Positions 1 through 64,000 of a stretch of DNA of 64,000 nucleotides are shown here, piece after piece. Source of the DNA: Bacteroidaceae bacterium (GTDB taxonomy: Bacteria > Bacteroidota > Bacteroidia > Bacteroidales > Bacteroidaceae); NCBI GenBank assembly GCA_017651245.1, contig JAGCDQ010000076.1, positions 62,001 to 126,000 on the forward strand, given 5' to 3'. The notes beneath the pieces were generated by a model that searched no databases, had not been told where the DNA came from, and worked only from the letters and a program-made list of their open reading frames with translations. The position numbers and the translations under genes were made by a program. How positions within the stretch are numbered: position 1 is the first letter of the stretch; each line of letters opens with the position of its first letter.

Positions 1-810
1 GTGTTCTTCGCCTATCCCGACGACGAGGTGCTCTTGCAGCTCATCGACAAGTATGCGAAGACGACGCCAGAGTATGACTTCGTGGCGCCCATCGACGGCT
101 TCGGTCACAAGCTCTGGGTGGTGAGCGACGATGCCGACATCAAGACTATCACCGAGCGCTTCGCCAAGATGCCCAACCTCTATATTGCTGATGGTCACCA
201 CCGTAGTGCCGCCGCTGCCCTCGTGGGTGCGGAGAAGGCGAAGCAGAACCCCAACCACCGTGGTGACGAGGAGTACAACTACTTCATGGCGGTGTGCTTC
301 CCTGCTAGCCAGCTGACTATCCTCGATTACAACCGTGTCATCAAGGACCTGAATGGTCTCACGCCTGCCGAGTTCATCCAGGCGCTGGAGAAGAACTTCG
401 TGGTGGAGAAGAAGGGCGCTGCCGAATATCGTGCACAGGAACTGCATGAGTTCTCGCTTTATCTGGAAGGGGAGTGGTACTCGCTCAAGGCAAAGCCCGG
501 CACCTACGACGAGAACGACCCCATCGGCGTGCTCGACGTGAGCATCTCCTCGAAGCTGATTCTCGACGACATCCTTGGCATCAAGGACCTGCGCCGCGAC
601 AAGCGTATCGACTTCGTGGGCGGTCTCCGTGGTTTGGTCGAACTGAAGCGCCGCGTGGACAATGGCGAGATGAAGACTGCCCTGGCGCTCTATCCTGTGA
701 CCATGAAGCAAATCATGGACATTGCCGACTCTGGCAACATCATGCCGCCAAAGGCAACATGGTTTGAGCCCAAACTGCGCTCAGGACTGGTGATTCACAA
801 ACTCTCATAA
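1..810 (+). CDS. DUF1015 family protein (5' end cut by window edge)
   Basis: This is the C-terminal two thirds of a DUF1015 protein. The family is usually around 400 residues and only 269 are visible, with no start signal before the first codon, so the gene begins left of the window and the GTG at base 1 is probably internal. The hallmark ADGHHRSAAAAL motif is at visible residues 63-74. The biochemical role of most members is unsettled. In Bacteroidetes these genes often follow serC and serA, which suggests a link to serine metabolism, but that neighbour is outside the window. The stop codon lies 15 bp before the next gene, so the two are probably co-transcribed. Confidence 0.8.
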   Translation: MFFAYPDDEVLLQLIDKYAKTTPEYDFVAPIDGFGHKLWVVSDDADIKTITERFAKMPNLYIADGHHRSAAAALVGAEKAKQNPNHRGDEEYNYFMAVCFPASQLTILDYNRVIKDLNGLTPAEFIQALEKNFVVEKKGAAEYRAQELHEFSLYLEGEWYSLKAKPGTYDENDPIGVLDVSISSKLILDDILGIKDLRRDKRIDFVGGLRGLVELKRRVDNGEMKTALALYPVTMKQIMDIADSGNIMPPKATWFEPKLRSGLVIHKLS

Positions 811-825
811 CGTCCTCCCTTCCGC

Positions 826-1416
826 ATGGATTCCTACAGGACCATCAAAGCATTGGCAACAGGTACTTACAGCGAGAAACGTAGCAAGTTTCTCGCTTTT
901 GCCATGCCCGTGCGTTCTGTGGATGAGGTGAAGCAAATCGTGACGGAATATCAGAAGAAATACTACGATGCCCGCCACGTGTGCTACGCCTATATGCTGG
1001 GAGCAGAACGGAAGGACTTCCGCGCAAACGACAACGGCGAGCCCTCAGGCACGGCAGGAAAGCCCATCCTCGGACAAATCAACTCCAACGAACTGACCGA
1101 CATCCTCATCGTGGTGGTGCGCTACTTCGGCGGCGTGAAACTGGGCACGTCGGGGCTGATCGTGGCATACCGCCTGGCTGCCGCTGAGGCGATTGCTGCT
1201 GCCGAGATCATTGAGAAGACGGTGGACGAGGAAGTGGCGTTCAGCTTCGAATATCCCTATATGAACGACGTGATGCGCATCGTCAAGGAGGAGAATCCCC
1301 AGATTGTGTCGCAGGGATTCGATAATGGCTGCACGATGACGCTCTGCATCCGCAAGGACGCCATGCCCCGACTGAAAGCACGGTTGGAAAAAGTGTCCTC
1401 GTTGCGGTTCGAATGA
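826..1416 (+). CDS. yigZ: YigZ/IMPACT family protein
   Basis: A complete 196-residue IMPACT-family protein. The N-terminal domain carries the family hallmarks NDNGEPSGTAGKPIL (about residues 67-81) and VVRYFGGVKLGTSGLI (about residues 98-113); a smaller ferredoxin-like C-terminal domain follows. Family members bind nucleic acid or ribosomes, and the eukaryotic homologue modulates translation-stress signalling through GCN1; the bacterial role is unclear. The ATG lies 15 bp after the DUF1015 stop and a hairpin with a T-run follows the gene, so it is the last gene of its operon. Confidence 0.9.
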   Translation: MDSYRTIKALATGTYSEKRSKFLAFAMPVRSVDEVKQIVTEYQKKYYDARHVCYAYMLGAERKDFRANDNGEPSGTAGKPILGQINSNELTDILIVVVRYFGGVKLGTSGLIVAYRLAAAEAIAAAEIIEKTVDEEVAFSFEYPYMNDVMRIVKEENPQIVSQGFDNGCTMTLCIRKDAMPRLKARLEKVSSLRFE

Positions 1417-1438
1417 GTGCCGCCATGTGGTGTGACTG

Positions 1439-1473
1439 AATGTCGGGAAAGGGTATTTTTCTCGACATTTTTT
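1439..1473 (+). terminator. Rho-independent terminator after yigZ
   Basis: A seven-base stem AATGTCG/CGACATT (1439-1445 with 1463-1469) can be extended inward by G/A-T/C pairs, and the T-run 1468-1473 follows. It lies 22 bp after the yigZ stop codon. Confidence 0.7.
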
Positions 1474-1548
1474 GTGCCCTCCCGCAAAAAAAACGTACAA
1501 AAGTCATAATAAAACTTAACTGAATGCTCGAAATTGAAAAATAGTTGC

Positions 1549-1556
1549 TATCTTTG
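1549..1556 (+). promoter_or_regulatory. -7 box of the MORN protein gene
   Basis: TATCTTTG matches the Bacteroidetes -7 consensus TAnnTTTG and ends 39 bp before the ATG at 1596. It overlaps an in-frame TTG at 1545, which argues against that upstream codon as the start. No well-spaced -33 TTTG is visible. Confidence 0.55.
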
Positions 1557-1595
1557 TCAAACCGATTAAAAGACTTAACAAGAATCTATCTCTAT

Positions 1596-2720
1596 ATGAC
1601 TATTTCAAGATACATGATAGCAGGGGCGATGTTGCTGATGAGCGCATCGTCTGTTTTGGCACAGAAAGTGGTGATTGGCAACTATGTCTTCCCCAAGGAA
1701 GGCGCCACCTACTACGGAGAACTGGAGGGCGGAAAGCCCAATGGAAAAGGCAAGACGACTTTCAAGACGGGCGACACGTATGAGGGCGAATATGTGAAGG
1801 GGAAACGTCAGGGCTACGGCGTCTACACGTTCACCGACGGTGAGAAGTATGAGGGCAACTGGCATCAGGACCATCAACATGGACGTGGCATCTATTACTT
1901 TGCGAACAACAACAAGTATGATGGTCTGTGGTACATCGACTATCAGCAAGGCTTTGGCACGATGTACTATTATAACGGCGACAAGTACACCGGCGAATGG
2001 ATGCAGGACAAACGTGAAGGTCAGGGACGTTACACTTGGGCAAACGGCATCTACTACGATGGCAACTGGAAGGAGGACAAGAAGTCGGGCAAGGGCACTT
2101 TCGACTGGCGCGACGGCTCTCGCTATGAGGGCGACATGGAGAATGACATGCGCAACGGACAGGGTAAGTACACCTATGCGAATGGCGACTTTTACACAGG
2201 TGGCTGGAAGGACGACATGATGCACGGAAAAGGCATCTACAAGTTCAAGAATGGCGACGTGTATGAAGGCGACTACCTGAACGGCGAACGTACCGGACAG
2301 GGCATCTTCTCCTACACTGACAAGCGCAAGTACGTGGGACAGTTCAAGAATGGCCTGATGGACGGTTTTGGCACTTACACATGGCCTGACGGTTCCCGCT
2401 ATGAAGGCTATTGGGTGGAAGACAAGGAGCACGGACGTGGCAAGTTTACGGGTGCCAACGGTGACGTGTATGATGGTGAATGGGCTGCCGGCGAGATGAA
2501 TGGCGAGGGTGTGCTCCGCCTCTCGGACGGCACGAAGTTCAAAGGGCATTTCAAGGATGGCATGAAGAATGGCAAGGGCGTGGAAGAGGCTGCTGACGGC
2601 ACCCGCTTCGAAGGCTCTTTCCTCAACGACCAAAAGGATGGCTCCTTCGTGGAGAAGGACAAGACCGGCAAGGTAATCCGCAAGGGCATCTATAACCGAG
2701 GCAGGTTGATGGGGCAATAA
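1596..2720 (+). CDS. Exported MORN-repeat protein
   Basis: A 374-residue protein made of a signal peptide (cleavage likely after SASSVLA, about residue 22) followed by 14 consecutive 23-residue MORN repeats of the form YxGxWxxxxxxGxGxYxxxxGD, with the last ones degenerate. MORN repeats form elongated beta-meander rods that act in eukaryotes as scaffolds or lipid-binding surfaces; a periplasmic or outer-surface scaffold is an inference here. The start was set at 1596 because the alternative TTG at 1545 lies inside the -7 box and because the signal peptide begins at this ATG. The long minus-strand open frame across it is only a by-product of the 69-bp repeat period. Confidence 0.85.
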   Translation: MTISRYMIAGAMLLMSASSVLAQKVVIGNYVFPKEGATYYGELEGGKPNGKGKTTFKTGDTYEGEYVKGKRQGYGVYTFTDGEKYEGNWHQDHQHGRGIYYFANNNKYDGLWYIDYQQGFGTMYYYNGDKYTGEWMQDKREGQGRYTWANGIYYDGNWKEDKKSGKGTFDWRDGSRYEGDMENDMRNGQGKYTYANGDFYTGGWKDDMMHGKGIYKFKNGDVYEGDYLNGERTGQGIFSYTDKRKYVGQFKNGLMDGFGTYTWPDGSRYEGYWVEDKEHGRGKFTGANGDVYDGEWAAGEMNGEGVLRLSDGTKFKGHFKDGMKNGKGVEEAADGTRFEGSFLNDQKDGSFVEKDKTGKVIRKGIYNRGRLMGQ

Positions 2721-2798
2721 CCATCCCCCTCGCAGGAGAGCATCCCGCAATGATTGGCAACTAACAAAACTTATTTATAAACCTTAAATATCCCCGTT

Positions 2799-3242
2799 AT
2801 GATTTTAGACACTCTTGAAAACATTGGCAAGTATGCCTCTCTCAACCCCCTTTTCCCGAAGGTGGTGGAGTATCTTCAGAACACAGACCTGATGAACCAT
2901 GAGTCAGGCAGAGTGAACATCGACGGCAACAAACTCTTTGTCAATCACAACGTGGCAAAGGGAAAGACGGTGGACGAGGCAAGGATGGAGACGCACAATG
3001 CGATGATCGACATCCAGATTCCACTTTCATGCGATGAGGTGATGGGCTACACGCCTCGTCAGTACCTTTCTAACGCCGAGTATGATGCAGCCAAGGACAT
3101 TACCTTCTATTTGGATCGCCCTGAACAGTACATCACCGTCCATCCCGGCGAGTTCGTCATCTTCTTCCCCGAAGATGGCCATGCGCCCAACATCTCTCCG
3201 GTGCCTGAGTACAAGAAAGTGATTTTCAAAGTAAAAGCATAA
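2799..3242 (+). CDS. YhcH/YjgK/YiaL (DUF386) family protein
   Basis: A full-length 147-residue member of the YhcH/YjgK/YiaL cupin-like family. Visible family features are METHNAMIDIQIPL (about residues 68-81), with the Glu and His thought to bind metal, and HPGEFVIFFPEDGHAPN near the C-terminus (about residues 114-130). Characterised relatives act near sialic acid or sugar-acid catabolism, possibly as sugar anomerases, but the substrate here cannot be read from the sequence. It ends 6 bp before glgB, so the two are probably co-transcribed, hinting at a sugar role. Confidence 0.85.
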   Translation: MILDTLENIGKYASLNPLFPKVVEYLQNTDLMNHESGRVNIDGNKLFVNHNVAKGKTVDEARMETHNAMIDIQIPLSCDEVMGYTPRQYLSNAEYDAAKDITFYLDRPEQYITVHPGEFVIFFPEDGHAPNISPVPEYKKVIFKVKA

Positions 3243-3248
3243 GACATT

Positions 3249-5312
3249 ATGGCTACATGTAAGAAAACCAAGGTGGCTGCGGAGAAGAAGCCGGCACCTG
3301 TGAAACATATCGGTATCGTGAAGAATGACCCTTGGCTCGAACCTTTTGAAGGAGCCATCTGCGGTCGTCATGACCATGCGTTGTGGAAACTCAATGAACT
3401 GACCAATGGTGGCAAGCAGACTCTTTCCGATTTCGCCAGCGGCTATCTTTACTTTGGTCTTCACAAGACCTCCAAGGGATGGGTGCTGCGAGAGTGGGCG
3501 CCTAACGCCACCGATATCTATCTGGTGGGCGACTTCAACGGATGGCAAGAGGATGAGGCATACAAGATGACACGCCTCGACAATGGCAATTGGGAGATCA
3601 AGCTCAAGGCTAGCCAGATGCACCATGGCGACCTCTTCAAACTGAAAGTGAAGTGGAATGGTGGGGAAGGGGAGCGCATTCCTTCCTATGCCAACCGTGT
3701 GGTGCAGGACGATAACACAAAGGTTTTCTCCGCTCAAGTGTGGGCACCAGCCAAGCCATACGAGTTCAAGAAGAAGAACTTCAAGCCCGACACCAATCCG
3801 TTACTCATCTACGAATGCCACATCGGGATGGCACAAGATGCGGAGAAGGTGGGCTCATACACGGAATTCAAGGACAACATCTTGCCTCGCATTAAAAAGG
3901 ATGGCTACAATGCTATTCAGGTGATGGCAGTGGCTGAGCATCCTTATTACGGCTCCTTCGGCTATCATGTCAGCAATTTCTTTGCTCCTTCCAGCCGTTT
4001 TGGTACTCCTGAAGAACTCAAGGAACTGATTGACAAGGCACATGAGATGGGCATTGCCGTCATCATGGACATCGTTCATTCTCATGCCGTGAAGAATGAG
4101 ATTGAAGGTCTGGGCAATTTTGCCGGCGATGGCTGTCAGTACTTCATGCAGGGTGGCCGCCGTGAGCATCCGGCATGGGATTCGCTTTGCTTCGACTATG
4201 GCAAGAACGAAGTGATTCATTACTTGCTCTCCAACTGCAAGTACTGGCTGGAGGAATTCAAGTTCGACGGATTCCGTTTCGACGGCGTGACGTCCATGCT
4301 TTACTACAGCCACGGATTGGGTGAGGCATTCGGAGGATATGGCGACTACTATAACGGACATGAGGATGATGAGGCTATTGCATACCTCACGTTGGCGAAC
4401 CTGCTCATCCACGAGGTGAACCCCAAGGCTATCACCATTGCCGAGGAAGTGTCGGGTATGCCAGGTTTGGCAGCACCCTTCAAGGATGGTGGCTATGGTT
4501 TCGACTACCGTATGGCAATGAACATCCCTGATTATTGGATCAAGACCATCAAGGAAGTCAAGGATGAGGATTGGAAACCATCCAGCATGTTCTGGGAGAC
4601 CACCAACCGCCGTCAGGACGAGAAGACTATCTCTTATGCTGAGAGTCATGACCAGGCACTGGTGGGTGACAAGACCATTGTGTTCCGTCTCATCGATGCT
4701 GATATGTATTGGCACTTCAAGAAGGGTGATGAGAACTTCATGGCGAACAGAGGCATTGCCCTCCATAAGATGATTCGTCTCTTGACAGCATCCACAATGA
4801 ATGGTGGTTACCTCAACTTCATGGGCAACGAGTTCGGACATCCAGAGTGGATTGACTTCCCGCGTGAGGGTAACGGATGGGGCTATAAATATGCACGTCG
4901 TCAGTGGAACCTTGTTGACAATAAGGATCTGTGTTACCACTACTTAGGGGATTTCGACGAAGCAATGCTGAAGACCATCAAGATGGTGAAGAACTTCCAG
5001 AAGACACCGGTCGTGGAGGTGTGGCACAACGATGGTGACCAGATACTTGCCTTCTCTCGTGGTGACCTCTTGTTTGTGTTCAACTTCTCACCCGACAGGT
5101 CTTTCACTGACTACGGCTTCATCGTTCCACAGGGCAGTTATGACGTGGTGCTCAACACCGACAGCAAACTCTATGGTGGTAACGAACTTGCTGATGATTC
5201 GGTGCGTCACTTCACGAATTATGACCCTATCTATGAGCGCGACGGCAAAGGTTGGCTGATGCTATACATCCCAGCCCGCTCCGCTGTTGTTCTTCGTAAA
5301 AACGCAGAATAA
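3249..5312 (+). CDS. glgB: 1,4-alpha-glucan branching enzyme (GH13)
   Basis: A 687-residue cytoplasmic enzyme that makes alpha-1,6 branches in glycogen. A CBM48 domain (about residues 60-165) is followed by the GH13 barrel and a C-terminal beta domain. Catalytic residues can be assigned: the nucleophile Asp345 in DGFRFDGVTSM, the acid/base Glu399 in AEEVSGMPG and the transition-state stabiliser Asp468 in ESHDQA. These motifs resemble the eukaryotic branching-enzyme type more than E. coli GlgB. A Lys-rich N-terminus (KKTKVAAEKKPAP) precedes the fold. A glycogen-synthase-like gene lies far away at 50835-51656. Confidence 0.93.
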   Translation: MATCKKTKVAAEKKPAPVKHIGIVKNDPWLEPFEGAICGRHDHALWKLNELTNGGKQTLSDFASGYLYFGLHKTSKGWVLREWAPNATDIYLVGDFNGWQEDEAYKMTRLDNGNWEIKLKASQMHHGDLFKLKVKWNGGEGERIPSYANRVVQDDNTKVFSAQVWAPAKPYEFKKKNFKPDTNPLLIYECHIGMAQDAEKVGSYTEFKDNILPRIKKDGYNAIQVMAVAEHPYYGSFGYHVSNFFAPSSRFGTPEELKELIDKAHEMGIAVIMDIVHSHAVKNEIEGLGNFAGDGCQYFMQGGRREHPAWDSLCFDYGKNEVIHYLLSNCKYWLEEFKFDGFRFDGVTSMLYYSHGLGEAFGGYGDYYNGHEDDEAIAYLTLANLLIHEVNPKAITIAEEVSGMPGLAAPFKDGGYGFDYRMAMNIPDYWIKTIKEVKDEDWKPSSMFWETTNRRQDEKTISYAESHDQALVGDKTIVFRLIDADMYWHFKKGDENFMANRGIALHKMIRLLTASTMNGGYLNFMGNEFGHPEWIDFPREGNGWGYKYARRQWNLVDNKDLCYHYLGDFDEAMLKTIKMVKNFQKTPVVEVWHNDGDQILAFSRGDLLFVFNFSPDRSFTDYGFIVPQGSYDVVLNTDSKLYGGNELADDSVRHFTNYDPIYERDGKGWLMLYIPARSAVVLRKNAE

Positions 5313-5313
5313 A

Positions 5314-6552
5314 GTGAAAGGATATTCGACATCGATACAGAAGACCGCAGGATTCATCCGTTATTCCTGCGCTCTTCTGTTTATGCTCTTCTCATTCTGT
5401 TATTTGTTCTTCCTGCAAGGCGAAATTCTTGCGGAAGCTCAATTTGTTTATTCGAAGGGAATCACAACCTACAACATCTTCATCGGTGCCGCCATCATTA
5501 CGGTGGTTTTGCAGATTATCCAATGGGTGGTCAGTATGTTGTCACGACTGCCCTCCCGAGGACATGCATTGACCTATCTGCCCTCGATGTTGTTGCTGGC
5601 GATCCTTACCGATGTCAACAGAGAAGCCATTGTGCATTTCTCTTTCGGAGCATGGGTATGGGTGGCTCCTGCCATTCTGATAGCTTACATTCTCCTGGTT
5701 ATTTTTGTGCGGAGAATGGATTCCGATACATCTACCCATGCGCAGAACATCAAGTCGCAGATTTATCCTAACTTCATCATTCTTTTCTTCCTCATGCTGG
5801 GAGTGGGAGCCATTCCTCAATCTTCTGATGTCTTTCACTATGAGCTGAAGACTGAGCGTCTCATTTTGGAGAAGGACTATGAAGGGGCTGCAAAAGTGGG
5901 GGAACGGTCGTTGCGCACCAGTGCCCGACTCACTCAGTTGCGTATGTATGCACTTTCCAAACAAGGTCTGCTGGCAGAACGCCTTTTCGATTATCCGCAA
6001 CATGATGGTTCACGTGGTTTGCTCAACGTTGCTGACACTTCTTCCTTTGAGCGTTTCACTTCTCAGGACATCTGTCTCCATTTAGGTGCTTATTGTGGCA
6101 AGAGCATCAAAACCACTGGACGCTACTACAAACTGGTGTTGGGCGATTCCATTTGGAACGAGCATACGGTGGATTACTATCTGTGTAGCCTCTTGCTGGA
6201 TAAGAACCTGAAAGAATTCCAACGTCAGCTGCCCCGCTATTACAACCTTTCCGACAGCATTGTTGGAGCTTACGACAATCTTCCGAGAGCCTATCGCGAA
6301 GCTCTTCTTCAGATAGGTGTGAAGCAGTATGCTCTTCAGGGAAAGATTGTGATTGGTGCTGACACCCTTGCCACGCTTTCCGATTATGAGATGGTTGCTC
6401 GCTTCCGTGATTACAATGAATTCAAAGCCACTCTGCAAGATGAAACGGAATGCATCAACCGCACCCATCGCGAGTTTGGCAATACCTATTGGTGGTATTG
6501 CGATTTCAGTCAGAAAGCTTCAGGGGAACTGACTAAGATAGAAAAAGATTAG
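5314..6552 (+). CDS. DUF6057-like membrane protein
   Basis: About 412 residues with at least four hydrophobic segments in the first 190 residues (around CALLFMLFSFCYLFF, FIGAAIITVVLQII, LTYLPSMLLLAILT, PAILIAYILLVIF and FIILFFLMLGVG), then a long soluble region that looks helical and TPR-like (KDYEGAAKVGERSL...). It resembles the Bacteroidetes DUF6057 family, function unknown. The start is uncertain: GTG at 5314 sits one base after the glgB stop, while an in-frame TTG at 5287 would overlap glgB by 26 bp. The 3' end overlaps the convergent Rid gene by 4 bp. Confidence 0.75.
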   Translation: MKGYSTSIQKTAGFIRYSCALLFMLFSFCYLFFLQGEILAEAQFVYSKGITTYNIFIGAAIITVVLQIIQWVVSMLSRLPSRGHALTYLPSMLLLAILTDVNREAIVHFSFGAWVWVAPAILIAYILLVIFVRRMDSDTSTHAQNIKSQIYPNFIILFFLMLGVGAIPQSSDVFHYELKTERLILEKDYEGAAKVGERSLRTSARLTQLRMYALSKQGLLAERLFDYPQHDGSRGLLNVADTSSFERFTSQDICLHLGAYCGKSIKTTGRYYKLVLGDSIWNEHTVDYYLCSLLLDKNLKEFQRQLPRYYNLSDSIVGAYDNLPRAYREALLQIGVKQYALQGKIVIGADTLATLSDYEMVARFRDYNEFKATLQDETECINRTHREFGNTYWWYCDFSQKASGELTKIEKD

Positions 6553-7688
6553 AAACTGCGGAACTGAGCGTTGTCAGCTTTCTTCACCGCTACACACTCC
6601 ATCTCAATGAGCCAGGTTGGACGGCAAACGGGTGCGAGGGTGATGACATAAGGCATGTTTGGGAATTTTTCTTGAAACATCTTCTGCACAATCTCGTAGT
6701 CTGCACAATCTCGTAGATAGACAATAATCTGCATGACATCATCATAAGTCATGCCACCTTCGTTGAGCAATGTCTCCACGTTTTCCCACATGCGATAGGT
6801 CTGATTCACGATATCTCCCACATGCACCACTTCTCCCTTGTTGTTGATAGAAGCAGTACCAGAGATATAGACGTGGTTGCGGTCACCATACTGCATGAGG
6901 GTTCCACGCTCAAAGGTCACACCATATTCAATGGTCCTGTTCAGGTGTGACAATGCATAGAGATAGCGTTGCTGCTCGGGTTCAAATCCCGTCATGGCAT
7001 AGCATCCCATCTGCACGAGAGCCTTCGGATCAGCGGGTGTGCCACCGATACCTGTGGAGGCGATGTAATGCGTGTATTGTGTCAAGCCCTGCTCTGCAAA
7101 ACATTCACGGCGTGACTTGACCAATCCGTTGTATTGTGTATCGACATCGCGCACAAAGAACCAAGTGCGGATGCAGTTGGCTTCCAGTGTGGCGTTGAAG
7201 TTTTTCAGTGTGTCAATATAAGTGAAGAGGGACTTCCATGTCTGCATGTAGGAAGTGTCAACAGTGGTGTTCATGATGCCCATCGTCCAGATGTGCTGGT
7301 AACCATTATGTGACACCACGGTGGAACCATTCGCGTGGCTGATGTCGGTGCCGCGTTGCAGATAAAGCCATACGGCGATCTTGGAGCCATCGAGTGGGGG
7401 CTGCTGAATATAGGAGACGGTGCAAGGGTTGTTCTCCTCAATCAGTGGCACCTGGTTCGTGGCATCGCTCAGGAAATAACGCTTGAACACCGTCTTGGCA
7501 CCCTCCATTTCGGACATTTCCATCAGGGCCTTTTCTGCCTGTTGTATGCGTGAGAGTTGCCCAGCGAACACTTCCTCTTGGGGCTTTACATGGAGGATGG
7601 CATGAAACTCGGTTACATCACCTGCTGTGAAGCTGGTGAACTCGATGCGCGCTCCTATTTCTTCAATATTTATAGCCTGAAATTCCAT
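6549..7688 (-). CDS. Large Rid (YjgF/L-PSP) domain protein
   Basis: A 379-residue protein whose C-terminal ~125 residues form a Rid domain. The piece VYISGTASINNKGEVVH and the end CRPTWLIEMECVAV carry the Arg and hydrophobic strand that place the imine-hydrolysing site in RidA. The N-terminal ~240 residues look like a second, diverged copy of the fold, as in chorismatase-type relatives, so chorismate-derived substrates are possible but unproven. The start was moved to the second Met (7688) because a perfect -7 box covers the first Met codon region. Confidence 0.8.
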   Translation of the reverse strand: MEFQAINIEEIGARIEFTSFTAGDVTEFHAILHVKPQEEVFAGQLSRIQQAEKALMEMSEMEGAKTVFKRYFLSDATNQVPLIEENNPCTVSYIQQPPLDGSKIAVWLYLQRGTDISHANGSTVVSHNGYQHIWTMGIMNTTVDTSYMQTWKSLFTYIDTLKNFNATLEANCIRTWFFVRDVDTQYNGLVKSRRECFAEQGLTQYTHYIASTGIGGTPADPKALVQMGCYAMTGFEPEQQRYLYALSHLNRTIEYGVTFERGTLMQYGDRNHVYISGTASINNKGEVVHVGDIVNQTYRMWENVETLLNEGGMTYDDVMQIIVYLRDCADYEIVQKMFQEKFPNMPYVITLAPVCRPTWLIEMECVAVKKADNAQFRSF

Positions 7689-7697
7689 AATCGGATG

Positions 7698-7705
7698 CAA
7701 AGGTA
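7698..7705 (-). promoter_or_regulatory. -7 box of the Rid-domain gene
   Basis: Read on the minus strand this is TACCTTTG, ending 9 nt before the ATG at 7688. The transcript would begin only a few bases before the start codon. Confidence 0.6.
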
Positions 7706-7753
7706 CAAAAAAGTTGGGTAAGTGAAGAGGGAAAAGCGAAAAAATTTGCTTTT

Positions 7754-9928
7754 CTATGCATAGCTATGCAGTCCTCCGAGGAAGAAATTGACGCCAAAGT
7801 AGGTGATGAGGACAGCCAAGAAAGCCAACACCATGAAAAGGTGGTAGTGTCGTGGTTGCCGCAACCAAGAGAAAGAAGTGCTGTGCATGGGGAAGGCATA
7901 AATGAGCATGGTGATGAGTGCCCACACTTCTTTGGGGTCCCATCCCCAATAGCGTCCCCAGCTTACATTAGCCCAGATGGCACCGATGAAGATGCCTGCC
8001 GTGAGAAGGAACAGGGCGGGGTAGAGGAAGAGTTGGGAAAGCAAGTGCATCTCCTCTGCTTTCTTCTTGACAATGAGGGCATAGATGCCACAGGCAAAGG
8101 TGATGCTGAAGAGTCCGTATGCCATCATCACGCAGCTCACATGAATGCTGAGCAACGGCGAGGACAACACTGGCATGATGTGGGTGATTTTGGGATCCAT
8201 CTGTCCGAGGTGGCTCACGAGCAAGAGGAAGCCTGAGAGCAGGAGACCGAAGGTGAGGATAATGTGGAACTTCCGATACACCAGCAAAGAAGCAAGCATG
8301 ATCATCCAGGCAATCATGAGCATGGTCTCATAGCCATTGGTCATGGGAATGTAGCCACTGATGAGCCAACGGAGTGCCAGACATACTGTGAGTGCCAGAA
8401 ATGCGCTTCCCAACACAGCCAATGACAGGCGTTGCATCCATTTCCGACGAATCAGGCTGAGCAAGGCAAACGTGAGGCACACCATGAAGAGGATGGTGGC
8501 AAAGGGAATGCTGTTGTAGATATGTTCGGCTGTCAGTCGGGTGGGCGAGGGGAGGTCATCGGTACCGTATTGCTGCTGATACTTCTGCATCTTCTGCAAC
8601 ATCTCGATGGCTTGGGCGGATTGGTTTTCAGTCATGTAAGAACCCAACACAGAAAGGGCGTTTTGGATGTACTTCTTGCGTTCCTCCTCCATGGTGGTGG
8701 GCAGGCTGTCGGTCGGGGCATACCACTTGCCTTTGTAGGGGAAAATCCTGAGTGCCTCGCCTCTCGACACTTGCATGACGAGCATCACCTTGTCGTCCAC
8801 CTTCATCACTTCCTCGTGGAAGGGGTCGTTCTCGCCCATGTAATACTCCTCGATGTAGGGTCCGAGCAGATAGCCATCGTTGCCGAACAACGATGCCACG
8901 GAAGTGTATTCGTTCAGTCCCAGCCGTTGGCGCACTTCTGCCGACTTGATGCGGAGGATGGGTTCTTGGCTCCATGAGTCACGGGAGAAGATGAAGCCGC
9001 ACAGCACCTCTTCTGCCGAATGTCCTTTGTAGGAAGATTTTCCGTAGAGCTTGCGGGTGAAGTCCAATGCCAAGGTCTGCACAGGGCAGATGCGGTCGTT
9101 CCAGTTGATGCACAGATGTCCAAACGCCTCTGTCTGTTCTTCTGTGAATGTCTCAGCCGCATGAACCTGCATGGGCAACAGCACCAGCATCATCACGCTG
9201 GCTTTTTGGATGAGTTGTCGGAAACGTCCCTTGGGGTCAATGAGCAGCAGGAGCATGGAGAGGAACAGCAATCCATAGCCGAAGTATGTGACGGGAATGC
9301 CCCACTTGTCCGAATTGATGGCGAGCGTGCTGCCCATGCCGTCTTCGTCATAGCCACTTTGGTAGAGGCGCATGCCCTGGGTGGCATAGATGTTGTTCAT
9401 GGACACGAACCCCCTCTCTTGCTTCAGGTTATCGTTATCGTTAGGGTTATCGTTAAGGTTATCGTTATCGTTAAGGTTATCGTTATCGTTAAAGTATATC
9501 GTGAAGTGCGACTCATAATCTGCCACCGCCTCCGTGCCGTTGTGATATTTGATGTTGAAGCTGTCGAGGGTGATGCTGAAGGGCAGGTCTCTCACCATGC
9601 CTCCATTGTCTTCCAGACACACATCCACCGCCACACCTTGGCGTAGATGCACCATCCCTTGCCATGAAGTCAGGTGCGTCAGCAATGCCCCCACCAATAT
9701 GACGACGAAAGAGAAGTGCAGCAAGAGCACGCTCACTCTCTTCACTTTTCGTTGCAGGATATAGGCAATGCCACCCACCGCCAGCAATGCCCACAGTCCT
9801 GTGAACCACCACGAACCGTAGATGTTGCTGAGCACGTAGGGAGTGCCCTGCGTTTTTTCCACGACAGTAGCCATAGCCATCACGAGGATGACTATGGCAT
9901 AGAGTGTGAATGTGACTTTCTTTAACAT
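7754..9928 (-). CDS. ccsA: Fused cytochrome c maturation protein CcsB-CcsA
   Basis: A 724-residue fusion of a ResB/CcsB-like N-terminal half and a CcsA C-terminal half, the system II apparatus that exports heme and attaches it to CxxCH apocytochromes. The N-terminal part has three early membrane segments and a large periplasmic domain (about 90-210); the C-terminal part has about eight segments and the tryptophan-rich heme-handling motif WGRYWGWDPKEVWA (about residues 652-665). The protein directly follows a di-heme cytochrome gene, its obvious client. Oddity: residues 146-167 are an Asn-Asp-Leu run encoded by eleven hexamers (9428-9493) like the repeats seen between genes elsewhere in the window. 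Confidence 0.92.
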   Translation of the reverse strand: MLKKVTFTLYAIVILVMAMATVVEKTQGTPYVLSNIYGSWWFTGLWALLAVGGIAYILQRKVKRVSVLLLHFSFVVILVGALLTHLTSWQGMVHLRQGVAVDVCLEDNGGMVRDLPFSITLDSFNIKYHNGTEAVADYESHFTIYFNDNDNLNDNDNLNDNPNDNDNLKQERGFVSMNNIYATQGMRLYQSGYDEDGMGSTLAINSDKWGIPVTYFGYGLLFLSMLLLLIDPKGRFRQLIQKASVMMLVLLPMQVHAAETFTEEQTEAFGHLCINWNDRICPVQTLALDFTRKLYGKSSYKGHSAEEVLCGFIFSRDSWSQEPILRIKSAEVRQRLGLNEYTSVASLFGNDGYLLGPYIEEYYMGENDPFHEEVMKVDDKVMLVMQVSRGEALRIFPYKGKWYAPTDSLPTTMEEERKKYIQNALSVLGSYMTENQSAQAIEMLQKMQKYQQQYGTDDLPSPTRLTAEHIYNSIPFATILFMVCLTFALLSLIRRKWMQRLSLAVLGSAFLALTVCLALRWLISGYIPMTNGYETMLMIAWMIMLASLLVYRKFHIILTFGLLLSGFLLLVSHLGQMDPKITHIMPVLSSPLLSIHVSCVMMAYGLFSITFACGIYALIVKKKAEEMHLLSQLFLYPALFLLTAGIFIGAIWANVSWGRYWGWDPKEVWALITMLIYAFPMHSTSFSWLRQPRHYHLFMVLAFLAVLITYFGVNFFLGGLHSYA
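9428..9493 (+). repeat. Hexanucleotide repeat inside ccsA
   Basis: Eleven consecutive hexamers of the forms GTTATC, GTTAAG, GTTAGG and GTTAAA (plus-strand reading). The period is a multiple of three, so the coding frame on the minus strand is kept and gives an NDNDNL-type run. The same hexamers occur between genes at 39789-39812 and 62092-62107. Confidence 0.9.
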
Positions 9929-9965
9929 CTTATCTATATAACGTGAGATTGCCTTCGATATTGTG

Positions 9966-11714
9966 CTAAATGGAACGGAGGAACTTCACCACTGCATCTC
10001 GGTCTTTCTTCGGCAGGTCGTAGAACTTCTTGGCGGCAGCGTAACCATCCGACTGCTTGCTGTAGGCATGCCACATGATGGCTTCAATCTCGTTGCGGGC
10101 ACGGCAGTCGTGCAGACGGTCTTCAGCACCTGTCAGACGAAGTGACAAGCCGCGTCCCCAGAGTGGGGTGGTGCGACACCAACCCGTTCGGATGTCGTTC
10201 TCCATAAAGAGGCGATGCTGCACCATGTCGGTGTAGGGCCAGATTGTTTGGTAAGCGAACTTCGGCAAGATGGTGTTGGCGTTGAATCCGTTCTCTGCCG
10301 CGTATGCCTTGATGCTGTTGTCCACCCAGTAGTTGTCATCTCTTGTTTGCCAAGAGGGACGGTGACAAGTGGCGCAACCAATCTGATTGAACACCGTCTT
10401 GCCGCGCTGCACGGTGGCGTCGTTCAGGTCTCGTGCGGCAGGAACAGCCAGACCACGGTGCCACACCATGAAGTCGTAGTAGTCCTTGTCGCTCATCTCT
10501 GGTTCACCAAAAGCGGCTGTGTAGTTGTCGCCACCCTTGGCTGCCGTGTTCATGCTGAGCAGGTTCAGCACCTTCTGCGATATCTCTGCATCGGTCTTGG
10601 CATAGTAGGGATGCACCAATGACGAGGCATCGGCACCATGCTGACGAATGTAGCTGATGACTTCGGGGTCTTCGCTCATGGCTTTCGCCCATGCCACGGT
10701 GGAGTAGAGGTAGCGGCGGTCAGAACGGGTCACGTTGGTGATGTTCCAGATGGCGTTGGCACCGGCACCGTCTTGCAACGAGGCGCGGGTCATGGCATAG
10801 GTGAACTTCTTCACCGCCTTGGTGCCGTCAGCCAACGTGTAGTAGGCTGTGGCAGCCCAGTCGTTGTTGGATTTGTCCCACATGGCAGGGTTGAGTGTCA
10901 CGTAGGGAGCCTCCTTCGCATATTGTGCCTTCATGTCCTCGGTGCTGATGGCGTCCAGCAGTCCTGTTCCGTAGATGCCGATGGTCGATTCGAGGCGCAC
11001 CTCATAGTTCGTCGGCTTCGGATTGGTGTTGAAGGCAGTGACGGGGATGTTAACCTCAGGATAGATGAGGGCGAACTTCTCGCCGTCGGGGAATTGCAGG
11101 GGGATGCCGCTGGGCATCACGCCCTCCACATTCTTCCATTGGATGGTGATTTGGTTCTCGTCGATGGGAGCCTTGAAGGGTTCCATTGCCTTGGTCTGCG
11201 GCATGCCTGTCACCTCGCTGATGTACGAGGAGGAAGCCGTGGTGTAGCGCACGCCGTCTTCCGTGAATGCCTCGTCGGGATGATAGATCACGAGCAGATA
11301 GCCGTTGCCGATGGTGTTGGCACGATATTCCGTCTGGCGTTTGCCATGACCGTAGGAGGGGTGGCAATGGAGGCAGCTGCTGCGCACCCAGGCTGGACCC
11401 AGTCCCTTGCGGGGCTCGTCGGTGTAGGTGTAGAGATGTTCGAAGAAATCCTCACCCTTGTTGAAACTCATTTCCAGTCCCATGGCTTCCGCACCAGGAG
11501 CCACCGCCGAGTAGCTGGCTTTCTTCGTGGTGCCCAATTCGCCGCCAGGATACCATTCAGCAGCGGTGAACACATCGTTGCCCACGCCAAATGGGTTTTC
11601 TTCTTCCTCCAGTTCGCCCAGACTGCCCGCGTTGTTCTCGTCGCTACATGCCGTGAAGGCAAGCGTGCCAGCCAGCAGCAGAAGGAGGCTTTTTGTTGAT
11701 AATCTGTTAACCAT
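9966..11714 (-). CDS. Di-heme cytochrome c lipoprotein (DUF1111/DiHOMT-type oxidoreductase)
   Basis: A 582-residue lipoprotein with lipobox LAFTAC (Cys23) and two heme c attachment sites, CLHCH (114-118) and CATCH (447-451). The C-terminal part has the family elements RTTPLWGRG (about 514-522) and LHDCRARNEIEAIMWH (534-549), so it is the di-heme 'thiol oxidoreductase/putative peroxidase' family rather than a classical cytochrome peroxidase. It sits between an imelysin gene and the cytochrome maturation gene in one operon; in Pseudomonas similar genes accompany imelysin genes under iron control. Oddity: the usual HDGRA motif reads HDCRA, and a second Cys (513) is nearby, so a disulfide or extra ligand is possible. 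Confidence 0.88.
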   Translation of the reverse strand: MVNRLSTKSLLLLLAGTLAFTACSDENNAGSLGELEEEENPFGVGNDVFTAAEWYPGGELGTTKKASYSAVAPGAEAMGLEMSFNKGEDFFEHLYTYTDEPRKGLGPAWVRSSCLHCHPSYGHGKRQTEYRANTIGNGYLLVIYHPDEAFTEDGVRYTTASSSYISEVTGMPQTKAMEPFKAPIDENQITIQWKNVEGVMPSGIPLQFPDGEKFALIYPEVNIPVTAFNTNPKPTNYEVRLESTIGIYGTGLLDAISTEDMKAQYAKEAPYVTLNPAMWDKSNNDWAATAYYTLADGTKAVKKFTYAMTRASLQDGAGANAIWNITNVTRSDRRYLYSTVAWAKAMSEDPEVISYIRQHGADASSLVHPYYAKTDAEISQKVLNLLSMNTAAKGGDNYTAAFGEPEMSDKDYYDFMVWHRGLAVPAARDLNDATVQRGKTVFNQIGCATCHRPSWQTRDDNYWVDNSIKAYAAENGFNANTILPKFAYQTIWPYTDMVQHRLFMENDIRTGWCRTTPLWGRGLSLRLTGAEDRLHDCRARNEIEAIMWHAYSKQSDGYAAAKKFYDLPKKDRDAVVKFLRSI

Positions 11715-11812
11715 AAAATTAGATTGTTATAAAGTTTGATATAAACTCACAAAAGCGTCCCGTCTCTTTTTCAAGACGGAGCGCTGTTTGTGGGGATTGA
11801 TGTCGTTGTATC

Positions 11813-13102
11813 TTACTCTTCTTCTGGAAGGTCGTCAGCCGTGCGGTCATCCTCTTCGTAAGGGAGATTCCAGATGGTGCTGCAATACTTCACGAATGGG
11901 GCAGGCATGTTGCCAATCTTGTTGATGGCATCGTTGAAGAGTGTCACGATGTTGTTGCTCGTGGCAGATTTGTTGGTCTGCACGAAGAAGTTGTAGAAAC
12001 TCTTGCTGGCTGCGGAACCCGTTCTTGTGCCGTACCACACGTTGCGGATGGAACGGATGTTGTCCTGGAAGTCGGTGATGGAGTTGTAGCTGTAGGGCGA
12101 CTCCACGTAGAAGATGTAGCCGGCAGAGAAGGGGTTGGCAATCTTGGCGGTGCCCACCTCGTTGGCAATGGCGGCGGCAGAGCCTTCGTCGTCGGAGAGA
12201 AGCTGGGCGATGGCATCTTTCAGTGAAGTGAAGGTGCTGACAGACTCGCCTGCCTTCTTCATGTTCTCACCAAAGCTGATGCCCTTGCTGGTCGTGTATT
12301 CCAAGTCGGCATCCTTCACCACCTGCACACGGGCAGCATTCTTTGCCGTCTCGCCTTCCCATGCCACCTGCAACTGGAAAGTGCGCTCCTTCAGCAGCTT
12401 GCACACTTGCTGTGCATAGAGCAGTTCCTTGGCACCACTCACGCCCGTGAAGCCCTTGTAGGTGTCGTTGTTCTTGAACTCTGCCACCTTGCGAGGCTGA
12501 CCGTTGCGGAAGAGGATGAACTCCAAGGCGTGGAAGCCGAGGATGGAAGCGTCGTCGAGCATGTCTTCATCCATCGTGCCAGAGTTGAAGTAGTTCAGGA
12601 GCAGGGAACGGTTCAGTGGCCAAGAGTCGATGGTGGGGTCCACGTCGAAGTCGGAAGCCGCACCGCCGAGGAATGCCTCGCTTTGTTCCCAAGTCTTGCG
12701 AGCCTTCTTGAAGAGGTCACAAGCCTTGTCGATGTCAGCCTGTGAGATGCTGTTCACGTTGAGTCCGTTCAGGGTGGACTCCAGTTGTTCGGTCTCGTCG
12801 GCAAGTTCCGTGTAGGTAGGCACAATCACGTTGTCCACCAAGCCGCTCACCACCTCTTTCAGATAAGCCTCCTGTTCTGCGTTGAGCGAAGCGGAAGCGA
12901 TGGTTGCATTGGCTCCTTCCAGACCTCCCACCAAGTCGTTGCAGGAGCTGATGGCATGCTGGCCATAGCTGCGGTCGCTGTATGCTGCGTTGTTGCCGCC
13001 GTTGTTGTTACTGTTGTTGTCGTCGTCGCTGCATGATGTTGCAGAGAACGCCACGGCTGCCATCATGGCAATGCCGAGAATAGATTTCATTTTCATGTCC
13101 AT
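11813..13102 (-). CDS. Imelysin-family (M75-like) lipoprotein
   Basis: A 429-residue lipoprotein: signal sequence, lipobox SATSC with Cys24, an Asp/Asn-rich linker, then the two helical halves of an imelysin fold. The family GxHxxE motif is present as GFHALE at residues 189-194. Despite the M75 peptidase label, most imelysins lack proven proteolysis and are linked to periplasmic iron binding (EfeO-like). Its place between a porin and a di-heme cytochrome supports a metal-acquisition or redox role. The first of three close Met codons was kept; Met3 or Met5 could equally be the start. Confidence 0.9.
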   Translation of the reverse strand: MDMKMKSILGIAMMAAVAFSATSCSDDDNNSNNNGGNNAAYSDRSYGQHAISSCNDLVGGLEGANATIASASLNAEQEAYLKEVVSGLVDNVIVPTYTELADETEQLESTLNGLNVNSISQADIDKACDLFKKARKTWEQSEAFLGGAASDFDVDPTIDSWPLNRSLLLNYFNSGTMDEDMLDDASILGFHALEFILFRNGQPRKVAEFKNNDTYKGFTGVSGAKELLYAQQVCKLLKERTFQLQVAWEGETAKNAARVQVVKDADLEYTTSKGISFGENMKKAGESVSTFTSLKDAIAQLLSDDEGSAAAIANEVGTAKIANPFSAGYIFYVESPYSYNSITDFQDNIRSIRNVWYGTRTGSAASKSFYNFFVQTNKSATSNNIVTLFNDAINKIGNMPAPFVKYCSTIWNLPYEEDDRTADDLPEEE

Positions 13103-13147
13103 AGAGTTATTGTTTGATGAATTTAAGTTGCTTGTATGAAAAACGCC

Positions 13148-14461
13148 CTATAAGAACCATCCCTGATAGGCGATGCCGAGGTTGAGGCTTGGCTCGTTGT
13201 TGTACTGGCTCTTCAGGAAGCGGTGGGAGTAGTCTGCCTTCACCACCACGCCCTTCACGGGGTGGTAGTTGATGCCCACAGCCATGCGCTTCACGTTGTT
13301 GTAGTCATACTTCTTCATGTTGCTCGACGCACAGGCATTGTACTGCTCATAGCGTCCGAACACGTAGAGCTTCTGTCCGTCGGCTTTCAGTTTCTGAATC
13401 TGCGAGAACACATCCCATCCAGCCTCCACACCATAGGCAAAAGCGTTCTGGCTCACGGCGGTGGAATGGTGGTAGGGCGATTTCTTGTTGATGCGGTTGT
13501 AGATGTAGTTCAGTTGCTCCGCATCGCCGATGTAGCCATAGTCAGCCTGTCCGCGCACGATCCAGTTGTGGTCGTTGTAGGTAAAGTCGAAGCTGCCCAC
13601 CACCACGGCACCCTTGTACTCGCTGTCCACGCCGTTCTTGTTCCTCGGATAGCTGTTGCCGATGCTGTGGCCATAGTAGCCGCTCAGACCCAGCCGCAGT
13701 CCCTTCACCGAATAGTTGTCGATGCGCAGGGAGGTGCCGTACTTCGTGGCAATTTCAAACTCCAGCGGACTGACAGCCCCCTTGTGAATCCATCCCGTCG
13801 TGGTGAAGTTGTCGGCATTCAGACCCGCCAGCAGCTGCACCTGATAGCGCCAGTCGCCAGCCCTTCCCCAGAAGTCGATGCCCGTCTGATGCCATGTGGA
13901 GGGCAGGATGGTGTTCTCTCCCTCGGGACGATACACCGTGAAGAAGTTCAGCGGCTCGTGGTGCGCATTGTTCAGTCCCACAGGCACCACCAGATGACCG
14001 GCACGGATGTTGGCATGTTCGCCAAACGACTTCTGGATGTAGAACTGCTCCAGTTCCACCTCACCGCCTTTCTCCGTCTCCGACTCCCATTCGCCACCTT
14101 CCTCATCTTCCTTCTCATAGGCGCCGCCCGTGCCGCCATGCTCAAACTCAATCTCCGTGCTCAGCGACCAGCCCTTGCCAAAGTCGTAGCCCAGGTAAAT
14201 CACCGCATGGGGAACGTCGAAGCGTCCGTGGCTCGGGTCGTCCTTATGTTCATCTGCCAAGCTGTAGCGGCTCACGTTGTCGCTGTAGAAATTCCTTGAA
14301 AGTGCCACCTCGCCATATCCGCCGATGTGGAACCGCGAGAGCATCCGCTCCAGCTTCGCCACCCTCGTGGTGTCACTCTTGTTCGTCTGTGCCGACACAC
14401 TCACTGCCATCAATCCCAAAGCCAGCGTGGCAGCCATGTTCCTAAATCCTTGTAAATCCAT
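13148..14461 (-). CDS. Outer-membrane porin-like beta-barrel protein
   Basis: A 437-residue beta-barrel protein: signal peptide ending near MAVSVSAQ (about residue 25), a short coiled-coil-like stretch (TTRVAKLERMLSRF), then alternating amphipathic strands and a C-terminal aromatic strand ending GWFL, typical of Bacteroidetes porins related to the phosphate-selective O/P type. An acidic insert (about residues 114-138, KEDEEGGEWESETEKGGEVE) likely lies in an outer loop and could bind cations. The start at 14461 follows a promoter 30 bp upstream and begins the signal peptide; a longer frame from 14521 would overlap that promoter. It is the first gene of the imelysin operon. Confidence 0.85.
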   Translation of the reverse strand: MDLQGFRNMAATLALGLMAVSVSAQTNKSDTTRVAKLERMLSRFHIGGYGEVALSRNFYSDNVSRYSLADEHKDDPSHGRFDVPHAVIYLGYDFGKGWSLSTEIEFEHGGTGGAYEKEDEEGGEWESETEKGGEVELEQFYIQKSFGEHANIRAGHLVVPVGLNNAHHEPLNFFTVYRPEGENTILPSTWHQTGIDFWGRAGDWRYQVQLLAGLNADNFTTTGWIHKGAVSPLEFEIATKYGTSLRIDNYSVKGLRLGLSGYYGHSIGNSYPRNKNGVDSEYKGAVVVGSFDFTYNDHNWIVRGQADYGYIGDAEQLNYIYNRINKKSPYHHSTAVSQNAFAYGVEAGWDVFSQIQKLKADGQKLYVFGRYEQYNACASSNMKKYDYNNVKRMAVGINYHPVKGVVVKADYSHRFLKSQYNNEPSLNLGIAYQGWFL

Positions 14462-14490
14462 AATCCCTTTGTTCACTATTAAATCGAGTG

Positions 14491-14521
14491 CAAAGTTACG
14501 CCCAATCTTCCGCCACCACAA
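14491..14521 (-). promoter_or_regulatory. Promoter of the porin-imelysin-cytochrome operon
   Basis: On the minus strand: TTG (14521-14519), 20 bp, TAACTTTG (14498-14491), then 29 bp to the porin ATG. This is a close match to the Bacteroidetes consensus. The next three genes follow with gaps of 45, 98 and 37 bp and no other good promoter was seen. Confidence 0.7.
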
Positions 14522-14660
14522 TACTCACTCTTGACCAAATCCTCCCTGCCAGTGAGTATTTTTCCCGCTTCCATACCCACTTCCCATGCATCCATACCTA
14601 CTTTCCTTTCCCATTACTTATATTTGAGTATAGGGGGAAATGAAATAAATTCGGGAAAAG

Positions 14661-14692
14661 TTTAGCGGTTTCTGGGAAAGAGCGTATATTTG
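14661..14692 (+). promoter_or_regulatory. Promoter of the small protein and fimbrillin-like gene
   Basis: TTTA (14661-14664), 20 bp, then a perfect -7 box TATATTTG (14685-14692), 43 bp before the ATG of the 49-residue protein at 14736. It probably also drives the lipoprotein gene that follows 45 bp after. Confidence 0.6.
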
Positions 14693-14735
14693 CAACTGAA
14701 TAACAATCTTTTTATCAACTCAAAACATTAAACGT

Positions 14736-14885
14736 ATGAAAAGAAAAGACTATCGGAGACCGGCGATGAAAGTCGTCCAGTTGAGAAACAGAACGCAGAT
14801 GCTCCAGTCGAGCGGCGAACCCGTTCAGGGCGTTCGCAGCTCGCGCACAAGCTATGGTTCAAGGAATGTAGATACTTGGGAATAA
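14736..14885 (+). CDS. Small basic protein, 49 residues (MKxxDYxxPxMKVVQL type)
   Basis: An ATG-started frame of 49 codons encoding a basic peptide that begins MKRKDYRRPAMKVVQLRNRT and ends SYGSRNVDTWE. The N-terminal pattern (Lys-rich start, Tyr, Pro, Met-Lys-Val-Val, Gln-Leu) matches a recurrent family of short Bacteroidetes proteins that I recall lying just upstream of fimbrillin-like or other surface lipoprotein genes; function unknown. It has no signal peptide or lipobox. A perfect -7 box lies 43 bp upstream and the lipoprotein gene starts 45 bp downstream, consistent with a two-gene operon. Confidence 0.7.
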   Translation: MKRKDYRRPAMKVVQLRNRTQMLQSSGEPVQGVRSSRTSYGSRNVDTWE

Positions 14886-14930
14886 AGGGAAATCAAAAGG
14901 ACAAAATCAATCAAAAGAAAGGACAAGACA

Positions 14931-16262
14931 ATGAAGAAGATTTTATCAAATATCTATACATTGGCTGCGCTCTTTATGATGGGTGCAGCCACATTCACAT
15001 CCTGCTCCGGCGATGACGCGGTGGTGGAGCAGAAGCCAGAGCAGCCTGCAAACGGCAAGTACACGATGACCGTTCAGGCATCGAAGGGGATGGACACAAG
15101 GGCGCTGACGATCGACGACGGAGCGACCCTCAACGCCACATGGACTGATGGCGAAGAAGTGACCGTCTATGAAGGCGAAAATTGTTTGGGTACGCTTAGT
15201 GCCACGAACAGCGACGAAGCTACATGCACGCTTACCGGCGAACTCGACGATGCTCCTACGGGTTCGGAAGTGACACTAAAGTTCAACGCACCGACCTATA
15301 CCGAACAGGAAGGCACGCTCGACTACATCGCCAGCCATTGCGACTATGCGACAGCAACTACAACGGTGACCGTCAGTGGTAAAACGATTACGGGAACAGA
15401 TGTCGAGTTCACCAACCAGCAGGCCATCGTGAAGTATACGCTGAGGGATAATGCCAGCACTCCTGCATCTCTCAGCGCCACGGGGCTCGTAGTCAACGAC
15501 GGCGAAAACGACTACACCATCACCCTCGGCTCGGCCGCCAGCGAGATTTACGTCGCCATCCCACACATCAACGATCAGACCGTGACGCTCACCGCCACCG
15601 TCGGCAGCGACACGTACACCTACACAAAGTCGAACGTGACCTTCCGCAACGGCGAGTACTACGAAATTGCGGTGAAGATGACGAAGCAGTACAAGATGGC
15701 AGCAGCAGCCACGACGGCTGACTATGGCATGGTGGTGTGCGCCGCAGGCCATCTGCACACAGCGAAGACAGCCGTGCCCAGCGGGTGTACCGCTGTGGGC
15801 ATCCTCGGCAAAGTCACCTCGACCGGCCACGGACTGATTCTCGCCCTGCAAGATGCTACGGCGCAGACGTGGAACACCATCAATGGCTGGTCTTCCGTGA
15901 CCACCTACGCCAGCACTGCACTGAAGCTGCTGCCTGACAATACTGCCCGCGGCGCAAACCTGACGAGCTACACCACGCTGGGCTCGACCACCGTGTCGAA
16001 CTGGGCCGTGGCACAGAAGAGCGACTACGAGGCGATATTCGCCAACCTCGGCTCGACGACTGGTGATTACGATGGCAAAACTTTCGATGCCAACGTGAAT
16101 GCCTATATCACCACACGTGTAGGCGGTACAGCAATATCTGGCGGCCATTGGTCTGCTACGGCGACCAATGACGACTACGCTCGGATCTTCCGCAACGATT
16201 ATTGGTTCAACTACCAAGAAAAGACGACTATCCTTAGTGTCAGGCCAGTGCTCGCTTTTTAA
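14931..16262 (+). CDS. Fimbrillin-like surface lipoprotein with VRPV-type C-terminus
   Basis: A 443-residue lipoprotein: signal sequence and lipobox TFTSC (Cys25), a fimbrillin-like beta-rich N-terminal part (about residues 40-250, with the pattern DGATLNATWTDGEEVTVY), and a C-terminal domain ending GGHWSATATNDDYARIF...SVRPVLAF. That ending is typical of C-type-lectin-like domains (DUF1566/Fib_succ_major), some of which are targets of diversity-generating retroelements; no reverse transcriptase or template repeat is seen here. Probably surface exposed, perhaps an adhesin. It lies downstream of a 49-residue small protein and upstream of a 42-bp minisatellite. Confidence 0.8.
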   Translation: MKKILSNIYTLAALFMMGAATFTSCSGDDAVVEQKPEQPANGKYTMTVQASKGMDTRALTIDDGATLNATWTDGEEVTVYEGENCLGTLSATNSDEATCTLTGELDDAPTGSEVTLKFNAPTYTEQEGTLDYIASHCDYATATTTVTVSGKTITGTDVEFTNQQAIVKYTLRDNASTPASLSATGLVVNDGENDYTITLGSAASEIYVAIPHINDQTVTLTATVGSDTYTYTKSNVTFRNGEYYEIAVKMTKQYKMAAAATTADYGMVVCAAGHLHTAKTAVPSGCTAVGILGKVTSTGHGLILALQDATAQTWNTINGWSSVTTYASTALKLLPDNTARGANLTSYTTLGSTTVSNWAVAQKSDYEAIFANLGSTTGDYDGKTFDANVNAYITTRVGGTAISGGHWSATATNDDYARIFRNDYWFNYQEKTTILSVRPVLAF

Positions 16263-16281
16263 CCTATTTATCGATTTCCAA

Positions 16282-16323
16282 GGAGGGCGGCCCCGAAAGC
16301 CACGGCGGACGGCACCGCCCTCC
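16282..16323 (+). terminator. Hairpin after the fimbrillin-like gene
   Basis: A perfect nine-base stem GGAGGGCGG/CCGCCCTCC (16282-16290 with 16315-16323) begins 19 bp after the stop codon. The 24-base interior is GC-rich. There is pyrimidine but no clean T-run after it, so termination is only likely. Confidence 0.45.
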
Positions 16324-16340
16324 CTCTCTCTTCAATGGCG

Positions 16341-16563
16341 TCCACACCCCGTGGAAACGTTCTCGACGATGTCGGGAAGCCTTCCACACCCCATGGAAAG
16401 GTTCCCGACGATGAAAAGAAGCCTTCCACACCCTATGGAAAGGTTCCCGACGATGAAAAGAAGCCTTCCACACCCTATGGAAACCTTCCCGACGATGTTT
16501 CGGGGCTCGACATACCCTATGGAAACCTTCCCGACGACGTTGAGAGGCTCGACATACCCTATG
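16341..16563 (+). repeat. 42-bp minisatellite, about 5.3 copies
   Basis: Five full 42-bp units start at 16341, 16383, 16425, 16467 and 16509, with a 13-bp partial unit at 16551-16563. Copies 2-3 are nearly identical and the outer ones drift. Most units contain a small dyad TTCCA-7 nt-TGGAA. Because 42 is divisible by three, several frames stay open, including an 82-codon one (16335-16583) with a 14-residue repeat; there is no other sign that it is coding. The array lies between the lipoprotein and the DUF6261 gene, 85 bp before the latter. Confidence 0.9.
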
Positions 16564-16598
16564 TTTTGCCATTCGGATTTTAACATTTCGACGCTGAA

Positions 16599-16627
16599 AC
16601 GCCCTAAAATAGGCACTTTTTATTTTT
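16599..16627 (+). terminator. Hairpin with T-run upstream of the first DUF6261 gene
   Basis: GCCCTAAAATAGGC can form a short stem with a bulge and is followed by TTTTTATTTTTT. It lies only about 20 bp before the ATG at 16649, so it could end transcription from upstream or act as an attenuator. The stem is weak. Confidence 0.35.
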
Positions 16628-16648
16628 TCTAACCTAAATTTTATCAAA

Positions 16649-17578
16649 ATGGAGAATATCCCTTCTTTAGTGCAGGAATTGAACCTGCGAGGCACGACCA
16701 ACGCCGTTTGCATCAGCGTGGTCAAGTACACACTCGACCAGTTCGATGAGTTTTTCACCCAACAAAATCCAGCGCCTGCCAAGCTGGCCCGCCAGCTGGT
16801 GAGCTGCCGAGCCCGTTACAGCGCGCTCGACGATGTCTATGCCCAGCAGCTGAAGGCCGAAGAGACGGAAAGCATCTCGACCCTCGATTCGGAGGGCGAC
16901 CAGCTCGTCTATGGCGTGAAGGGCATGACGGATGCCTATCGCCGCATGGACTTCGATTCGGAGAAGAAGGCGTCGGCCAACCGATTCTATGAGTTCATGC
17001 GCAAGCACCGCATCGACCCGACGGAGAACATGATTTCGGAGTGGTCGAAAATCCAGCAGTTCACCGATGAATGGTCAAACACCCCATCGCTCCAGGCCGA
17101 TGCCGCCGCGCTCGGGCTCAGTGGCGCGATGACGCGTCTGGCAGCCATCGAGGTGGAAATCCGCCAGCTCATGACCTCCCGCAACGACGCGGCTCCCGAG
17201 GCTCAGGCGGTGAAGAAGGCGCGCGAGGCTCTCTATCCCGAATACCGCGCCCTCATCCTCCTGCTCAACTCCTACGCCGTGGTGGACGATGACCCACAGA
17301 CCTATGCCCTGCTCATCAATCGACTGAACAGGAACATCGACTACGTGCGCCAGCATGCCATGGCAGGCGGCGGTTCCAGCTCTGGCTCTAACAGCGGCAA
17401 CGGCGGCACCACGCCAAGCGACGACCAAGGTGGCGGTGGCGACGACAACGGCGGTGGCGATGACAATGGTGGCGACAACGGTGGTGGCGAGAACACGAAT
17501 CCGACGAATCCCACGAATCCTGACAACGGGGGCGACAATGGCGGAGGAGGCGATGACGGCGGCGAAGGAGTTTTTTGA
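16649..17578 (+). CDS. DUF6261-like protein with Gly/Asn/Asp-rich tail (copy 1)
   Basis: A 309-residue protein with no signal peptide. Residues 1-235 are helical and resemble the DUF6261 family of Bacteroidetes (function unknown), with runs such as YPEYRALILLLNSYAVV. Residues 237-309 are low-complexity (Gly, Asn, Asp, Ser, Thr, Pro) and end GGDDGGEGVF. The tail is nearly the same as that of a second copy at 36635-37567 (both have GGGENTNPTNP) although the bodies have diverged strongly. No promoter is evident right upstream; it may depend on read-through from the lipoprotein gene past the minisatellite. Confidence 0.7.
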   Translation: MENIPSLVQELNLRGTTNAVCISVVKYTLDQFDEFFTQQNPAPAKLARQLVSCRARYSALDDVYAQQLKAEETESISTLDSEGDQLVYGVKGMTDAYRRMDFDSEKKASANRFYEFMRKHRIDPTENMISEWSKIQQFTDEWSNTPSLQADAAALGLSGAMTRLAAIEVEIRQLMTSRNDAAPEAQAVKKAREALYPEYRALILLLNSYAVVDDDPQTYALLINRLNRNIDYVRQHAMAGGGSSSGSNSGNGGTTPSDDQGGGGDDNGGGDDNGGDNGGGENTNPTNPTNPDNGGDNGGGGDDGGEGVF

Positions 17579-17579
17579 A

Positions 17580-17610
17580 TTGAAAATTGAAAGTTGAAAA
17601 TTGAAAATTA
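17580..17610 (+). repeat. Heptamer phrase repeat TTGAAAN
   Basis: Four tandem heptamers of the form TTGAAAA/TTGAAAG immediately after the DUF6261 stop codon. Part of the intergenic short-repeat family seen across the window. Confidence 0.8.
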
Positions 17611-17770
17611 TTGCGGCAAGCCGCCGAAGGGAAAATAGGTAAAAATAGGGAAAAATAAATAAAAATCCTTTTTTTATATCTTTACTTGTTTTTTTTATTT
17701 TTTTCCTTCGGCGCCAACGGCGCAATTAAAGGTCAAAGAGCTATGTGGGGTGTCGATAACCGCTGAACGA

Positions 17771-17800
17771 AAAAGGAGAGGCTCCAAACGGGGTCTCTCC
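17771..17800 (-). terminator. Terminator of the 56-residue small gene
   Basis: On the minus strand GGAGAGACCCC, a GTTT loop, GGAGCCTCTCC and then TTTTT. It starts 10 bp after the stop codon of the small gene at 17810-17980. Its presence is independent support that the small gene is real. Confidence 0.75.
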
Positions 17801-17809
17801 TTTCTTGTC

Positions 17810-17980
17810 TTATTTTTCGAAACTTTTTTTGTTTTTTTCTTGGGCTTCTTTAATGGCTTCAGCAAAGCCAGCCAATGGAGTGAAGGGTGCAAACTGGGCT
17901 GCACGCTTCCACATCGACATCTGCGGATGACGCTTCGAAACGTGATGGGGTAGGTCGATGATATCGTCGTAATTTCCCAT
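17810..17980 (-). CDS. Small protein, 56 residues (DIIxLPHHVSKxHPQM family)
   Basis: An ATG-to-TAA frame of 56 codons, beginning MGNYDDIIDLPHHVSKRHPQ and continuing with KRAAQFAPFTPLAGFAEAIKE. I recognise the pattern DIIxLPHHVS-xHPxMS-RAAQFAPFxxLxG from short proteins common in gut Firmicutes, where they usually sit beside Y-family DNA polymerase genes; no polymerase gene is near here and the typical longer C-terminus is replaced by a Lys-rich end. Function unknown; transfer from another lineage is possible. A Rho-independent terminator follows. Heptamer repeats lie just upstream of its start. Confidence 0.75.
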   Translation of the reverse strand: MGNYDDIIDLPHHVSKRHPQMSMWKRAAQFAPFTPLAGFAEAIKEAQEKNKKSFEK

Positions 17981-17992
17981 AAATCGTAAGTT

Positions 17993-18058
17993 TTAACCCT
18001 TAACCCTTAACCCTTAACCTTTGACCTTAGACCTTTGACCTTTGACCTTCAAAAGCCT
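17993..18058 (+). repeat. Heptamer phrase repeat TTAACCC/TTGACCT
   Basis: About eight tandem heptamers: TTAACCC and TTAACCT units, then TTGACCT and TAGACCT units. They fill the gap between the nhaA stop codon and the start of the 56-residue small gene. Confidence 0.85.
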
Positions 18059-19483
18059 TTAACCTTTACAGCTTTTCTTCTCCATCTTTGCGAAGAGGGA
18101 AATGAGGAGGGAGCCGAGGATGCCGGCGGAGAGGGAGCCGAGCAGGACGGCTATCTTGCCGGAGGAACGGAGCATGTCGGTGGTGGCAGGGTCGAGCTCG
18201 CCGAAGGAGAGGGTGTCGACGAAGATTGCCATGGTGAAGCCGATGCCGCCGAGACAGGCTACGGCGAAGAGCATTTTCCAAGAGGCGTTCTCGGGCATGG
18301 CGCCCACCTTGCACTTGATGGCGATGAAGGAGGCGAGGGTGATGCCGATGGGCTTGCCGAGGAGGAGTCCGAAGAAGATGCCCATGCCGACCATGCCGAC
18401 GCCCTGGAGGGGCAGTGCCTGGAAGATGTTGAAGAAGCTGATGTCGGGGATGACCACGCCGGCGTTGGCAAGGGCGAAGATGGGCATGATGAGGAAGTTG
18501 ACCCAGGGGTTGAGCGCGTGCTCAAGACGGTAGGACATGCCGATGGAGTTGTTGGTGATGTAGCTCATGCGGCGCAGGCAGTGGCGCTGGGGACCGTTGG
18601 GGAAGGGCACGCCGAGCTCGAACTCGTCGTGGTCATAGCGGGCGATGCGGCTGAGGTACTTGCGGTTGCTGCGGTCGAGGTAGGAGCGAGTGAAGCGTGC
18701 GTCCATCGGTATCATGAATGCCATGACGACGCCCGACATGGTGGAGTGGATGCCTGAGTAGTAGAAGAGGAACCACACGACGATGGCGGGGATGAGGTAG
18801 AACATCATGCGCTTCTCGCCGAGCTTGTTCAGGAGGCGGATGCCGATGATGAGGAGGATGGCGATGAAGAGGAGGGGCAGGTTGATGTCGCCGCCATAGA
18901 AGAATGCCACGACGAGGATGGCGCCGAGGTCGTCGGCGATGGCGAGGGCGGTGAGGAAGATCTTGAGGGAGACGGGCACCTTGTTGCCGAGGATGGACAT
19001 GATGCCGACGGCAAAGGCGATGTCGGTGGCGGTGGGGATTCCCCAGCCTCCGGCGGTGGTGGTGCCGATGTTGAAGATGGTGTAGAAGAGGGCAGGGATG
19101 GCCATTCCGCCCGCTGCCGCGATGACGGGCAGGAGGGCTTTCTTCACGCTGGAGAGCTCGCCGCAGACGACTTCGCGCTTGATTTCAAGTCCGACGGTGA
19201 AGAAGAAGATGACCATGAGGATGTCGTTGATGAACTTCTCGACGGTCATGTCTTGCGGGAAGCTGACGGTGAAGGTCTCGTTGCTGATGGTCATGGAGAG
19301 GCTGGTCTCCAGGAACTCGTGATAGAAGTGTGCCGTGGCTGGCAGGTTGGCAAGCAACATGGCGATGATGACGCACACGAGGAGCGTGACGCCGCTTGCC
19401 CAGGGCTGCTTCATGAAGTTGGTGCGTGACAGCTTCATGGAGTGCAGCCCCTTGTTCCATGTGTAGAGGGGTATCAATCTCAT
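18059..19483 (-). CDS. nhaA: Na+/H+ antiporter NhaA
   Basis: A 474-residue inner-membrane protein with about 12 hydrophobic segments. The transport-site aspartates are visible: IPTATDIAFA (the Asp133 site of the E. coli protein) and ALAIADDLGAI (the Asp163/Asp164 pair). It exchanges cytoplasmic Na+ for H+ and helps pH and salt homeostasis. The start is uncertain: ATGs at 19483 and 19438 both precede the first membrane segment. A hydrophilic stretch between halves (DRSNRKYLSRIARYDHDEFE) is longer than in E. coli NhaA. Two AraC regulators lie upstream on the same strand. Confidence 0.93.
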   Translation of the reverse strand: MRLIPLYTWNKGLHSMKLSRTNFMKQPWASGVTLLVCVIIAMLLANLPATAHFYHEFLETSLSMTISNETFTVSFPQDMTVEKFINDILMVIFFFTVGLEIKREVVCGELSSVKKALLPVIAAAGGMAIPALFYTIFNIGTTTAGGWGIPTATDIAFAVGIMSILGNKVPVSLKIFLTALAIADDLGAILVVAFFYGGDINLPLLFIAILLIIGIRLLNKLGEKRMMFYLIPAIVVWFLFYYSGIHSTMSGVVMAFMIPMDARFTRSYLDRSNRKYLSRIARYDHDEFELGVPFPNGPQRHCLRRMSYITNNSIGMSYRLEHALNPWVNFLIMPIFALANAGVVIPDISFFNIFQALPLQGVGMVGMGIFFGLLLGKPIGITLASFIAIKCKVGAMPENASWKMLFAVACLGGIGFTMAIFVDTLSFGELDPATTDMLRSSGKIAVLLGSLSAGILGSLLISLFAKMEKKSCKG

Positions 19484-19556
19484 AAAAACAATCTTTTTAT
19501 CGTTATCTTAGTTTCTGTTTTTTTCGGTCTTTCGCTTGCGGGGGGACGAGCGGCAC

Positions 19557-20456
19557 TCACGCCAGATGCGACTTGGCAAACTCCTTGGGCGTGATGCCTG
19601 CCACGCGCTTGAAGTAGCGGCTGAAGCTGCTCACGGTGGGGAAGTGGAGCGCCTGGCTGGTCTCCCTGAGCGTGTAGTGGTGCACGAGGAGCATCGCCTT
19701 GGCTTTCTGCGCCACCGCCTCGTCAATCCAGCTCGATGCGTTCTTCTTGCTGTAGCTGGTGCAGACGAAGGAGAGGTACTTGCTGGAGATGCCGAGCTGA
19801 TGGGCGTAGTATTGCACGGTTCTCTCCTGGATGGCGTGCTTGTTGAGCAAGGAAAGGAACTTGCAATAGACCTCGTACTGACGGGAACTGCTGTCGCCCT
19901 CGAGGGGTACGGGGTTGTACTTGTGTATGTTGATGCCCTTGATCATCATGGCGTTGAGCAGGGCGTGGATGTAGGCATCGCGCAGCTCATAGTCGTCGCC
20001 CTGCAGGTCGCGCTTGATGTCGGTGTAGAGCTTGCACAAGTCGGCAAGCTGCTGGTCGGTCATGGGGGAGATGAAGTGACGGAGGGAGAGACGGGCGCTG
20101 CTGTAGGTGACGCCAATCTCCTGATAGAGCTCGTTGCCCAGCTTGGGGTAGGTGACGAAGAGGAAGTATTGCGCCTCGGGGTTGTCGAACCGGATGCTGA
20201 ACGTGTTCTCTGGCATGATGGTGGCGAGGAAGTTCTTCGGAACGAACTCTTCCTTCCCGTTGATGTTGAGGGTGCAATCGCCATTCATCATGAAGAGGGA
20301 AATCTTCTGGTAAATCTTGATGGGGGCGGCATTGTTGAGCGCCTCGAGGGGGTTGGTGCCGTTGAAGGTGTCAAAGAGGAGAAGCTGCTCCTTGATGCCT
20401 GCGACGGGGACGATGCCTGCCTGGGAGAATATGTCGGAATATTCGACGTAGTTCAT
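19557..20456 (-). CDS. AraC-family transcriptional regulator
   Basis: A 299-residue regulator. Residues 1-180 form a cupin-like sensor region and the last ~100 carry the two AraC helix-turn-helices, with the family signature PTVSSFSRYFKRVAGITPKEF near the C-terminus (about residues 273-293). It lies 17 bp downstream of a second AraC gene on the same strand; the two share domain order and length and look like an old tandem duplication. Regulation of nhaA is possible from position only. Confidence 0.88.
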   Translation of the reverse strand: MNYVEYSDIFSQAGIVPVAGIKEQLLLFDTFNGTNPLEALNNAAPIKIYQKISLFMMNGDCTLNINGKEEFVPKNFLATIMPENTFSIRFDNPEAQYFLFVTYPKLGNELYQEIGVTYSSARLSLRHFISPMTDQQLADLCKLYTDIKRDLQGDDYELRDAYIHALLNAMMIKGINIHKYNPVPLEGDSSSRQYEVYCKFLSLLNKHAIQERTVQYYAHQLGISSKYLSFVCTSYSKKNASSWIDEAVAQKAKAMLLVHHYTLRETSQALHFPTVSSFSRYFKRVAGITPKEFAKSHLA

Positions 20457-20473
20457 ATCTTCTTAGTGAGTCG

Positions 20474-21391
20474 TTATGATTTTGAGACGAAATTCATGGA
20501 TTGGACGTTGTACTGCTTCAGGTAGGCGTGAGGCGACAGGCCTGTGATGCGCTTGAAGTAGCATCCGAAGAAACTCTGGCTGGGGAAGTTGTATTCCTCG
20601 CTGATGGCCTTGATGTTGGCTTCGTTGCAGTAGAGCGTCTGCTTGACGGACAAGACCACGAACTGGTCAATCGCCTGGGATGCCGTGAGCCCGGTGAACC
20701 GCAGCACGAGGGTGGTGAGGTACTTGGGCGTGATGTGCAGCTGGTCGGCATAGAACTGAACGGAACGCTCCTTCTTGTGCTGCTGGCTGAGCAAGTCGAT
20801 GAACTTGTTGAAGAACACGTATTGGTTGGTGTTCTTCACGTAGTTGACGATTCCCTCCTCGATGGGCAGGGAGAAGAACTTGGCGATGTAGGCGGACTGG
20901 TAGGACCGCAGCACGATTTCCTTCATGGGGTAATCGTCGCGCTGGTGCTCTCGCTTGATGCGCAGGTAGCATTCCAACAGCGTGCTCATGTCGTCCTCGC
21001 TGAGTCGGATGTGGCGGAACTTGAAGGCGTTGTTGTGGAGCTTTGGACTCACGCGGGTGTGCTTGTAGATGTCGGCCATGAGATGGCTGCGCGTGAGGAA
21101 CGTGAAGAAGATGCAACGCGAATCGTTGACCACCACGCTCATACAGGGCATGACCACGAGGTATTCGTTGGCCTTCAATGTGATGTACGTTCCACCTACA
21201 ACGATGTTGAGGGTGCCCCGCACCACAACGGTGATATATACGTAGTCAGCATTATAGATTTCCTTGCGGGCACGGATGAAGGGCTCTCCCTTCTCGTCGA
21301 GGTTATCCATAATGTTGTATTTCCCTTCGAACGAAGAGAAAAATGCGTTCTGCGCATGATTTTCGGTAATGATGTCTCCTTGCAGAATCAT
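20474..21391 (-). CDS. AraC-family transcriptional regulator
   Basis: A 305-residue regulator with a sensor region (residues 1-190) and a C-terminal AraC DNA-binding domain; the signature reads FPSQSFFGCYFKRITGLSPHAYLKQY (split here: FPSQSFFGCYFKR, then ITGLSPHAYLKQY). It is the upstream member of a tandem pair with the gene at 19557-20456. Its ligand and targets are unknown. Confidence 0.87.
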   Translation of the reverse strand: MILQGDIITENHAQNAFFSSFEGKYNIMDNLDEKGEPFIRARKEIYNADYVYITVVVRGTLNIVVGGTYITLKANEYLVVMPCMSVVVNDSRCIFFTFLTRSHLMADIYKHTRVSPKLHNNAFKFRHIRLSEDDMSTLLECYLRIKREHQRDDYPMKEIVLRSYQSAYIAKFFSLPIEEGIVNYVKNTNQYVFFNKFIDLLSQQHKKERSVQFYADQLHITPKYLTTLVLRFTGLTASQAIDQFVVLSVKQTLYCNEANIKAISEEYNFPSQSFFGCYFKRITGLSPHAYLKQYNVQSMNFVSKS

Positions 21392-21451
21392 AAGTTGACA
21401 GTTAGTTAATGTTCGTAGGCTCAGCGTGAATCTCCTGGGAGAAACCGCTCG

Positions 21452-21976
21452 CTATGCGTTCGCTGCACGCAGGATGAGCGTCGTGGCGCCGATGGTGATG
21501 ATGGCACCGTCTTCGAGATTGACTCGATCCACATCCCGAAGGATGTCGTTCATGTAGAACGTGCCTGTATCGCTGGGGGCATCCCGAAGGATGTATTGAA
21601 GTTTTCCTTGTTTGTTCTTCTTCACCGTGATGACGCAATGGAAAGTGTCGATGCTGGGGTCGCGCGTCTCGATGGGCTTGTTGATGTTGGTCCCCTTCAC
21701 ATATCTGCCAAATTCATTCTCCCCTAAATCCAGCGGAATGACCTGTTTGTAGGCAAACCTGTTCTCCACCACCACGATGCTGCCGTAGTCCTCGTTGTAG
21801 GCATGCTCGTCGAGTGTCTTCTCCTCATGCCGGTTGGCGAGTTTGGTTTTCCCGATACGGATGCCAAACTCCTTCTTACAGTGTTCGCATACAAAAATCA
21901 GTGATTGCCCTTCGGTGTATTTGGTCTCGTCAAAGACGATGTAGCTGTCGCATTTGGGACATCTGACTCTCTTCAT
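21452..21976 (-). CDS. FHA-domain protein with N-terminal zinc ribbon
   Basis: A 174-residue protein. Residues 5-36 hold two Cys pairs (CPKC and CEHC), typical of an MJ0042/zinc-ribbon-like finger. Residues 75-170 form a forkhead-associated domain with the phosphothreonine-binding pattern EFGRYVKG...RDPSIDTFHCVITV...DAPSDTGTFYMN. FHA domains recognise phospho-Thr peptides, which points to Ser/Thr kinase signalling; no such kinase is encoded in this window. It lies 15 bp after the HU/SPOR gene and is probably in its operon. Confidence 0.85.
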   Translation of the reverse strand: MKRVRCPKCDSYIVFDETKYTEGQSLIFVCEHCKKEFGIRIGKTKLANRHEEKTLDEHAYNEDYGSIVVVENRFAYKQVIPLDLGENEFGRYVKGTNINKPIETRDPSIDTFHCVITVKKNKQGKLQYILRDAPSDTGTFYMNDILRDVDRVNLEDGAIITIGATTLILRAANA

Positions 21977-21991
21977 GCCGTGTCCTCCCTC

Positions 21992-23131
21992 TTAGAGTTC
22001 CAGAATCCAAGCGTCGGAAAAAGCGGAATTTTGCTTGCGGAATTTGCCCAAAGCCTCCTGCGCTGCCGCTTCGTTGGCATATTCGGAATAGAGAACACGG
22101 CTCACCTTGCCATTCTTCACATATCGTCCCTCACCCAATCCTTCTTTGGCAAGCGTCTTGATGAATCTCTCCGCATTGTCCTGGCTCACATAAGTGGCAA
22201 GCACGATGGCATAGCGACCTGCCTTCTTTGCAGGCTCAGCCTTGACAGGTTCAACCTTTGCAGGTTCAACCTTTGCAGGAGCTTTCTCTGCACTTTCCTT
22301 TGCAGGTTCAACCTTGACAGGAGCTTTCTCTGCACTTTCCTTTGCAGGTTCAGCCTTGACAGGAGTCTCTGTGGCAACTTTCTCCTTGGCTGGTGCCTCT
22401 GCTGGTTTTGCAGCTGGGGTGTTTGCCTTCACCGCCACTTTTTCCATCGTGGGGAATGACGCAACGACCGTGTCTGCATTGTTGCTGGGCTGGTTCATTG
22501 CCATATAGGAGAAGCAGAAGAACAGCACGACGGCTGCGGCTGCAGAAATGCCGACATCCAGCCAATGGCGATTGATGCGGATGACCACACCATTCTGTTT
22601 TGGCTCCTGCTTTTCAGTCTCAACCTTGGCAGCAGTCTCTTTCTGGGCAATGTGCATGGCTGCAGCTGCCTGCAGGTTGCGCTCAATGTCCTTTTCCTTG
22701 ATGACGTGTTGCAACGACTTCATCTCATAGGAATACAATCCGTAGAGCGACGGAGTGAGTGCTCCCGTCTCTGGCGAGATGAAGGAAATGTTCTCGTTAA
22801 GGCCTTTCTTGAGGGTGCCGACGTTCTCAAGTTCATACTCACCGTTCATCTCCAGCTCCTGCATCATCTTCTCCAAATCTTTCTCCATCTGTAGATTGGC
22901 GGCAGGGTAGGAGGTGTCGTAGGCAGCCATGTAGGACTGCACCAAGAGACCGTCGTTCACTTGCAACTGCTGATTGAACCCGATGGTGCGATAGGGCGGG
23001 AGGAAAAGCTGCTCCTCATCACCTGTGTATCTCGCCTCGGCATGGTTGGCAATGAAGCCACCAAGCCCTGGCACAATCACGCAATCGTGCTCAAGCAGTA
23101 ACAATTCTATATGTCTTGCTAAAGAAATCAT
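21992..23131 (-). CDS. HU-CCDC81-like / SPOR-domain membrane protein
   Basis: A 379-residue protein typical of Bacteroidetes. Residues 1-135 form the HU-CCDC81-like pair of domains, one membrane segment lies at about 193-210, a Lys/Pro/Ala/Glu linker with repeated VEPAKESAEKAP units spans about 240-303, and a SPOR domain (305-379) is at the C-terminus. SPOR domains bind denuded peptidoglycan at the division site, so a link from a cytoplasmic DNA-binding-like domain to the septal wall is plausible but unproven. Its -7 box lies only 4 nt before the ATG, so the mRNA is probably leaderless. Confidence 0.87.
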   Translation of the reverse strand: MISLARHIELLLLEHDCVIVPGLGGFIANHAEARYTGDEEQLFLPPYRTIGFNQQLQVNDGLLVQSYMAAYDTSYPAANLQMEKDLEKMMQELEMNGEYELENVGTLKKGLNENISFISPETGALTPSLYGLYSYEMKSLQHVIKEKDIERNLQAAAAMHIAQKETAAKVETEKQEPKQNGVVIRINRHWLDVGISAAAAVVLFFCFSYMAMNQPSNNADTVVASFPTMEKVAVKANTPAAKPAEAPAKEKVATETPVKAEPAKESAEKAPVKVEPAKESAEKAPAKVEPAKVEPVKAEPAKKAGRYAIVLATYVSQDNAERFIKTLAKEGLGEGRYVKNGKVSRVLYSEYANEAAAQEALGKFRKQNSAFSDAWILEL

Positions 23132-23135
23132 GCCA

Positions 23136-23143
23136 CAAAGATA
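23136..23143 (-). promoter_or_regulatory. -7 box of the HU/SPOR gene
   Basis: Minus-strand TATCTTTG, followed by 4 nt and the ATG at 23131. Transcription would start at or next to the A of the start codon. Confidence 0.65.
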
Positions 23144-23250
23144 ATGTTTATTTTTATAATCTGAGCAATGTTGGCGGCACTTTTTTGCAAAAAATTCCTA
23201 TTTCTATCTCCAAAGTGTCTGTTTTTTCTTCAAAACACGGCTTTCTTCAC

Positions 23251-23281
23251 AAAAAAGAGCCACATGAATATCATGCGGCCC
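23251..23281 (-). terminator. Terminator of secG
   Basis: Minus-strand hairpin GGGCCGCATGA-TAT-TCATGTGGCTC followed by TTTTTT (plus 23251-23256). It begins 20 bp after the secG stop codon. Confidence 0.8.
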
Positions 23282-23301
23282 ATTTTTCTTGTCAAGCGTT
23301 C

Positions 23302-23631
23302 TTACTCTGCAGGAGTCTGTGAGCCAGTTGCAGGGAATGTGGGAACATTTTCTGCATCAGTTGACTGAGCAGGAGCAGTGATGTTGATAGGAGCTTCCTC
23401 CACTGTGGTCTTTGTCACGAATGCTGCAGACACAATGCTGAGCACCACCATGGCAATAGCCAAGCCCCAAGTGGCTTTCTCGAGGAAGTCCGTAGTCTTG
23501 CGAACACCCATGATCTGGTTTGAAGAAGCAAAGCTGGATGCAAGACCACCGCCCTTTGATTCCTGAATAAGAACAATTCCTACCATCAAGAGTGATGCAA
23601 GAATGACGAGTACAATAATTAATGAATACAT
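23302..23631 (-). CDS. secG: Protein translocase subunit SecG
   Basis: A 109-residue SecG: first membrane segment LIIVLVILASLLMVGIVLI (residues 4-22), the conserved QESKGGGLASSF loop (23-34), a second membrane segment (about 52-72), and a Pro/Thr-rich tail longer than usual. It assists SecYEG by easing SecA cycling. Its own promoter lies inside the 3' end of the preceding gene (23739-23770) and a terminator follows, so it can be transcribed alone. Confidence 0.93.
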   Translation of the reverse strand: MYSLIIVLVILASLLMVGIVLIQESKGGGLASSFASSNQIMGVRKTTDFLEKATWGLAIAMVVLSIVSAAFVTKTTVEEAPINITAPAQSTDAENVPTFPATGSQTPAE

Positions 23632-23691
23632 TTTATTGGTTGAATTTTGTTTTGTTTACTGTTTTTTTTCTGCCAGATTTACTGCCAAAAA

Positions 23692-24438
23692 TCACTTGTT
23701 TTCTTTCAGCAACACCTCCAGCAGATAAATTTGCGCTGCAAAGTTAGAACTTTTTTTCGGATTATTCAAAGAAATTTTGCGTAATATTTCCAAAGCCTGC
23801 TGATATCGCCCCTGTTTTATGTAGATATTGACCATACTCTCGGTATAAATCTCCTCATCTTCGACAGAAAACTCGGGGGAAGCGAACTCACCTTCCTCCA
23901 TGTCGCGGATGTCCATGCGCTGTTTTCCTTTTGTCTCCTCGATGAAACTGTCAATCAGGTCGGCACCCTTCAATTTGGGAACTTCGTCGCTGGTGCTGGA
24001 AGGGTTATTGGACTCCTGCTCATCTTGCTGCATGAGATAAGACGCATAATCCTTGGTGAGGTCGATGAGCGAAGGTTGTTCACGTTCGGGACCATAATTG
24101 TCGTCTGTCTCAATGCCGCCCTCCTGTAAAAAGCGGTCAATGAGTGAAATGGTTCTCGTGCTGTCGCCTTCCGTCTCGATGTTGATGTTGCTGCCAGAAG
24201 ATTGTAGGGTATAGTGCTCTCCCTCGGTCAGGGCAAACAAGGCAGAACGGTCGGGAACGAATGAACTTGCCTTCCTCAATTCAGCACCAAATTCCTGCGA
24301 GTGCAGTTTGTACAGATTGGATAGATATAGCAGACGCGCCACCTGATAGAAAGGGTATTGCTCCACCAATGCTTTCAGTTCAGGTAGTGTTTCGGCGTTC
24401 AGTTTTGAGGGGTCTTCCAGTAACTCTCTAATATTCAT
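23692..24438 (-). CDS. TPR-like hypothetical protein
   Basis: A 248-residue soluble protein of a conserved Bacteroidetes type, with no signal peptide. The first 60 residues (LPELKALVEQYPFYQVARLLYLSNLYKL) and the last 45 (ESMVNIYIKQGRYQQALEILRKISLNNPKKS) look like single TPR-type hairpins flanking an acidic, probably disordered middle (SNNPSSTSDEVPK). It sits between lptE and secG, which hints at an envelope role; no function is known. Confidence 0.75.
   Translation of the reverse strand: MNIRELLEDPSKLNAETLPELKALVEQYPFYQVARLLYLSNLYKLHSQEFGAELRKASSFVPDRSALFALTEGEHYTLQSSGSNINIETEGDSTRTISLIDRFLQEGGIETDDNYGPEREQPSLIDLTKDYASYLMQQDEQESNNPSSTSDEVPKLKGADLIDSFIEETKGKQRMDIRDMEEGEFASPEFSVEDEEIYTESMVNIYIKQGRYQQALEILRKISLNNPKKSSNFAAQIYLLEVLLKENK
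23739..23770 (-). promoter_or_regulatory. Internal promoter of secG
   Basis: Minus-strand TTTG (23770-23767), 20 bp, TAACTTTG (23746-23739). It lies inside the 3' end of the TPR-like gene and 107 bp before the secG ATG. Confidence 0.65.
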
Positions 24439-24472
24439 TCTAATCTTGAAGTAAATAGGTTTTAGTATCTGA

Positions 24473-24982
24473 TTACCAATCGGCTACGGTTGCATTGAAT
24501 ATCTGGTCAACAATGTCGTTTATCATCTCCTGCACCAGCTCTTCCTGCACTTCCGACAGCTGCTTGGCTGCGTCATATTCAGTCGTGGCACTGAAGCGTT
24601 GTTCGAAATCCTTGTCATGATTCTTGGTGTTGACAAACCGCACGTTCACCACAATCTTCAATTGCACCTGTGTGGAATAACCATCCGATCCCACATTTTT
24701 GTTCGTCTGGCTATATTCAACGATTTCACCCGCCAGTTGCAAGTCGCCATCTCTTTTCAGCACTTTCAGTTTCGTCTTTTGTGCATAGGCATCGCTGATG
24801 GCATTGTAAAACATGGACTCCATCGGACTCCACACGTAATTGGCGCGGATGGGGAACTTGTCAAGACTGATGGTCTTGGTCTTGGTGTAGTCAATGCTCG
24901 TGCCCGTGAACGAATAACTGATTTTGCAAGCTGTCAGCACACACACAAGTATCAGGCTCAGTATCGTGGTGAATCTTCTCAT
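24473..24982 (-). CDS. lptE: LptE-family LPS assembly lipoprotein
   Basis: A 169-residue lipoprotein with lipobox VLTAC (Cys19) and the Bacteroidetes LptE pattern YSFTGTSIDYTKTKTISLDKFPIRA, followed by a two-layer fold ending in a helix rich in Gln/Glu. LptE plugs the LptD barrel and helps deliver lipopolysaccharide to the outer leaflet. It overlaps the end of the sigma-54 activator gene by 4 bp, so the two are translationally coupled. Confidence 0.85.
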   Translation of the reverse strand: MRRFTTILSLILVCVLTACKISYSFTGTSIDYTKTKTISLDKFPIRANYVWSPMESMFYNAISDAYAQKTKLKVLKRDGDLQLAGEIVEYSQTNKNVGSDGYSTQVQLKIVVNVRFVNTKNHDKDFEQRFSATTEYDAAKQLSEVQEELVQEMINDIVDQIFNATVADW

Positions 24983-26241
24983 ATATCCAGTCCGTAATCT
25001 CTAATCTTTCTGTATAGTGTGCGTTCCGAGATGTCCAGCTCTGCCGCAGTTTTCTTGCGATTGCCGTTATTGCGCTTCAGCGATTCGATGATGTTCTTCT
25101 TCATCAGTTCCTTGTTCGACAGGGGTGTTTCTTCGATGGGCTCAATGTCCACCTCCTGTATGCTGTGATTCGCATAAGGCATATTGTCCTGAGGCTGATA
25201 TTGTTGCTTGTTCACGATGTAAGGATGCATGTCCTCTTCCACCTCATGGTATATGCCGTAGTGGTTCTGCGGCGTATTCTGCATGTTGTCGATGTTGCTG
25301 TGCACCAGTTCCTTCAGGTCTTTCACCTCTTTGCCGATGCTTGACAAAAGTTGGAACAGCATGTCGCGCTCCTTTTCGTAGCTATGTGCCTCAGGCGCAT
25401 GCATTTCCCTGTTCGCATTGTGCAGCACCAGTCCCGTCTCACCCAGTGAGTCGTCTGTCACGCCATAGGTTCTCAGGATTTCGGGGGTGATTTCCCGCTC
25501 TTGGCTAATGATGCTGATCTGTTCCACCAGATTGCGAAGCTGGCGGATGTTGCCTGGCCATTTATAGCTTAGGAGCAACATGCGTGCCTCCTCAGTCAGA
25601 CGTACTGGTTCAATGCGGTATTTCTCAGAAATGTCGTATGCAAACTTCCTGAACAGCAACTCGATGTCCCTTCCTCTTTCGCGTAAAGGTGGCATATTGA
25701 TAGGAATGGTGTTCAGACGGTAATACAGATCCTCACGGAATTTTCCCTCACGAATGGCTTTCTGCATGTTCACATTCGTTGCCGCCACAATTCTCACGTT
25801 TGTCTTTCTCACCTCACTTTCACCCACACGAATGTACTCACCTGTTTCCAGCACACGCAGCAATCGCGCTTGAGTCGCCAATGGAAGTTCACCCACCTCA
25901 TCCAAGAAGAGTGTCCCATTATTTGCCACACCAAAGTAGCCTTCGCGGTCATCCAGCGCACCAGTGAACGAACCCTTCTTGTGTCCGAACAACTCCGAAT
26001 CGATCGTACCTTCTGGCAGCGAACCACAGTTGATGGCAAAGTATTTGTTGTGCTTCCGGGTTGAGTTGTCGTGAATCACACGGGGTAACACTTCCTTGCC
26101 AACACCGCTCTCACCATAAATCAGCACCGATAGTTCCGTCGGTGCTACCTGAATGGCGATATCAATGCTGCGATTCAATCCCTCGTAGTTGCCTACAATG
26201 CCGTATCGCTGTTTGATTTGCTGTATTGCTTTTTCGTCCAT
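24979..26241 (-). CDS. Sigma-54-dependent transcriptional activator without sensor domain
   Basis: A 420-residue AAA+ activator. Walker A GESGVGKE is at 43-50, the sigma-54-contacting loop is GSFTGA (90-95, a variant of GAFTGA), and a Fis-type helix-turn-helix (NRKKTAAELDISERTLYRKI) is at the C-terminus. There is no N-terminal receiver, GAF or PAS domain, so activity must be set by expression level or by a partner; the 80-residue Gln/Asn-rich linker before the HTH could take part. It heads an operon with lptE and two more genes, an order I have seen in other Bacteroidetes. Confidence 0.92.
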   Translation of the reverse strand: MDEKAIQQIKQRYGIVGNYEGLNRSIDIAIQVAPTELSVLIYGESGVGKEVLPRVIHDNSTRKHNKYFAINCGSLPEGTIDSELFGHKKGSFTGALDDREGYFGVANNGTLFLDEVGELPLATQARLLRVLETGEYIRVGESEVRKTNVRIVAATNVNMQKAIREGKFREDLYYRLNTIPINMPPLRERGRDIELLFRKFAYDISEKYRIEPVRLTEEARMLLLSYKWPGNIRQLRNLVEQISIISQEREITPEILRTYGVTDDSLGETGLVLHNANREMHAPEAHSYEKERDMLFQLLSSIGKEVKDLKELVHSNIDNMQNTPQNHYGIYHEVEEDMHPYIVNKQQYQPQDNMPYANHSIQEVDIEPIEETPLSNKELMKKNIIESLKRNNGNRKKTAAELDISERTLYRKIRDYGLDI

Positions 26242-26290
26242 AGTTATTCCTTTCGAACAGTTTCAGGTGTTCTTTCTTGAAAAAACGTGA

Positions 26291-26320
26291 CAAAATTAGC
26301 GATTATTTTCCATATCGCAA
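26291..26320 (-). promoter_or_regulatory. Promoter of the sigma-54 activator operon
   Basis: Minus-strand TTG (26320-26318), 19 bp, TAATTTTG (26298-26291), 49 bp before the ATG at 26241. Confidence 0.6.
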
Positions 26321-26410
26321 TGACTTTTTGTCAGTTTTTAACAAAAGAGACGCTATTTCCCCCTGTTGCCGCCTTAGTTGGAGGTGCAACTCAATGCTGT
26401 CGATCTTCTC

Positions 26411-26884
26411 TTATTGAATGTCTATCTTGATGCTTTGCATGGAATAATCGTACGTGAAATTCCAGAGTGTAAGATAGACACTGAAAGGATGCAAGTCAAT
26501 ATCATCTGCGGAGGTGATATTCTTCTCGTTGAAGAATTGGCTATTCTTGCTGAAAAGTTCATTGCGTATGTCATCCAAAGTGGGTATGGAAGTGTACTTC
26601 TTTTGGAATGTGTCGAGAGCTTTTATATCGCAAGCCTGTTGCGCAAAGGAAGTGATTCCGTTTTCTGAAGTGCCATCCTTTGTGAAAGAATAGGAGGTGA
26701 GGTTGAGCGATACAATGCTAGACATGACCAAAGAGTCATACGCAACTCGGTCAAGGGAGTCTGTATAGACAATGCTGTCAGTACCCACATAATAAGTACA
26801 TGTTGCCTTGCCATCAGAATCGTTACAAGCTGTTACAAGAACAATGCCAATAAACAGTATAATTGATTTTATAAGTTTCTTCAT
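26411..26884 (-). CDS. Hypothetical lipoprotein
   Basis: A 157-residue lipoprotein: signal sequence IILFIGIVLVTAC with lipobox Cys19, then a mixed region with no motif that I recognise. The start was set at the Met that begins the signal peptide (26884), 25 bp after the AraC gene on the same strand. Function unknown; co-transcription with the AraC regulator is likely from spacing. Confidence 0.7.
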   Translation of the reverse strand: MKKLIKSIILFIGIVLVTACNDSDGKATCTYYVGTDSIVYTDSLDRVAYDSLVMSSIVSLNLTSYSFTKDGTSENGITSFAQQACDIKALDTFQKKYTSIPTLDDIRNELFSKNSQFFNEKNITSADDIDLHPFSVYLTLWNFTYDYSMQSIKIDIQ

Positions 26885-26909
26885 TCTGTTGGTTGAATTA
26901 TTCAGATGA

Positions 26910-27878
26910 TTAGTTGTTGGAGGATGAATGCATATTTTCCATGTTGTCTTCCGCATGACTAATTCCTCTTTGCACCACGTCGATGAAATTCTTTTCTTCT
27001 TTGTTCTTCTCAGGCATTCCTCTGCGGAAATCAAGCGGGCTGAGGGTGGTGAGGTTCTTGAACCACTTGCCGAAGTAGCTTTGATTGGGGAATGTGAGTG
27101 CGTCAGAGATTTCCTTGATGGTCATGTTGGTGTGGCTCAGCAAATTGCGAGCTTCCACCAGCAGGGCTGTGGCAATCCATTGTGTAGGGGACTTGCCAGA
27201 GCACTCCTTGATGATGGTGCTGAAATAGCGAGTGGTGAGGAACTGCTGTTCGGCATAATATCTGACTTCATGCTGGGTGCGGTAGTTGCGATAGAGTTGT
27301 GTGACGAATTTCTGCAGCACCTCATCTTTGCGTGAGAAAGCTCTGTTGGTTGGGGTCACATTTGTATAGCATTGAAGCACTTCCAACATCAGCGAGTAGC
27401 TGAGCAGTTCTGCTTGTTTGTGGGCAATCTCAAGGAAAGGAAGGTTGGAAGTATCTATCGTTTGTTCTTTTTCCTTGTTCACTTTCTCTGCCACCATCTT
27501 AATCAATGCGATGTGCTGATTCAATGCTTTGAACTGCTCTTCGGAAATGGTTTGATAGGGTGCTTGCTTGATGACAAACAATGCGTTGAAGTTGGATACG
27601 TTGTAGAGCATGGGCTGGATGGTTTCAAGATTGGCTCCAATCAATGTACCTTTCAGATTTGCTGTATGGCTTTTGATGTGCAGAGAACTGTAGGAGAAAT
27701 AGACGATGATGGAACCCTTTTGCATGTGGTATTCGGTGCCGTCGATAGTGAGGGTGACACTTCCTGCCTTGCACAAAAACAATCCCGTTTTCGTCAATTT
27801 CACACTTTCTTTCTCGGCATTGAGGATGTTTACCTCTCCGCCTTCCAATTCGAGGATGGTTGCATTTTCTTCTCTCAT
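26910..27878 (-). CDS. AraC-family transcriptional regulator
   Basis: A 322-residue regulator with an N-terminal cupin-like sensor (AGSVTLTIDGTEYHMQKGSI) and a C-terminal AraC domain with signature FPNQSYFGKWFKNLTTLSP. It is transcribed away from the RND efflux operon, 178 bp apart, and is the obvious candidate regulator of that operon. The start at 27878 was chosen because an earlier Met (27917) would add a poorly conserved extension into the intergenic region. A Lys/Glu/Asn-rich tail of about 30 residues follows the DNA-binding domain. Confidence 0.88.
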   Translation of the reverse strand: MREENATILELEGGEVNILNAEKESVKLTKTGLFLCKAGSVTLTIDGTEYHMQKGSIIVYFSYSSLHIKSHTANLKGTLIGANLETIQPMLYNVSNFNALFVIKQAPYQTISEEQFKALNQHIALIKMVAEKVNKEKEQTIDTSNLPFLEIAHKQAELLSYSLMLEVLQCYTNVTPTNRAFSRKDEVLQKFVTQLYRNYRTQHEVRYYAEQQFLTTRYFSTIIKECSGKSPTQWIATALLVEARNLLSHTNMTIKEISDALTFPNQSYFGKWFKNLTTLSPLDFRRGMPEKNKEEKNFIDVVQRGISHAEDNMENMHSSSNN

Positions 27879-27989
27879 AATTGTGATTTTGGGACAAAAT
27901 AACGGAATATTTAGCACATATCCAACAAAAATGCTAATTTTTCTTCGAGAAAACGTACATTTAGGACAAATTCAGGTGGTTTTACACTA

Positions 27990-28019
27990 TTTGAGTTTCA
28001 AAATAATGTTCTAACTTTG
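27990..28019 (+). promoter_or_regulatory. Promoter of the RND efflux operon
   Basis: TTTG (27990-27993), 18 bp, TAACTTTG (28012-28019), 37 bp before the adaptor ATG. The divergent AraC gene starts 111 bp to the left, so its binding site may lie in between. Confidence 0.75.
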
Positions 28020-28056
28020 CATTCGAAAACTAAATTTAAGACGGAAGGCTTGGCTT

Positions 28057-29130
28057 ATGAAAAAGTATTCTTACATTATTTATATATTAATGGTTGTGGC
28101 AAGCATGGTTTCATGCGGTCGAAAAAATGCACCTCAGGAAGAAGTGCCTGTTGTTGATGTGGCATCGGTGAAAGGCTTAGGAGAGGTGGATGCCACCACG
28201 TTCACGGGCAGGACAAAATCTGCTGCCGAGGTGAATCTGGCTTTCCGTGTGGCAGGTCAGATTGAGAGTGTGTTGGTGAAGGAGGGTGATTATGTGCAGA
28301 AGGGACAAGTGGTGGCTGTGATGGATGCCCGTGACTATCAAGTGCAGCTGGCTGCCACACAAGCAGAATATGAGCAAGTGAAAGCAGATGCTGAGCGTGT
28401 GATGGCGCTTTATGCAGAGGGAAATACCACAGCGAGCAACAACGACAAGGCTCGTTATGGGCTTCAACAAATCTCCCAGAAGCTTGCCAATCATCGAAAT
28501 CAGTTGGCTGATACGCGTTTGAGAAGCACTATCAACGGCTATGTGCAGACGAAGTTTCATGAAAGTGGTGAGACGGTCGGTGCGGGTATGCCAGTGGTGA
28601 GTGTGTTTGGTAGTGGCGACACAGAGGTGGAAATCAAGATAAGTGCCTCCGACTTTGCCAACATTGATAAGTTCACGAGTTTTGGCTGTCGTTTTGATGT
28701 GACTGGCGACGAGACATTCCCATTGGCTATTGGTCGTGTCAGCCAAGAAGCCAATACTTCTCAGCTTTATACGGTTCGTCTGAAGTTTACAGGAGCGGTT
28801 GACCACAAGAAAATCACTCCAGGTATGACCACAATGGTTTATGCAGAAGTTTCGGACACGGAGGCTTCAGGCATTGTCTGTGTACCCATGTCGGCAGTGC
28901 TGAATGAGGAGGGAAAGACACAGGTGTTTGTGTACGATTCCAAGTCCAGTGTGGTGAAGAAACGTCCGGTTACGTTGACAATGGTGAAGCGTGATGGAAC
29001 GGTGCAGGTGGATGACGGTTTGAAGTCTGGTGAAACCATCGTCGTTTCTGGTGTGCATCACATTAGGGACGGACAGAAAGTGAGAGTCTTGGAGAAACCT
29101 GCGGCATCTAATGTGGGAGGATTGTTATGA
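28057..29130 (+). CDS. RND efflux periplasmic adaptor (MFP) lipoprotein
   Basis: A 357-residue membrane-fusion protein: lipobox ASMVSC (Cys20), lipoyl-like halves at NLAFRVAGQIESVLVKEGDYVQKGQ (given as two parts: NLAFRVAGQIESV and LVKEGDYVQKGQ) and at RSTINGYVQTKFHESGETV, a short helical hairpin between them, then beta-barrel and membrane-proximal domains. It joins the inner-membrane pump to TolC. The stop overlaps the pump ATG (ATGA), so translation is coupled. Confidence 0.93.
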   Translation: MKKYSYIIYILMVVASMVSCGRKNAPQEEVPVVDVASVKGLGEVDATTFTGRTKSAAEVNLAFRVAGQIESVLVKEGDYVQKGQVVAVMDARDYQVQLAATQAEYEQVKADAERVMALYAEGNTTASNNDKARYGLQQISQKLANHRNQLADTRLRSTINGYVQTKFHESGETVGAGMPVVSVFGSGDTEVEIKISASDFANIDKFTSFGCRFDVTGDETFPLAIGRVSQEANTSQLYTVRLKFTGAVDHKKITPGMTTMVYAEVSDTEASGIVCVPMSAVLNEEGKTQVFVYDSKSSVVKKRPVTLTMVKRDGTVQVDDGLKSGETIVVSGVHHIRDGQKVRVLEKPAASNVGGLL

Positions 29131-32100
29131 ACTACAGCAAATGGGCATTAGAGAACAGTAAGCTCATCAATGTTTTGGTGGCGATACTGGTGGTGGGTGG
29201 ATTTCTGGCATACGGTTCAATGTCGAAATTGGAAGACCCTGCCATCAAGGTGAAGCAGGCGATGGTTATCACGACCTATCCTGGTGCTTCATCCCATCAA
29301 GTGGAGCTGGAGGTGACTGACCCTCTGGAGAAGAGCATCCGTGAGATGTCCACCATCAATAACATCGAGTCGTCAAGCTATGCAGATTTAAGTTTGATCA
29401 CGGTGGAGTTGCTCACGACGGTTCCTGATGAGAATGTGGAACAGCAATGGGACATGCTTCGTCGTAAGGTGGCAAATGCTCAGAGCAAGTTGCCAGCAGG
29501 TGCTTCGCAATCTCAGGTGAGGGATGATTTCGGCGATGTGTATGGTATGTTCTATGCACTGAAAGGCGATGGACAGAGTGACAAGGAACTGAATGACTAT
29601 GCCGAACTGATCAAGCGAAGCGTGACAGAGATTGACGGAGTGAGCCGTGTGGATATCTACGGTAAGCGCAACCAATGCATCAACATTGAGTTGTACGAGG
29701 AAAAGATGGCGAACCTAGGTGTGTTGCCGACGGAGATCATCATGACGCTGAACAATCAGAACAAGACGAGTTATGCAGGTTACTATGATAATGGTGACCG
29801 CCGTATTCGTGTGACGGTGGATGACCAGTTCAACAATGTGGATGACATTGCCAACATGCTCATTCAGGGACATGATGATGACCAGTTGCGCATCAAGGAT
29901 ATCGCTACTGTGGTGAAGACCTACGAAGCCACCACGCGCAATCAGATGAAATGTGATGGCGTGCAGGCATTGGGCATCAGCATTGCTTGTTCTCCCGATT
30001 ATGATATTCTGAAAGTGGGAGCCAAGGTGGAGGAAGCTGTGAAGAATGTGGAGAATCGTCTGCCTGCTGGCATCGAATGTCAGAAGGTGTTTTTCCAACC
30101 TGAACGTGTGAGCAACGCCCTCAACACTTTCCTCATCAATCTGCTTGAGTCGGTGGCAATTGTGGTGCTGTTGCTTGTCTTCTTCATGGGGTGGAGGAGT
30201 GCCTACATCATCGGCAGCAGCTTGGTGGTCATCGTGTTTGGTTCTTTCCTTGTGTTGAAGGGATTTGATGGCACCTTGCAACGTGTGTCGCTGGCAAGTT
30301 TCATCTTGGCGATGGGTATGCTGGTGGATAATGCCATTGTGATTGTGGATGGTATCCTAATCGACATGAAACAGGGAAAGCCTCGTTTGGAAGCTTTGAC
30401 CTCCATCGGACAGAAAACTGCTATGCCTTTGTTGGGTGCCACTTTGATTGCCATCTTGGCGTTCCTGCCCATCTTCATGAGTCCCGACACAGCCGGTGTG
30501 TATGTGCGAGACTTGTTCATTGTCATTGCGGTGAGTCTGTTGCTCAGTTGGGTCTTGGCTTTGATCCATGTGCCTGTGATGAGTAACAGGATGTTCAAGC
30601 ATGTGGAAGTGTCGGAAGAAGAGAAAAACAAGGAACTCTATAAAGGTCGCTCCTACGATGTGTTGGAGAAGGTGCTCATTTTTGGCTTGAAGCATCGCAA
30701 AACCACCGTTGTCTCTGCCATTGTGTTGCTGGGTCTTGCCGCTTTCTGCTACAAGTTTGTTGACCGGGCATTCTTCCCTGATATGGAATACGACCAGCTC
30801 TATATGGAGTATAAACTGCCGGAGGGCTCTAACTCCACGGAGACTGCCCGTGACTTGGAGGAAATCCGTCAGCTCTTGATGAAACGGGATTACATCACCC
30901 ATGTCACCACTTCCGTCGGAGGCACGCCTTCCCGTTACAATTTGGTGCGCTCTATCGCCACTCCTTCGTTGGCGTATGGTGAGCTGATTATCGACTTTGA
31001 GTCGCCTTCTGCTTTGGTGAAGCATATTGATTCTTTGCAGAAGGAAATCAGCGACATGTATCCTGATGCCTATGTGAAGTTCAAGCGTTACAACCTCATG
31101 TTCAAGAAGTATCCGATTGAGGCATGCTTCAGCGGTCCTGACCCTGCTGTGTTGCATCGTCTGACTGATTCTGCATGCGCCATCGTGGAGGCTTCTGATA
31201 AAGTATATCTTGCCACTTCCGACTGGGAGCCCCAAGTGCCAGTGTTGAGTATCAACTATGACCAGGCATCAGCACGTAACAGCGGTCTTTCTCGCAGTGA
31301 TGTGGCGATGTCCATGATGGCATACACGGGTGGTGTTCCGATAGGCACGTTCTATGATGGCATCAACCCTCAGAACATCTATGTGAAATGTACGGACGAG
31401 GATGGAAAGAATGTGGAGAATCTGGAGAATGCCCGTGTGTTTGGAATGATTCCCAATGTGGGACAGTTCCTGAACCGTTCTACCATGCAGAAGCTGATGA
31501 CGGGAACGGTGAAGCGTGAAGATGTCATTGAGAACCTGATACAAACCACACCACTCAAACAAGTGTCTCATGGACTTGACATCAAATGGGAAGAGCCAGT
31601 TGTGGTGCGTCATAATGGACAACGCAGTCAGCGTCTGCAATGCTCTCCTTGTCCGGGTGTCGGCACAGAGGAAGCCCGTCAGGCGATTGCTGAGAAGATA
31701 GAAAAGATGGAATTGCCAGAAGGCTATTCCTTGTCGTGGGAGGGAGAGAAGAAGGCTTCCGACCAGTCGATGAAGTACCTTTTCAACGGTTTCCCCATTT
31801 GCATCGTCTTTATGATTCTCATTTTGGTGATGCTTTTCAAGGACTACAAGAAACCCACCATCATCTTCTGTTGTATTCCATTGGTGGTCATTGGTGTGAT
31901 GCCTGTGGTGATGCTGACAGGAAAGCCTTTCGGATTTGTGGCGATAGTGGGTGTGCTAGGTTTGATTGGTATGATGATCAAGAATGGTATTGTCTTGATG
32001 GATGAAATCACTTTGGAAATCTCGCAGGGCATTCCATTAAGAGTGGCACTTGTGCAGAGTTCCAAGTCTCGCTTGCGTCCTGTGATGATGGCAAGTCTCA

Positions 32101-32246
32101 CCACCATTCTGGGTATGATTCCGTTGGTGCCTGACTCCATGTTTGGCTCGTTGGCAGTCACCATCATGGGCGGTCTTTTCATGGGTACGCTCATCACCCT
32201 CATATTTATTCCTGTACTTTACTCAATGTTCTTCAAAGTGAAATGA
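29127..32246 (+). CDS. RND-family efflux pump, inner-membrane permease
   Basis: A 1039-residue AcrB-type pump with the usual two repeats of six membrane segments and two large periplasmic loops. The proton-relay segment reads GMLVDNAIVIVDGI (about residues 401-414), with one Asp where AcrB has the Asp407-Asp408 pair, as in many Bacteroidetes HAE-type pumps. The substrate cannot be told from sequence. It overlaps both neighbours by 4 bp (ATGA), so the three genes form one unit under the divergent AraC regulator. Confidence 0.94.
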   Translation: MNYSKWALENSKLINVLVAILVVGGFLAYGSMSKLEDPAIKVKQAMVITTYPGASSHQVELEVTDPLEKSIREMSTINNIESSSYADLSLITVELLTTVPDENVEQQWDMLRRKVANAQSKLPAGASQSQVRDDFGDVYGMFYALKGDGQSDKELNDYAELIKRSVTEIDGVSRVDIYGKRNQCINIELYEEKMANLGVLPTEIIMTLNNQNKTSYAGYYDNGDRRIRVTVDDQFNNVDDIANMLIQGHDDDQLRIKDIATVVKTYEATTRNQMKCDGVQALGISIACSPDYDILKVGAKVEEAVKNVENRLPAGIECQKVFFQPERVSNALNTFLINLLESVAIVVLLLVFFMGWRSAYIIGSSLVVIVFGSFLVLKGFDGTLQRVSLASFILAMGMLVDNAIVIVDGILIDMKQGKPRLEALTSIGQKTAMPLLGATLIAILAFLPIFMSPDTAGVYVRDLFIVIAVSLLLSWVLALIHVPVMSNRMFKHVEVSEEEKNKELYKGRSYDVLEKVLIFGLKHRKTTVVSAIVLLGLAAFCYKFVDRAFFPDMEYDQLYMEYKLPEGSNSTETARDLEEIRQLLMKRDYITHVTTSVGGTPSRYNLVRSIATPSLAYGELIIDFESPSALVKHIDSLQKEISDMYPDAYVKFKRYNLMFKKYPIEACFSGPDPAVLHRLTDSACAIVEASDKVYLATSDWEPQVPVLSINYDQASARNSGLSRSDVAMSMMAYTGGVPIGTFYDGINPQNIYVKCTDEDGKNVENLENARVFGMIPNVGQFLNRSTMQKLMTGTVKREDVIENLIQTTPLKQVSHGLDIKWEEPVVVRHNGQRSQRLQCSPCPGVGTEEARQAIAEKIEKMELPEGYSLSWEGEKKASDQSMKYLFNGFPICIVFMILILVMLFKDYKKPTIIFCCIPLVVIGVMPVVMLTGKPFGFVAIVGVLGLIGMMIKNGIVLMDEITLEISQGIPLRVALVQSSKSRLRPVMMASLTTILGMIPLVPDSMFGSLAVTIMGGLFMGTLITLIFIPVLYSMFFKVK

Positions 32247-33631
32247 AAAAGCTGCATATCCTTCTCATAGCCTTTGTTTTGGGTGCATTCTTCTCTGAGC
32301 TGACGGCACAAACCCTCACGCTCGACGAATGTGTCAACAAGGCACTTGAACATAATAAATCGCTCTCGTCTGCCAAGTTGAAGTTGGACCAGACTCGCTT
32401 CGACATGAAGTCCTACAAGGCGAATTTCTATCCGCAGTTCAACCTCATGGCATTAGATTTTTACACGACTGCCAAGGGAGATTTCACTATTGAGGGCGGA
32501 CATCTTCCTATCTATAATTATGTGGAGGAAGCAGGGAAGTTCGTTCCCAACGTGACTATGAATGAGGATGGCAGTTACACGCTCAATCAATATGCCGATT
32601 TCCCGTCTCAGACGATGAAGTGGAAACTCAAGAACATGTTTGTGGGTAGCATCTCTGTCATGGAACCGCTCTATGCTGGTGGTAAAATCTCCACTGCTTA
32701 CGAGATGTCCAAATTGGGTGTCAACATGGCGACTGAAAACATCCGTCTGACGGAATCAGAAGTCATTGTGAAGACTCATGAAGCTTACTATCAGGCGGTG
32801 AAGGCGAAGGAGTTGGGCGATGTGGCTCGTAGTTACAAGACCCTGCTTGATGAATTGAAGAAGAATGTGGAAGGTGCGTTCCGTCATGGCATGAGCACTC
32901 GCAACGACATCATGAAGGTGCAGGTGAAGCAGAACGAGGCGGAACTCTCCATCCAGAAAGCTGACAATGGCTATCAGTTGGCAAAGATGAATCTGTGTCA
33001 CATCATCGGACTTCCTTTGAACAGTGAGGTGGAGGTGGGGCAGACCGATATGTCTGCCAATGTGTCTATCCCGATGGATATGGGTGTTCGTCCTGAACAT
33101 GCCATCCTCGACAACAAGACCGAACTGGCACGTCAGCAGGTGAAATTGACCAAGAGCGATTACTTGCCTAATGTGGCAGTCGGAGCCACTTATTCTTACG
33201 CCAATGGTGGAGAACTGGCAGGCAAGAAACTGATTGATAATGGTTCTGCCTCTGTGGGTGTGGTGGTGAAGATGCCGCTCGATTTCTTCGGAGGAGGCGC
33301 CAACAAAGTGCGTTCTGCCAAGGCTGCTTATCAGATTGCCCAAATGGAACAGCAAGACCTCGATGAGCAGATGCAGTTGGAATGGGCACAATGCAAGAAT
33401 CTTTTCGATGAGGCTCAGACAGAGGTGCGTCTTTGCCAGACAGCCTTGGAACAGGCTGCAGAAAACATGCGACTATCCAAACAACAATATGAGGTAGGCT
33501 TTGAACCCCTTTCCGACTATCTTGAAACGCAGGCATCCTGGCAGCAATGCAGCGCCAATCTTGTCAATGCCCGATGTCAGATGCAACTGGCACAAGTGCG
33601 ATTGCTGAAGGCGGCAGGAAAACTGCGATAA
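32243..33631 (+). CDS. TolC-family outer-membrane efflux protein
   Basis: A 462-residue TolC-type protein with a signal peptide ending near ELTAQ (residue 23), then long alternating helices and two outer-membrane strand regions. The C-terminal helix QYEVGFEPLSDYLETQASWQ resembles the family repeat. It completes the adaptor-pump-channel operon. Unlike AcrB/TolC of E. coli, the channel is dedicated to this operon. Confidence 0.92.
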   Translation: MKKLHILLIAFVLGAFFSELTAQTLTLDECVNKALEHNKSLSSAKLKLDQTRFDMKSYKANFYPQFNLMALDFYTTAKGDFTIEGGHLPIYNYVEEAGKFVPNVTMNEDGSYTLNQYADFPSQTMKWKLKNMFVGSISVMEPLYAGGKISTAYEMSKLGVNMATENIRLTESEVIVKTHEAYYQAVKAKELGDVARSYKTLLDELKKNVEGAFRHGMSTRNDIMKVQVKQNEAELSIQKADNGYQLAKMNLCHIIGLPLNSEVEVGQTDMSANVSIPMDMGVRPEHAILDNKTELARQQVKLTKSDYLPNVAVGATYSYANGGELAGKKLIDNGSASVGVVVKMPLDFFGGGANKVRSAKAAYQIAQMEQQDLDEQMQLEWAQCKNLFDEAQTEVRLCQTALEQAAENMRLSKQQYEVGFEPLSDYLETQASWQQCSANLVNARCQMQLAQVRLLKAAGKLR

Positions 33632-33648
33632 TACGATTAAACTTTTTT

Positions 33649-34041
33649 ATGGCTAAACCCCAAAAGACCTATTTTCCATTAATTATTTGGGGGGCGCTTT
33701 TCATTCTGTGCGTCCTTCTCTATTTTTTCTTTGACCCCAATCGGGCAGCTTGGATGCCCAAGTGTCCGCTTCATCTGCTCACAGGGTGGAATTGTCCAGC
33801 GTGTGGACTTCAACGTGCGGTTCATGCCCTGCTGCATGGACAGTTCATAGAAGCGATCACTTACAACTATTTCATCGTGATTTTTCTTCCTTATCTGATG
33901 CTCCTTTTTATAGCAGAGATATTGAAAGTGATGCGGCGAGGAAGAATCTTCATCCGCACCGTCGAACACCCAGTGGTCACGAAGGTGTTCTTTGTTCAAT
34001 GTCTCATTTGGGGCGTTATAAGGAATTTTCTTCAGGTGTAG
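33649..34041 (+). CDS. DUF2752 membrane protein
   Basis: A 130-residue protein with three hydrophobic segments and the DUF2752 hallmark CPLHLLTGWNCPACGLQRAV (about residues 39-58), whose Cys pair may bind metal or form a disulfide. Function unknown. The start was set at ATG 33649, 17 bp after the TolC gene; an in-frame ATG upstream lies inside TolC. Its 3' end overlaps the convergent nucleotidase-like gene by 26 bp. Confidence 0.82.
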   Translation: MAKPQKTYFPLIIWGALFILCVLLYFFFDPNRAAWMPKCPLHLLTGWNCPACGLQRAVHALLHGQFIEAITYNYFIVIFLPYLMLLFIAEILKVMRRGRIFIRTVEHPVVTKVFFVQCLIWGVIRNFLQV

Positions 34042-35722
34042 TGTTTCCAAACAGGATTTCTCGTTCCCGTTTGCTGGCTTGTGCCACCCAATCTTCTGGC
34101 ACAAACCGCCAATGGTTCTTGGGCTGAGGGTCAATGGTACCCAGTTCCTTCACATAATCCATCAGGTAGTGACGGATGTCGAATTCGCTCACATGGATGA
34201 TGCGTGCGTCCATTTCCTCTTTCGTCAAGCCAGCACCCTTGGTCAGCAGTTCACCGCCACCATTGGCGCGGTAGGCTGTCATTGCCACTGTGTAGGTTTC
34301 ATCTAGTTGGAAAGGTCTGCCATCGTCGAAGGAGAAGATGTTCACTTTCTCTCCCTCAGGCTTGGTCACGTCCACCTCATAGTTGATGCCTGCCGCTGAG
34401 TCGAAGTTGAAGATGAAGTTCTTGAAGCCCATTCGTTCAGGATTGCTCTTCATCGGACTGATGAGCAGCATCGTGTCGTTGGGGGAGTGCATCTGCTGTG
34501 TCCAAGCGGCATAGCTCATCTCCAGATAGTTCTTGATTTCCTGACCACTCAATTTGAGCGTGTAGAGATGGTCCTCGAATCGGTAGAGGTCGAAGAGGTT
34601 GCTCACTTTAATGTCGCCAGCCTTGATGGATGCGTTGAAGAAGAGTGGGGCGCTGAACGAGAGGTCGGCACCACTCACCTTGAGCTGAAGAGCTTGAATC
34701 AGGTCGATGTAGGCTGAGGAACCAAAATAGGCGTCCGTCACATCCACACGGTTCAGGAATGTGCCAATCTTCTCAGCGGCGAAACGCTTCACTTCATGGA
34801 AAGGATAGGCAAAATGACGTCGGAAAGAATTGGCGTGCAGGTTGTGCAATGTGCCGATGTAGTTCAGTGTGCAGGAAGTCTCATGGCTGCTCACCTTTCC
34901 CTGTTCATTGATGCGGAAATCCACATCCACCACCGCCACGCTGTAGGCATAGCAGCCAGGGTTGATGCAAGGCACGTTCTTCCCTCCCTTGGTGGTCACC
35001 TCTTCCATGTTGCTGGCGTGGTCGTGACCATAGAGAATGAGGTCAAAACCCTCCACATTCTCAGCCGTCTCTCGTGTGGCATTCTCCTTGTAGTCATCAG
35101 TCACAATGCCCTCATCCATGCCCGAATGCAACAAGCCAATCACGAAGTCAGGATTTTCTTCCTCCTTCACAATCTTCACCCATCGTTCAGCACTCTCACG
35201 GATGTCCTCAAAACGGAGTCCTTTCCAGATTTCCTTGGGAATCCAATGGGGAATGGCAGGGGTGATGAAACCTATCACGGCAATCTTCAGCCCTTGGCGA
35301 TAGAACACCTCGTAAGGCTGGAAATAAGGTTCGCCCGTCTCTATGTCGATGGCATTCGCTCCCAAGATGGGGAAGCTGCACTCCTTCACGTATTTGTCAT
35401 AGATGTGCTTGCCCATCTCAATGTCGTGGTTGCCGATCACTGCCACATCATAGCCGATGTAGTTGCAGATGTCAGCCACCCTGTGACGCGAGTTCTCACA
35501 ATGCGTGTTGAAATAATAAGCGGTGGGTTCACCCTGCAACATGTCGCCACCGTCAATCAGGAGCATGTTGCCCGGACTTTCCTGCACCACCTTCGCCACA
35601 AACGCATGCACCCGCTGGAGACTTCCCTTGCCCCAGTGGTCATGACGGAAGTCGTAAGGGAAGTAATTTCCATGCACGTCCGTCGTGAAGATAATCTTCA
35701 AATGCTTTGTTTGTGTGCTCAT
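34016..35722 (-). CDS. 5'-nucleotidase/2',3'-cyclic phosphodiesterase-like metallophosphoesterase
   Basis: A 568-residue enzyme with an N-terminal calcineurin-like domain, showing the di-metal motifs [10 protein letters not shown] (13-22), [17 protein letters not shown] and YGHDH, and a C-terminal 5'-nucleotidase domain ([15 protein letters not shown] near residue 480). Members hydrolyse nucleoside phosphates or UDP-sugars. Oddity: most bacterial relatives are exported, but no signal peptide is visible here, so it should be cytoplasmic. It has a promoter with a -7 box 8 nt before the ATG. Confidence 0.88.
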
Positions 35723-35730
35723 TTGTTCGG

Positions 35731-35760
35731 CAAAGGTAAGGAAAAAATGTCAATTATCAA
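35731..35760 (-). promoter_or_regulatory. Promoter of the nucleotidase-like gene
   Basis: Minus-strand TTG (35760-35758), 19 bp, TACCTTTG (35738-35731), then 8 nt to the ATG. The -33 part lies inside a CAATTAT repeat. Confidence 0.6.
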
Positions 35761-35779
35761 TTATCAACAGCCAATTATT
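35751..35779 (+). repeat. Heptamer phrase repeat CAATTAT
   Basis: CAATTAT, CAATTAT, CAACAGC, CAATTAT: four units of period 7, between the divergent nucleotidase-like and J-domain genes. Confidence 0.7.
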
Positions 35780-35831
35780 CCCATTGGCATCTTTTTTGTT
35801 GTGTTATTTCATCGAAAAAAATACTGAAATT

Positions 35832-36482
35832 ATGGCATTTATCGATTATTACAAAGTGTTGGGCGTTCCCAAGGACATCCCACAGAAAGACATAAGGGCA
35901 GCTTATCGCAAGCGTTCCAAGCAGTTCCATCCCGACCTTCACCCTGACGACCCCAAGGCCAAGGCGAAGTTCCAGATGCTCAACGAGGCATACGAAGTGC
36001 TTAACGACCCAGAGAAACGTGCCAAGTATGACCAGTATGGTGAGAACTGGAAACAGGCAGACCAGTTCGGAGGATTCGGCACAGGCGCAGGAGGAGGCAA
36101 TCCCTTCGAAGGCTTCTCCTTCAACATGGGAGGGGAGGGCGGCATGAGCGACTTCTTCCAGCAGATTTTCGGAAATATGGGAGGTCGTCGTTCACGTGCT
36201 TCACGTCGTCCAGCTGAGCCGTCAGAAGTGGAAGCCCATGTGACCATCGATGTCTGGACAGCCATCCTCGGAGGTGACCTCATTGTCAGCAGCACCTATG
36301 GCAAATACAAGCTGAAAGTCGCTCCAGGCACTCAGCCCGGCAAGAAAGTACGTCTGAAAGGGAAGGGCGGCACCAAGAGTGACGGCACCCCCAAAGACCT
36401 CATCATCGTCTTCGATGTCAGTATCCCTGCCAATCTGACCGACCAACAGAAAGCCCTCCTCGAACAAGTCAGGAGAGGGTGA
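35832..36482 (+). CDS. J-domain co-chaperone (CbpA-like, shortened)
   Basis: A 216-residue DnaJ-type protein: J domain (residues 3-70) with the catalytic HPD tripeptide in [10 protein letters not shown], a Gly/Phe-rich linker (about 80-115, [17 protein letters not shown]), and a single C-terminal substrate-binding domain. It lacks the Cys4 zinc fingers and appears to have only the last part of the CTD, so it is shorter than CbpA (about 300). It should stimulate DnaK. The start is ATG 35832, not an earlier in-frame Met that lacks J-domain similarity. Confidence 0.9.
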
Positions 36483-36485
36483 AAT

Positions 36486-36547
36486 TAAAGGTCGAAGGTC
36501 AAAAGTCGAAGGTCAAAGGTCTGAGGTCAAAAGTCTGAAGTCAAGTA
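36486..36547 (+). repeat. Heptamer phrase repeat AAAGGTC/GAAGTC
   Basis: About eight heptamers (AAAGGTC, GAAGGTC, AAAAGTC, TGAGGTC and so on) right after the J-domain stop. The complementary sense (ACCTTTGAC type) is at 36602-36640, on the other side of a hairpin. Confidence 0.85.
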
Positions 36548-36568
36548 TATATCAAGTATATATAAATT

Positions 36569-36598
36569 GAGAGGGATGCGACGCGTCGCACCCCTCTC
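36569..36598. terminator. Bidirectional hairpin between J-domain and DUF6261 genes
   Basis: GAGAGGGATGCGACG is followed directly by CGTCGCACCCCTCTC: 14 of 15 positions pair. It lies between two convergent genes, so it can serve both strands, although no strong T-run follows. Confidence 0.7.
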
Positions 36599-36601
36599 TC
36601 T

Positions 36602-36640
36602 TACCTTAGACCTTTGACTTTAGACTTTTGACCTTTAAAA
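36602..36640 (-). repeat. Heptamer phrase repeat, inverted copy
   Basis: TACCTTAGACCTTTGACTTTAGACTTTTGACC-type heptamers (shown in part: GACCTTT, GACTTTA, GACTTTT). They are the inverse of the repeat at 36486-36547 and reach the stop codon of the DUF6261 gene. Confidence 0.8.
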
Positions 36641-37567
36641 AGTTCCTTCCCCGACATCGTCGCTGCCTCCGCCATTATCTCCGCCGCCGGAGCCTCCTCC
36701 GTTGTCGGGATTTGTGGGATTTGTGTTCTCACCACCACCATTCTCGCCACCGTCGCCAGGTTCTGTCGTAGGCTCAGTGGCAGGCTCGGTGTTTGTGCCG
36801 CCTTGCTGCGACGTGCCACTGTTCGACGAGGAAGAGCCTGAGCTTGAACTGGAAGAAGAGGAAGTGCCAGACTTGCGGTCGAGCATGTCCTGATAAATCT
36901 TCAGCGTGCCGTTCCACTTCTTGATGAACGCCTCGTAAGGTGCCGGGTCTTCAGCGGTCATGGCAAACGCCTCGATGAGGTCGAGGATGCCATCGTAGAG
37001 CTGGTCGCAGTTCTTGCGGGCACTGCGGAGGGCACCGACCACCTTCTCGCTCATTTCCACACCCTGCTCGCGGCGCAGCGTCTTCACCTCCTCGTTCGCC
37101 TGACACATCTGCTCGAAAAGACCTGTGGCATGGAGCGTGGCGAGGTGAGCCTGCATGGCAGGGGTGGAGATGTCGGTGATGAGGTTGTCCATCTGCCCCG
37201 TCTCCTCTTCCAGCTGGGCGTTCACCTTCACCTTGTAGAGCTTGAAGGGCTTCAGCAAGGTGGTGGCGGCAGCGTCGAACTCAGCATCGTCGCTTCCTGC
37301 CCATGCGCGGATCAAGGCATAGAGGCGCGAGTACTTGTCGTCGCGGCGGCGGTCAGCCTCATTGCGCTGGGCAATGATCTCACTCGCCTTCGCCACCATA
37401 TACCAGCGGTCCTCCTCGCTGAAGGCTGTTTTCAACTGCTGGAGCAGCGCCACAATCTTGGCAGCTGACCAGTTCTCCTCGTCCATCAGGGTGATGAACG
37501 CATGGATGAACGAAAAATGCTGTGCATTCTTCAGTCCTGTCTTAAGAATTCTAAAAAAATCGCTCAT
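36635..37567 (-). CDS. DUF6261-like protein with Gly/Asn/Asp-rich tail (copy 2)
   Basis: A 310-residue paralogue of the gene at 16649-17578, with no signal peptide. A helical body (1-235) is followed by a Ser-rich run, then Thr-Glu-Pro repeats and a tail GGENTNPTNPDNGGG...VGEGTF almost the same as copy 1. The start is ATG 37567; an upstream in-frame Met (37603) would lie closer to the minisatellite and adds a Lys-rich, unconserved stretch. Its promoter is about 370 bp upstream, so the whole 41-bp minisatellite is in the transcribed leader. Confidence 0.7.
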   Translation of the reverse strand: MSDFFRILKTGLKNAQHFSFIHAFITLMDEENWSAAKIVALLQQLKTAFSEEDRWYMVAKASEIIAQRNEADRRRDDKYSRLYALIRAWAGSDDAEFDAAATTLLKPFKLYKVKVNAQLEEETGQMDNLITDISTPAMQAHLATLHATGLFEQMCQANEEVKTLRREQGVEMSEKVVGALRSARKNCDQLYDGILDLIEAFAMTAEDPAPYEAFIKKWNGTLKIYQDMLDRKSGTSSSSSSSSGSSSSNSGTSQQGGTNTEPATEPTTEPGDGGENGGGENTNPTNPDNGGGSGGGDNGGGSDDVGEGTF

Positions 37568-37615
37568 AATAAAAACAGTTTTTTTGTTAATGAATTTTTT
37601 CAAAGCTTGCTACAG

Positions 37616-37790
37616 CTCTAGCAAATGGTTTTTTCTTGAAAATGCGTTTGCTAGGCCTCTAGCAAATGGTTTTTTCCCGAAAATGTCCTTGCCAGGCCTC
37701 TAGCAAATGGTTTTTTCCCGAAAACACGTTTGCTAGGCTTCTAGCAAATTGTTTTTCTTCGGAAATGCGTTTGCTAGACCTCTAGCAAGC
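37616..37790 (+). repeat. 41-bp minisatellite, about 4.3 copies, with internal dyads
   Basis: Units start at 37616, 37657, 37698 and 37739, with a partial copy at 37780-37790. Unit junctions form a perfect eight-base dyad TTTGCTAG-GCCT-CTAGCAAA (clear at 37647-37666). The copies have a fully conserved interior with no unique spacers, so this is not a CRISPR. It is 49-223 bp upstream of the DUF6261 ATG and lies inside the predicted leader RNA. Confidence 0.92.
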
Positions 37791-37934
37791 ATTCCATCTC
37801 AAAAAGTGCGTTCTTGTTCCTTTTCTTCATTCGCCTTTTTCCTTTCTTTTTTAATTAAACCTAAAAACATGATCCCCGGTTTGTGCCTTTCAGTCCATTT
37901 GCCCAATGGTTCACATCCTTCGTCATTTCGAGTG

Positions 37935-37967
37935 CAAATATATGATGCCCGTTCTCCCATTTCCAAA
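37935..37967 (-). promoter_or_regulatory. Promoter of DUF6261 copy 2
   Basis: Minus-strand TTTG (37967-37964), 21 bp, TATATTTG (37942-37935). This is the best match to the consensus between 37600 and 38175. It implies an unusually long leader (about 360 nt) that includes the minisatellite. Confidence 0.65.
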
Positions 37968-38059
37968 CCCTCGCCCCATCTTTTCCACCTTTTCAACAAT
38001 ATTTAACGCAAACAGGCGCATTTTCCCCGAAACAGGGGGTGACAGGTGGCAAAATGGGG

Positions 38060-38098
38060 GTAAAAAAGAAGAGGGTGCGCCTATTTTGACACACCCTC
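38060..38098 (-). terminator. Terminator of the DUF4738 lipoprotein gene
   Basis: On the minus strand GAGGGTG (38098-38092), a 14-nt loop, CACCCTC (38077-38071), then TTCTTTTTTACC. It is about 78 bp after the stop codon. Confidence 0.65.
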
Positions 38099-38113
38099 AT
38101 GTTCTTATCCTCT

Positions 38114-38167
38114 TGGCTTAAGATTCTATAGATTCTATAGTAGCTATAGTTGCTTTAGTCGCTTTAG
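38114..38167 (+). repeat. 9-bp phrase repeat (TxxCTWTAG)
   Basis: Six consecutive 9-bp units: TGGCTTAAG, ATTCTATAG, ATTCTATAG, TAGCTATAG, TTGCTTTAG, TCGCTTTAG. Between the DUF4738 stop codon and its terminator. Together with the 41-bp array, promoter and terminator this accounts for most of the gene-free region 37568-38175; the part 37791-37934 holds nothing that I can recognise. Confidence 0.8.
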
Positions 38168-38175
38168 TTTTTCTC

Positions 38176-38766
38176 TCACACAGCGTCTTCGCTGGGGTCG
38201 ATGTTGAGTCCTGGGCTGAGGGGTTCTGTCTCGAGGTTCTCTGCTTTCTTGATGGAGAAAGAACCGTCGGTGGCAACTTTCATCTCAAGGGGATATGCCA
38301 TGTTGTCGGAGGTCTCGTCGGGATCGCCAACGGTGATGATGAAGTAGAAGGCAGAACGGTCTGACTCGCGCTTCATGAAGTTGTAGTTGACACCCACGAG
38401 GGTGGAAGTCTTGAGGAAGTCGGCTGGCACGTTGTCGCGGAAGTTGTTCTTGTAGAAGGTTTTGCTGAACACGCTCTCTCCTTCCCGTTTGATGTCTATG
38501 CGGACACGGCTCTCATGGTATTCCAGTCCCTGAGGGTTCATGAACACAGGCAGGGTGTCCACGTGTTCGAAGGTGCAGGTGTATTTGTAGAGTTTCCCGC
38601 TGATGGTGATGGTGTCCTTGAGGGTATAGTCACGCAAGGAGATGACACCCGTCTGGGGGTTGACATCTTCGACGATACGTTCGTTGGATGGAGGGGTCTT
38701 CTCACTGTTGCAGGCGATTGCCATGAGTGCAAGCAATGTCAGGGCTGCTGTTTTGATTGTTTTCAT
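38176..38766 (-). CDS. DUF4738-like lipoprotein
   Basis: A 196-residue lipoprotein: signal sequence ending LALMAIAC (Cys19), then a beta-rich domain with LRDYTLKDTITISGKLYKY and RIDIKREGESVFSKTFYKN, matching my memory of the DUF4738 family of Bacteroidetes. Function unknown. The start was set at the Met (38766) that opens the signal peptide; a longer frame would overlap the -33 side of the map promoter region. It is transcribed divergently from map. Confidence 0.72.
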   Translation of the reverse strand: MKTIKTAALTLLALMAIACNSEKTPPSNERIVEDVNPQTGVISLRDYTLKDTITISGKLYKYTCTFEHVDTLPVFMNPQGLEYHESRVRIDIKREGESVFSKTFYKNNFRDNVPADFLKTSTLVGVNYNFMKRESDRSAFYFIITVGDPDETSDNMAYPLEMKVATDGSFSIKKAENLETEPLSPGLNIDPSEDAV

Positions 38767-38860
38767 CAGTTTGACAGTTTTGGTGTTTCTGACTGCAAAA
38801 TTCGTAAAAGAAAGTGATTTGGGCAAATGAAATCTGAAAATAATTTAATAATGTGGCGTT

Positions 38861-38895
38861 TTTGGTCCATGTGTGGGAAAAAGATTGTAACTTTG
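38861..38895 (+). promoter_or_regulatory. Promoter of map
   Basis: TTTG (38861-38864), 23 bp, TAACTTTG (38888-38895), 29 bp before the ATG at 38925. The spacing is at the long end of the usual range. Confidence 0.65.
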
Positions 38896-38924
38896 CAGTG
38901 TAAAAAGACTTTCAGAGAAGAGAA

Positions 38925-39788
38925 ATGGGACTGATAAAGAAAAACCCAAGGAACTGGCACGTGAAGAGTGGGCAGCCACTCACGGAGATGGACAAGCGGA
39001 TTCTGTTTTTCCAGAACAAGGGACATCTGGTGCCGACACGTGATTTGATTAAGACTCCTGAACAGATAGAGGGCATCCGCAAGGCTGGTGTGCTGAACAC
39101 GGCTGTGCTGGATTTGGTGGCAGAAAAGATTCATGAGGGCATGACCACGTTGGAAATTGACCAACTGGTGTATGACTTCACCACGAAGAACGGAGGTGTT
39201 CCCGCCCCCCTCAATTATGAAGGCTTCCCCAAGAGTTGTTGCACAAGCATTAATGAGGTGGTGTGTCATGGCATCCCCTCGGAGGATGAGGTGCTGGAGG
39301 AAGGCGACATCATCAATGTGGATTGCACGACGATTTTGAATGGTTACTATGCTGACGCCAGCCGTATGTTCATCATTGGCAGGACCACTCCTGAGCGTGA
39401 ACGCTTGGTGCAGGTGGCAAAGGAGTGTATGGATATTGGTGCAGAAGCATGCAAGCCCTACACGTTTGTGGGCGATTCTGCTGCTGCCATCACAAAGCAT
39501 GCACACAAGAACGGATATACGGTTGTCCGTGACTTGTGTGGACATGGTGTGGGCAATGCCTTCCACGAAGAACCAGACATGGAACACTGGGGCAAGAAAG
39601 GTACGGGCATGTTGCTGGTGCCAGGCATGGTGTTCACCATCGAACCGATGATTAACGCTGGTGGTTGGCAGGTGTTTGTGGACAGCGATGATGACTGGAC
39701 AGTGGTGACGGACGACTACAGCGACTCGGCACAATGGGAGCACACCTATCTGATGACGGAAGAAGGACTGGAAACGTTGACGTATTAA
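38925..39788 (+). CDS. map: Type I methionine aminopeptidase
   Basis: A 287-residue type I enzyme with a short N-terminal extension. Metal ligands can be read: Asp in INVDCTTIL and Asp in YYADASRMF (about residues 128 and 142), His in CGHGVGNAFHEEP (about residues 204-212), Glu in FTIEPMIN (about 239) and Glu in WEHTYLMTEEG (about 272). It removes the initiator Met during translation. It is the first gene of a plus-strand run with tsaD and rsmE, all of them translation-linked. Confidence 0.94.
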   Translation: MGLIKKNPRNWHVKSGQPLTEMDKRILFFQNKGHLVPTRDLIKTPEQIEGIRKAGVLNTAVLDLVAEKIHEGMTTLEIDQLVYDFTTKNGGVPAPLNYEGFPKSCCTSINEVVCHGIPSEDEVLEEGDIINVDCTTILNGYYADASRMFIIGRTTPERERLVQVAKECMDIGAEACKPYTFVGDSAAAITKHAHKNGYTVVRDLCGHGVGNAFHEEPDMEHWGKKGTGMLLVPGMVFTIEPMINAGGWQVFVDSDDDWTVVTDDYSDSAQWEHTYLMTEEGLETLTY

Positions 39789-39823
39789 TAAGTTAAGGTT
39801 AGGGTTAAGCTTAGAGTTGAAGC
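39789..39823 (+). repeat. Hexamer phrase repeat GTTAAG/GTTAGG
   Basis: GTTAAG, GTTAGG, GTTAAG, CTTAGA, GTTGAAG fill the short gap between map and tsaD. The hexamers match those inside ccsA at 9428-9493. Confidence 0.75.
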
Positions 39824-39824
39824 C

Positions 39825-40847
39825 ATGTATATATTAGCAATAGAAAGTTCATGTGACGATACGAGTGCAGCGGTGCTGAAAGATGGCATCTTGCTGAGCA
39901 ATGTGACTGCCTCGCAATCGGTGCATGAGGAATATGGTGGGGTGGTGCCAGAGTTGGCATCGAGGGCACACCAGCAGAACATCGTGCCTGTGGTGGATGC
40001 TGCCATCAAGCGTGCTGGCATCACGAAGGAGGAACTCAATGCGGTTGCCTTCACCAGAGGACCAGGCTTGATGGGCAGTCTTTTGGTGGGTGTTAGTTTT
40101 GCCAAGGGCTTCGCAAGGAGTCTGGGCATTCCGATGATTGATGTGAACCACCTGCAAGGACACGTATTGGCACATTTCATCCGTGAGAGTGAGGATGACC
40201 ACGACCAACCCATATTCCCGTATTTGTGTCTGCTCGTGAGTGGTGGCAACAGCCAGATTGTGAAGGTGAATTCGTACAAGGATATGGAGATTCTGGGACA
40301 GACCATCGACGATGCAGCAGGAGAGGCGATTGACAAGTGTTCGAAGGTGATGGGGCTTGGTTATCCAGGTGGACCTATCATTGACAAACTGGCGCGTCAG
40401 GGCAATCCAGAGGCTTTTGAGTTCTCGAAACCTGACATCGCGGGTTACGATTATAGTTTCTCTGGTTTGAAGACCTCGTTCCTCTATCATCTGAGAGACT
40501 GGCTGAAGGAAGACCCTGATTTTATCGAGCACCACAAGGAAGACTTGGCGGCATCTTTAGAGAAGACGATTGTGGATATCCTGATGAAGAAACTGCGCAA
40601 GGCTGTGAAGGATACAGGTATCAAGCAGGTAGCTGTGGCTGGTGGTGTGAGTGCCAACAACGGACTCCGCAATGCTTTCCGCGATCATGCCAAGCGCTAT
40701 CATTGGAAAATCTTCATCCCGAAATTCTCCTACACGACTGATAATGCCGCCATGATAGGCATCACAGGTTATTTCAAATATTTGGACAAAGACTTTGCCT
40801 CGATTGATTTACCTGCATATGCAAGAGTGGAAAAGTTGAAGAATTGA
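39825..40847 (+). CDS. tsaD: tRNA N6-adenosine threonylcarbamoyltransferase TsaD
   Basis: A 340-residue TsaD/Kae1 protein. The N-terminal ASKHA ATPase signature LAIESSCDDTSAAVL and the metal-binding histidines in NHLQGHVLAHF (His109, His113) are visible, as is AVAGGVSANNGLR near the C-terminus. It transfers threonylcarbamoyl to A37 of ANN-reading tRNAs. The gene overlaps rsmE's candidate TTG start; the next ATG is 11 bp after the tsaD stop. Confidence 0.96.
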   Translation: MYILAIESSCDDTSAAVLKDGILLSNVTASQSVHEEYGGVVPELASRAHQQNIVPVVDAAIKRAGITKEELNAVAFTRGPGLMGSLLVGVSFAKGFARSLGIPMIDVNHLQGHVLAHFIRESEDDHDQPIFPYLCLLVSGGNSQIVKVNSYKDMEILGQTIDDAAGEAIDKCSKVMGLGYPGGPIIDKLARQGNPEAFEFSKPDIAGYDYSFSGLKTSFLYHLRDWLKEDPDFIEHHKEDLAASLEKTIVDILMKKLRKAVKDTGIKQVAVAGGVSANNGLRNAFRDHAKRYHWKIFIPKFSYTTDNAAMIGITGYFKYLDKDFASIDLPAYARVEKLKN

Positions 40848-40858
40848 AAAATGAAGTG

Positions 40859-41590
40859 ATGAAAGAGGTTCGTTTCTTTTATGTGCCCAATGCCAATAGC
40901 GTGAATGAGTTGCCTGAAGAGGAAGCTCAGCATGCTGTGCGTGTGCTTCGTATGGAGATGGGCGACGAGATGATGCTGATGGACGGAGAGGGTGTTTTCT
41001 ATCGTGCGGTTGTGACAGAAGCCACCAAGAAGCGTTGTCTCTATCGCATCGAAGAAACCTTGCCTCAGGAACGCCAATGGCAACCCCATCTTCATCTGGC
41101 AATGGCGCCCACGAAAAATATGGATAGGACGGAGTGGTTTGCTGAGAAAGCCACAGAGATAGGCTTTGACGAACTGACCTTCTTGAAATGTAGATGGTCG
41201 GAACGGACAGTCATCAAGACGGAACGCATAGAGAAGATTCTGGTGTCAGCCATGAAGCAGAGCCACAAGGCTTGGAAGCCTGTGCTGAACGAGATGACGG
41301 ACTTCAAGGCATTCTTGCAAGAGATTGAGAAAAGGGAAAAACCGATGCAGAAATTCATCTGTCATTGTTACGAAGAAGAAGGGCTGGGTGAGAAGGTGAT
41401 GCTGAAGGAGGCTGTCAAGAGCGGGGAAGATGTGTTGGTGCTGGTAGGTCCTGAAGGCGATTTTTCCATTGAGGAAGTGAAGATGGCTGAGGCGCAGGGT
41501 TTCCTGAGTGTGACCTTGGGCAAGAGCCGATTGAGAACGGAAACTGCTGCTTTGGTGGCAGTACATATCATGAATTTAATCAATCAATAA
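40859..41590 (+). CDS. rsmE: 16S rRNA m3U1498 methyltransferase RsmE
   Basis: A 243-residue SPOUT methyltransferase: an N-terminal PUA-like part (RFFYVPNANS, HAVRVLRMEMGD) and a C-terminal knot with LVLVGPEGDFSIEEV and LGKSRLRTETAALVA. It methylates U1498 in the decoding region of 16S rRNA. ATG 40859 was preferred over a TTG at 40844 that would overlap tsaD. It ends 5 bp before the DUF4836 gene. Confidence 0.94.
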   Translation: MKEVRFFYVPNANSVNELPEEEAQHAVRVLRMEMGDEMMLMDGEGVFYRAVVTEATKKRCLYRIEETLPQERQWQPHLHLAMAPTKNMDRTEWFAEKATEIGFDELTFLKCRWSERTVIKTERIEKILVSAMKQSHKAWKPVLNEMTDFKAFLQEIEKREKPMQKFICHCYEEEGLGEKVMLKEAVKSGEDVLVLVGPEGDFSIEEVKMAEAQGFLSVTLGKSRLRTETAALVAVHIMNLINQ

Positions 41591-41595
41591 GCAAT

Positions 41596-43074
41596 ATGAA
41601 AAAGATTCAACTGATTGCAGCGCTGGTGCTGGTTGTGATGGCATTGTGCTCTTGTACAAACACCGACTATCAGAAGGTGATTCCTGCGAATGCGACGGTG
41701 GTGGTGAAGGCGGACATGAAGTCCATCTCGGAGAAGGCAGACTTCAAGGACTCGAAGTATAAGCAGATGCTGGACGAGTCGCTGGGCGCTGTCGTGAAAG
41801 GCAAGGACATGGACGCTGTGAAGGCATACATCGACGACCCCATGAAGATGGGCATCGACCTCAGCGTGCCATTGTACTTCTTCCTGGCTGGCGAAGAGAC
41901 TGTCGGACTGACCATGAAGGTGGGCGACGAGGACGATGTGAAGGAATTCCTGCAGTTGCTCAACAAGCAAGGTATGGCATCGAAACCGCAGGAGAAAGAC
42001 GGACAGATGTGCGGCACCTTGCTGGACGACATCTATTATTCTTACGACAAGAACACCTTCCTGCTGTTGGCATCGCTGAAGAGTTCGGGAACGTCTGCCA
42101 CGAGCCGTATGGCACGCGAACTGATGACCTTGAAGGAGGATGACAGCTTCATCAGCACGGACGCATTCGACCGCATGAATGACGAGGAACAGGACATGGT
42201 GTGCTACACCAACCTGAATGTGTTGCCGAAGGATATGATGGATGGTTGGAAGGTGCTATTGCCTGAGAACATCAGTGCGAACGACATCGACTTCATCTCT
42301 TCGTTGGATTTCGAGGATGGTGCCGCATCGCTCAAGCTGCGTGTGTGTGGCAAGACCGACGAGGCCAAGAAGGCTATCGAAGAAGAGGGTAAGAATTTCG
42401 GCAACATCAAGGGCAAGTTCGTGGAGCGTGCATCGGACGACATGATACTTTGGCTGGGTGTGAACATGAAGGGCGAGTGGCTCATGAAGCAAATGAAGAA
42501 GAGCCGCAACTTCAAGGAAGTGCTCTTCATGATGGAACGTGTGGTGGATATCGAGCAGATGATCAATGCGGTGGATGGTGATGTGGCAGTCGAGTATCCG
42601 ATGTCAGGACTCGGCTTTGTTGGGAAGCCTGCTTATAAGATGTATGCAGAGGTGAAGAACACCGACTTCCTTGCCGATGTGGATGATTGGATGACGACTT
42701 CGAAGGAGTATGGCATGACGTATCGCGAGGTGGGCAAAAACAAATATGTGGCGGAAATGGATGGCGAGACTTTCACTTGGGGTGTGGAGGACAATGTGCT
42801 CTACAGTTTCAGGGGCCAGATGGCTTCTCCTTCCAAGGGAACAAATCCGTTGGATGCGTACAAGAACGACATTCAAAACAGCCGATTCTTTATCTTTGTC
42901 AATCTGGAGAAGTTGCCATTGGAACAGTTGGGACGCTCTGCCGACATGCCTATAGGGGATGCCTTGAACTCATTGAAGGCCATCATGCTGAAGTCTGCTG
43001 ATGTTGACGAGTTGACCTTGACTGTCGCTCTGAAGGATAAGAACGAGAACTTCTTGAAGCAATTACTTAAATGA
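41596..43074 (+). CDS. DUF4836-like lipoprotein
   Basis: A 492-residue lipoprotein: signal sequence and lipobox MALCSC (Cys20), then long duplicated-looking alpha/beta domains (VIPANATVVVKADMKSI, and later DGDVAVEYP) typical of the DUF4836 family of Bacteroidetes. Function unknown. It overlaps the next ABC ATPase gene by 4 bp (ATGA), so it is co-translated with an ABC ATPase and an FtsX-like permease, suggesting it is the substrate-side or accessory component of that transporter. Confidence 0.8.
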   Translation: MKKIQLIAALVLVVMALCSCTNTDYQKVIPANATVVVKADMKSISEKADFKDSKYKQMLDESLGAVVKGKDMDAVKAYIDDPMKMGIDLSVPLYFFLAGEETVGLTMKVGDEDDVKEFLQLLNKQGMASKPQEKDGQMCGTLLDDIYYSYDKNTFLLLASLKSSGTSATSRMARELMTLKEDDSFISTDAFDRMNDEEQDMVCYTNLNVLPKDMMDGWKVLLPENISANDIDFISSLDFEDGAASLKLRVCGKTDEAKKAIEEEGKNFGNIKGKFVERASDDMILWLGVNMKGEWLMKQMKKSRNFKEVLFMMERVVDIEQMINAVDGDVAVEYPMSGLGFVGKPAYKMYAEVKNTDFLADVDDWMTTSKEYGMTYREVGKNKYVAEMDGETFTWGVEDNVLYSFRGQMASPSKGTNPLDAYKNDIQNSRFFIFVNLEKLPLEQLGRSADMPIGDALNSLKAIMLKSADVDELTLTVALKDKNENFLKQLLK

Positions 43075-43715
43075 ACAAGATTCAACTGATTCATACACTG
43101 CCCAATGTGTTCCAGAACCGTACGGACATCGTGAGTGACATCTGGAACCAAGACGTCACCTTTGAGAAGGGCAAGATGTATCTGGTGGAAGCCAATTCGG
43201 GTACGGGCAAGTCATCGTTGTGCAGTTATATTTATGGCTATCGTCACGACTATCAGGGAAAGATTCTCTTCGATGGTGAGGACATCAGCGGATATACTGT
43301 GGCGAAGTGGACGAACATCCGCAAGAAGCACTTTGCCTTGTTGTGGCAGGAGTTGCGTATGTTCCCCGAACTGACGGCATGGGAGAATGTGGAAATCAAG
43401 AACAAGTTGACGGGTTACCAGAAGAAAAAGCAGATACTCGAATGGTTCGACATGTTGGGCATCACCGACAAGCTGAATGCCAAGATGGGCAAGATGTCGT
43501 TTGGTCAGCAGCAACGTGTGGCGTTGATTCGTTCTTTGTGCCAGCCTTTTGATTTCTTGTTTGTGGACGAACCGATCAGTCACCTCGACGACACCAATGC
43601 TGAAATCATGGGACGTATCATGACTGCTGAAGCCCAGAAGCAAGGGGCAGGCATCATCGCCACCAGTATTGGCAAGCATATCAATCTGGAGTATGAAAAG
43701 GTGTTTAACCTCTAA
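43071..43715 (+). CDS. ABC transporter ATP-binding protein (LolD/MacB-like)
   Basis: A 214-residue nucleotide-binding domain. Walker A is ANSGTGKSS (41-49), the signature reads MSFGQQQRVA (an SGGQ variant) and Walker B is FLFVDEP followed by a D-loop (SHLDD). The short length and the following FtsX-type permease place it in the LolD/MacB type, which drives mechanotransmission of lipoproteins or periplasmic substrates rather than transport across the membrane. The usual switch His appears replaced (TSIGKH). Confidence 0.87.
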   Translation: MNKIQLIHTLPNVFQNRTDIVSDIWNQDVTFEKGKMYLVEANSGTGKSSLCSYIYGYRHDYQGKILFDGEDISGYTVAKWTNIRKKHFALLWQELRMFPELTAWENVEIKNKLTGYQKKKQILEWFDMLGITDKLNAKMGKMSFGQQQRVALIRSLCQPFDFLFVDEPISHLDDTNAEIMGRIMTAEAQKQGAGIIATSIGKHINLEYEKVFNL

Positions 43716-43721
43716 AATGTG

Positions 43722-44927
43722 ATGAAGATGAAACTGGTTTGGAAACTTTTACGACAGCACATCAGCATCCCTCAGTTTGTGGGGTTCTTCTTCGCCAACT
43801 TGGTGGGCGTGGTTATCATTCTGCTGGGTGTGCAGTTCTACAACGATTATAAGGCACTCGATCAGGAAGACAGTTTCATGAAGGCTGACTACCTGATTGT
43901 GAACAAGAAGATTGGTGCTTTGTCGGGCTTGACAGGTTCGAGCAACACCTTCAGCAAGGCTGAGATTGAGGAATTGGAAGACGAGGACTTCGTGGAGCGC
44001 ATTGGTGCGTTCACTCCCAGTTCCTACAGCGTCAAGGCACGTTTCGATGTGGAGGGCTTTGTGAATTTCTCCACGGAGATGTTCTTCGAGAGTGTGCCCG
44101 ATGAGTTTGTCGATGTGAAGAGTGATGCGTGGGATTATCAGGAGGGGAGTGACGAAATTCCTATCATCCTGCCCAAGAACTACCTCGACCTCTATAACTT
44201 TGGTTATGCACAGGGAAAGGGACTTCCTAAACTCAGCGAGGGCATTCTGGGTGCGATGAAGCTGAACATTCAGATTGCAGGCAATGGAAACAGCGATAGT
44301 TTCGATGGTCGCATCGTGGGATTCTCTTCCCGTCTGAACACGATTTTGGTGCCTGAGAAGTTCATGCGTTGGGCAAACGAACAATATGCCGATGGGAATG
44401 CCACGAAAGAGCCTACCCGTCTGATTATGGAGGTGAACAATCCCACCGATGACCGCATCACCAGCTATTTGCAGGATCGTGATTATGAGACAGACGAGGA
44501 CAAGCTCGATGCTTCGAAGACCACGTTTATCTTGCGTGTCATTGTCAGCATCGTCATGATTGTGGGAGTGGTCATCAGCATCTTGTCTATCTATATTCTC
44601 ATGCTCAGCGTCTTCCTCTTGGTGCAGAAGAACAGTTCGAAACTGGAGAACCTCCTGCTGATTGGTTACTCACCAGCCAAGGTGTCGTTCCCATATCAGG
44701 CTTTGACGGTCGGGTTGAATGTCTTGGTGCTGATTTTGGCGGTGGCTGTCATGCTGGTGGTGAGGAATATCTATCTGGCGATGTTTGAAAACTTCTTCCC
44801 CGACCTCGAAGTGCCAGGCATCATCCCAGCCCTTTGTGTGGGTGTGGTGCTGCTGATTATTGTCAGCATCTTCAACATCATCGCTGTGCATGGAAAGGTG
44901 ATGAGCATTTGGAGAAGGAGGGAGTAG
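43722..44927 (+). CDS. FtsX-like ABC permease (MacB/LolE type)
   Basis: A 401-residue permease: one N-terminal membrane segment (VGFFFANLVGVVIILLGV), a periplasmic domain of about 220 residues, then three C-terminal segments (VIVSIVMIVGVVISILSIYI and two more) of the FtsX family. Forms a type VII ABC system with the ATPase 6 bp upstream. The start is GTG at 43719 or ATG at 43722; ATG was preferred. Confidence 0.87.
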   Translation: MKMKLVWKLLRQHISIPQFVGFFFANLVGVVIILLGVQFYNDYKALDQEDSFMKADYLIVNKKIGALSGLTGSSNTFSKAEIEELEDEDFVERIGAFTPSSYSVKARFDVEGFVNFSTEMFFESVPDEFVDVKSDAWDYQEGSDEIPIILPKNYLDLYNFGYAQGKGLPKLSEGILGAMKLNIQIAGNGNSDSFDGRIVGFSSRLNTILVPEKFMRWANEQYADGNATKEPTRLIMEVNNPTDDRITSYLQDRDYETDEDKLDASKTTFILRVIVSIVMIVGVVISILSIYILMLSVFLLVQKNSSKLENLLLIGYSPAKVSFPYQALTVGLNVLVLILAVAVMLVVRNIYLAMFENFFPDLEVPGIIPALCVGVVLLIIVSIFNIIAVHGKVMSIWRRRE

Positions 44928-44928
44928 T

Positions 44929-44951
44929 TTACTGTTTACGGTTTACAGTTT
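44929..44951 (+). repeat. Heptamer phrase repeat GTTTACN
   Basis: GTTTACT, GTTTACG, GTTTACA, GTTTATG: four heptamers between the FtsX-like gene and the kinase-RapZ gene. Confidence 0.75.
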
Positions 44952-46475
44952 ATGGAAAGAATCATTCAGTTATATCAGGGTTTGACGGGCAAGGAGCCAC
45001 AAAGCATTGTGCCGTTGGCAGGTGCTGGCAGCAATCGTCAATACTTCCGTGTGTTGGGGAACGAACAGGCTTCGGTCATTGCTGTCATAGGCACCAATAC
45101 GGAGGAGAATGAAGCGTTCATCGACTTGGCAAAGCATTTCAAGGAGGGGAACTTGCCTGTTCCTGCCGTGCTGGCTGTGTCGGAAGATAGGATGGTGTAT
45201 TTGCAGGAGGATTGTGGGGATGTGTCCTTGTATGCTTTCTTGGCACAACATCGTCAGGAAGACGGCACGCTGGATGCTGAAGCCCTTGAAGCCTTGAAAG
45301 CGACCATCCGTGAATTGCCCCGTTTCCAACTCTTGCCCCTCAATGGTCTGCAGTCCACTTTCTTCGTGCATTGTTTCCCTCAGCAGGAGATGGACAGGAC
45401 GAGCGTCATGTTCGACCTCAACTACTTCAAGTACTGCTTCCTCAAATTGACGGGCGTGGAGTTCAACGAATACAAGTTGCAGCAGGATTTTGAGAAGTTG
45501 GCAGATGATATTTTGGCAGAGCAGACGGACACGTTCCTCTATCGCGATTTCCAGTCACGCAACGTGATGCTGAAGGATGGAAAACCTTACTTCATCGATT
45601 TCCAGGGTGGGCGTAAAGGTCCTATCTACTATGATGTTGCCTCCTTCCTCTGGCAGTCCTCTGCCAAGTTCTCCGACGAAGTGCGCAACCTCCTCATTGG
45701 TGAATACCTTGATGCCCTGCAATCCCAACCTTCGCCTTTCGAGTTCCACCTTTCCACGTTCCAACAGCGTCTTCACCTCTTCGTGTTCTTCCGCATCTTG
45801 CAGGTGTTGGGCGCTTATGGCTTCCGTGGTCTGTGGGAGAAGAAGACATACTTCACGAACAGCATTCCTCTTGCCCTCCATAACTTGCAGACGGAACTCT
45901 CCTTGGGTGTCTGTGAGCCTTATCCTTATTTAAAAGATGTGTGTGAAATGCTCATCGCCCTCAATGCTAAGGAGGAAAAGAGTAGGGCGGCGGAGGAAGC
46001 CAAGAAGGAGAAGGTGGCTGCCTATCTGCAGCAAGACAACTCCTACTTGAAGAAGGATGACGAATCTCATCTTACGGTTCGTGTCTTCTCGTTCTCTTTC
46101 AAGAAGGGAATCCCTGAGGATGAGAGTGGTAATGGTGGTGGCTATGTGTTCGACTGCCGCAGCACGCACAACCCTGGTCGTTATGAAGAGTACAAACCCC
46201 TCACGGGACTTGACCAGCCAGTCATAGACTTCCTCGAAGCGGATGGCGAGATTCTCACCTTCCTTGAGAGTGTCTATCGACTTGTCGATTTCCATGTAGC
46301 CCGTTTCAAGGAACGTGGCTTCACCAATATGCAGATTAACTTCGGATGCACTGGCGGTCGTCATCGTTCCGTCTATTGTGCCCAGCATGTGGCAGAACAT
46401 ATCCACGAGAAGTTTGGTGTGGAAGTCCACATCTGCCATCGTGAACAAGGCATCCAACAAACCCTCAACGCATAA
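44952..46475 (+). CDS. AmgK-like sugar kinase fused to a RapZ C-terminal domain
   Basis: A 507-residue fusion. Residues 1-335 form an aminoglycoside-phosphotransferase-type kinase like AmgK, with the catalytic loop YRDFQSRNVML and the metal Asp in FIDFQGGRKGPIYYD. Residues 370-507 match the C-terminal domain of RapZ, with the signature NFGCTGGRHRSVYCAQHVAE. AmgK phosphorylates MurNAc/GlcNAc at C1 in cell-wall recycling; RapZ-C senses glucosamine-6-phosphate and binds small RNA in E. coli. The gene is followed 13 bp later by a MurU-like nucleotidyltransferase, the next enzyme of the AmgK-MurU route. The regulatory link is inferred. Confidence 0.85.
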   Translation: MERIIQLYQGLTGKEPQSIVPLAGAGSNRQYFRVLGNEQASVIAVIGTNTEENEAFIDLAKHFKEGNLPVPAVLAVSEDRMVYLQEDCGDVSLYAFLAQHRQEDGTLDAEALEALKATIRELPRFQLLPLNGLQSTFFVHCFPQQEMDRTSVMFDLNYFKYCFLKLTGVEFNEYKLQQDFEKLADDILAEQTDTFLYRDFQSRNVMLKDGKPYFIDFQGGRKGPIYYDVASFLWQSSAKFSDEVRNLLIGEYLDALQSQPSPFEFHLSTFQQRLHLFVFFRILQVLGAYGFRGLWEKKTYFTNSIPLALHNLQTELSLGVCEPYPYLKDVCEMLIALNAKEEKSRAAEEAKKEKVAAYLQQDNSYLKKDDESHLTVRVFSFSFKKGIPEDESGNGGGYVFDCRSTHNPGRYEEYKPLTGLDQPVIDFLEADGEILTFLESVYRLVDFHVARFKERGFTNMQINFGCTGGRHRSVYCAQHVAEHIHEKFGVEVHICHREQGIQQTLNA

Positions 46476-46488
46476 TCCTCAACGCTCT

Positions 46489-47208
46489 ATGAACGCTCTC
46501 ATCTTTGCTGCAGGTCTTGGCACTCGCCTCAAACCGCTCACCGACACGATGCCCAAGGCGATGGTGCTTGTCAATGGCAAACCCCTCGTGCAGATTCTCA
46601 TTGAGAAACTGAAAGGCATCGGCGTGACTGAAATCGTCATCAACATTCATCACTTTGCCCAGCAGATCATTGACTTCGTGGAAGCCAACGACCACTTCGG
46701 CATCGACATCAAGTTCAGCGATGAGACCGACATGCTGCTTGAGACGGGTGGGGGACTGAAAAAGGCTGCCCGTCTTTTCTCCAACGACCAGCCTATTCTT
46801 GTGCATAATGTGGATATCCTTTCCAATGCCGACCTTCTTTCTCTCTACAATAATGCCCACACGACGACGCTCCTCGTTTCTCAGCGTCAGACCCAGCGTT
46901 ATCTGCTATTCGACGACACCAATCGTCTCATCGGTTGGACCAACATTGCCACAGGCGAATACAAGTCTCCCTATTCCGATATCAAGGAACGCCCGGCACG
47001 TGGGTTGGCATTCTCTGGCATTCAAGTGTTCCATCCCTCCCTTCTTCCCCTGATGGATTCGTGGGAAGGAAAATTCTCCATCATTGATTTCTACCTTTCC
47101 ATCTGCGACAAGGTGGACATCCGTTGCTGCCTCGATCCTCAGCTTCAGTTGCTGGATGTCGGCAAACTCGATACGATTGCCAAAGCCGAGGAATTTCTTC
47201 AGCACTAA
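46489..47208 (+). CDS. murU: MurU-like sugar-1-phosphate nucleotidyltransferase
   Basis: A 239-residue nucleotidyltransferase with the N-terminal signature FAAGLGTRLKPLTDTMPKAM (residues 5-24), the substrate motif VHNVDILSN and the central GGGLKKA. Together with the adjacent AmgK-like kinase it fits MurU, which makes UDP-MurNAc from MurNAc-1-phosphate and so bypasses early peptidoglycan synthesis; a glucose- or mannose-1-phosphate enzyme is a weaker alternative. The start at ATG 46489 opens the signature; an earlier in-frame Met lies within the preceding gene. Confidence 0.85.
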   Translation: MNALIFAAGLGTRLKPLTDTMPKAMVLVNGKPLVQILIEKLKGIGVTEIVINIHHFAQQIIDFVEANDHFGIDIKFSDETDMLLETGGGLKKAARLFSNDQPILVHNVDILSNADLLSLYNNAHTTTLLVSQRQTQRYLLFDDTNRLIGWTNIATGEYKSPYSDIKERPARGLAFSGIQVFHPSLLPLMDSWEGKFSIIDFYLSICDKVDIRCCLDPQLQLLDVGKLDTIAKAEEFLQH

Positions 47209-47211
47209 TTG

Positions 47212-47242
47212 TTTGATGATTTGAAGAAAGGATGTAACTTCG
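47212..47242 (+). promoter_or_regulatory. Promoter of the ModF-like ATPase gene
   Basis: TTTG (47212-47215), 19 bp, TAACTTCG (47235-47242, one mismatch to TAnnTTTG), 16 bp before the ATG at 47259. Confidence 0.55.
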
Positions 47243-47258
47243 CAACATTAATTCATGA

Positions 47259-48845
47259 ATGGATATGCAGAAAATTATAGAGATAAAAGGTGGAGTGGTG
47301 CGACATCCGCAGTTCAGAATGAATGCGCCCATTGACTTCGAGTTGCTGGCAGGCGAACAGCTGGCGATTGTGGGAGACAACGGCAGCGGCAAGACGAGGT
47401 TGGTGGATGTGCTGACAGGAAAGTGTGCGTTGATGCCGATGAATGGAGTGAAGTATGATTTTACACCGAGCAAAGCAAAGTTGGTGAGCGACAACATGAA
47501 GTATCTTTCGTTCAGGGATTCGTATGGGACGAATGAGGGGGTATATTATTATCAACAGCGATGGAATCAGAATGACATTGATGAGACACCGCTGGTGAGG
47601 GATTTACTGGCGGAGTCGTTCCGTGTGGCTGAGGAGGGACTGATAAGGAAAACGGTGTTTGATAAGTTTGTGGTGAGGGAAGAAACACCTGAGCAGGAGG
47701 CTGAACGCTTGCGTCAGGAGGAAGCGGACAAGCAGGAGATGCATCGGGAACTGGAGAAAGTGAGGAAGCATCTGTATGAGATATTCCACTTGGAACAGTT
47801 GCTGGACAAACATATCATCCTCCTGAGTAGTGGCGAGTTGAGGAAGTTCCAGTTGACGAAGACGCTGATGACGAATCCACGTGTGCTTATTATGGACAAC
47901 CCGTTTATCGGGCTGGATGTGACGGCACGTCAGCAGTTGGGAGAGTTCCTCACGTTGTTGACGAAAGAAACAAATGTGTCAGTGGTTTTGGTATTGTCGA
48001 AGACGGACGACATCCCCGACATCATCACGCATGTGGTGCCGGTGAAGGACCTGACGGTGGGCAGGAAGATGACACTGCAGGAATATTGGGAGAGTCGGGA
48101 ACCTGTGCTGGCGAGGATGCTTTCGGAGGAGAAGGAACGGGCGATTCTCTCACTGCCAGAGACGACTGATTCGACGGGATGTGAGCAGGTGATTGACTTT
48201 CGTAAGGTGAATATCCGCTATGGGGAGCGCACCATCTTGAAGGACCTGAGCTTCACGGTGAGGAAGGGTGAGCATTGGGCGTTGAACGGAGAAAATGGTG
48301 CAGGGAAATCGACGTTGTTGAGTATCGTGTGTGCCGACAATCCGCAGAGCTATGCCAACGACATTGTGTTGTTTGGACATCAACGAGGCAAGGGAGAGAG
48401 CATATGGGACATCAAGAAACATATCGGTTATATCTCACCAGAGATGCATCGTGCGTTCATGAGGGACATCCCTGCGGTGGACATCGTGGCGAGTGGACTG
48501 AGCGATGTGTCGGGCTTGTACCGAAAGCCGAAACCTGAGCAACGGGCTGTGTGCGAGTTCTGGATGGATGTTTTTGGCATCAAGCAGTATACCGACACGA
48601 CGTTCTTGAAATTAAGTAGCGGCGAACAGCGTCTGGTACTTTTGGCAAGGGCATTCGTAAAAGATCCATCGCTGCTGATTCTTGACGAACCACTGCATGG
48701 ACTTGATCTGAAGAATCGCCGACTGGTGAAAGATGTGATTGAAGTGTTCTGCCAACGGAAAAATAAGACGATGCTGATGGTGACGCACTATCGGGAGGAG
48801 TATCCAAAGAATATTGACCATGAGATTTTTTTGAAGAAACAATAA
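47259..48845 (+). CDS. ModF-like double ABC ATPase
   Basis: A 528-residue protein with two ABC nucleotide-binding domains in tandem and no membrane segment. The first has Walker A GDNGSGKT (39-46) and signature LSSGELRKF; the second has NGENGAGKS, LSSGEQRLV and Walker B LLILDEP. This layout matches ModF/PhrA-type proteins, whose role is unsettled (suggested links to molybdate systems or photorepair, without proof). No molybdenum gene is nearby. A long charged linker (RQEEADKQEMHRELEKVRK) is inserted in the first domain. Confidence 0.85.
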   Translation: MDMQKIIEIKGGVVRHPQFRMNAPIDFELLAGEQLAIVGDNGSGKTRLVDVLTGKCALMPMNGVKYDFTPSKAKLVSDNMKYLSFRDSYGTNEGVYYYQQRWNQNDIDETPLVRDLLAESFRVAEEGLIRKTVFDKFVVREETPEQEAERLRQEEADKQEMHRELEKVRKHLYEIFHLEQLLDKHIILLSSGELRKFQLTKTLMTNPRVLIMDNPFIGLDVTARQQLGEFLTLLTKETNVSVVLVLSKTDDIPDIITHVVPVKDLTVGRKMTLQEYWESREPVLARMLSEEKERAILSLPETTDSTGCEQVIDFRKVNIRYGERTILKDLSFTVRKGEHWALNGENGAGKSTLLSIVCADNPQSYANDIVLFGHQRGKGESIWDIKKHIGYISPEMHRAFMRDIPAVDIVASGLSDVSGLYRKPKPEQRAVCEFWMDVFGIKQYTDTTFLKLSSGEQRLVLLARAFVKDPSLLILDEPLHGLDLKNRRLVKDVIEVFCQRKNKTMLMVTHYREEYPKNIDHEIFLKKQ

Positions 48846-48856
48846 TAATAATATAT

Positions 48857-49438
48857 ATGAAGATCGTTTATTTTCACGGATTTGGTTCCTCGCATGCCAG
48901 CGGAACCGTAGAGACTTTTCGTCGCGAACTGCCCAATGACGAGGTGGTGGCACCCGATATTCCCGTTGATCCAGCGGAGGCTTTGCCTTACCTGAAGGAA
49001 TTCGTTGCCAAGGAGCAACCCGATCTCATCATTGGAACGAGCATGGGAGGAATGTATGCCCAGCAGATGCGTGGGTTTCGTCGAATCTTAGTGAATCCAG
49101 CCTTTACCATGTCCACCAACTCGAAGGTGCTGAAGACAGGTGAGTATCATTTCTTCAACGGACGCTATGATGGTGCCAAGACGTTCCGCATCACTAAGGA
49201 CATCATCCAGCATTTCAACCAGATGGAACGTCTGCAATTCAAGGATATCACTCCTGAAGAGAAAGAAACTTGCTGGTGCCTCGTGGGATTGCACGACACG
49301 ACAATCACAAATGCGGAATCACTCTTCAAAAAGAATTATCTTCCTGACCATGTGATCCGTTTCGATGGTGAACACCAACTGACGGAAAAAGTGATTAAGA
49401 AAGCTGTTTTGCCACTGGTGGCAGAGTTGAGAGGATAA
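48857..49438 (+). CDS. YqiA/YcfP-like alpha/beta-hydrolase
   Basis: A 193-residue small esterase. HGFGSSHASG opens the fold (7-16), the nucleophile elbow is GTSMGG with Ser62, and a C-terminal GEHQL supplies the likely catalytic His. YqiA-type members hydrolyse short acyl esters; the natural substrate is unknown. It follows the ModF-like gene by 11 bp and ends just before a perfect hairpin. Confidence 0.85.
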   Translation: MKIVYFHGFGSSHASGTVETFRRELPNDEVVAPDIPVDPAEALPYLKEFVAKEQPDLIIGTSMGGMYAQQMRGFRRILVNPAFTMSTNSKVLKTGEYHFFNGRYDGAKTFRITKDIIQHFNQMERLQFKDITPEEKETCWCLVGLHDTTITNAESLFKKNYLPDHVIRFDGEHQLTEKVIKKAVLPLVAELRG

Positions 49439-49443
49439 CGCTT

Positions 49444-49469
49444 ATCGGTTATCGAAAATGATAACCGAT
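49444..49469. terminator. Bidirectional hairpin between convergent genes
   Basis: A perfect ten-base stem ATCGGTTATC/GATAACCGAT with a six-base loop GAAAAT. It starts 5 bp after the esterase stop and its last base is part of the stop codon of the convergent DUF4270 gene. Confidence 0.75.
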
Positions 49470-50830
49470 TACTTAAAGCTTGAATAAATTACTTCGAGCT
49501 TGATTTTGTCCGTGGCACCTCCAACAAGTCGTGCATTACTCATGCTGAAATCGTGGTTGAGCTTGACGATATTGCCTGAAGAGTCTTTTGTGAGCTCAAC
49601 GGGAATGATAAGCACCTTGTTCCAATTGGCAGTGGCTTTACCCTGTTCCTTCTCCTTCGCCATACGGGTGAGGAGACGGGCAATGTTGTTGAACTGGTAA
49701 GAATTGGTGTTGCTGTTGAAGGTGGCAAGATAGGACTCCTTGCCATCGTTCACCTGATAGTTCTCGAAAAATCCATTGAGATAGTCGTCAAGACGCACCA
49801 ACAACACGGTCTTGGGTATGTTGAGTTTGAAAGGACTCTCCACTTGATCGTTGTAGCGAGTGAACGTGAGCTTAGCAGAGTTGATGGTGTCCTGCACGTT
49901 GATCTGCTCTGCTGGTAATGTCGCCAACGTGAAAATACCAGCCGGACTTTTCAGGTAGGTGGCATTTTTGTCATCAAGAAGTTTATCTAGGTTGGAGTTC
50001 TCGAATCGAGTGGCCTGTACGACGGCATCGGTGGAGGCAAAAGATGCCATACCGATGGTGTCGCGATGGATGTAATCTTCGTAGTAGCGGAAGAAGATGT
50101 TGAGTTGTACAAGATTGATGTAAGCCATCGCACCATCGCCATTTTCCAGCTTGAAATAAAGTCCCTTACTACAAGGATTACCACTTTTCTGCCATGTAGA
50201 AGTATTCTCAAAGTGCTCAGGGTGAGCCTTGAAGTCGCGGATGATGTGTGTGCCAATCTCTGTAGGAAGGCTTACGAGAATGTTGTTATTATAAGAAGAA
50301 GACCAACGGTCGGTGTCCTTGATGGTACGGTCGCTGATGGTGAACCACTTCGTAGCGATAGGCTCAGAGGTTTTATCGTAGTATTTCTCAGGATCGATGT
50401 TGGTGTAGTAGTCGGCATTGGGGTCGAGCGATTCGTTCAGTTCATAGACGCTGAGCTTGAAGTTCTGAAGGGAATCACCCACATAGTCGTCAATGAAAAG
50501 TCTGAGGTCAAAGCGTGTACAAGACTCATTTTGTACATTGGATGGAATGTCGAAGCCCTCATCGATGTGGAACTGTGCCAGGAAGTCGCTCTTGACGGTG
50601 GTGTTGGTCTCTGGGTCGGTGAAGCGTCCCAAATAAGACATATTAGTGCGTGCCAACACTGCGTCGCCTACAGGATAAGATTCTGTGGTGACATCATAGG
50701 TCTGATAATTTTTGGTGACAAGGTCGGACTTGGGCATCATGTCAACACCAAGCGTAGCGGTGTTGTCATCGCATGCCACCAACATAAGCAATGCTGTGAC
50801 CCAAACAAGGAGATGTGCTAGCTTGAACAT
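49469..50830 (-). CDS. DUF4270-like lipoprotein
   Basis: A 453-residue lipoprotein: lipobox ALLMLVAC (Cys20), then an all-beta protein of the DUF4270 family, a large Bacteroidetes group of unknown function that is likely exposed outside. It lies 4 bp downstream of a glycogen-synthase-like gene, a pairing that recurs in Bacteroidetes. Confidence 0.85.
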   Translation of the reverse strand: MFKLAHLLVWVTALLMLVACDDNTATLGVDMMPKSDLVTKNYQTYDVTTESYPVGDAVLARTNMSYLGRFTDPETNTTVKSDFLAQFHIDEGFDIPSNVQNESCTRFDLRLFIDDYVGDSLQNFKLSVYELNESLDPNADYYTNIDPEKYYDKTSEPIATKWFTISDRTIKDTDRWSSSYNNNILVSLPTEIGTHIIRDFKAHPEHFENTSTWQKSGNPCSKGLYFKLENGDGAMAYINLVQLNIFFRYYEDYIHRDTIGMASFASTDAVVQATRFENSNLDKLLDDKNATYLKSPAGIFTLATLPAEQINVQDTINSAKLTFTRYNDQVESPFKLNIPKTVLLVRLDDYLNGFFENYQVNDGKESYLATFNSNTNSYQFNNIARLLTRMAKEKEQGKATANWNKVLIIPVELTKDSSGNIVKLNHDFSMSNARLVGGATDKIKLEVIYSSFK

Positions 50831-50834
50831 GAGA

Positions 50835-51656
50835 TCAGTTGTTTGACTCTAATATTTGCTGATAAAAAGCGTTGTATGCCTCGTTGAAGGAATCACCCTC
50901 AACAGGATCGAGTACAGGACGACTTAATGACTTGGCATATTCAATGATGGATGGGTCAACATTTTTGTTCTCAACAATGACACCATCGGCAAACTTCACA
51001 CCAATCTTTTCCAGTTCGGTATGCCCATATGCCTCGCCACAGATATCCTTGATATCAGCATAGTGTGCGTCTTTATATTCCACGAACTTGGCGTTCTCCA
51101 CACCAAGATCCTTTTCAAATTCTTTGGGAGATATTTCCATCACCACCTTTGCATCGCGGAAAGAAGGCTCATCGTTGTAAGCTTGCTTGATGTAGAAAGG
51201 AGCCAATGCTGCTGCCCACCCATAGCAGTGGATGAGGTCTGGACGCCAACCCAATTTTTTGACAGTCTCCAGCACACCACGTGCATAGAAGATGGCACGT
51301 TCTCCATTGTCGGCATATTCTTTTCCCTCCTTATCGGTAAGGATGCCACGTTTCATGAAATAATCATCATTATCGATGAAGTAAATTTGCATCTTCGCTG
51401 AAGCCAAGGATGCCACCTTGATGATGAGCGGATGATCGGTGTCGTCGATGATGAGATTCATACCCGACAGACGGATTACCTCATGCAACTGATTACGACG
51501 TTCATTGATACCGCCCCATTTGGGTGAGAATGTTCTTATTTCGTGTCCGAGTTCTTGGATGGATTGAGGCAGAATACGACCTTTCAGGGAACAAGCGTTC
51601 TCTGGCACGAAAGGCTCGATTTCTGTAGTGATGAATAGTACTTTCTTTGTTTCCAT
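50835..51656 (-). CDS. Glycogen-synthase N-terminal-domain protein
   Basis: A 273-residue protein covering only the N-terminal half of GT5 glycogen/starch synthases (usually about 480). It keeps the fold features LGHEIRTFSPKWGG and PDLIHCYGWAAAL, but the donor-binding KxGGL is replaced by ENACSLKGRILP, and the C-terminal nucleotide-binding domain is absent. Catalysis is therefore doubtful. Such short versions next to DUF4270 genes are common in the phylum, so it is not a simple degraded gene. Promoter -7 box at 51694-51701. Confidence 0.8.
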   Translation of the reverse strand: METKKVLFITTEIEPFVPENACSLKGRILPQSIQELGHEIRTFSPKWGGINERRNQLHEVIRLSGMNLIIDDTDHPLIIKVASLASAKMQIYFIDNDDYFMKRGILTDKEGKEYADNGERAIFYARGVLETVKKLGWRPDLIHCYGWAAALAPFYIKQAYNDEPSFRDAKVVMEISPKEFEKDLGVENAKFVEYKDAHYADIKDICGEAYGHTELEKIGVKFADGVIVENKNVDPSIIEYAKSLSRPVLDPVEGDSFNEAYNAFYQQILESNN

Positions 51657-51693
51657 TTGTGTTTATCCTTCCCGATGGATACGGAAAGTTATG

Positions 51694-51701
51694 CAAAGGT
51701 A
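51694..51701 (-). promoter_or_regulatory. -7 box of the glycogen-synthase-like gene
   Basis: Minus-strand TACCTTTG, 37 bp before the ATG at 51656. No clear -33 element. Confidence 0.5.
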
Positions 51702-51798
51702 CGAATTTTTCTTGAATTATGGGCGTTTTTTTGTTATAATTAAGAAAAAATGGCGCTGTCGTTCCATGAAAAAAACGAAAAATGAAAAAATGAGCAAG

Positions 51799-51834
51799 AA
51801 AAAAGCTAAGATTGACGATAACGTCCACCTTAGC
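51799..51834 (-). terminator. Terminator of the aspS-MBL operon
   Basis: Minus-strand GCTAAG (51834-51829) with an inner stem GACG-TTAT-CGTC, closing CTTAGC (51810-51805), then TTTTTT. It is 27 bp after the MBL stop codon. Confidence 0.75.
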
Positions 51835-51860
51835 CTTTCTAACTATTAACGATAAACTGA

Positions 51861-52667
51861 TTACTCCAACATATATGGTCCTGTTGGAATCTTGCGACGT
51901 AACACGTCGAGTTTGAAATCCACACCTGCAATGATGCCAAAACTGCGCAAAACCGACTCAACCGTCTTGCGTGCCAATTCGGGGTGGTTGTTTTCTTCAC
52001 TTAAATGGCAAAGCCATACGTTTTTGAGGTTGGGATGGAAGTTCTCGGCAAGTGCAGTGGCAGACTTTTTGTTAGACAAGTGTCCGTGTCCACTTACAAT
52101 GCGTTCCTTCAGAATCTCAGGGTAGCGTCCTTGTCGCAACATCTCTTCGTCGTAGTTGGCTTCAAGAATGAGGTGTGTGCTTTTTAGGATGTATTCCTTC
52201 ACGTTTTCGGTCACGTCACCCACATCGGTCATCACAGTGAAGCGATAGTCGTCCACCTCGATGTAGTAGCCGACATTCTCTGAGGCATCGTGGGGTAGGG
52301 AGAATGCCGTGATGCGGAATGGTCCGATCTCGAACGGCTCTTCCTTGTCGATGTGGTGACGGTTTTCCACAGGAACCTTCACAGAGTTCTGCCAGTTCCT
52401 GTCCATTCCTTCATGGATGAGCGGTGTGGCATAGACGGGAATGGCGTATTCTTTGCTAAGTTTACCGGCAGACTTGATGTGGTCGGAATGGTCGTGGGTG
52501 ATGAGTAAGGCCCGCACCTTTCCAATCTTCATACCGTACTCCAACATATGTTTCTTGAAACGACGAATGCCAATGCCACAATCAATGACGATGGCATCAG
52601 ATTCAGTCGCAAGATAGTAGCAATTGCCGCAGCTGCCGCTCCCAAGGCTGAAAAATGTCAGTTGCAT
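51861..52667 (-). CDS. MBL-fold metallo-hydrolase (YycJ/WalJ-like)
   Basis: A 268-residue metallo-beta-lactamase-fold enzyme with the metal motif THDHSDH (about residues 57-63), FSLPHDASENVG and SGHGHLSNKKS. The family resembles WalJ/YycJ, with proposed nuclease or repair roles; E. coli lacks it. It follows aspS by 3 bp, so it is co-transcribed with a tRNA synthetase. Confidence 0.87.
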   Translation of the reverse strand: MQLTFFSLGSGSCGNCYYLATESDAIVIDCGIGIRRFKKHMLEYGMKIGKVRALLITHDHSDHIKSAGKLSKEYAIPVYATPLIHEGMDRNWQNSVKVPVENRHHIDKEEPFEIGPFRITAFSLPHDASENVGYYIEVDDYRFTVMTDVGDVTENVKEYILKSTHLILEANYDEEMLRQGRYPEILKERIVSGHGHLSNKKSATALAENFHPNLKNVWLCHLSEENNHPELARKTVESVLRSFGIIAGVDFKLDVLRRKIPTGPYMLE

Positions 52668-52670
52668 GTC

Positions 52671-54431
52671 TTATTCCTTGGGCAGATTGAGGGCAATGAA
52701 GTCTTCGTCTAATTGTTTTTGATCCACAAACGATGGTGCATCGAGCATCACGTCGCGTCCGCTGTTGTTCTTTGGGAATGCGATGCAGTCGCGGATAGAG
52801 TCGAGACCTGCAAAGATGCTCACCCAACGGTCAAGTCCGTATGCCAAGCCACCATGAGGAGGTGCACCATACTTGAAGGCGTTCATTAGGAAGCCAAATT
52901 GCTCCTCTGCCTTTTCAGGTGTGAAGCCAAGAATCTCAAACATCTTTGCCTGCAGTTTGGGGTCATGGATACGGATGGAACCACCACCCACTTCGATACC
53001 GTTGCACACCATGTCGTAGGCATCGGCACGAACAGCAGCAGGGTCGGTGTCAAGCAAATGGATATCTTCGTCCATGGGGTGTGTGAACGGATGGTGCATC
53101 GCCATCAGACGCTGCTCTTCGTCGCTCCACTCGAACATGGGAAACTCTGTCACCCACAGCAGGGCAAACTTGTTCTTGTCTCTCAATCCGAGACGTTCAC
53201 CCATCTCTAGACGCAATTCGCACAACTGCTTTCTGGTCTTCATGGCGTCAGCGCCACTAAGGATGAGGATGAGGTCGCCAGGCTTGGCATTCATCTTCTC
53301 CTTCAATGCCTGTAAATCCTCCTGAGTATAGAATTTATCTACCGATGATTTCACGCTACCATCTTCCTGCACACGGGCATAGACCATACCCTTGGCACCA
53401 ATCTGTGGACGCTTCACCCATTCGGTCAGCTTGTCGATGTCCTTTCTGGTATAGGAAGCACAACCTTCTGCACAGATACCGCCAATGTAGACAGCCTCAT
53501 CAAACACAGCAAAAGTGCCCTTCTTCAACACATCATCCAACTCCACGAACTCCATTCCAAAACGCATGTCGGGCTTATCGGAACCGAAACGCTTCATACA
53601 TTCAATCCAAGGCAAACGGAGGAAGTCACCTTCAATCTTCACACCTCTCAACTCCTTGAACAAGTGCTTTGCCATTCCTTCAAAAGTCTGGATGATGTCC
53701 TCTTGCGTCACAAACGACATCTCGCAGTCAATCTGGGTGAACTCAGGCTGACGGTCAGCACGCAAATCCTCATCGCGGAAACACTTCACGATCTGGAAGT
53801 ATCGGTCGAAACCTGCCACCATCAGCAACTGCTTCAAAGTCTGAGGAGACTGTGGCAACGCATAGAACTGACCTGGATTCATGCGTGAAGGAACGATGAA
53901 GTCGCGGGCACCCTCCGGGGTGGAACCAATGAGCATAGGAGTCTCCACTTCCAAGAAACCGAGATTGCTCAGGTAGTTTCTCACGGCGATGCAGAACTTG
54001 TGTCTCAACTCTAGGTTCTTGCGGACAGGGTTGCGTCGCAAGTCGAGGTAGCGGTACTTCATGCGGAGGTCGTCACCACCATCAGAATTGTCTTCAATCG
54101 TGAAGGGAGGAGTGACAGATTCGTTCAGCACATTCAACTCCGACACCTCAATCTCGATGTCACCCGTTGGGATGTTCTTGTTCTTGCTGTATCGCTCAGC
54201 CACAGTACCTGTCACCTGAATCACGAACTCGCGTCCCAATTTGTTGGCGCGGTCGCAAAGGGGTGCGTTGGTTTCCTCGTTAAACACCAACTGCGTGATG
54301 CCATATCGGTCACGCAAATCAACAAAAGTCAGCGCACCCATTTTTCTCGTGCGCTGCACCCATCCAGCAAGCGTCACCTGCTTGCCAGCGTCGGAGAGTC
54401 TCAACTCCCCATTCGTATGTGTTCTATACAT
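52671..54431 (-). CDS. aspS: Aspartyl-tRNA synthetase
   Basis: A 586-residue class IIb synthetase: an OB-fold anticodon domain (residues 1-110), the catalytic core with motif 2 around [20 protein letters not shown], a GAD-type insertion (about 290-410, bacterial type) and motif 3 [15 protein letters not shown]. It charges tRNA-Asp. A -7 box lies at 54462-54469. Confidence 0.97.
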
Positions 54432-54461
54432 ATTTATATATGTGTTACGTTATTTCTTTTG

Positions 54462-54469
54462 CAAAGTTA
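54462..54469 (-). promoter_or_regulatory. -7 box of aspS
   Basis: Minus-strand TAACTTTG, 30 bp before the ATG. No convincing -33 element. Confidence 0.5.
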
Positions 54470-54584
54470 GGACATTTTTTTGAATTATGGGGTATATATG
54501 GGTGTTTTGAGAGACGAAAATGGGAAATTTTGGTGTTTTTTGAATTATTTTTTGAGAAAAATGTAATGTTTCAACAAATATTCA

Positions 54585-54592
54585 TATATTTG
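54585..54592 (+). promoter_or_regulatory. -7 box of the OmpA-like gene
   Basis: TATATTTG, a perfect -7 match, 59 bp before the ATG at 54652. The -33 element is not clear. Confidence 0.6.
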
Positions 54593-54651
54593 CACTCAAG
54601 AATTCAAAAGTTAATCTATAAAACTGTTATTCACATTAAAAACGTACGATT

Positions 54652-55371
54652 ATGAAGAAAATGAAGTTTAGTGTAGTCGTAATGGCAGCACTTATCATCC
54701 TCTCAGGATGTGGTATGAACAACACAGCCAAAGGTGGTCTTATTGGTGGTGGCGCTGGTGCCGGTATCGGTGCTATGGTTGGCAACCTGATTGGTAGAAA
54801 CGCTGGTGGTACATTAGCAGGCGCTGCGATTGGTGCTGCTGTGGGTACTGGTGCAGGTGTCCTGATCGGTAGGAAGATGGATAAGATGAAGGCTGCTGCT
54901 CAGCAGGTTCAGAATGCACAGGTGGAAGGCGTGAAGGACAGCAATGGTCTTGACGCAGTGAAGGTTACCTTCGATTCTGGTATCCTTTTCACTTCTGGCA
55001 AGTCTGTTCTCAGCGCTACAGCAATGAACAACCTGAAGGATTTCACCAACAACGTGCTGAAGGTTTATCCTGATTGCGATGTAGCTATCCAGGGTTATAC
55101 TGACAATACGGGCTTCAAGGGTTCGTCTGCAGAGGAGAGTTTCCAGAAGAACATCAAGTTGAGCCAGGATCGAGCTGACGCTGTGAAGTCATACATTTTG
55201 GCACAAGGTGCAGCTCCTACTCAGATTAAGAGCAGCACAGGATTCGGTGAGAACAATCCTGTAGCTGACAACTCTACCAAGGAGGGTAAGGCTCAGAATC
55301 GTCGCGTAGAGATTTATCTCTATGCTTCAGAGGCAATGATTAACGCAGCTAACGCTGGTACTTTACAGTAA
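54652..55371 (+). CDS. OmpA-family lipoprotein with glycine-zipper domain
   Basis: A 239-residue lipoprotein: lipobox LSGC (Cys20), a glycine-zipper domain (24-75, GGLIGGGAGAGIGAMVG) and an OmpA-like peptidoglycan-binding domain with IQGYTDNTG and NRRVEIYLY. It should tether the outer membrane to the wall. The -7 box upstream is strong and the codon use suggests high expression. A 13-base hairpin follows before mtgA. Confidence 0.9.
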   Translation: MKKMKFSVVVMAALIILSGCGMNNTAKGGLIGGGAGAGIGAMVGNLIGRNAGGTLAGAAIGAAVGTGAGVLIGRKMDKMKAAAQQVQNAQVEGVKDSNGLDAVKVTFDSGILFTSGKSVLSATAMNNLKDFTNNVLKVYPDCDVAIQGYTDNTGFKGSSAEESFQKNIKLSQDRADAVKSYILAQGAAPTQIKSSTGFGENNPVADNSTKEGKAQNRRVEIYLYASEAMINAANAGTLQ

Positions 55372-55384
55372 AATCCTTTTAGTG

Positions 55385-55422
55385 GCAGGTGCAGGACAGA
55401 ATGACATCGGTCTTGCACCTGC
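55385..55422 (+). terminator. Hairpin between the OmpA-like gene and mtgA
   Basis: GCAGGTGCAGGAC pairs with GTCTTGCACCTGC (13 positions, one G-T wobble) around a 12-base loop. There is no T-run, so it may protect the upstream mRNA or reduce read-through. Confidence 0.6.
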
Positions 55423-55445
55423 AACATACAATAAGACGACAAGAA

Positions 55446-56186
55446 ATGGGGAAGTTCTTTTCCAAATTGGGGAATATAGTGAAGTGGATGTTCATCGTCT
55501 TATTGGCGGGAAGTGTCCTGCTTGTGTTGTTGTTCCGCTACCTCCCTGTTTACACTTCACCTCTGATGTTTATAAGGGTATACGAGCAGGTGAGCAGGGG
55601 TGAGACAATCAGATGGCACCATTCGTGGGTGCCGCTCGAGGAAATGTCGGCAGATTTGCCATTGGCGGTCATGTCATGTGAAGACCAGAATTTCCTCACA
55701 CACAATGGCTTCGATTGGGATGCCATTCAAAAAGTGATAGAAGAACGCGCAGAGGGAGAACGTTTCCGTGGTGGCTCCACTATCAGTCAGCAGACGGCGA
55801 AAAACGTGTTTCTCTTTCCAACAGCCTCCTCTGGAAAGTTGGCGTGGTTCCGCAAGGGCGTGGAAGCCTATTTCACGGTACTGATGGAATTTATGTGGGA
55901 CAAACAGCGCATCATGGAGGTCTATCTGAATACGATTGAAATGGGTGACGGTATATATGGTGCTGAGGCTGTGGCTGAGGAACATTTCGGCTGCCAGGCT
56001 AAGGACCTCACAAGAAACCAATGTGCAATGATTGCCATTACATTGCCCAACCCTCTTAAATTTAATTCGGCATCACCGACCAATTACATGTATCGCCGTC
56101 AGTCGTGGTGCCTTCGACAGATGAAATGGCTGGGGCATTTCCCTACAAGGGAGGAAATGAAGCAGAAGAAAGACGGCGAAAAATAG
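55446..56186 (+). CDS. mtgA: Monofunctional peptidoglycan transglycosylase
   Basis: A 246-residue GT51 enzyme: one N-terminal membrane anchor (about residues 13-32), then the transglycosylase domain with motif 1 MSCEDQNFLTHNGFD (catalytic Glu), motif 2 FRGGSTISQQTAKNVFL and NTIEMGDGIYGAE. It polymerises lipid II without a transpeptidase domain. ATG 55446 was chosen; an earlier Met would include the hairpin region. Confidence 0.92.
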   Translation: MGKFFSKLGNIVKWMFIVLLAGSVLLVLLFRYLPVYTSPLMFIRVYEQVSRGETIRWHHSWVPLEEMSADLPLAVMSCEDQNFLTHNGFDWDAIQKVIEERAEGERFRGGSTISQQTAKNVFLFPTASSGKLAWFRKGVEAYFTVLMEFMWDKQRIMEVYLNTIEMGDGIYGAEAVAEEHFGCQAKDLTRNQCAMIAITLPNPLKFNSASPTNYMYRRQSWCLRQMKWLGHFPTREEMKQKKDGEK

Positions 56187-56274
56187 TTGACAGTTGAATA
56201 GTGAGAAGGGAAGTGAGTGAGACGGAGTGAAGTGGGGTGATTTGATAAATATGGAAAACATTGAATATTAGATA

Positions 56275-57261
56275 ATGAGAAACGAATTGATAAATTATAA
56301 AGGCGGCATGATTCTCTTTTGCTTGCTGATGTTCTGCTCTTGCATGATGGGGGCTGAGCGATTTGTGTTCTCTACAATATGGATTCCTCAGTCGGAATTT
56401 GCAGGGTATTATGTAGCAAAAGAGAAGGGCTTTTACAATGACGTAGGGCTTGATGTGGTTATCCAACATCCTTCATTGACAAGTACGGTTTATCATCGTT
56501 TGGATACGCATGAGTGCGATGCAGGCGTGTTTTCTCTGATGTCAGCTATTGACATTGTTGCCAAAGGTACACCTATTGTCAATATTTTTCAGACATCCAT
56601 GAACAGCAGTTATATGATTGTTTCGAGATGGGGAAAAGATCCCACGATGGAAAAGGGTAAGCGTATTGCTGTTTATCATTCTGAACCCAACTATTTGGCT
56701 TATATCCTTGACAAAGAAAAGAATCTGAATTATGAGTGGGTATCTTTCACCGGTAACATCAATCTTTTTATCTCAGGAGGTATTGACATGATGTCAGTTG
56801 TTAGTTACAATGAGTATCTGTTGTTGCAGCAAGCGTGTTTTAATATGCCTCAGGGGAGCGTATATAGATTTAAGGATCATGGCTACAACATTCAGGAGAA
56901 TGGTGTGTACGTAAAGCGTGAATATTATGAAACTCATCGTGACCAGACGAGGCGTTTTGCCGAAGCCAGCAGGAAAGGATGGGAATGGGCTGCATCACAT
57001 CCAGACGAAGCATTGGACATTGTGATGAAATATGTCCGTGAAGCGCATGTACAAACGAATCGTGTCATCCAGAAATTGATGTTGGAGGAGATACTCCGTT
57101 TACAAATAGACCCCGATTCTGGACGGCGTGAATATCGTGTGCGTCCCGAAATGGTGATGAAAGCTAGTCGCTTGATGACGAACCATGGTATGATAACAAG
57201 GGAAGTAACTTATGCCGAATTGATGGGATATAAGCAGCAAAACACGAATAAAAAACCGTAA
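56275..57261 (+). CDS. NMT1/THI5-like periplasmic binding protein
   Basis: A 328-residue binding protein of the NMT1/THI5-like (ABC SsuA/ThiY) type: hydrophobic export signal (GMILFCLLMFCSCMMGA, perhaps a lipobox), then IPQSEFAGYYVAKEKGFY, typical of ligand-binding starts in the family. The usual transporter permease and ATPase genes are absent; instead it is followed, 1 bp later, by two sensor genes, suggesting it presents a ligand to them. The start may be the second Met (56308). Confidence 0.82.
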   Translation: MRNELINYKGGMILFCLLMFCSCMMGAERFVFSTIWIPQSEFAGYYVAKEKGFYNDVGLDVVIQHPSLTSTVYHRLDTHECDAGVFSLMSAIDIVAKGTPIVNIFQTSMNSSYMIVSRWGKDPTMEKGKRIAVYHSEPNYLAYILDKEKNLNYEWVSFTGNINLFISGGIDMMSVVSYNEYLLLQQACFNMPQGSVYRFKDHGYNIQENGVYVKREYYETHRDQTRRFAEASRKGWEWAASHPDEALDIVMKYVREAHVQTNRVIQKLMLEEILRLQIDPDSGRREYRVRPEMVMKASRLMTNHGMITREVTYAELMGYKQQNTNKKP

Positions 57262-57262
57262 A

Positions 57263-58798
57263 ATGAGTATATTCACATACATACGAAGCTCGTTAGCGGC
57301 ACGTCTCAGTATTTGGGTCGTGACTAGTGTGATGATATTGTTCGTGGCAGCTTTATCTATCCTCTTTCACTATTCGCGTTTGGCAGTGAGGGAGGAAGCT
57401 ATGGAGAAGGCTGCGCAAACGTTGGAGGGTACGATGTTGCATGTGAACAATACACTTCATGATGTGGAAGTGGCTGCCAATAACATGAAATGGTTGGTGG
57501 AGCAGCATATTGATACGCCTGACTCTATGTTTACTTTCAGTCGGAAAATCATGGATAATAATCCTGATATCTATGGTTGTTCCATCGCGTTTGAACCCTA
57601 TTATTTTAAGGAAAAAGGACGTTATTTCTCTGCCTATTCGTATAATGGAGGTGATTCGATAGAAACGGAGCAAGAGGGTAGTGACTTGTATGAGTATTAC
57701 TATATGGATTGGTATCTTATTGCCAAACTACTCAACAAACCATATTGGGTGGAGCCATTCCGTGATGAAAATACAGGAGGTATTGAGGTAAATGATTACA
57801 TTGCTTCGTTCTCTCAGCCTATTCACGACAGAAATGATAATATTGTTGGTATTCTTTCTGTTGATTTGTCACTTAAATGGTTTTCGAAAACAATCCTGAG
57901 GGCAAAGCCGTTCCCCAATTCATACTGTGTATTGGTGGGAAGAGGAGGCACTTTCCTTGTTCATCCGGACACCACTAAACTTTTCTACGAAACTATTTTC
58001 ACACCTACGTTAGATCAACCAGACAAGGAAAGAGAGAAGTTGGGAAAAGCAATGATTGGTGGTGAAAGCGGGTATCAGGTGCTCAATCGTGATGGCGAAG
58101 AATTTTATGTGTTCTATCGCCCACTCACGCATACAGGATGGAGTGTTGCCATTGTATGTCCTGAAAGTGACATCTTCGAGCCATATAAACAGTTGCGGAA
58201 GAATCTTTTGTTCATCACGGTTCTGGGTTTGCTACTGTTGCTCTTTTTCTGTGTCTTTGTCATTCGCTACAATTTGCGGCCTCTCAAGCTGCTGGGTATA
58301 TCTGCAGAAAAAATGTCTGAGGGTGATTTCGATGTGTCTGTTCCAGATAGCAGACGTCGTGACGAAATAGGACTGTTGCAACACAGTTTCCATAAGATGC
58401 AGAGATTCTTGAAAGACTACATTAATCAGATGCGTCTCTCCACAGAGACCTTGACCCAGCGTAATGCAGAACTGATGAAAGCAGGTGAATTGGCGAAAGA
58501 AGATGACCGTATGAAGACGGCTGTCCTCAACAACATGACTGACCAGATGGCGCAGCCTATTGATCTCATTGCAGAAGAGAGCGATCTGATTCGTCGGGAG
58601 TATAAGACCCTCTCCGAAGAGGAAATGGTGCAGCATGTTGACCGCATGCTTGAAAACACAGAGGTGATTACAGCTATGCTCAATAAGATTCTCGAAGCGT
58701 CTGATACATTGGGAGTGACGAAGAAGTCCGAGGATTCTGAACCCTCCAGTGATGCCGCTTCCACACCATTGTCGAACGAAGAAACTGCAGCAACATGA
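57263..58798 (+). CDS. dCache-HAMP sensor with histidine-less dimerisation domain
   Basis: A 511-residue membrane sensor: an N-terminal membrane segment (about 14-36), a periplasmic double Cache domain (40-315), a second segment (about 317-338) and a HAMP region (340-395). The following stretch, NNMTDQMAQPID, lines up with the phosphoacceptor segment of the downstream kinase but has Asp427 where that kinase has His427, and the protein ends after the helical hairpin without an ATP-binding domain. Thus it resembles a truncated, inactivated histidine kinase. It overlaps the next gene by 4 bp (ATGA). A Ser/Glu-rich tail follows. Confidence 0.87.
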   Translation: MSIFTYIRSSLAARLSIWVVTSVMILFVAALSILFHYSRLAVREEAMEKAAQTLEGTMLHVNNTLHDVEVAANNMKWLVEQHIDTPDSMFTFSRKIMDNNPDIYGCSIAFEPYYFKEKGRYFSAYSYNGGDSIETEQEGSDLYEYYYMDWYLIAKLLNKPYWVEPFRDENTGGIEVNDYIASFSQPIHDRNDNIVGILSVDLSLKWFSKTILRAKPFPNSYCVLVGRGGTFLVHPDTTKLFYETIFTPTLDQPDKEREKLGKAMIGGESGYQVLNRDGEEFYVFYRPLTHTGWSVAIVCPESDIFEPYKQLRKNLLFITVLGLLLLLFFCVFVIRYNLRPLKLLGISAEKMSEGDFDVSVPDSRRRDEIGLLQHSFHKMQRFLKDYINQMRLSTETLTQRNAELMKAGELAKEDDRMKTAVLNNMTDQMAQPIDLIAEESDLIRREYKTLSEEEMVQHVDRMLENTEVITAMLNKILEASDTLGVTKKSEDSEPSSDAASTPLSNEETAAT

Positions 58799-60711
58799 AA
58801 AATCCAATCACGTATATACGGCATTCCCTCTCAACGAGGATTGGTCTGATGATCATGTTTTGTGCTGTGGTCGTCTTCGTGGTGTCTCTCGGATTCCTCT
58901 ACGTGAAGTCGCGCAACTATGTTCGTGAAGATGCCATGCACAGAGCCTCCACTGTGCTCAATAACACAACATTGAGAGTGACGGAGATTCTGAATGAAGT
59001 GGAGATTGCCACCAACAACACCGACTGGTTGGTGCGTACTCATTTGCAACCCGACTCCATTAGAATGTATTCTCGACGTATTATTGAGACTAATTCTAAT
59101 TTCAATGGATGTTCTATTTCTTTTGAACCTTATTTCTTCCCGGAAGAAGGAAAGTATTTCTCTGTCTATTCTTCATGGAGTGGTGACACTATCGAGACAG
59201 AGCAGGAAGGCAGTGACGAATACTGTTATTTCGAGAAGGAATGGTACACTGTACCAAAACGGCAAAATGTTGCATGTTGGGTTGATCCATTCTTCGATGA
59301 TTATGAAGATGATGGTGAACACCATGAAATGATTACTTCTTATGCCATTCCGCTTATCAACGAAGGCGGGCAATGCATTGGTGTCATTTCCACAGACCTC
59401 TCTTTGGAATGGCTTTCCACAACCATCTCTGCACAGATGCCGTCTCAACGTTCCTATTGTATTATGGTGAGTAGGGACGGAACCTATTTTGTGCACCCTG
59501 ATCAGGAAAAGCTCGTGAATCAGACCATCTTCTCTAATACTGACCCTGATTATGATGCAGACAAGATTGCTCTCGGAAATGCTATGGTTCGAGGAGAGGA
59601 CGGCATAAAGCGCCTTGTGCTGGATGATGAGGTCTGCTATGTCTTTTATCGTCAATTACCTCAAACGGGATGGAGCATGGCAATTGTCTATCCTGAAGAC
59701 GAGATATTCCGAGGCTACAACAATCTTTACTACATTGTTCTTGCTGTCATTGGTGTAGGATTGTTGTTGCTGCTCATCTTATGTCGGCAAATTATTAACA
59801 ATGCCATCAAGCCTGTCAATCAGCTTGCCAAACAAGCACGTTACATTGCTGCTGGTAACTTTGATGAACGAATACCTCGTAGCGACCGCATTGACCCTGT
59901 CGGACGTTTGCAGAATATGTTCAGTGACATGCAGCAGTATATTTCTGGCTACATCAATGACATCCATCGCATGAATGACGAGATAGAGCAGCGTAACGGC
60001 GAATTGATTGTTGCCAACCAACAAGCACAAAAAGCGCTGGAGAAGAAGATTGCCTTCATGCAAGATTTGACTCATCAGGTTCGTACGCCATTGAATATCA
60101 TTATCGGTTTCTCACAAGTGCTTCGTATGGGGTGTCAGGATATTCCTGACGAAGAGATGGCGACCATTATGGATGCCATGCAGGAGAACACCAAGAATCT
60201 CAGGGGTATTGTTGACAAACTTCTCGTCGCAGCCCTCTTTGAGAATAAAGAAGGTGTGAAGAAGGATAGTAATGTTTACTGTAATGCGGTTTGTCGTCAA
60301 GTGATGGGTGAAACCCACAGCAAGAATCCTGGTGCAGTGACGCTTCATTTCACCACATCTGTTCCAGAAGATTTCGCCATCTTCTCCAACAAGAATGTGA
60401 TAGCCAAAGTGCTTCAGCAGATGCTTGACAATGCAAACCAATTCACGAAGCAAGGTACCATCACCCTTGATTGCCAACAGCTTTCTCCTGAGACCGTCAG
60501 TTTCATTGTCTCCGATACAGGTATTGGCATTGATGAGGCTGATGCGGAACGTGTGTTTGAACAATTCACGAAGTTGGATTATTATAGCGAGGGACTTGGA
60601 TTGGGCCTTACACTCTGCCGCTATAGTGCGGAAGGTATGGGTGGCACCTTCACGCTCGACATGACCTACAAAGAGGGAGCTCGGTTTGTCATGACCTTGC
60701 CAATAGCGTGA
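58795..60711 (+). CDS. dCache-HAMP histidine kinase
   Basis: A 638-residue sensor kinase, paralogous to the upstream gene: membrane segments at about 14-36 and 318-338, a periplasmic double Cache domain, HAMP, HisKA with DLTHQVRTPLN (His427), then the ATPase domain with the N-box LDNANQF, G1 VSDTGIGIDEAD and G2 GLGLGLTLCR. No receiver domain and no response-regulator gene in the window. It forms a three-gene unit with the binding protein and the histidine-less sensor. Confidence 0.93.
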   Translation: MKNPITYIRHSLSTRIGLMIMFCAVVVFVVSLGFLYVKSRNYVREDAMHRASTVLNNTTLRVTEILNEVEIATNNTDWLVRTHLQPDSIRMYSRRIIETNSNFNGCSISFEPYFFPEEGKYFSVYSSWSGDTIETEQEGSDEYCYFEKEWYTVPKRQNVACWVDPFFDDYEDDGEHHEMITSYAIPLINEGGQCIGVISTDLSLEWLSTTISAQMPSQRSYCIMVSRDGTYFVHPDQEKLVNQTIFSNTDPDYDADKIALGNAMVRGEDGIKRLVLDDEVCYVFYRQLPQTGWSMAIVYPEDEIFRGYNNLYYIVLAVIGVGLLLLLILCRQIINNAIKPVNQLAKQARYIAAGNFDERIPRSDRIDPVGRLQNMFSDMQQYISGYINDIHRMNDEIEQRNGELIVANQQAQKALEKKIAFMQDLTHQVRTPLNIIIGFSQVLRMGCQDIPDEEMATIMDAMQENTKNLRGIVDKLLVAALFENKEGVKKDSNVYCNAVCRQVMGETHSKNPGAVTLHFTTSVPEDFAIFSNKNVIAKVLQQMLDNANQFTKQGTITLDCQQLSPETVSFIVSDTGIGIDEADAERVFEQFTKLDYYSEGLGLGLTLCRYSAEGMGGTFTLDMTYKEGARFVMTLPIA

Positions 60712-60797
60712 CTTTTTCTGTTTTTCCTTTGCATTGTGCTCACTTAATCGTGCCGTTGAACAGCGTTCTAAGGTACTCACGTTCGGAAAAACTCAAA

Positions 60798-60833
60798 TAT
60801 ATTTGTTTTTTCTCTCACTTAATCGTACCTTTG
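60798..60833 (+). promoter_or_regulatory. Promoter of the aminotransferase gene
   Basis: TTTG (60802-60805), 20 bp, TACCTTTG (60826-60833), 40 bp before the ATG. An overlapping second -7-like box TATATTTG (60798-60805) is also present. Confidence 0.7.
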
Positions 60834-60873
60834 CACTCGAAAAGGAACAAGAATTATTTTTATCTGATCAGAT

Positions 60874-62076
60874 ATGCCTAAAATTTCAATACGAGGAACG
60901 GAGATGCCGAGTTCGCCTATCCGCAAACTGGCACCTCTAGCTGAGGATGCTAAAAAGCGTGGCATCAAGGTTTATCACCTGAACATCGGACAGCCCGACC
61001 TGCCCACTCCGCAGGTGGCATTGGATGCCATCAGGAACATCGACCGCAAGATTCTGGAGTATAGCCCTTCGCAGGGTTATCGCAGCTACCGTGAGAAGTT
61101 GGTCAACTACTATGCGAAGTATGACATCAACTTGACTGCGGACGACATCATTATCACTAGCGGTGGTAGTGAGGCGGTGCTGTTCTCATTCTTGGCTTGC
61201 CTCAATCCTGGCGATGAAATCATTGTGCCAGAACCTGCTTATGCCAACTATATGGCGTTTGCTATTTCGGCTGGTGCTGTGATTCGCACGATTGCAACGA
61301 CGATTGACGAGGGTTTCTCGCTTCCCAAGGTGGAAAAGTTTGAGGAACTCATCAATGAGCGCACTCGCGCCATCCTCATCTGCAACCCCAACAACCCGAC
61401 GGGTTATCTCTATACACGTCGTGAGATGAATCAGATTCGTGACCTCGTGAAGAAGTATGACCTTTATCTCTTCTCCGATGAGGTGTATCGCGAGTTCATC
61501 TACACGGGCTCTCCATACATTTCGGCATGCCACCTCGAAGGCATTGAGCAGAATGTGGTGCTGATTGACTCTGTGTCGAAGCGATACAGCGAGTGTGGCA
61601 TCCGTATTGGTGCGCTCATTACGAAGAACGAGGAAATCCGCAAGGCGGTGATGAAGTTCTGTCAGGCACGCCTCAGTCCTCCACTCATCGGACAGATTGC
61701 TGCAGAGGCAAGTCTCGATGCACCAGAGGAGTACAGCCGTGATGTGTATGATGAATATGTGGAGCGACGCAAGTGTCTCATTGACGGCTTGAACCGCATT
61801 CCTGGTGTCTATTCGCCTATCCCTATGGGAGCCTTCTACACGGTGGCTCGTCTGCCTGTGGATGACTGCGAGAAGTTCTGCGCTTGGTGTCTTTCTGAGT
61901 TCAACTATGAGGGTGAGACAGTCATGATGGCTCCTGCGGCTGGTTTCTACACGACGCCAGGAGCTGGTAAGAACGAGGTGCGTATTGCCTATGTGCTCAA
62001 GAAGGAAGACCTTGTGAGGGCACTCTTCGTGCTGAGAAAGGCATTGGAGGCTTATCCAGGGAGAATTGAAAGTTGA
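60874..62076 (+). CDS. PLP-dependent class I/II aminotransferase
   Basis: A 400-residue fold-type I aminotransferase. The PLP lysine is Lys236 in DSVSKRYSECGIRIG; NPNNPTGYLYTR and the late R(I)AY are also present. It resembles the aspartate/aromatic aminotransferase group; the amino acid cannot be decided. A strong promoter is upstream. A phrase repeat separates it from the next gene. Confidence 0.9.
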   Translation: MPKISIRGTEMPSSPIRKLAPLAEDAKKRGIKVYHLNIGQPDLPTPQVALDAIRNIDRKILEYSPSQGYRSYREKLVNYYAKYDINLTADDIIITSGGSEAVLFSFLACLNPGDEIIVPEPAYANYMAFAISAGAVIRTIATTIDEGFSLPKVEKFEELINERTRAILICNPNNPTGYLYTRREMNQIRDLVKKYDLYLFSDEVYREFIYTGSPYISACHLEGIEQNVVLIDSVSKRYSECGIRIGALITKNEEIRKAVMKFCQARLSPPLIGQIAAEASLDAPEEYSRDVYDEYVERRKCLIDGLNRIPGVYSPIPMGAFYTVARLPVDDCEKFCAWCLSEFNYEGETVMMAPAAGFYTTPGAGKNEVRIAYVLKKEDLVRALFVLRKALEAYPGRIES

Positions 62077-62110
62077 AAGTTTAGAGTTTAGCGTTATCGT
62101 TAAGGTTTTC
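62070..62110 (+). repeat. Mixed hexamer/heptamer phrase repeat
   Basis: Heptamers TTGAAAG, TTGAAAG and TTTAGAG grade into hexamers GTTATC, GTTAAG (62092-62107). It joins both unit lengths of the repeat family in one place, between the aminotransferase and the permease gene. Confidence 0.7.
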
Positions 62111-62111
62111 A

Positions 62112-63359
62112 TTGAATTTCGAACTATTCATAGCTAAGCGTATCTACGCAGACAAATCGGAGGACGGGGAAAGGTTTTCCCGTCCTGCTATTCGTATAGC
62201 GATGTTGGGCGTGGCGATAGGTGTGGCTGTGATGATATTGAGTCTGGCTGTGGTGCTGGGCTTCAAGCATGAGGTTAGTTCAAAGGTGGTGGGCTTTGGC
62301 AGTCACATTCAGGTGGTGAGTCTGACGCAAAACCAAAACTATGAGATGATGCCTGTGCTGACCAACGACACCCTTATTCGCAAGGTGAAGAAGGTGCGAG
62401 GCGTCAGCCATATTCAGAAGTTTGCCACGAAGATTGGCATTCTGAAGACTGAGGAAAACTTTCGTGGTTTGACCTTCAAGGGAGTGGGGGAGGACTACGA
62501 CCTTTCCTTTTTCCGTAGTTCAATGGTGGACGGACAAGTGCCAAAGTTTTCTTCTAAAGAAGCTTCCAATGAAATATTGTTATCGAAGAAGGTGGCAGGC
62601 GACCTTGGCGTGAAGACAGGCAACAAGATATTTGCCTACTTCATGGGTGAGGAATCGATGCGGGCACGTCGCTTCAAGGTGGCGGGCATCTTTGCCACCA
62701 ACATGAACGACTACGATAAGAACTATGTCATTACCGATATCTATACAGTTCGCAAACTGAATGGCTGGGATGAAGAGATGTCGTCGGGATTGGAAGTGAC
62801 GGTGAACGACTTTGACCACGTGGAGGAATTGACGCGTAAGCTCCAGTTCATTCATCAGGGAGTGGACAGGAACGGAGTGACCTATGGCGTGTTCAGCATC
62901 AAGGAAATGGCTGCACACACCTTTGCGTGGTTGTCGGTCTTGGATATGAACGTGGTGATGATTCTCGTGTTGATGATTTTGGTGAGTGCCTTCACCGTTG
63001 TCAGCGGATTGCTCATCATCATGCTCGAACGCATCAATATGATAGGCACCTTGAAAGTGTTGGGAGCCACGAACGTATCGGTTAGAAAGATTTTCATTAA
63101 TTTCAGCATCATGCTGGTGGGACAAGGCTTGCTTTGGGGTAATGTGTTCGGACTGCTCCTTTGCTGGATTCAGCAGCAATTCCACCTCATCTCGCTCGAT
63201 GCTACCGTCTATTATATAGACTCTGTACCCATCCAGTTCAATTGGTGGCTCATCCTTGCCATCAATCTCATCACGCTGCTTATCTCATCCCTTGTCATCT
63301 GGGGTAGTTCCCATCTCATTAGCATCGGCAAACCCTCTGAGACCATCCGCTACGAATAA
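62112..63359 (+). CDS. FtsX-family ABC permease (LolC/LolE-like)
   Basis: A 415-residue permease: one N-terminal membrane segment (about 28-50), a periplasmic domain, then three segments near the C-terminus with the FtsX signature ERINMIGTLKVLGATNVSVRK. LolC/E-type proteins release lipoproteins from the inner membrane with LolD. No ATPase gene adjoins it; the LolD-like ATPase at 43071 already has its own permease. The start appears to be TTG at 62112 (TTG AAT TTC), giving MNFELFIAKRIY. Confidence 0.88.
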   Translation: MNFELFIAKRIYADKSEDGERFSRPAIRIAMLGVAIGVAVMILSLAVVLGFKHEVSSKVVGFGSHIQVVSLTQNQNYEMMPVLTNDTLIRKVKKVRGVSHIQKFATKIGILKTEENFRGLTFKGVGEDYDLSFFRSSMVDGQVPKFSSKEASNEILLSKKVAGDLGVKTGNKIFAYFMGEESMRARRFKVAGIFATNMNDYDKNYVITDIYTVRKLNGWDEEMSSGLEVTVNDFDHVEELTRKLQFIHQGVDRNGVTYGVFSIKEMAAHTFAWLSVLDMNVVMILVLMILVSAFTVVSGLLIIMLERINMIGTLKVLGATNVSVRKIFINFSIMLVGQGLLWGNVFGLLLCWIQQQFHLISLDATVYYIDSVPIQFNWWLILAINLITLLISSLVIWGSSHLISIGKPSETIRYE

Positions 63360-63414
63360 TGGTCGTGAAGCCAGTAGTGATTCGTTACAAGTCGATGATT
63401 TCAATCCTATTCAA

Positions 63415-63894
63415 TCATTCTTCTGTGTCATCTTCCACTTCACAATGCAGGAATCCCATTTCCTTGGCCTTTTCTTGATTCATCAGGAAATAGATGGCCT
63501 CGCCCTCATTACATAATTCACCTTTCGAATTGGTGATTTCAGCATTGATATACACCAGATTCCTCACCTGCTTCGTGACTTTAGCCCGTATGGTCAACTT
63601 GGGTTCTGTGGTCGGGATGGCTTTCTTGAATTTTACATTCAGCTGAACGGTATAGCCGCTGGTCTGTAGCTTACGGGTGACCACCCATCCGCACACTTCG
63701 TCAATCAGCGTGCTCAGGATGCCACCATGCATGGTGTTGATCCATCCTTGATAATTATGTTCGGGATGCCACGTGCTGACTATATAGTCGCCATCCTCAT
63801 AGAACTCCAAGTGAAGCCCGATGGGATTGTCTGGACAACAAGCAAAACAGTTGTACTCGGGATGTCCGAGCCAAGGGTTGATTATTTTCTTCAT
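63415..63894 (-). CDS. PaaI-type hotdog thioesterase
   Basis: A 159-residue single-hotdog protein with the substrate-pocket motif NTMHGGILSTLIDE (about 53-66) and a preceding NPIGLHLEF, as in PaaI/YbgC-type acyl-CoA thioesterases. The acyl substrate is unknown. Minus-strand -7 box TAACTTTG (63960-63953) lies 58 bp upstream. Confidence 0.87.
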   Translation of the reverse strand: MKKIINPWLGHPEYNCFACCPDNPIGLHLEFYEDGDYIVSTWHPEHNYQGWINTMHGGILSTLIDEVCGWVVTRKLQTSGYTVQLNVKFKKAIPTTEPKLTIRAKVTKQVRNLVYINAEITNSKGELCNEGEAIYFLMNQEKAKEMGFLHCEVEDDTEE

Positions 63895-63952
63895 TCTGTT
63901 CAGTTTAGTTTTCTCTATTTGTTTTTCTCATCAATTCATTTAAAACTATTTG

Positions 63953-63960
63953 CAAAGTTA
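63953..63960 (-). promoter_or_regulatory. -7 box of the thioesterase gene
   Basis: Minus-strand TAACTTTG, 58 bp before the ATG at 63894; no clear -33 partner. Confidence 0.5.
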
Positions 63961-63982
63961 TGAATAATCATAGAATTATCCC

Positions 63983-63990
63983 TATATTTG
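63983..63990 (+). promoter_or_regulatory. Probable -7 box of a gene beyond the right edge
   Basis: TATATTTG on the plus strand, 10 bp before the window ends; no start codon is visible inside the window. Confidence 0.4.
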
Positions 63991-64000
63991 TACCCACTTT

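Follow-up and report, generated by a model that had tools for sequence, protein, structure and literature searches.

We identified a conserved trio of genes in the window (the whole 64,000 nt stretch of DNA that was analysed, from a relative of rumen Prevotella), in which a gene for a periplasmic binding protein (SBP; gene A) is followed by genes for two paralogous membrane sensors (genes B and C). Gene B has lost the catalytic residues of a histidine kinase, although purifying selection acts on the DHp stub that it retains; gene C carries glutamine in place of the acidic residue that follows the phosphoacceptor histidine in HisKA kinases. From the sequence evidence we tentatively propose, with a little less than even confidence, that the trio acts under control of a ligand as a heteromeric sensor, with a bias towards dephosphorylating a response regulator and with B as an inert subunit.

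Organization and conservation of the trio

The coordinates of the three ORFs and of their functional positions are given in Table 1. As the original prediction had described, B begins 1 bp behind the SBP gene and overlaps C by 4 bp, an arrangement that may couple the translation of B and C. The original prediction had also been staked on conservation of the trio in relatives, and we found the SBP gene directly upstream in 43 of the 43 distinct group 1 loci (the window's type), a recurrence which argues that the arrangement is not due to chance. At 86 of the 87 loci measured in related genomes C is the gene immediately after B, and at the remaining locus (L136) the start of C is present behind B before the contig ends. 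Carriers of the trio include a culturable strain, Prevotella sp. tf2-5 (L139).

Table 1. Features of the three-gene module (positions in the window)
Feature	Position	Strand	Basis or conservation
Gene A, 328-aa periplasmic binding protein of the NMT1/THI5 type	56275..57261	+	PF09084
Gene B, catalytically degenerate 511-aa dCache-HAMP-DHp stub lacking HATPase	57263..58798	+	Pfam, profile alignment
Helical hairpin resembling DHp, B residues 418-481	58514..58705	+	Profile alignment
Codon of Asp427 (GAC) in B, which replaces the phosphoacceptor His	58541..58543	+	
ATGA overlap, stop of B and start of C	58795..58798	+	4-bp overlap in 57/87 distinct loci
Gene C, dCache-HAMP-HisKA-HATPase_c protein, 638 aa	58795..60711	+	Pfam
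Codon of the canonical phosphoacceptor His427 (CAT) in C	60073..60075	+	
Gln428 codon (CAG) of C, Glu/Asp in HisKA kinases	60076..60078	+	
Thr431 codon of C, HisKA phosphatase position (+4)	60085..60087	+	
HATPase_c domain, C residues 536-637, with intact N, G1 and G2 motifs	60400..60705	+	

Seventeen loci repeating other records were matched by hand and dropped before counting. The 87 B proteins exclude a 349-aa B-like ORF at L244, whose acceptor column holds Glu, and the 87 C proteins include the C of L244 and exclude that of L136, which is cut before the DHp; L254_13 and L244_11 were reassigned to C by hand. Also omitted from the counts were L246_16, which matches PP2C, an isolated fragment of a Cache domain in L096, the 337-aa Cache ORFs of L245 and L248, and the fragments G002:C35 and G011:C40. 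The synteny listing used a greedy choice of ORFs, and antisense ORFs replaced the true genes at L057, L060, L062 and L064; the trio is present at all four.

The binding protein and its putative input role

Gene A matches the NMT1 family (PF09084, 95.6 bits against a Pfam cut-off of 20.5, residues 40-246), has an N-terminal signal sequence by eye, and is the sole PF09084 match in the genome, which is 86% complete. No permease or ATPase of an NMT1-type transporter was seen by eye among the adjacent ORFs of the window, in agreement with the original prediction, so that A is not accompanied there by the genes that characterize an NMT1/THI5 ABC importer of the ThiXYZ type. No TPP riboswitch or other RNA control element matched Rfam above the gathering score between positions 50000 and 64000. 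Gene A is distant from the FAMP-binding protein 3ix1 and from 4nmy, and its similarity to FAMP/THI5-type proteins is too remote a basis for naming a ligand. An AI-2 or amino-acid dCache motif was judged by eye to be absent.

The same SBP family lies directly upstream of Cache-HAMP proteins with a PP2C phosphatase output in sister operons, and both of the sister-operon proteins that were scanned carry a SpoIIE/PP2C domain. Since the same family recurs upstream when the output is PP2C, the earlier suggestion that the binding protein delivers a ligand to the sensors gains support; in such a scheme the binding protein would dock on the Cache sensors. These SiaA-like relatives share the Cache-HAMP input with the trio but have a Ser/Thr phosphatase output, followed at some loci by a protein of ~100 aa (STAS type by eye), and no B-C pair. 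B scored 46 bits against the SiaA-like dCache-HAMP-PP2C model NF038263 (NCBIfam; cut-off 700), and in neither B nor C did Pfam detect the SpoIIE/PP2C domain of a SiaA-type partner-switch sensor.

Gene B is a degenerate sensor under purifying selection

In Pfam, B matched dCache_1 (63.6 bits) and HAMP (41.7 bits), with HisKA at only 13.6 bits (cut-off 26.9, E 0.072). No HATPase match was found in B, consistent with the earlier observation that the first sensor ends after the hairpin without an ATPase domain, and a profile of B aligned over its positions 410-485 to the DHp of Thermotoga maritima HK853 (2c2a, 3dge; E 3e-7). B and C are paralogues (488 residues aligned, 41% identity, E 2e-124), and their alignment bears out the shared architecture originally noted, with Asp427 of B and His427 of C at the same residue number.

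Across 87 distinct loci, the acceptor column of B holds Asp (62), Glu (11), Asn (9) or Gly (5), and never His. The phosphatase position (+4) is Thr in three of the 87 and Asn in none, and the frame ends 52-88 residues past the acceptor column in the 72 loci measured. B is thus without both the acceptor His and the HATPase_c of a canonical HisKA kinase. Of 17 pairs compared, 14 gave a usable dN/dS ratio for the B DHp, and these ratios lay at 0.05-0.35; of the other three, one had no changes, one was saturated and one (L089/L090) had a dS of 0.03 (ratio 0.90). The short tail behind the DHp is less constrained than the DHp itself. We therefore reject a recent loss or pseudogene, given the absence of His at 87 of 87 loci, the early end of the frame and the purifying selection on the DHp. 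B has the character of a pseudo-histidine kinase, namely a kinase homologue without catalytic residues that is under selection.

A full kinase restored in the B of close relatives would have spoken against the original prediction; none of the 87 B proteins has the acceptor His or an ATPase domain, a count on which it bears that B was partly recognized by its short length. Locus L067 is a possible exception. At this locus, in the same-genus genome G007, a single full kinase combines a B-like sensor with a C-like catalytic part; we do not accept it as a B-C fusion because it is indistinguishable from an ancestral single kinase.

Gene C: kinase or phosphatase

The original prediction named C a true histidine kinase. 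Its domain content stands: C matched an MCP-like PDC domain (73.2 bits), HAMP (25.8 bits, cut-off 25), HisKA (40.6 bits) and HATPase_c (68.3 bits), with dCache_1 just below the cut-off (41.4 against 45), and it carries His427, the +4 Thr and an HATPase_c that retains motifs N, G1 and G2. Its status as a kinase is doubtful, as the motif reads H-Q-V-R-T and the acid expected at +1, on which kinase activity depends in tested HisKA proteins, is absent. Gln follows the His in 83 of the 87 C proteins and the kinase acid is missing from 86, the pair at L157 being HE; the +4 position is Thr in 86 and Ser in one. By comparison, Glu or Asp follows the His in 37/37 other HisKA segments, the acid is present in the seven other HisKA proteins of the same genome that were read (three weak matches lie outside this count), and 41 Bacteroidales genomes gave 466 HE-pattern matches against eight real HQ sites (~2% Gln).

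Some HQ kinases are active, and the seven other HQ HisKA proteins found in Bacteroidales may count against a phosphatase reading. The replacement of the kinase acid by Gln428 leads us to predict dephosphorylation as the main output of C. The E372Q substitution in CrdS is reported to abolish autokinase activity and preserve phosphatase activity, and NtrB E140Q is described as kinase-minus (PMC3510030). The original proposal that B tunes the kinase may therefore be wrong in sign. Phosphatase without kinase activity, as proposed here for C, is also reported for DrBphP (PMC12471899); DrBphP is a phytochrome and CrdS E372Q a laboratory mutant, whereas the HQ change is fixed across the present family.

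The acceptor His is kept in 53/53 C proteins of groups 1 and 3, which weighs against a pure phosphatase, as such an enzyme would not strictly need it; the retained His427 may serve phosphotransfer or weak autokinase activity. In group 2, a paralogous branch also present in this genome, the His is lost from 17 of 20 C proteins, Thr is kept in all 20, and the ATPase motifs are kept in the 19 inspected. CrdS H371A is reported still to dephosphorylate its regulator (half-life 2.6 min, compared with 53.5 alone and 0.7 with the wild type), but PleC H610A lost both kinase and phosphatase activity, and CrdS with Thr at the phosphatase position was partially active (PMC3510030). The latter two results weaken a phosphatase reading of the His-less group 2.

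It is less likely, though the strongest of the alternatives, that C is a working kinase despite Gln428 and that B, as its partner in a heterodimer, adjusts the autophosphorylation of C in an activating or dominant-negative manner. The His is present in 42/42 group 1 C proteins, with ATP-binding motifs in those inspected, and RocA-CovS (PMC7028121) and DivL-CckA are reported cases of a pseudokinase that increases the output of its partner kinase. This alternative has to contend with the near-universal absence from C of an acid that other HisKA proteins of the genome retain, and with a whole branch largely devoid of the His.

Relationship of the two sensors and their target

Covariation between B and C did not single out matching columns: the same-column offset ranked 35 of 41, for HAMP-linker and DHp alike. 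With within-group shuffles and relatedness uncontrolled, 54 of 7721 pairs were extreme in like regions (HAMP, linker and DHp) against 59 of 13888 in unlike regions; a few TM columns were excluded from these sums. B and C might not mix at all, B being a separate receptor, a decoy or an SBP docking platform with its DHp stub as a homodimer clamp. ChrS provides a precedent: a frameshifted form that lacks a normal ATPase domain is reported to give no significant two-hybrid heterodimer signal (PMC9491836). We consider this improbable because a separate receptor would not need the constant adjacency of B and C, which holds at all 87 counted loci, mostly with overlap.

Least probable is a moved acceptor, in which a His at -4 of B, one helical turn earlier, is phosphorylated in trans by the ATPase domain of C. 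Such a His occurs in 50/87 B proteins (20/20 in group 2, 20/22 in the Prevotella branch). Among the group 2 C proteins, 13 of the 17 without the canonical His also have it, as against 0/3 with the canonical His. FasC with only TM and DHp is reported to work, requiring H246, with FasB proposed to phosphorylate it (PMC12675982). Against a moved acceptor, the window's B has Asn at -4, like 18/21 B proteins in the clade to which it belongs, Leu occupies the position in 10/11 of group 3, and the partner C still has no kinase acid.

Twelve receiver domains were found in the genome, none of them on the window's contig, so that the earlier statement that no response regulator is visible holds. No conserved response regulator was seen by eye among the neighbours of 17 trio loci, and the operon is without the regulator gene of a two-component operon. 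An orphan single-domain receiver, P0004 (counted by hand at E under 1e-55), was present in 21/21 same-genus genomes with the B-C pair and 12/16 without it, and a second, P0005, in 36/37 genus members. Both were rejected as linked regulators, as neither is specific to B-C carriers.

In the heteromeric phosphatase that we favour, soluble periplasmic A would bring a small ligand to B and C, whose ectodomains are of the Cache type. B, with neither acceptor His, phosphatase Thr nor ATPase domain, would have kept its Cache, HAMP and DHp helices to dimerize with C and shift its state. C, with its ATP-binding domain, His427 and Thr431, would, under control of the ligand, mainly dephosphorylate a regulator whose gene lies at another site.

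Comparison with known systems

RocA-CovS, RetS-GacS and DivL-CckA are reported as pairs in which an inert histidine-kinase relative modulates a partner sensor, as proposed for B. The RocA-, RetS- and DivL-type genes are not known to form fixed pairs with their partner genes. RocA keeps a CA-like domain, whereas B has none, and RocA without its CA domain is reported to complement when overexpressed (PMC7028121). FasBC of group A Streptococcus resembles B-C in comprising two operonic kinase-like membrane sensors, one with a dispensable ATPase domain; a two-hybrid signal is reported for the mixed Fas pair only, a precedent for the heterodimer proposed here (PMC12675982). The Fas partner with the dispensable ATPase domain supplies the essential His, whereas in the trio this residue is absent from B and present in C. 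The Fas operon includes a regulator and is not reported to include a binding protein (PMC12675982); the trio has an SBP and no operonic regulator.

Periplasmic binding proteins feed sensor kinases in TorT-TorS and LuxP-LuxQ. The same is reported for GltB-GtrS (PMC7927077). The trio differs from all three in its NMT1-type protein, its double-Cache architecture and its two sensors.

Biological significance

Proteins with HisKA and HATPase domains are usually annotated as kinases. As B is without catalytic parts and C looks phosphate-removing, the trio may be a switch-off device built from kinase parts. It is possible, if rather doubtful, that it represents a family of ligand-gated heteromeric regulator phosphatases in which B is stripped of catalysis and C is fixed as kinase-off and phosphatase-on, with one His-less branch, and in which an SBP-Cache cassette can be plugged into either of two phosphatases of unrelated kinds, this one or PP2C. 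If so, this would be a natural family whose conserved residues argue for an activity opposite to its annotation, in which one half of a constant gene pair shed its catalytic domain and the same kind of input is wired to two outputs. It would make testable whether a natural HQ HisKA protein acts only as a phosphatase, and whether Bacteroidales regularly build sensor kinases as heterodimers.

Layout and recurrence of the trio

The coordinates, the 1 bp gap behind the binding-protein (SBP) gene and the 4 bp ATGA overlap between the second gene (B) and the third (C) are as originally predicted. Alignment of the two sensors (41% identity across 488 residues) likewise confirmed Asp427 of B opposite His427 of C, at the HisKA phosphoacceptor site, and Pfam bore out the proposed lack of an ATPase domain in B and its presence in C. 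The stub of B is, by homology, a DHp domain that has degenerated, rather than an unrelated coiled coil, because a B-protein profile still aligns to the hairpin of the T. maritima HK853 DHp (E 3e-7). Elsewhere in the window, two DUF6261 proteins with low-complexity tails are encoded on opposite strands, and a 41–42 bp tandem repeat array lies just upstream of each start.

Coordinates and features of the trio and related loci
Feature	Location	Coordinates	Strand	Features noted
SBP (protein A)	Window	56275–57261	+	NMT1 (Pfam)
B	Window	57263–58798	+	Cache, HAMP; HisKA 13.6 bits, below the 26.9 cut-off; no HATPase (Pfam)
C	Window	58795–60711	+	Cache, HAMP, HisKA, HATPase_c (Pfam)
DUF6261 protein	Window	16649–17578
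DUF6261 protein	Window	36635–37603
Tandem repeat array	Window	16341–16563
Tandem repeat array	Window	37616–37788
Group-2 C, own genome	Contig C22 (L017)	6570–8480		Ile at acceptor; HisKA 34.3 bits, above cut-off
Orphan response regulator	Contig C42	16402–16827		142 aa, single domain; L103 1456–1881, minus strand
Compact pair, another genus	L244	5073–7606	−	349-aa B-like ORF, 495-aa C-like protein
Solo kinase, same genus (genome G007)	L067	5272–7173		Full-length HQ kinase
Cache protein, other genus	L245	6355–7368	−	337 aa
Cache protein, other genus	L248	2184–3197		337 aa
Sister SBP/Cache-HAMP-PP2C operons	L094, L101, L102, L097, L098, L155–L194 minus L157 and L180			L172 cut before SBP

The window's own genome (2.83 Mb in 77 contigs, 86% complete) carries two further B–C pairs, on contigs C22 and C11, both with the 4 bp overlap and neither with a binding protein. 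The window's pair was named group 1, and the other two groups 2 and 3. Pairs were collected from same-genus genomes, from other genera of the family and from a named genome collection, whose best 80 of 507 matches have titles that are mostly ruminant-gut Bacteroidales MAGs and include the trio-bearing Prevotella sp. tf2-5; drawn from these selected sources, the set is a sample and not a census. Removal of 17 loci repeating the same records left 87 distinct B loci.

C lies directly behind B in 86 of these loci, and in the 87th (L136) the start of C is present before the contig ends; 57 loci have an overlap of exactly 4 bp. The trio does recur in relatives, since SBP lies immediately upstream of the B–C pair in all 43 group-1 loci of the sample (21 in the window's clade, 22 in a Prevotella branch). 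No SBP was found ahead of B in the 44 remaining loci, where upstream DNA was just 0.4 kb for L085 and the next shortest flanks were 1.2–1.6 kb. Among other genera, with five candidates scored per genome, 60/301 genomes matched at E 1e-90, which is not a count of pairs because many matches were longer frames of the Cache-PP2C kind whose alignment stopped near residue 410. B ORFs span 479–624 aa, the longest (L134) owing its length to an upstream start codon. Absence of the ATPase domain from B, judged by Pfam for four proteins and by the frame end for the rest, is partly circular, because short length also helped us to recognize B.

Several loci depart from this layout. In L244, whose B-like ORF is outside the 87, neither partner has an ATPase domain, as both end after the DHp; the C-like protein keeps His (H-K) and the B-like ORF has Glu at the acceptor. 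L157 is a pair with no SBP within its 1.3 kb of upstream DNA, and its C reads His-Glu. In L245 and L248, a Cache protein directly upstream of B takes the place held by SBP in group 1; membrane segments are present, and no HAMP or output domain was seen.

Catalytic residues of the two sensors

Not one of the 87 B proteins has His at the acceptor column (Asp 62, Glu 11, Asn 9, Gly 5) or Asn at the +4 phosphatase position (Thr in three). Structural residues are kept, for example Pro at +5 outside group 3, and dN/dS of the B DHp was 0.05–0.35 in the 14 pairs, out of 17, that gave a usable ratio. B has lost both catalytic residues and kept structural ones.

The 87 C proteins considered are the 86 partners of counted B and that of L244, with L067 set apart. 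His occupies the acceptor column in 69, Gln follows it at +1 in 83 (with single cases of Glu, Leu, Lys and His), and 86 have Thr at +4, the remaining one Ser. In group 2, Leu, Ile, Met or Arg replaces His in 17/20, so that neither partner of those pairs has the canonical acceptor; Thr at +4 is present in 20/20, and all 19 inspected retain R-T-P-L-N together with the ATPase motifs. B has His at −4, one helical turn before its lost acceptor, in 20/20 group-2 proteins, 20/22 of the Prevotella branch and 10/12 from other genera. The same His occurs in 13/17 group-2 C proteins without the canonical His, versus 0/3 with it.

Gln after the His is all but fixed in this C family. Other HisKA segments of the retrieved DNA were acidic at +1 in 37/37 (Glu 34, Asp 3), a sample skewed to textbook kinases because most were the top-scoring HisKA matches of their genomes. 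The HE-x-R-T-P DNA pattern had 466 matches (frames unchecked) in 41 Bacteroidales genomes, versus 11 for a reversed control, and the HQ pattern 29 versus 12. Eight of the 29, the window's C among them, fell inside long HisKA-like frames, which places HQ near 2% of the Bacteroidales background. A second HisKA group with LSHQIRTPL motifs was seen in other Bacteroidales families (L262, L269, L274, L283 and L286; frames of 571–609 aa), and is possibly another phosphatase-type family.

Excerpts of PMC3510030 report that in Myxococcus CrdS each of E372A, E372D, E372G and E372Q abolishes kinase activity and leaves the protein phosphatase-competent, that E-to-A acts similarly in HK853 and two other proteins, and that NtrB E140Q is described as kinase-minus. 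CrdS N375 (+4) is required for phosphatase activity, with Thr there partly active; CrdS H371A retains most phosphatase activity, and PleC H610A loses both activities (PMC3510030, excerpts). By the CrdS standard, C would be kinase-impaired and phosphatase-competent, and B inert. Counting against this, His427 is kept in 53/53 C proteins of groups 1 and 3, where it is probably still used. We consider a phosphatase-biased C somewhat more likely than an active kinase that is tuned.

Descent of the pair

In a tree of the sensor parts (101 rows), the B proteins of groups 1, 2 and 3 formed clean groups, with B2 and B3 joined (99/97); C1, C2 and C3 were joined (100/99), C2 and C3 sharing one branch. 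These topologies would be explained most simply if the pair multiplied as a unit, the ATPase domain of B having been lost earlier. More than one loss is also possible, because B1, B2+B3, C and the solo kinase meet at a fork whose order the tree does not resolve. In a catalytic tree (46 rows), 33 paired C proteins and the solo kinase formed one clade (94/93), apart from 12 ordinary HisKA kinases. L067, without SBP or partner, is nearer B1 in most windows of its sensor and nearer C1 in its DHp start and catalytic part; it may be a B–C fusion or an ancestral single kinase.

Output and interaction

As originally noted, the trio lacks a response regulator: a receiver-domain search found none anywhere on its contig, C74, and by-eye inspection recognized none among conserved neighbours. 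The co-occurrence of two orphan regulators with the pair was not specific and was rejected as evidence of a target. The one on contig C42, beside an apparent hisS, is 87–100% identical in 21/21 same-genus genomes carrying the pair, and is a candidate target, though an unspecific one.

Covariation over 85 B–C pairs gave no same-column signal, and a weak excess of like-with-like regions with relatedness uncontrolled. The closest experimental precedent for B–C interaction is FasBC, an operonic kinase-like pair with a two-hybrid signal between partners, none with self, and one dispensable ATPase domain (PMC12675982, in excerpt). Partial texts also describe RocA, which acts with CovS as a pseudokinase and complements without its CA domain if overexpressed (PMC7028121), and a frameshifted ChrS without a normal ATPase domain, which promotes signalling via a second kinase, the heterodimer signal of truncated ChrS not being significant (PMC9491836). 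In literature searches mostly outside subscription journals, some of them with narrow terms, we recognized no description of the trio among work on inert or truncated histidine kinases, NMT1-fed sensor kinases, Cache-SBP-PP2C modules, Bacteroidetes pseudokinases and phosphatase-only HisKA proteins. The excerpted part of a rumen survey lists kinases and phosphatases with a dCache_1 domain as candidate AI-2 receptors and does not describe the trio (PMC9540692).

The input module

No Rfam riboswitch was found near the trio. The solved SBP relatives nearest by sequence, at low similarity, include a thiamin pyrimidine precursor binder.

Cache-HAMP-PP2C genes, too, are immediately preceded by this SBP family, both within the genus and in further families of the order; the arrangement holds for 37 of 38 PP2C-kind loci among L155–L194, the 38th beginning at a contig end. 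SpoIIE was present in both Cache-HAMP-PP2C proteins scanned, and an STAS-looking protein of about 100 aa lay near the PP2C gene in 6/10 loci inspected, directly behind it in four. L170 has two Cache-HAMP-PP2C phosphatases in tandem. In a tree of 30 of the 43 HK-type and 30 of the 41 PP2C-type SBPs, the two types fell on two sides of one branch (100/100). Because one SBP family precedes both B–C pairs and Cache-HAMP-PP2C proteins, SBP and Cache-HAMP would together constitute an input cassette with two outputs.
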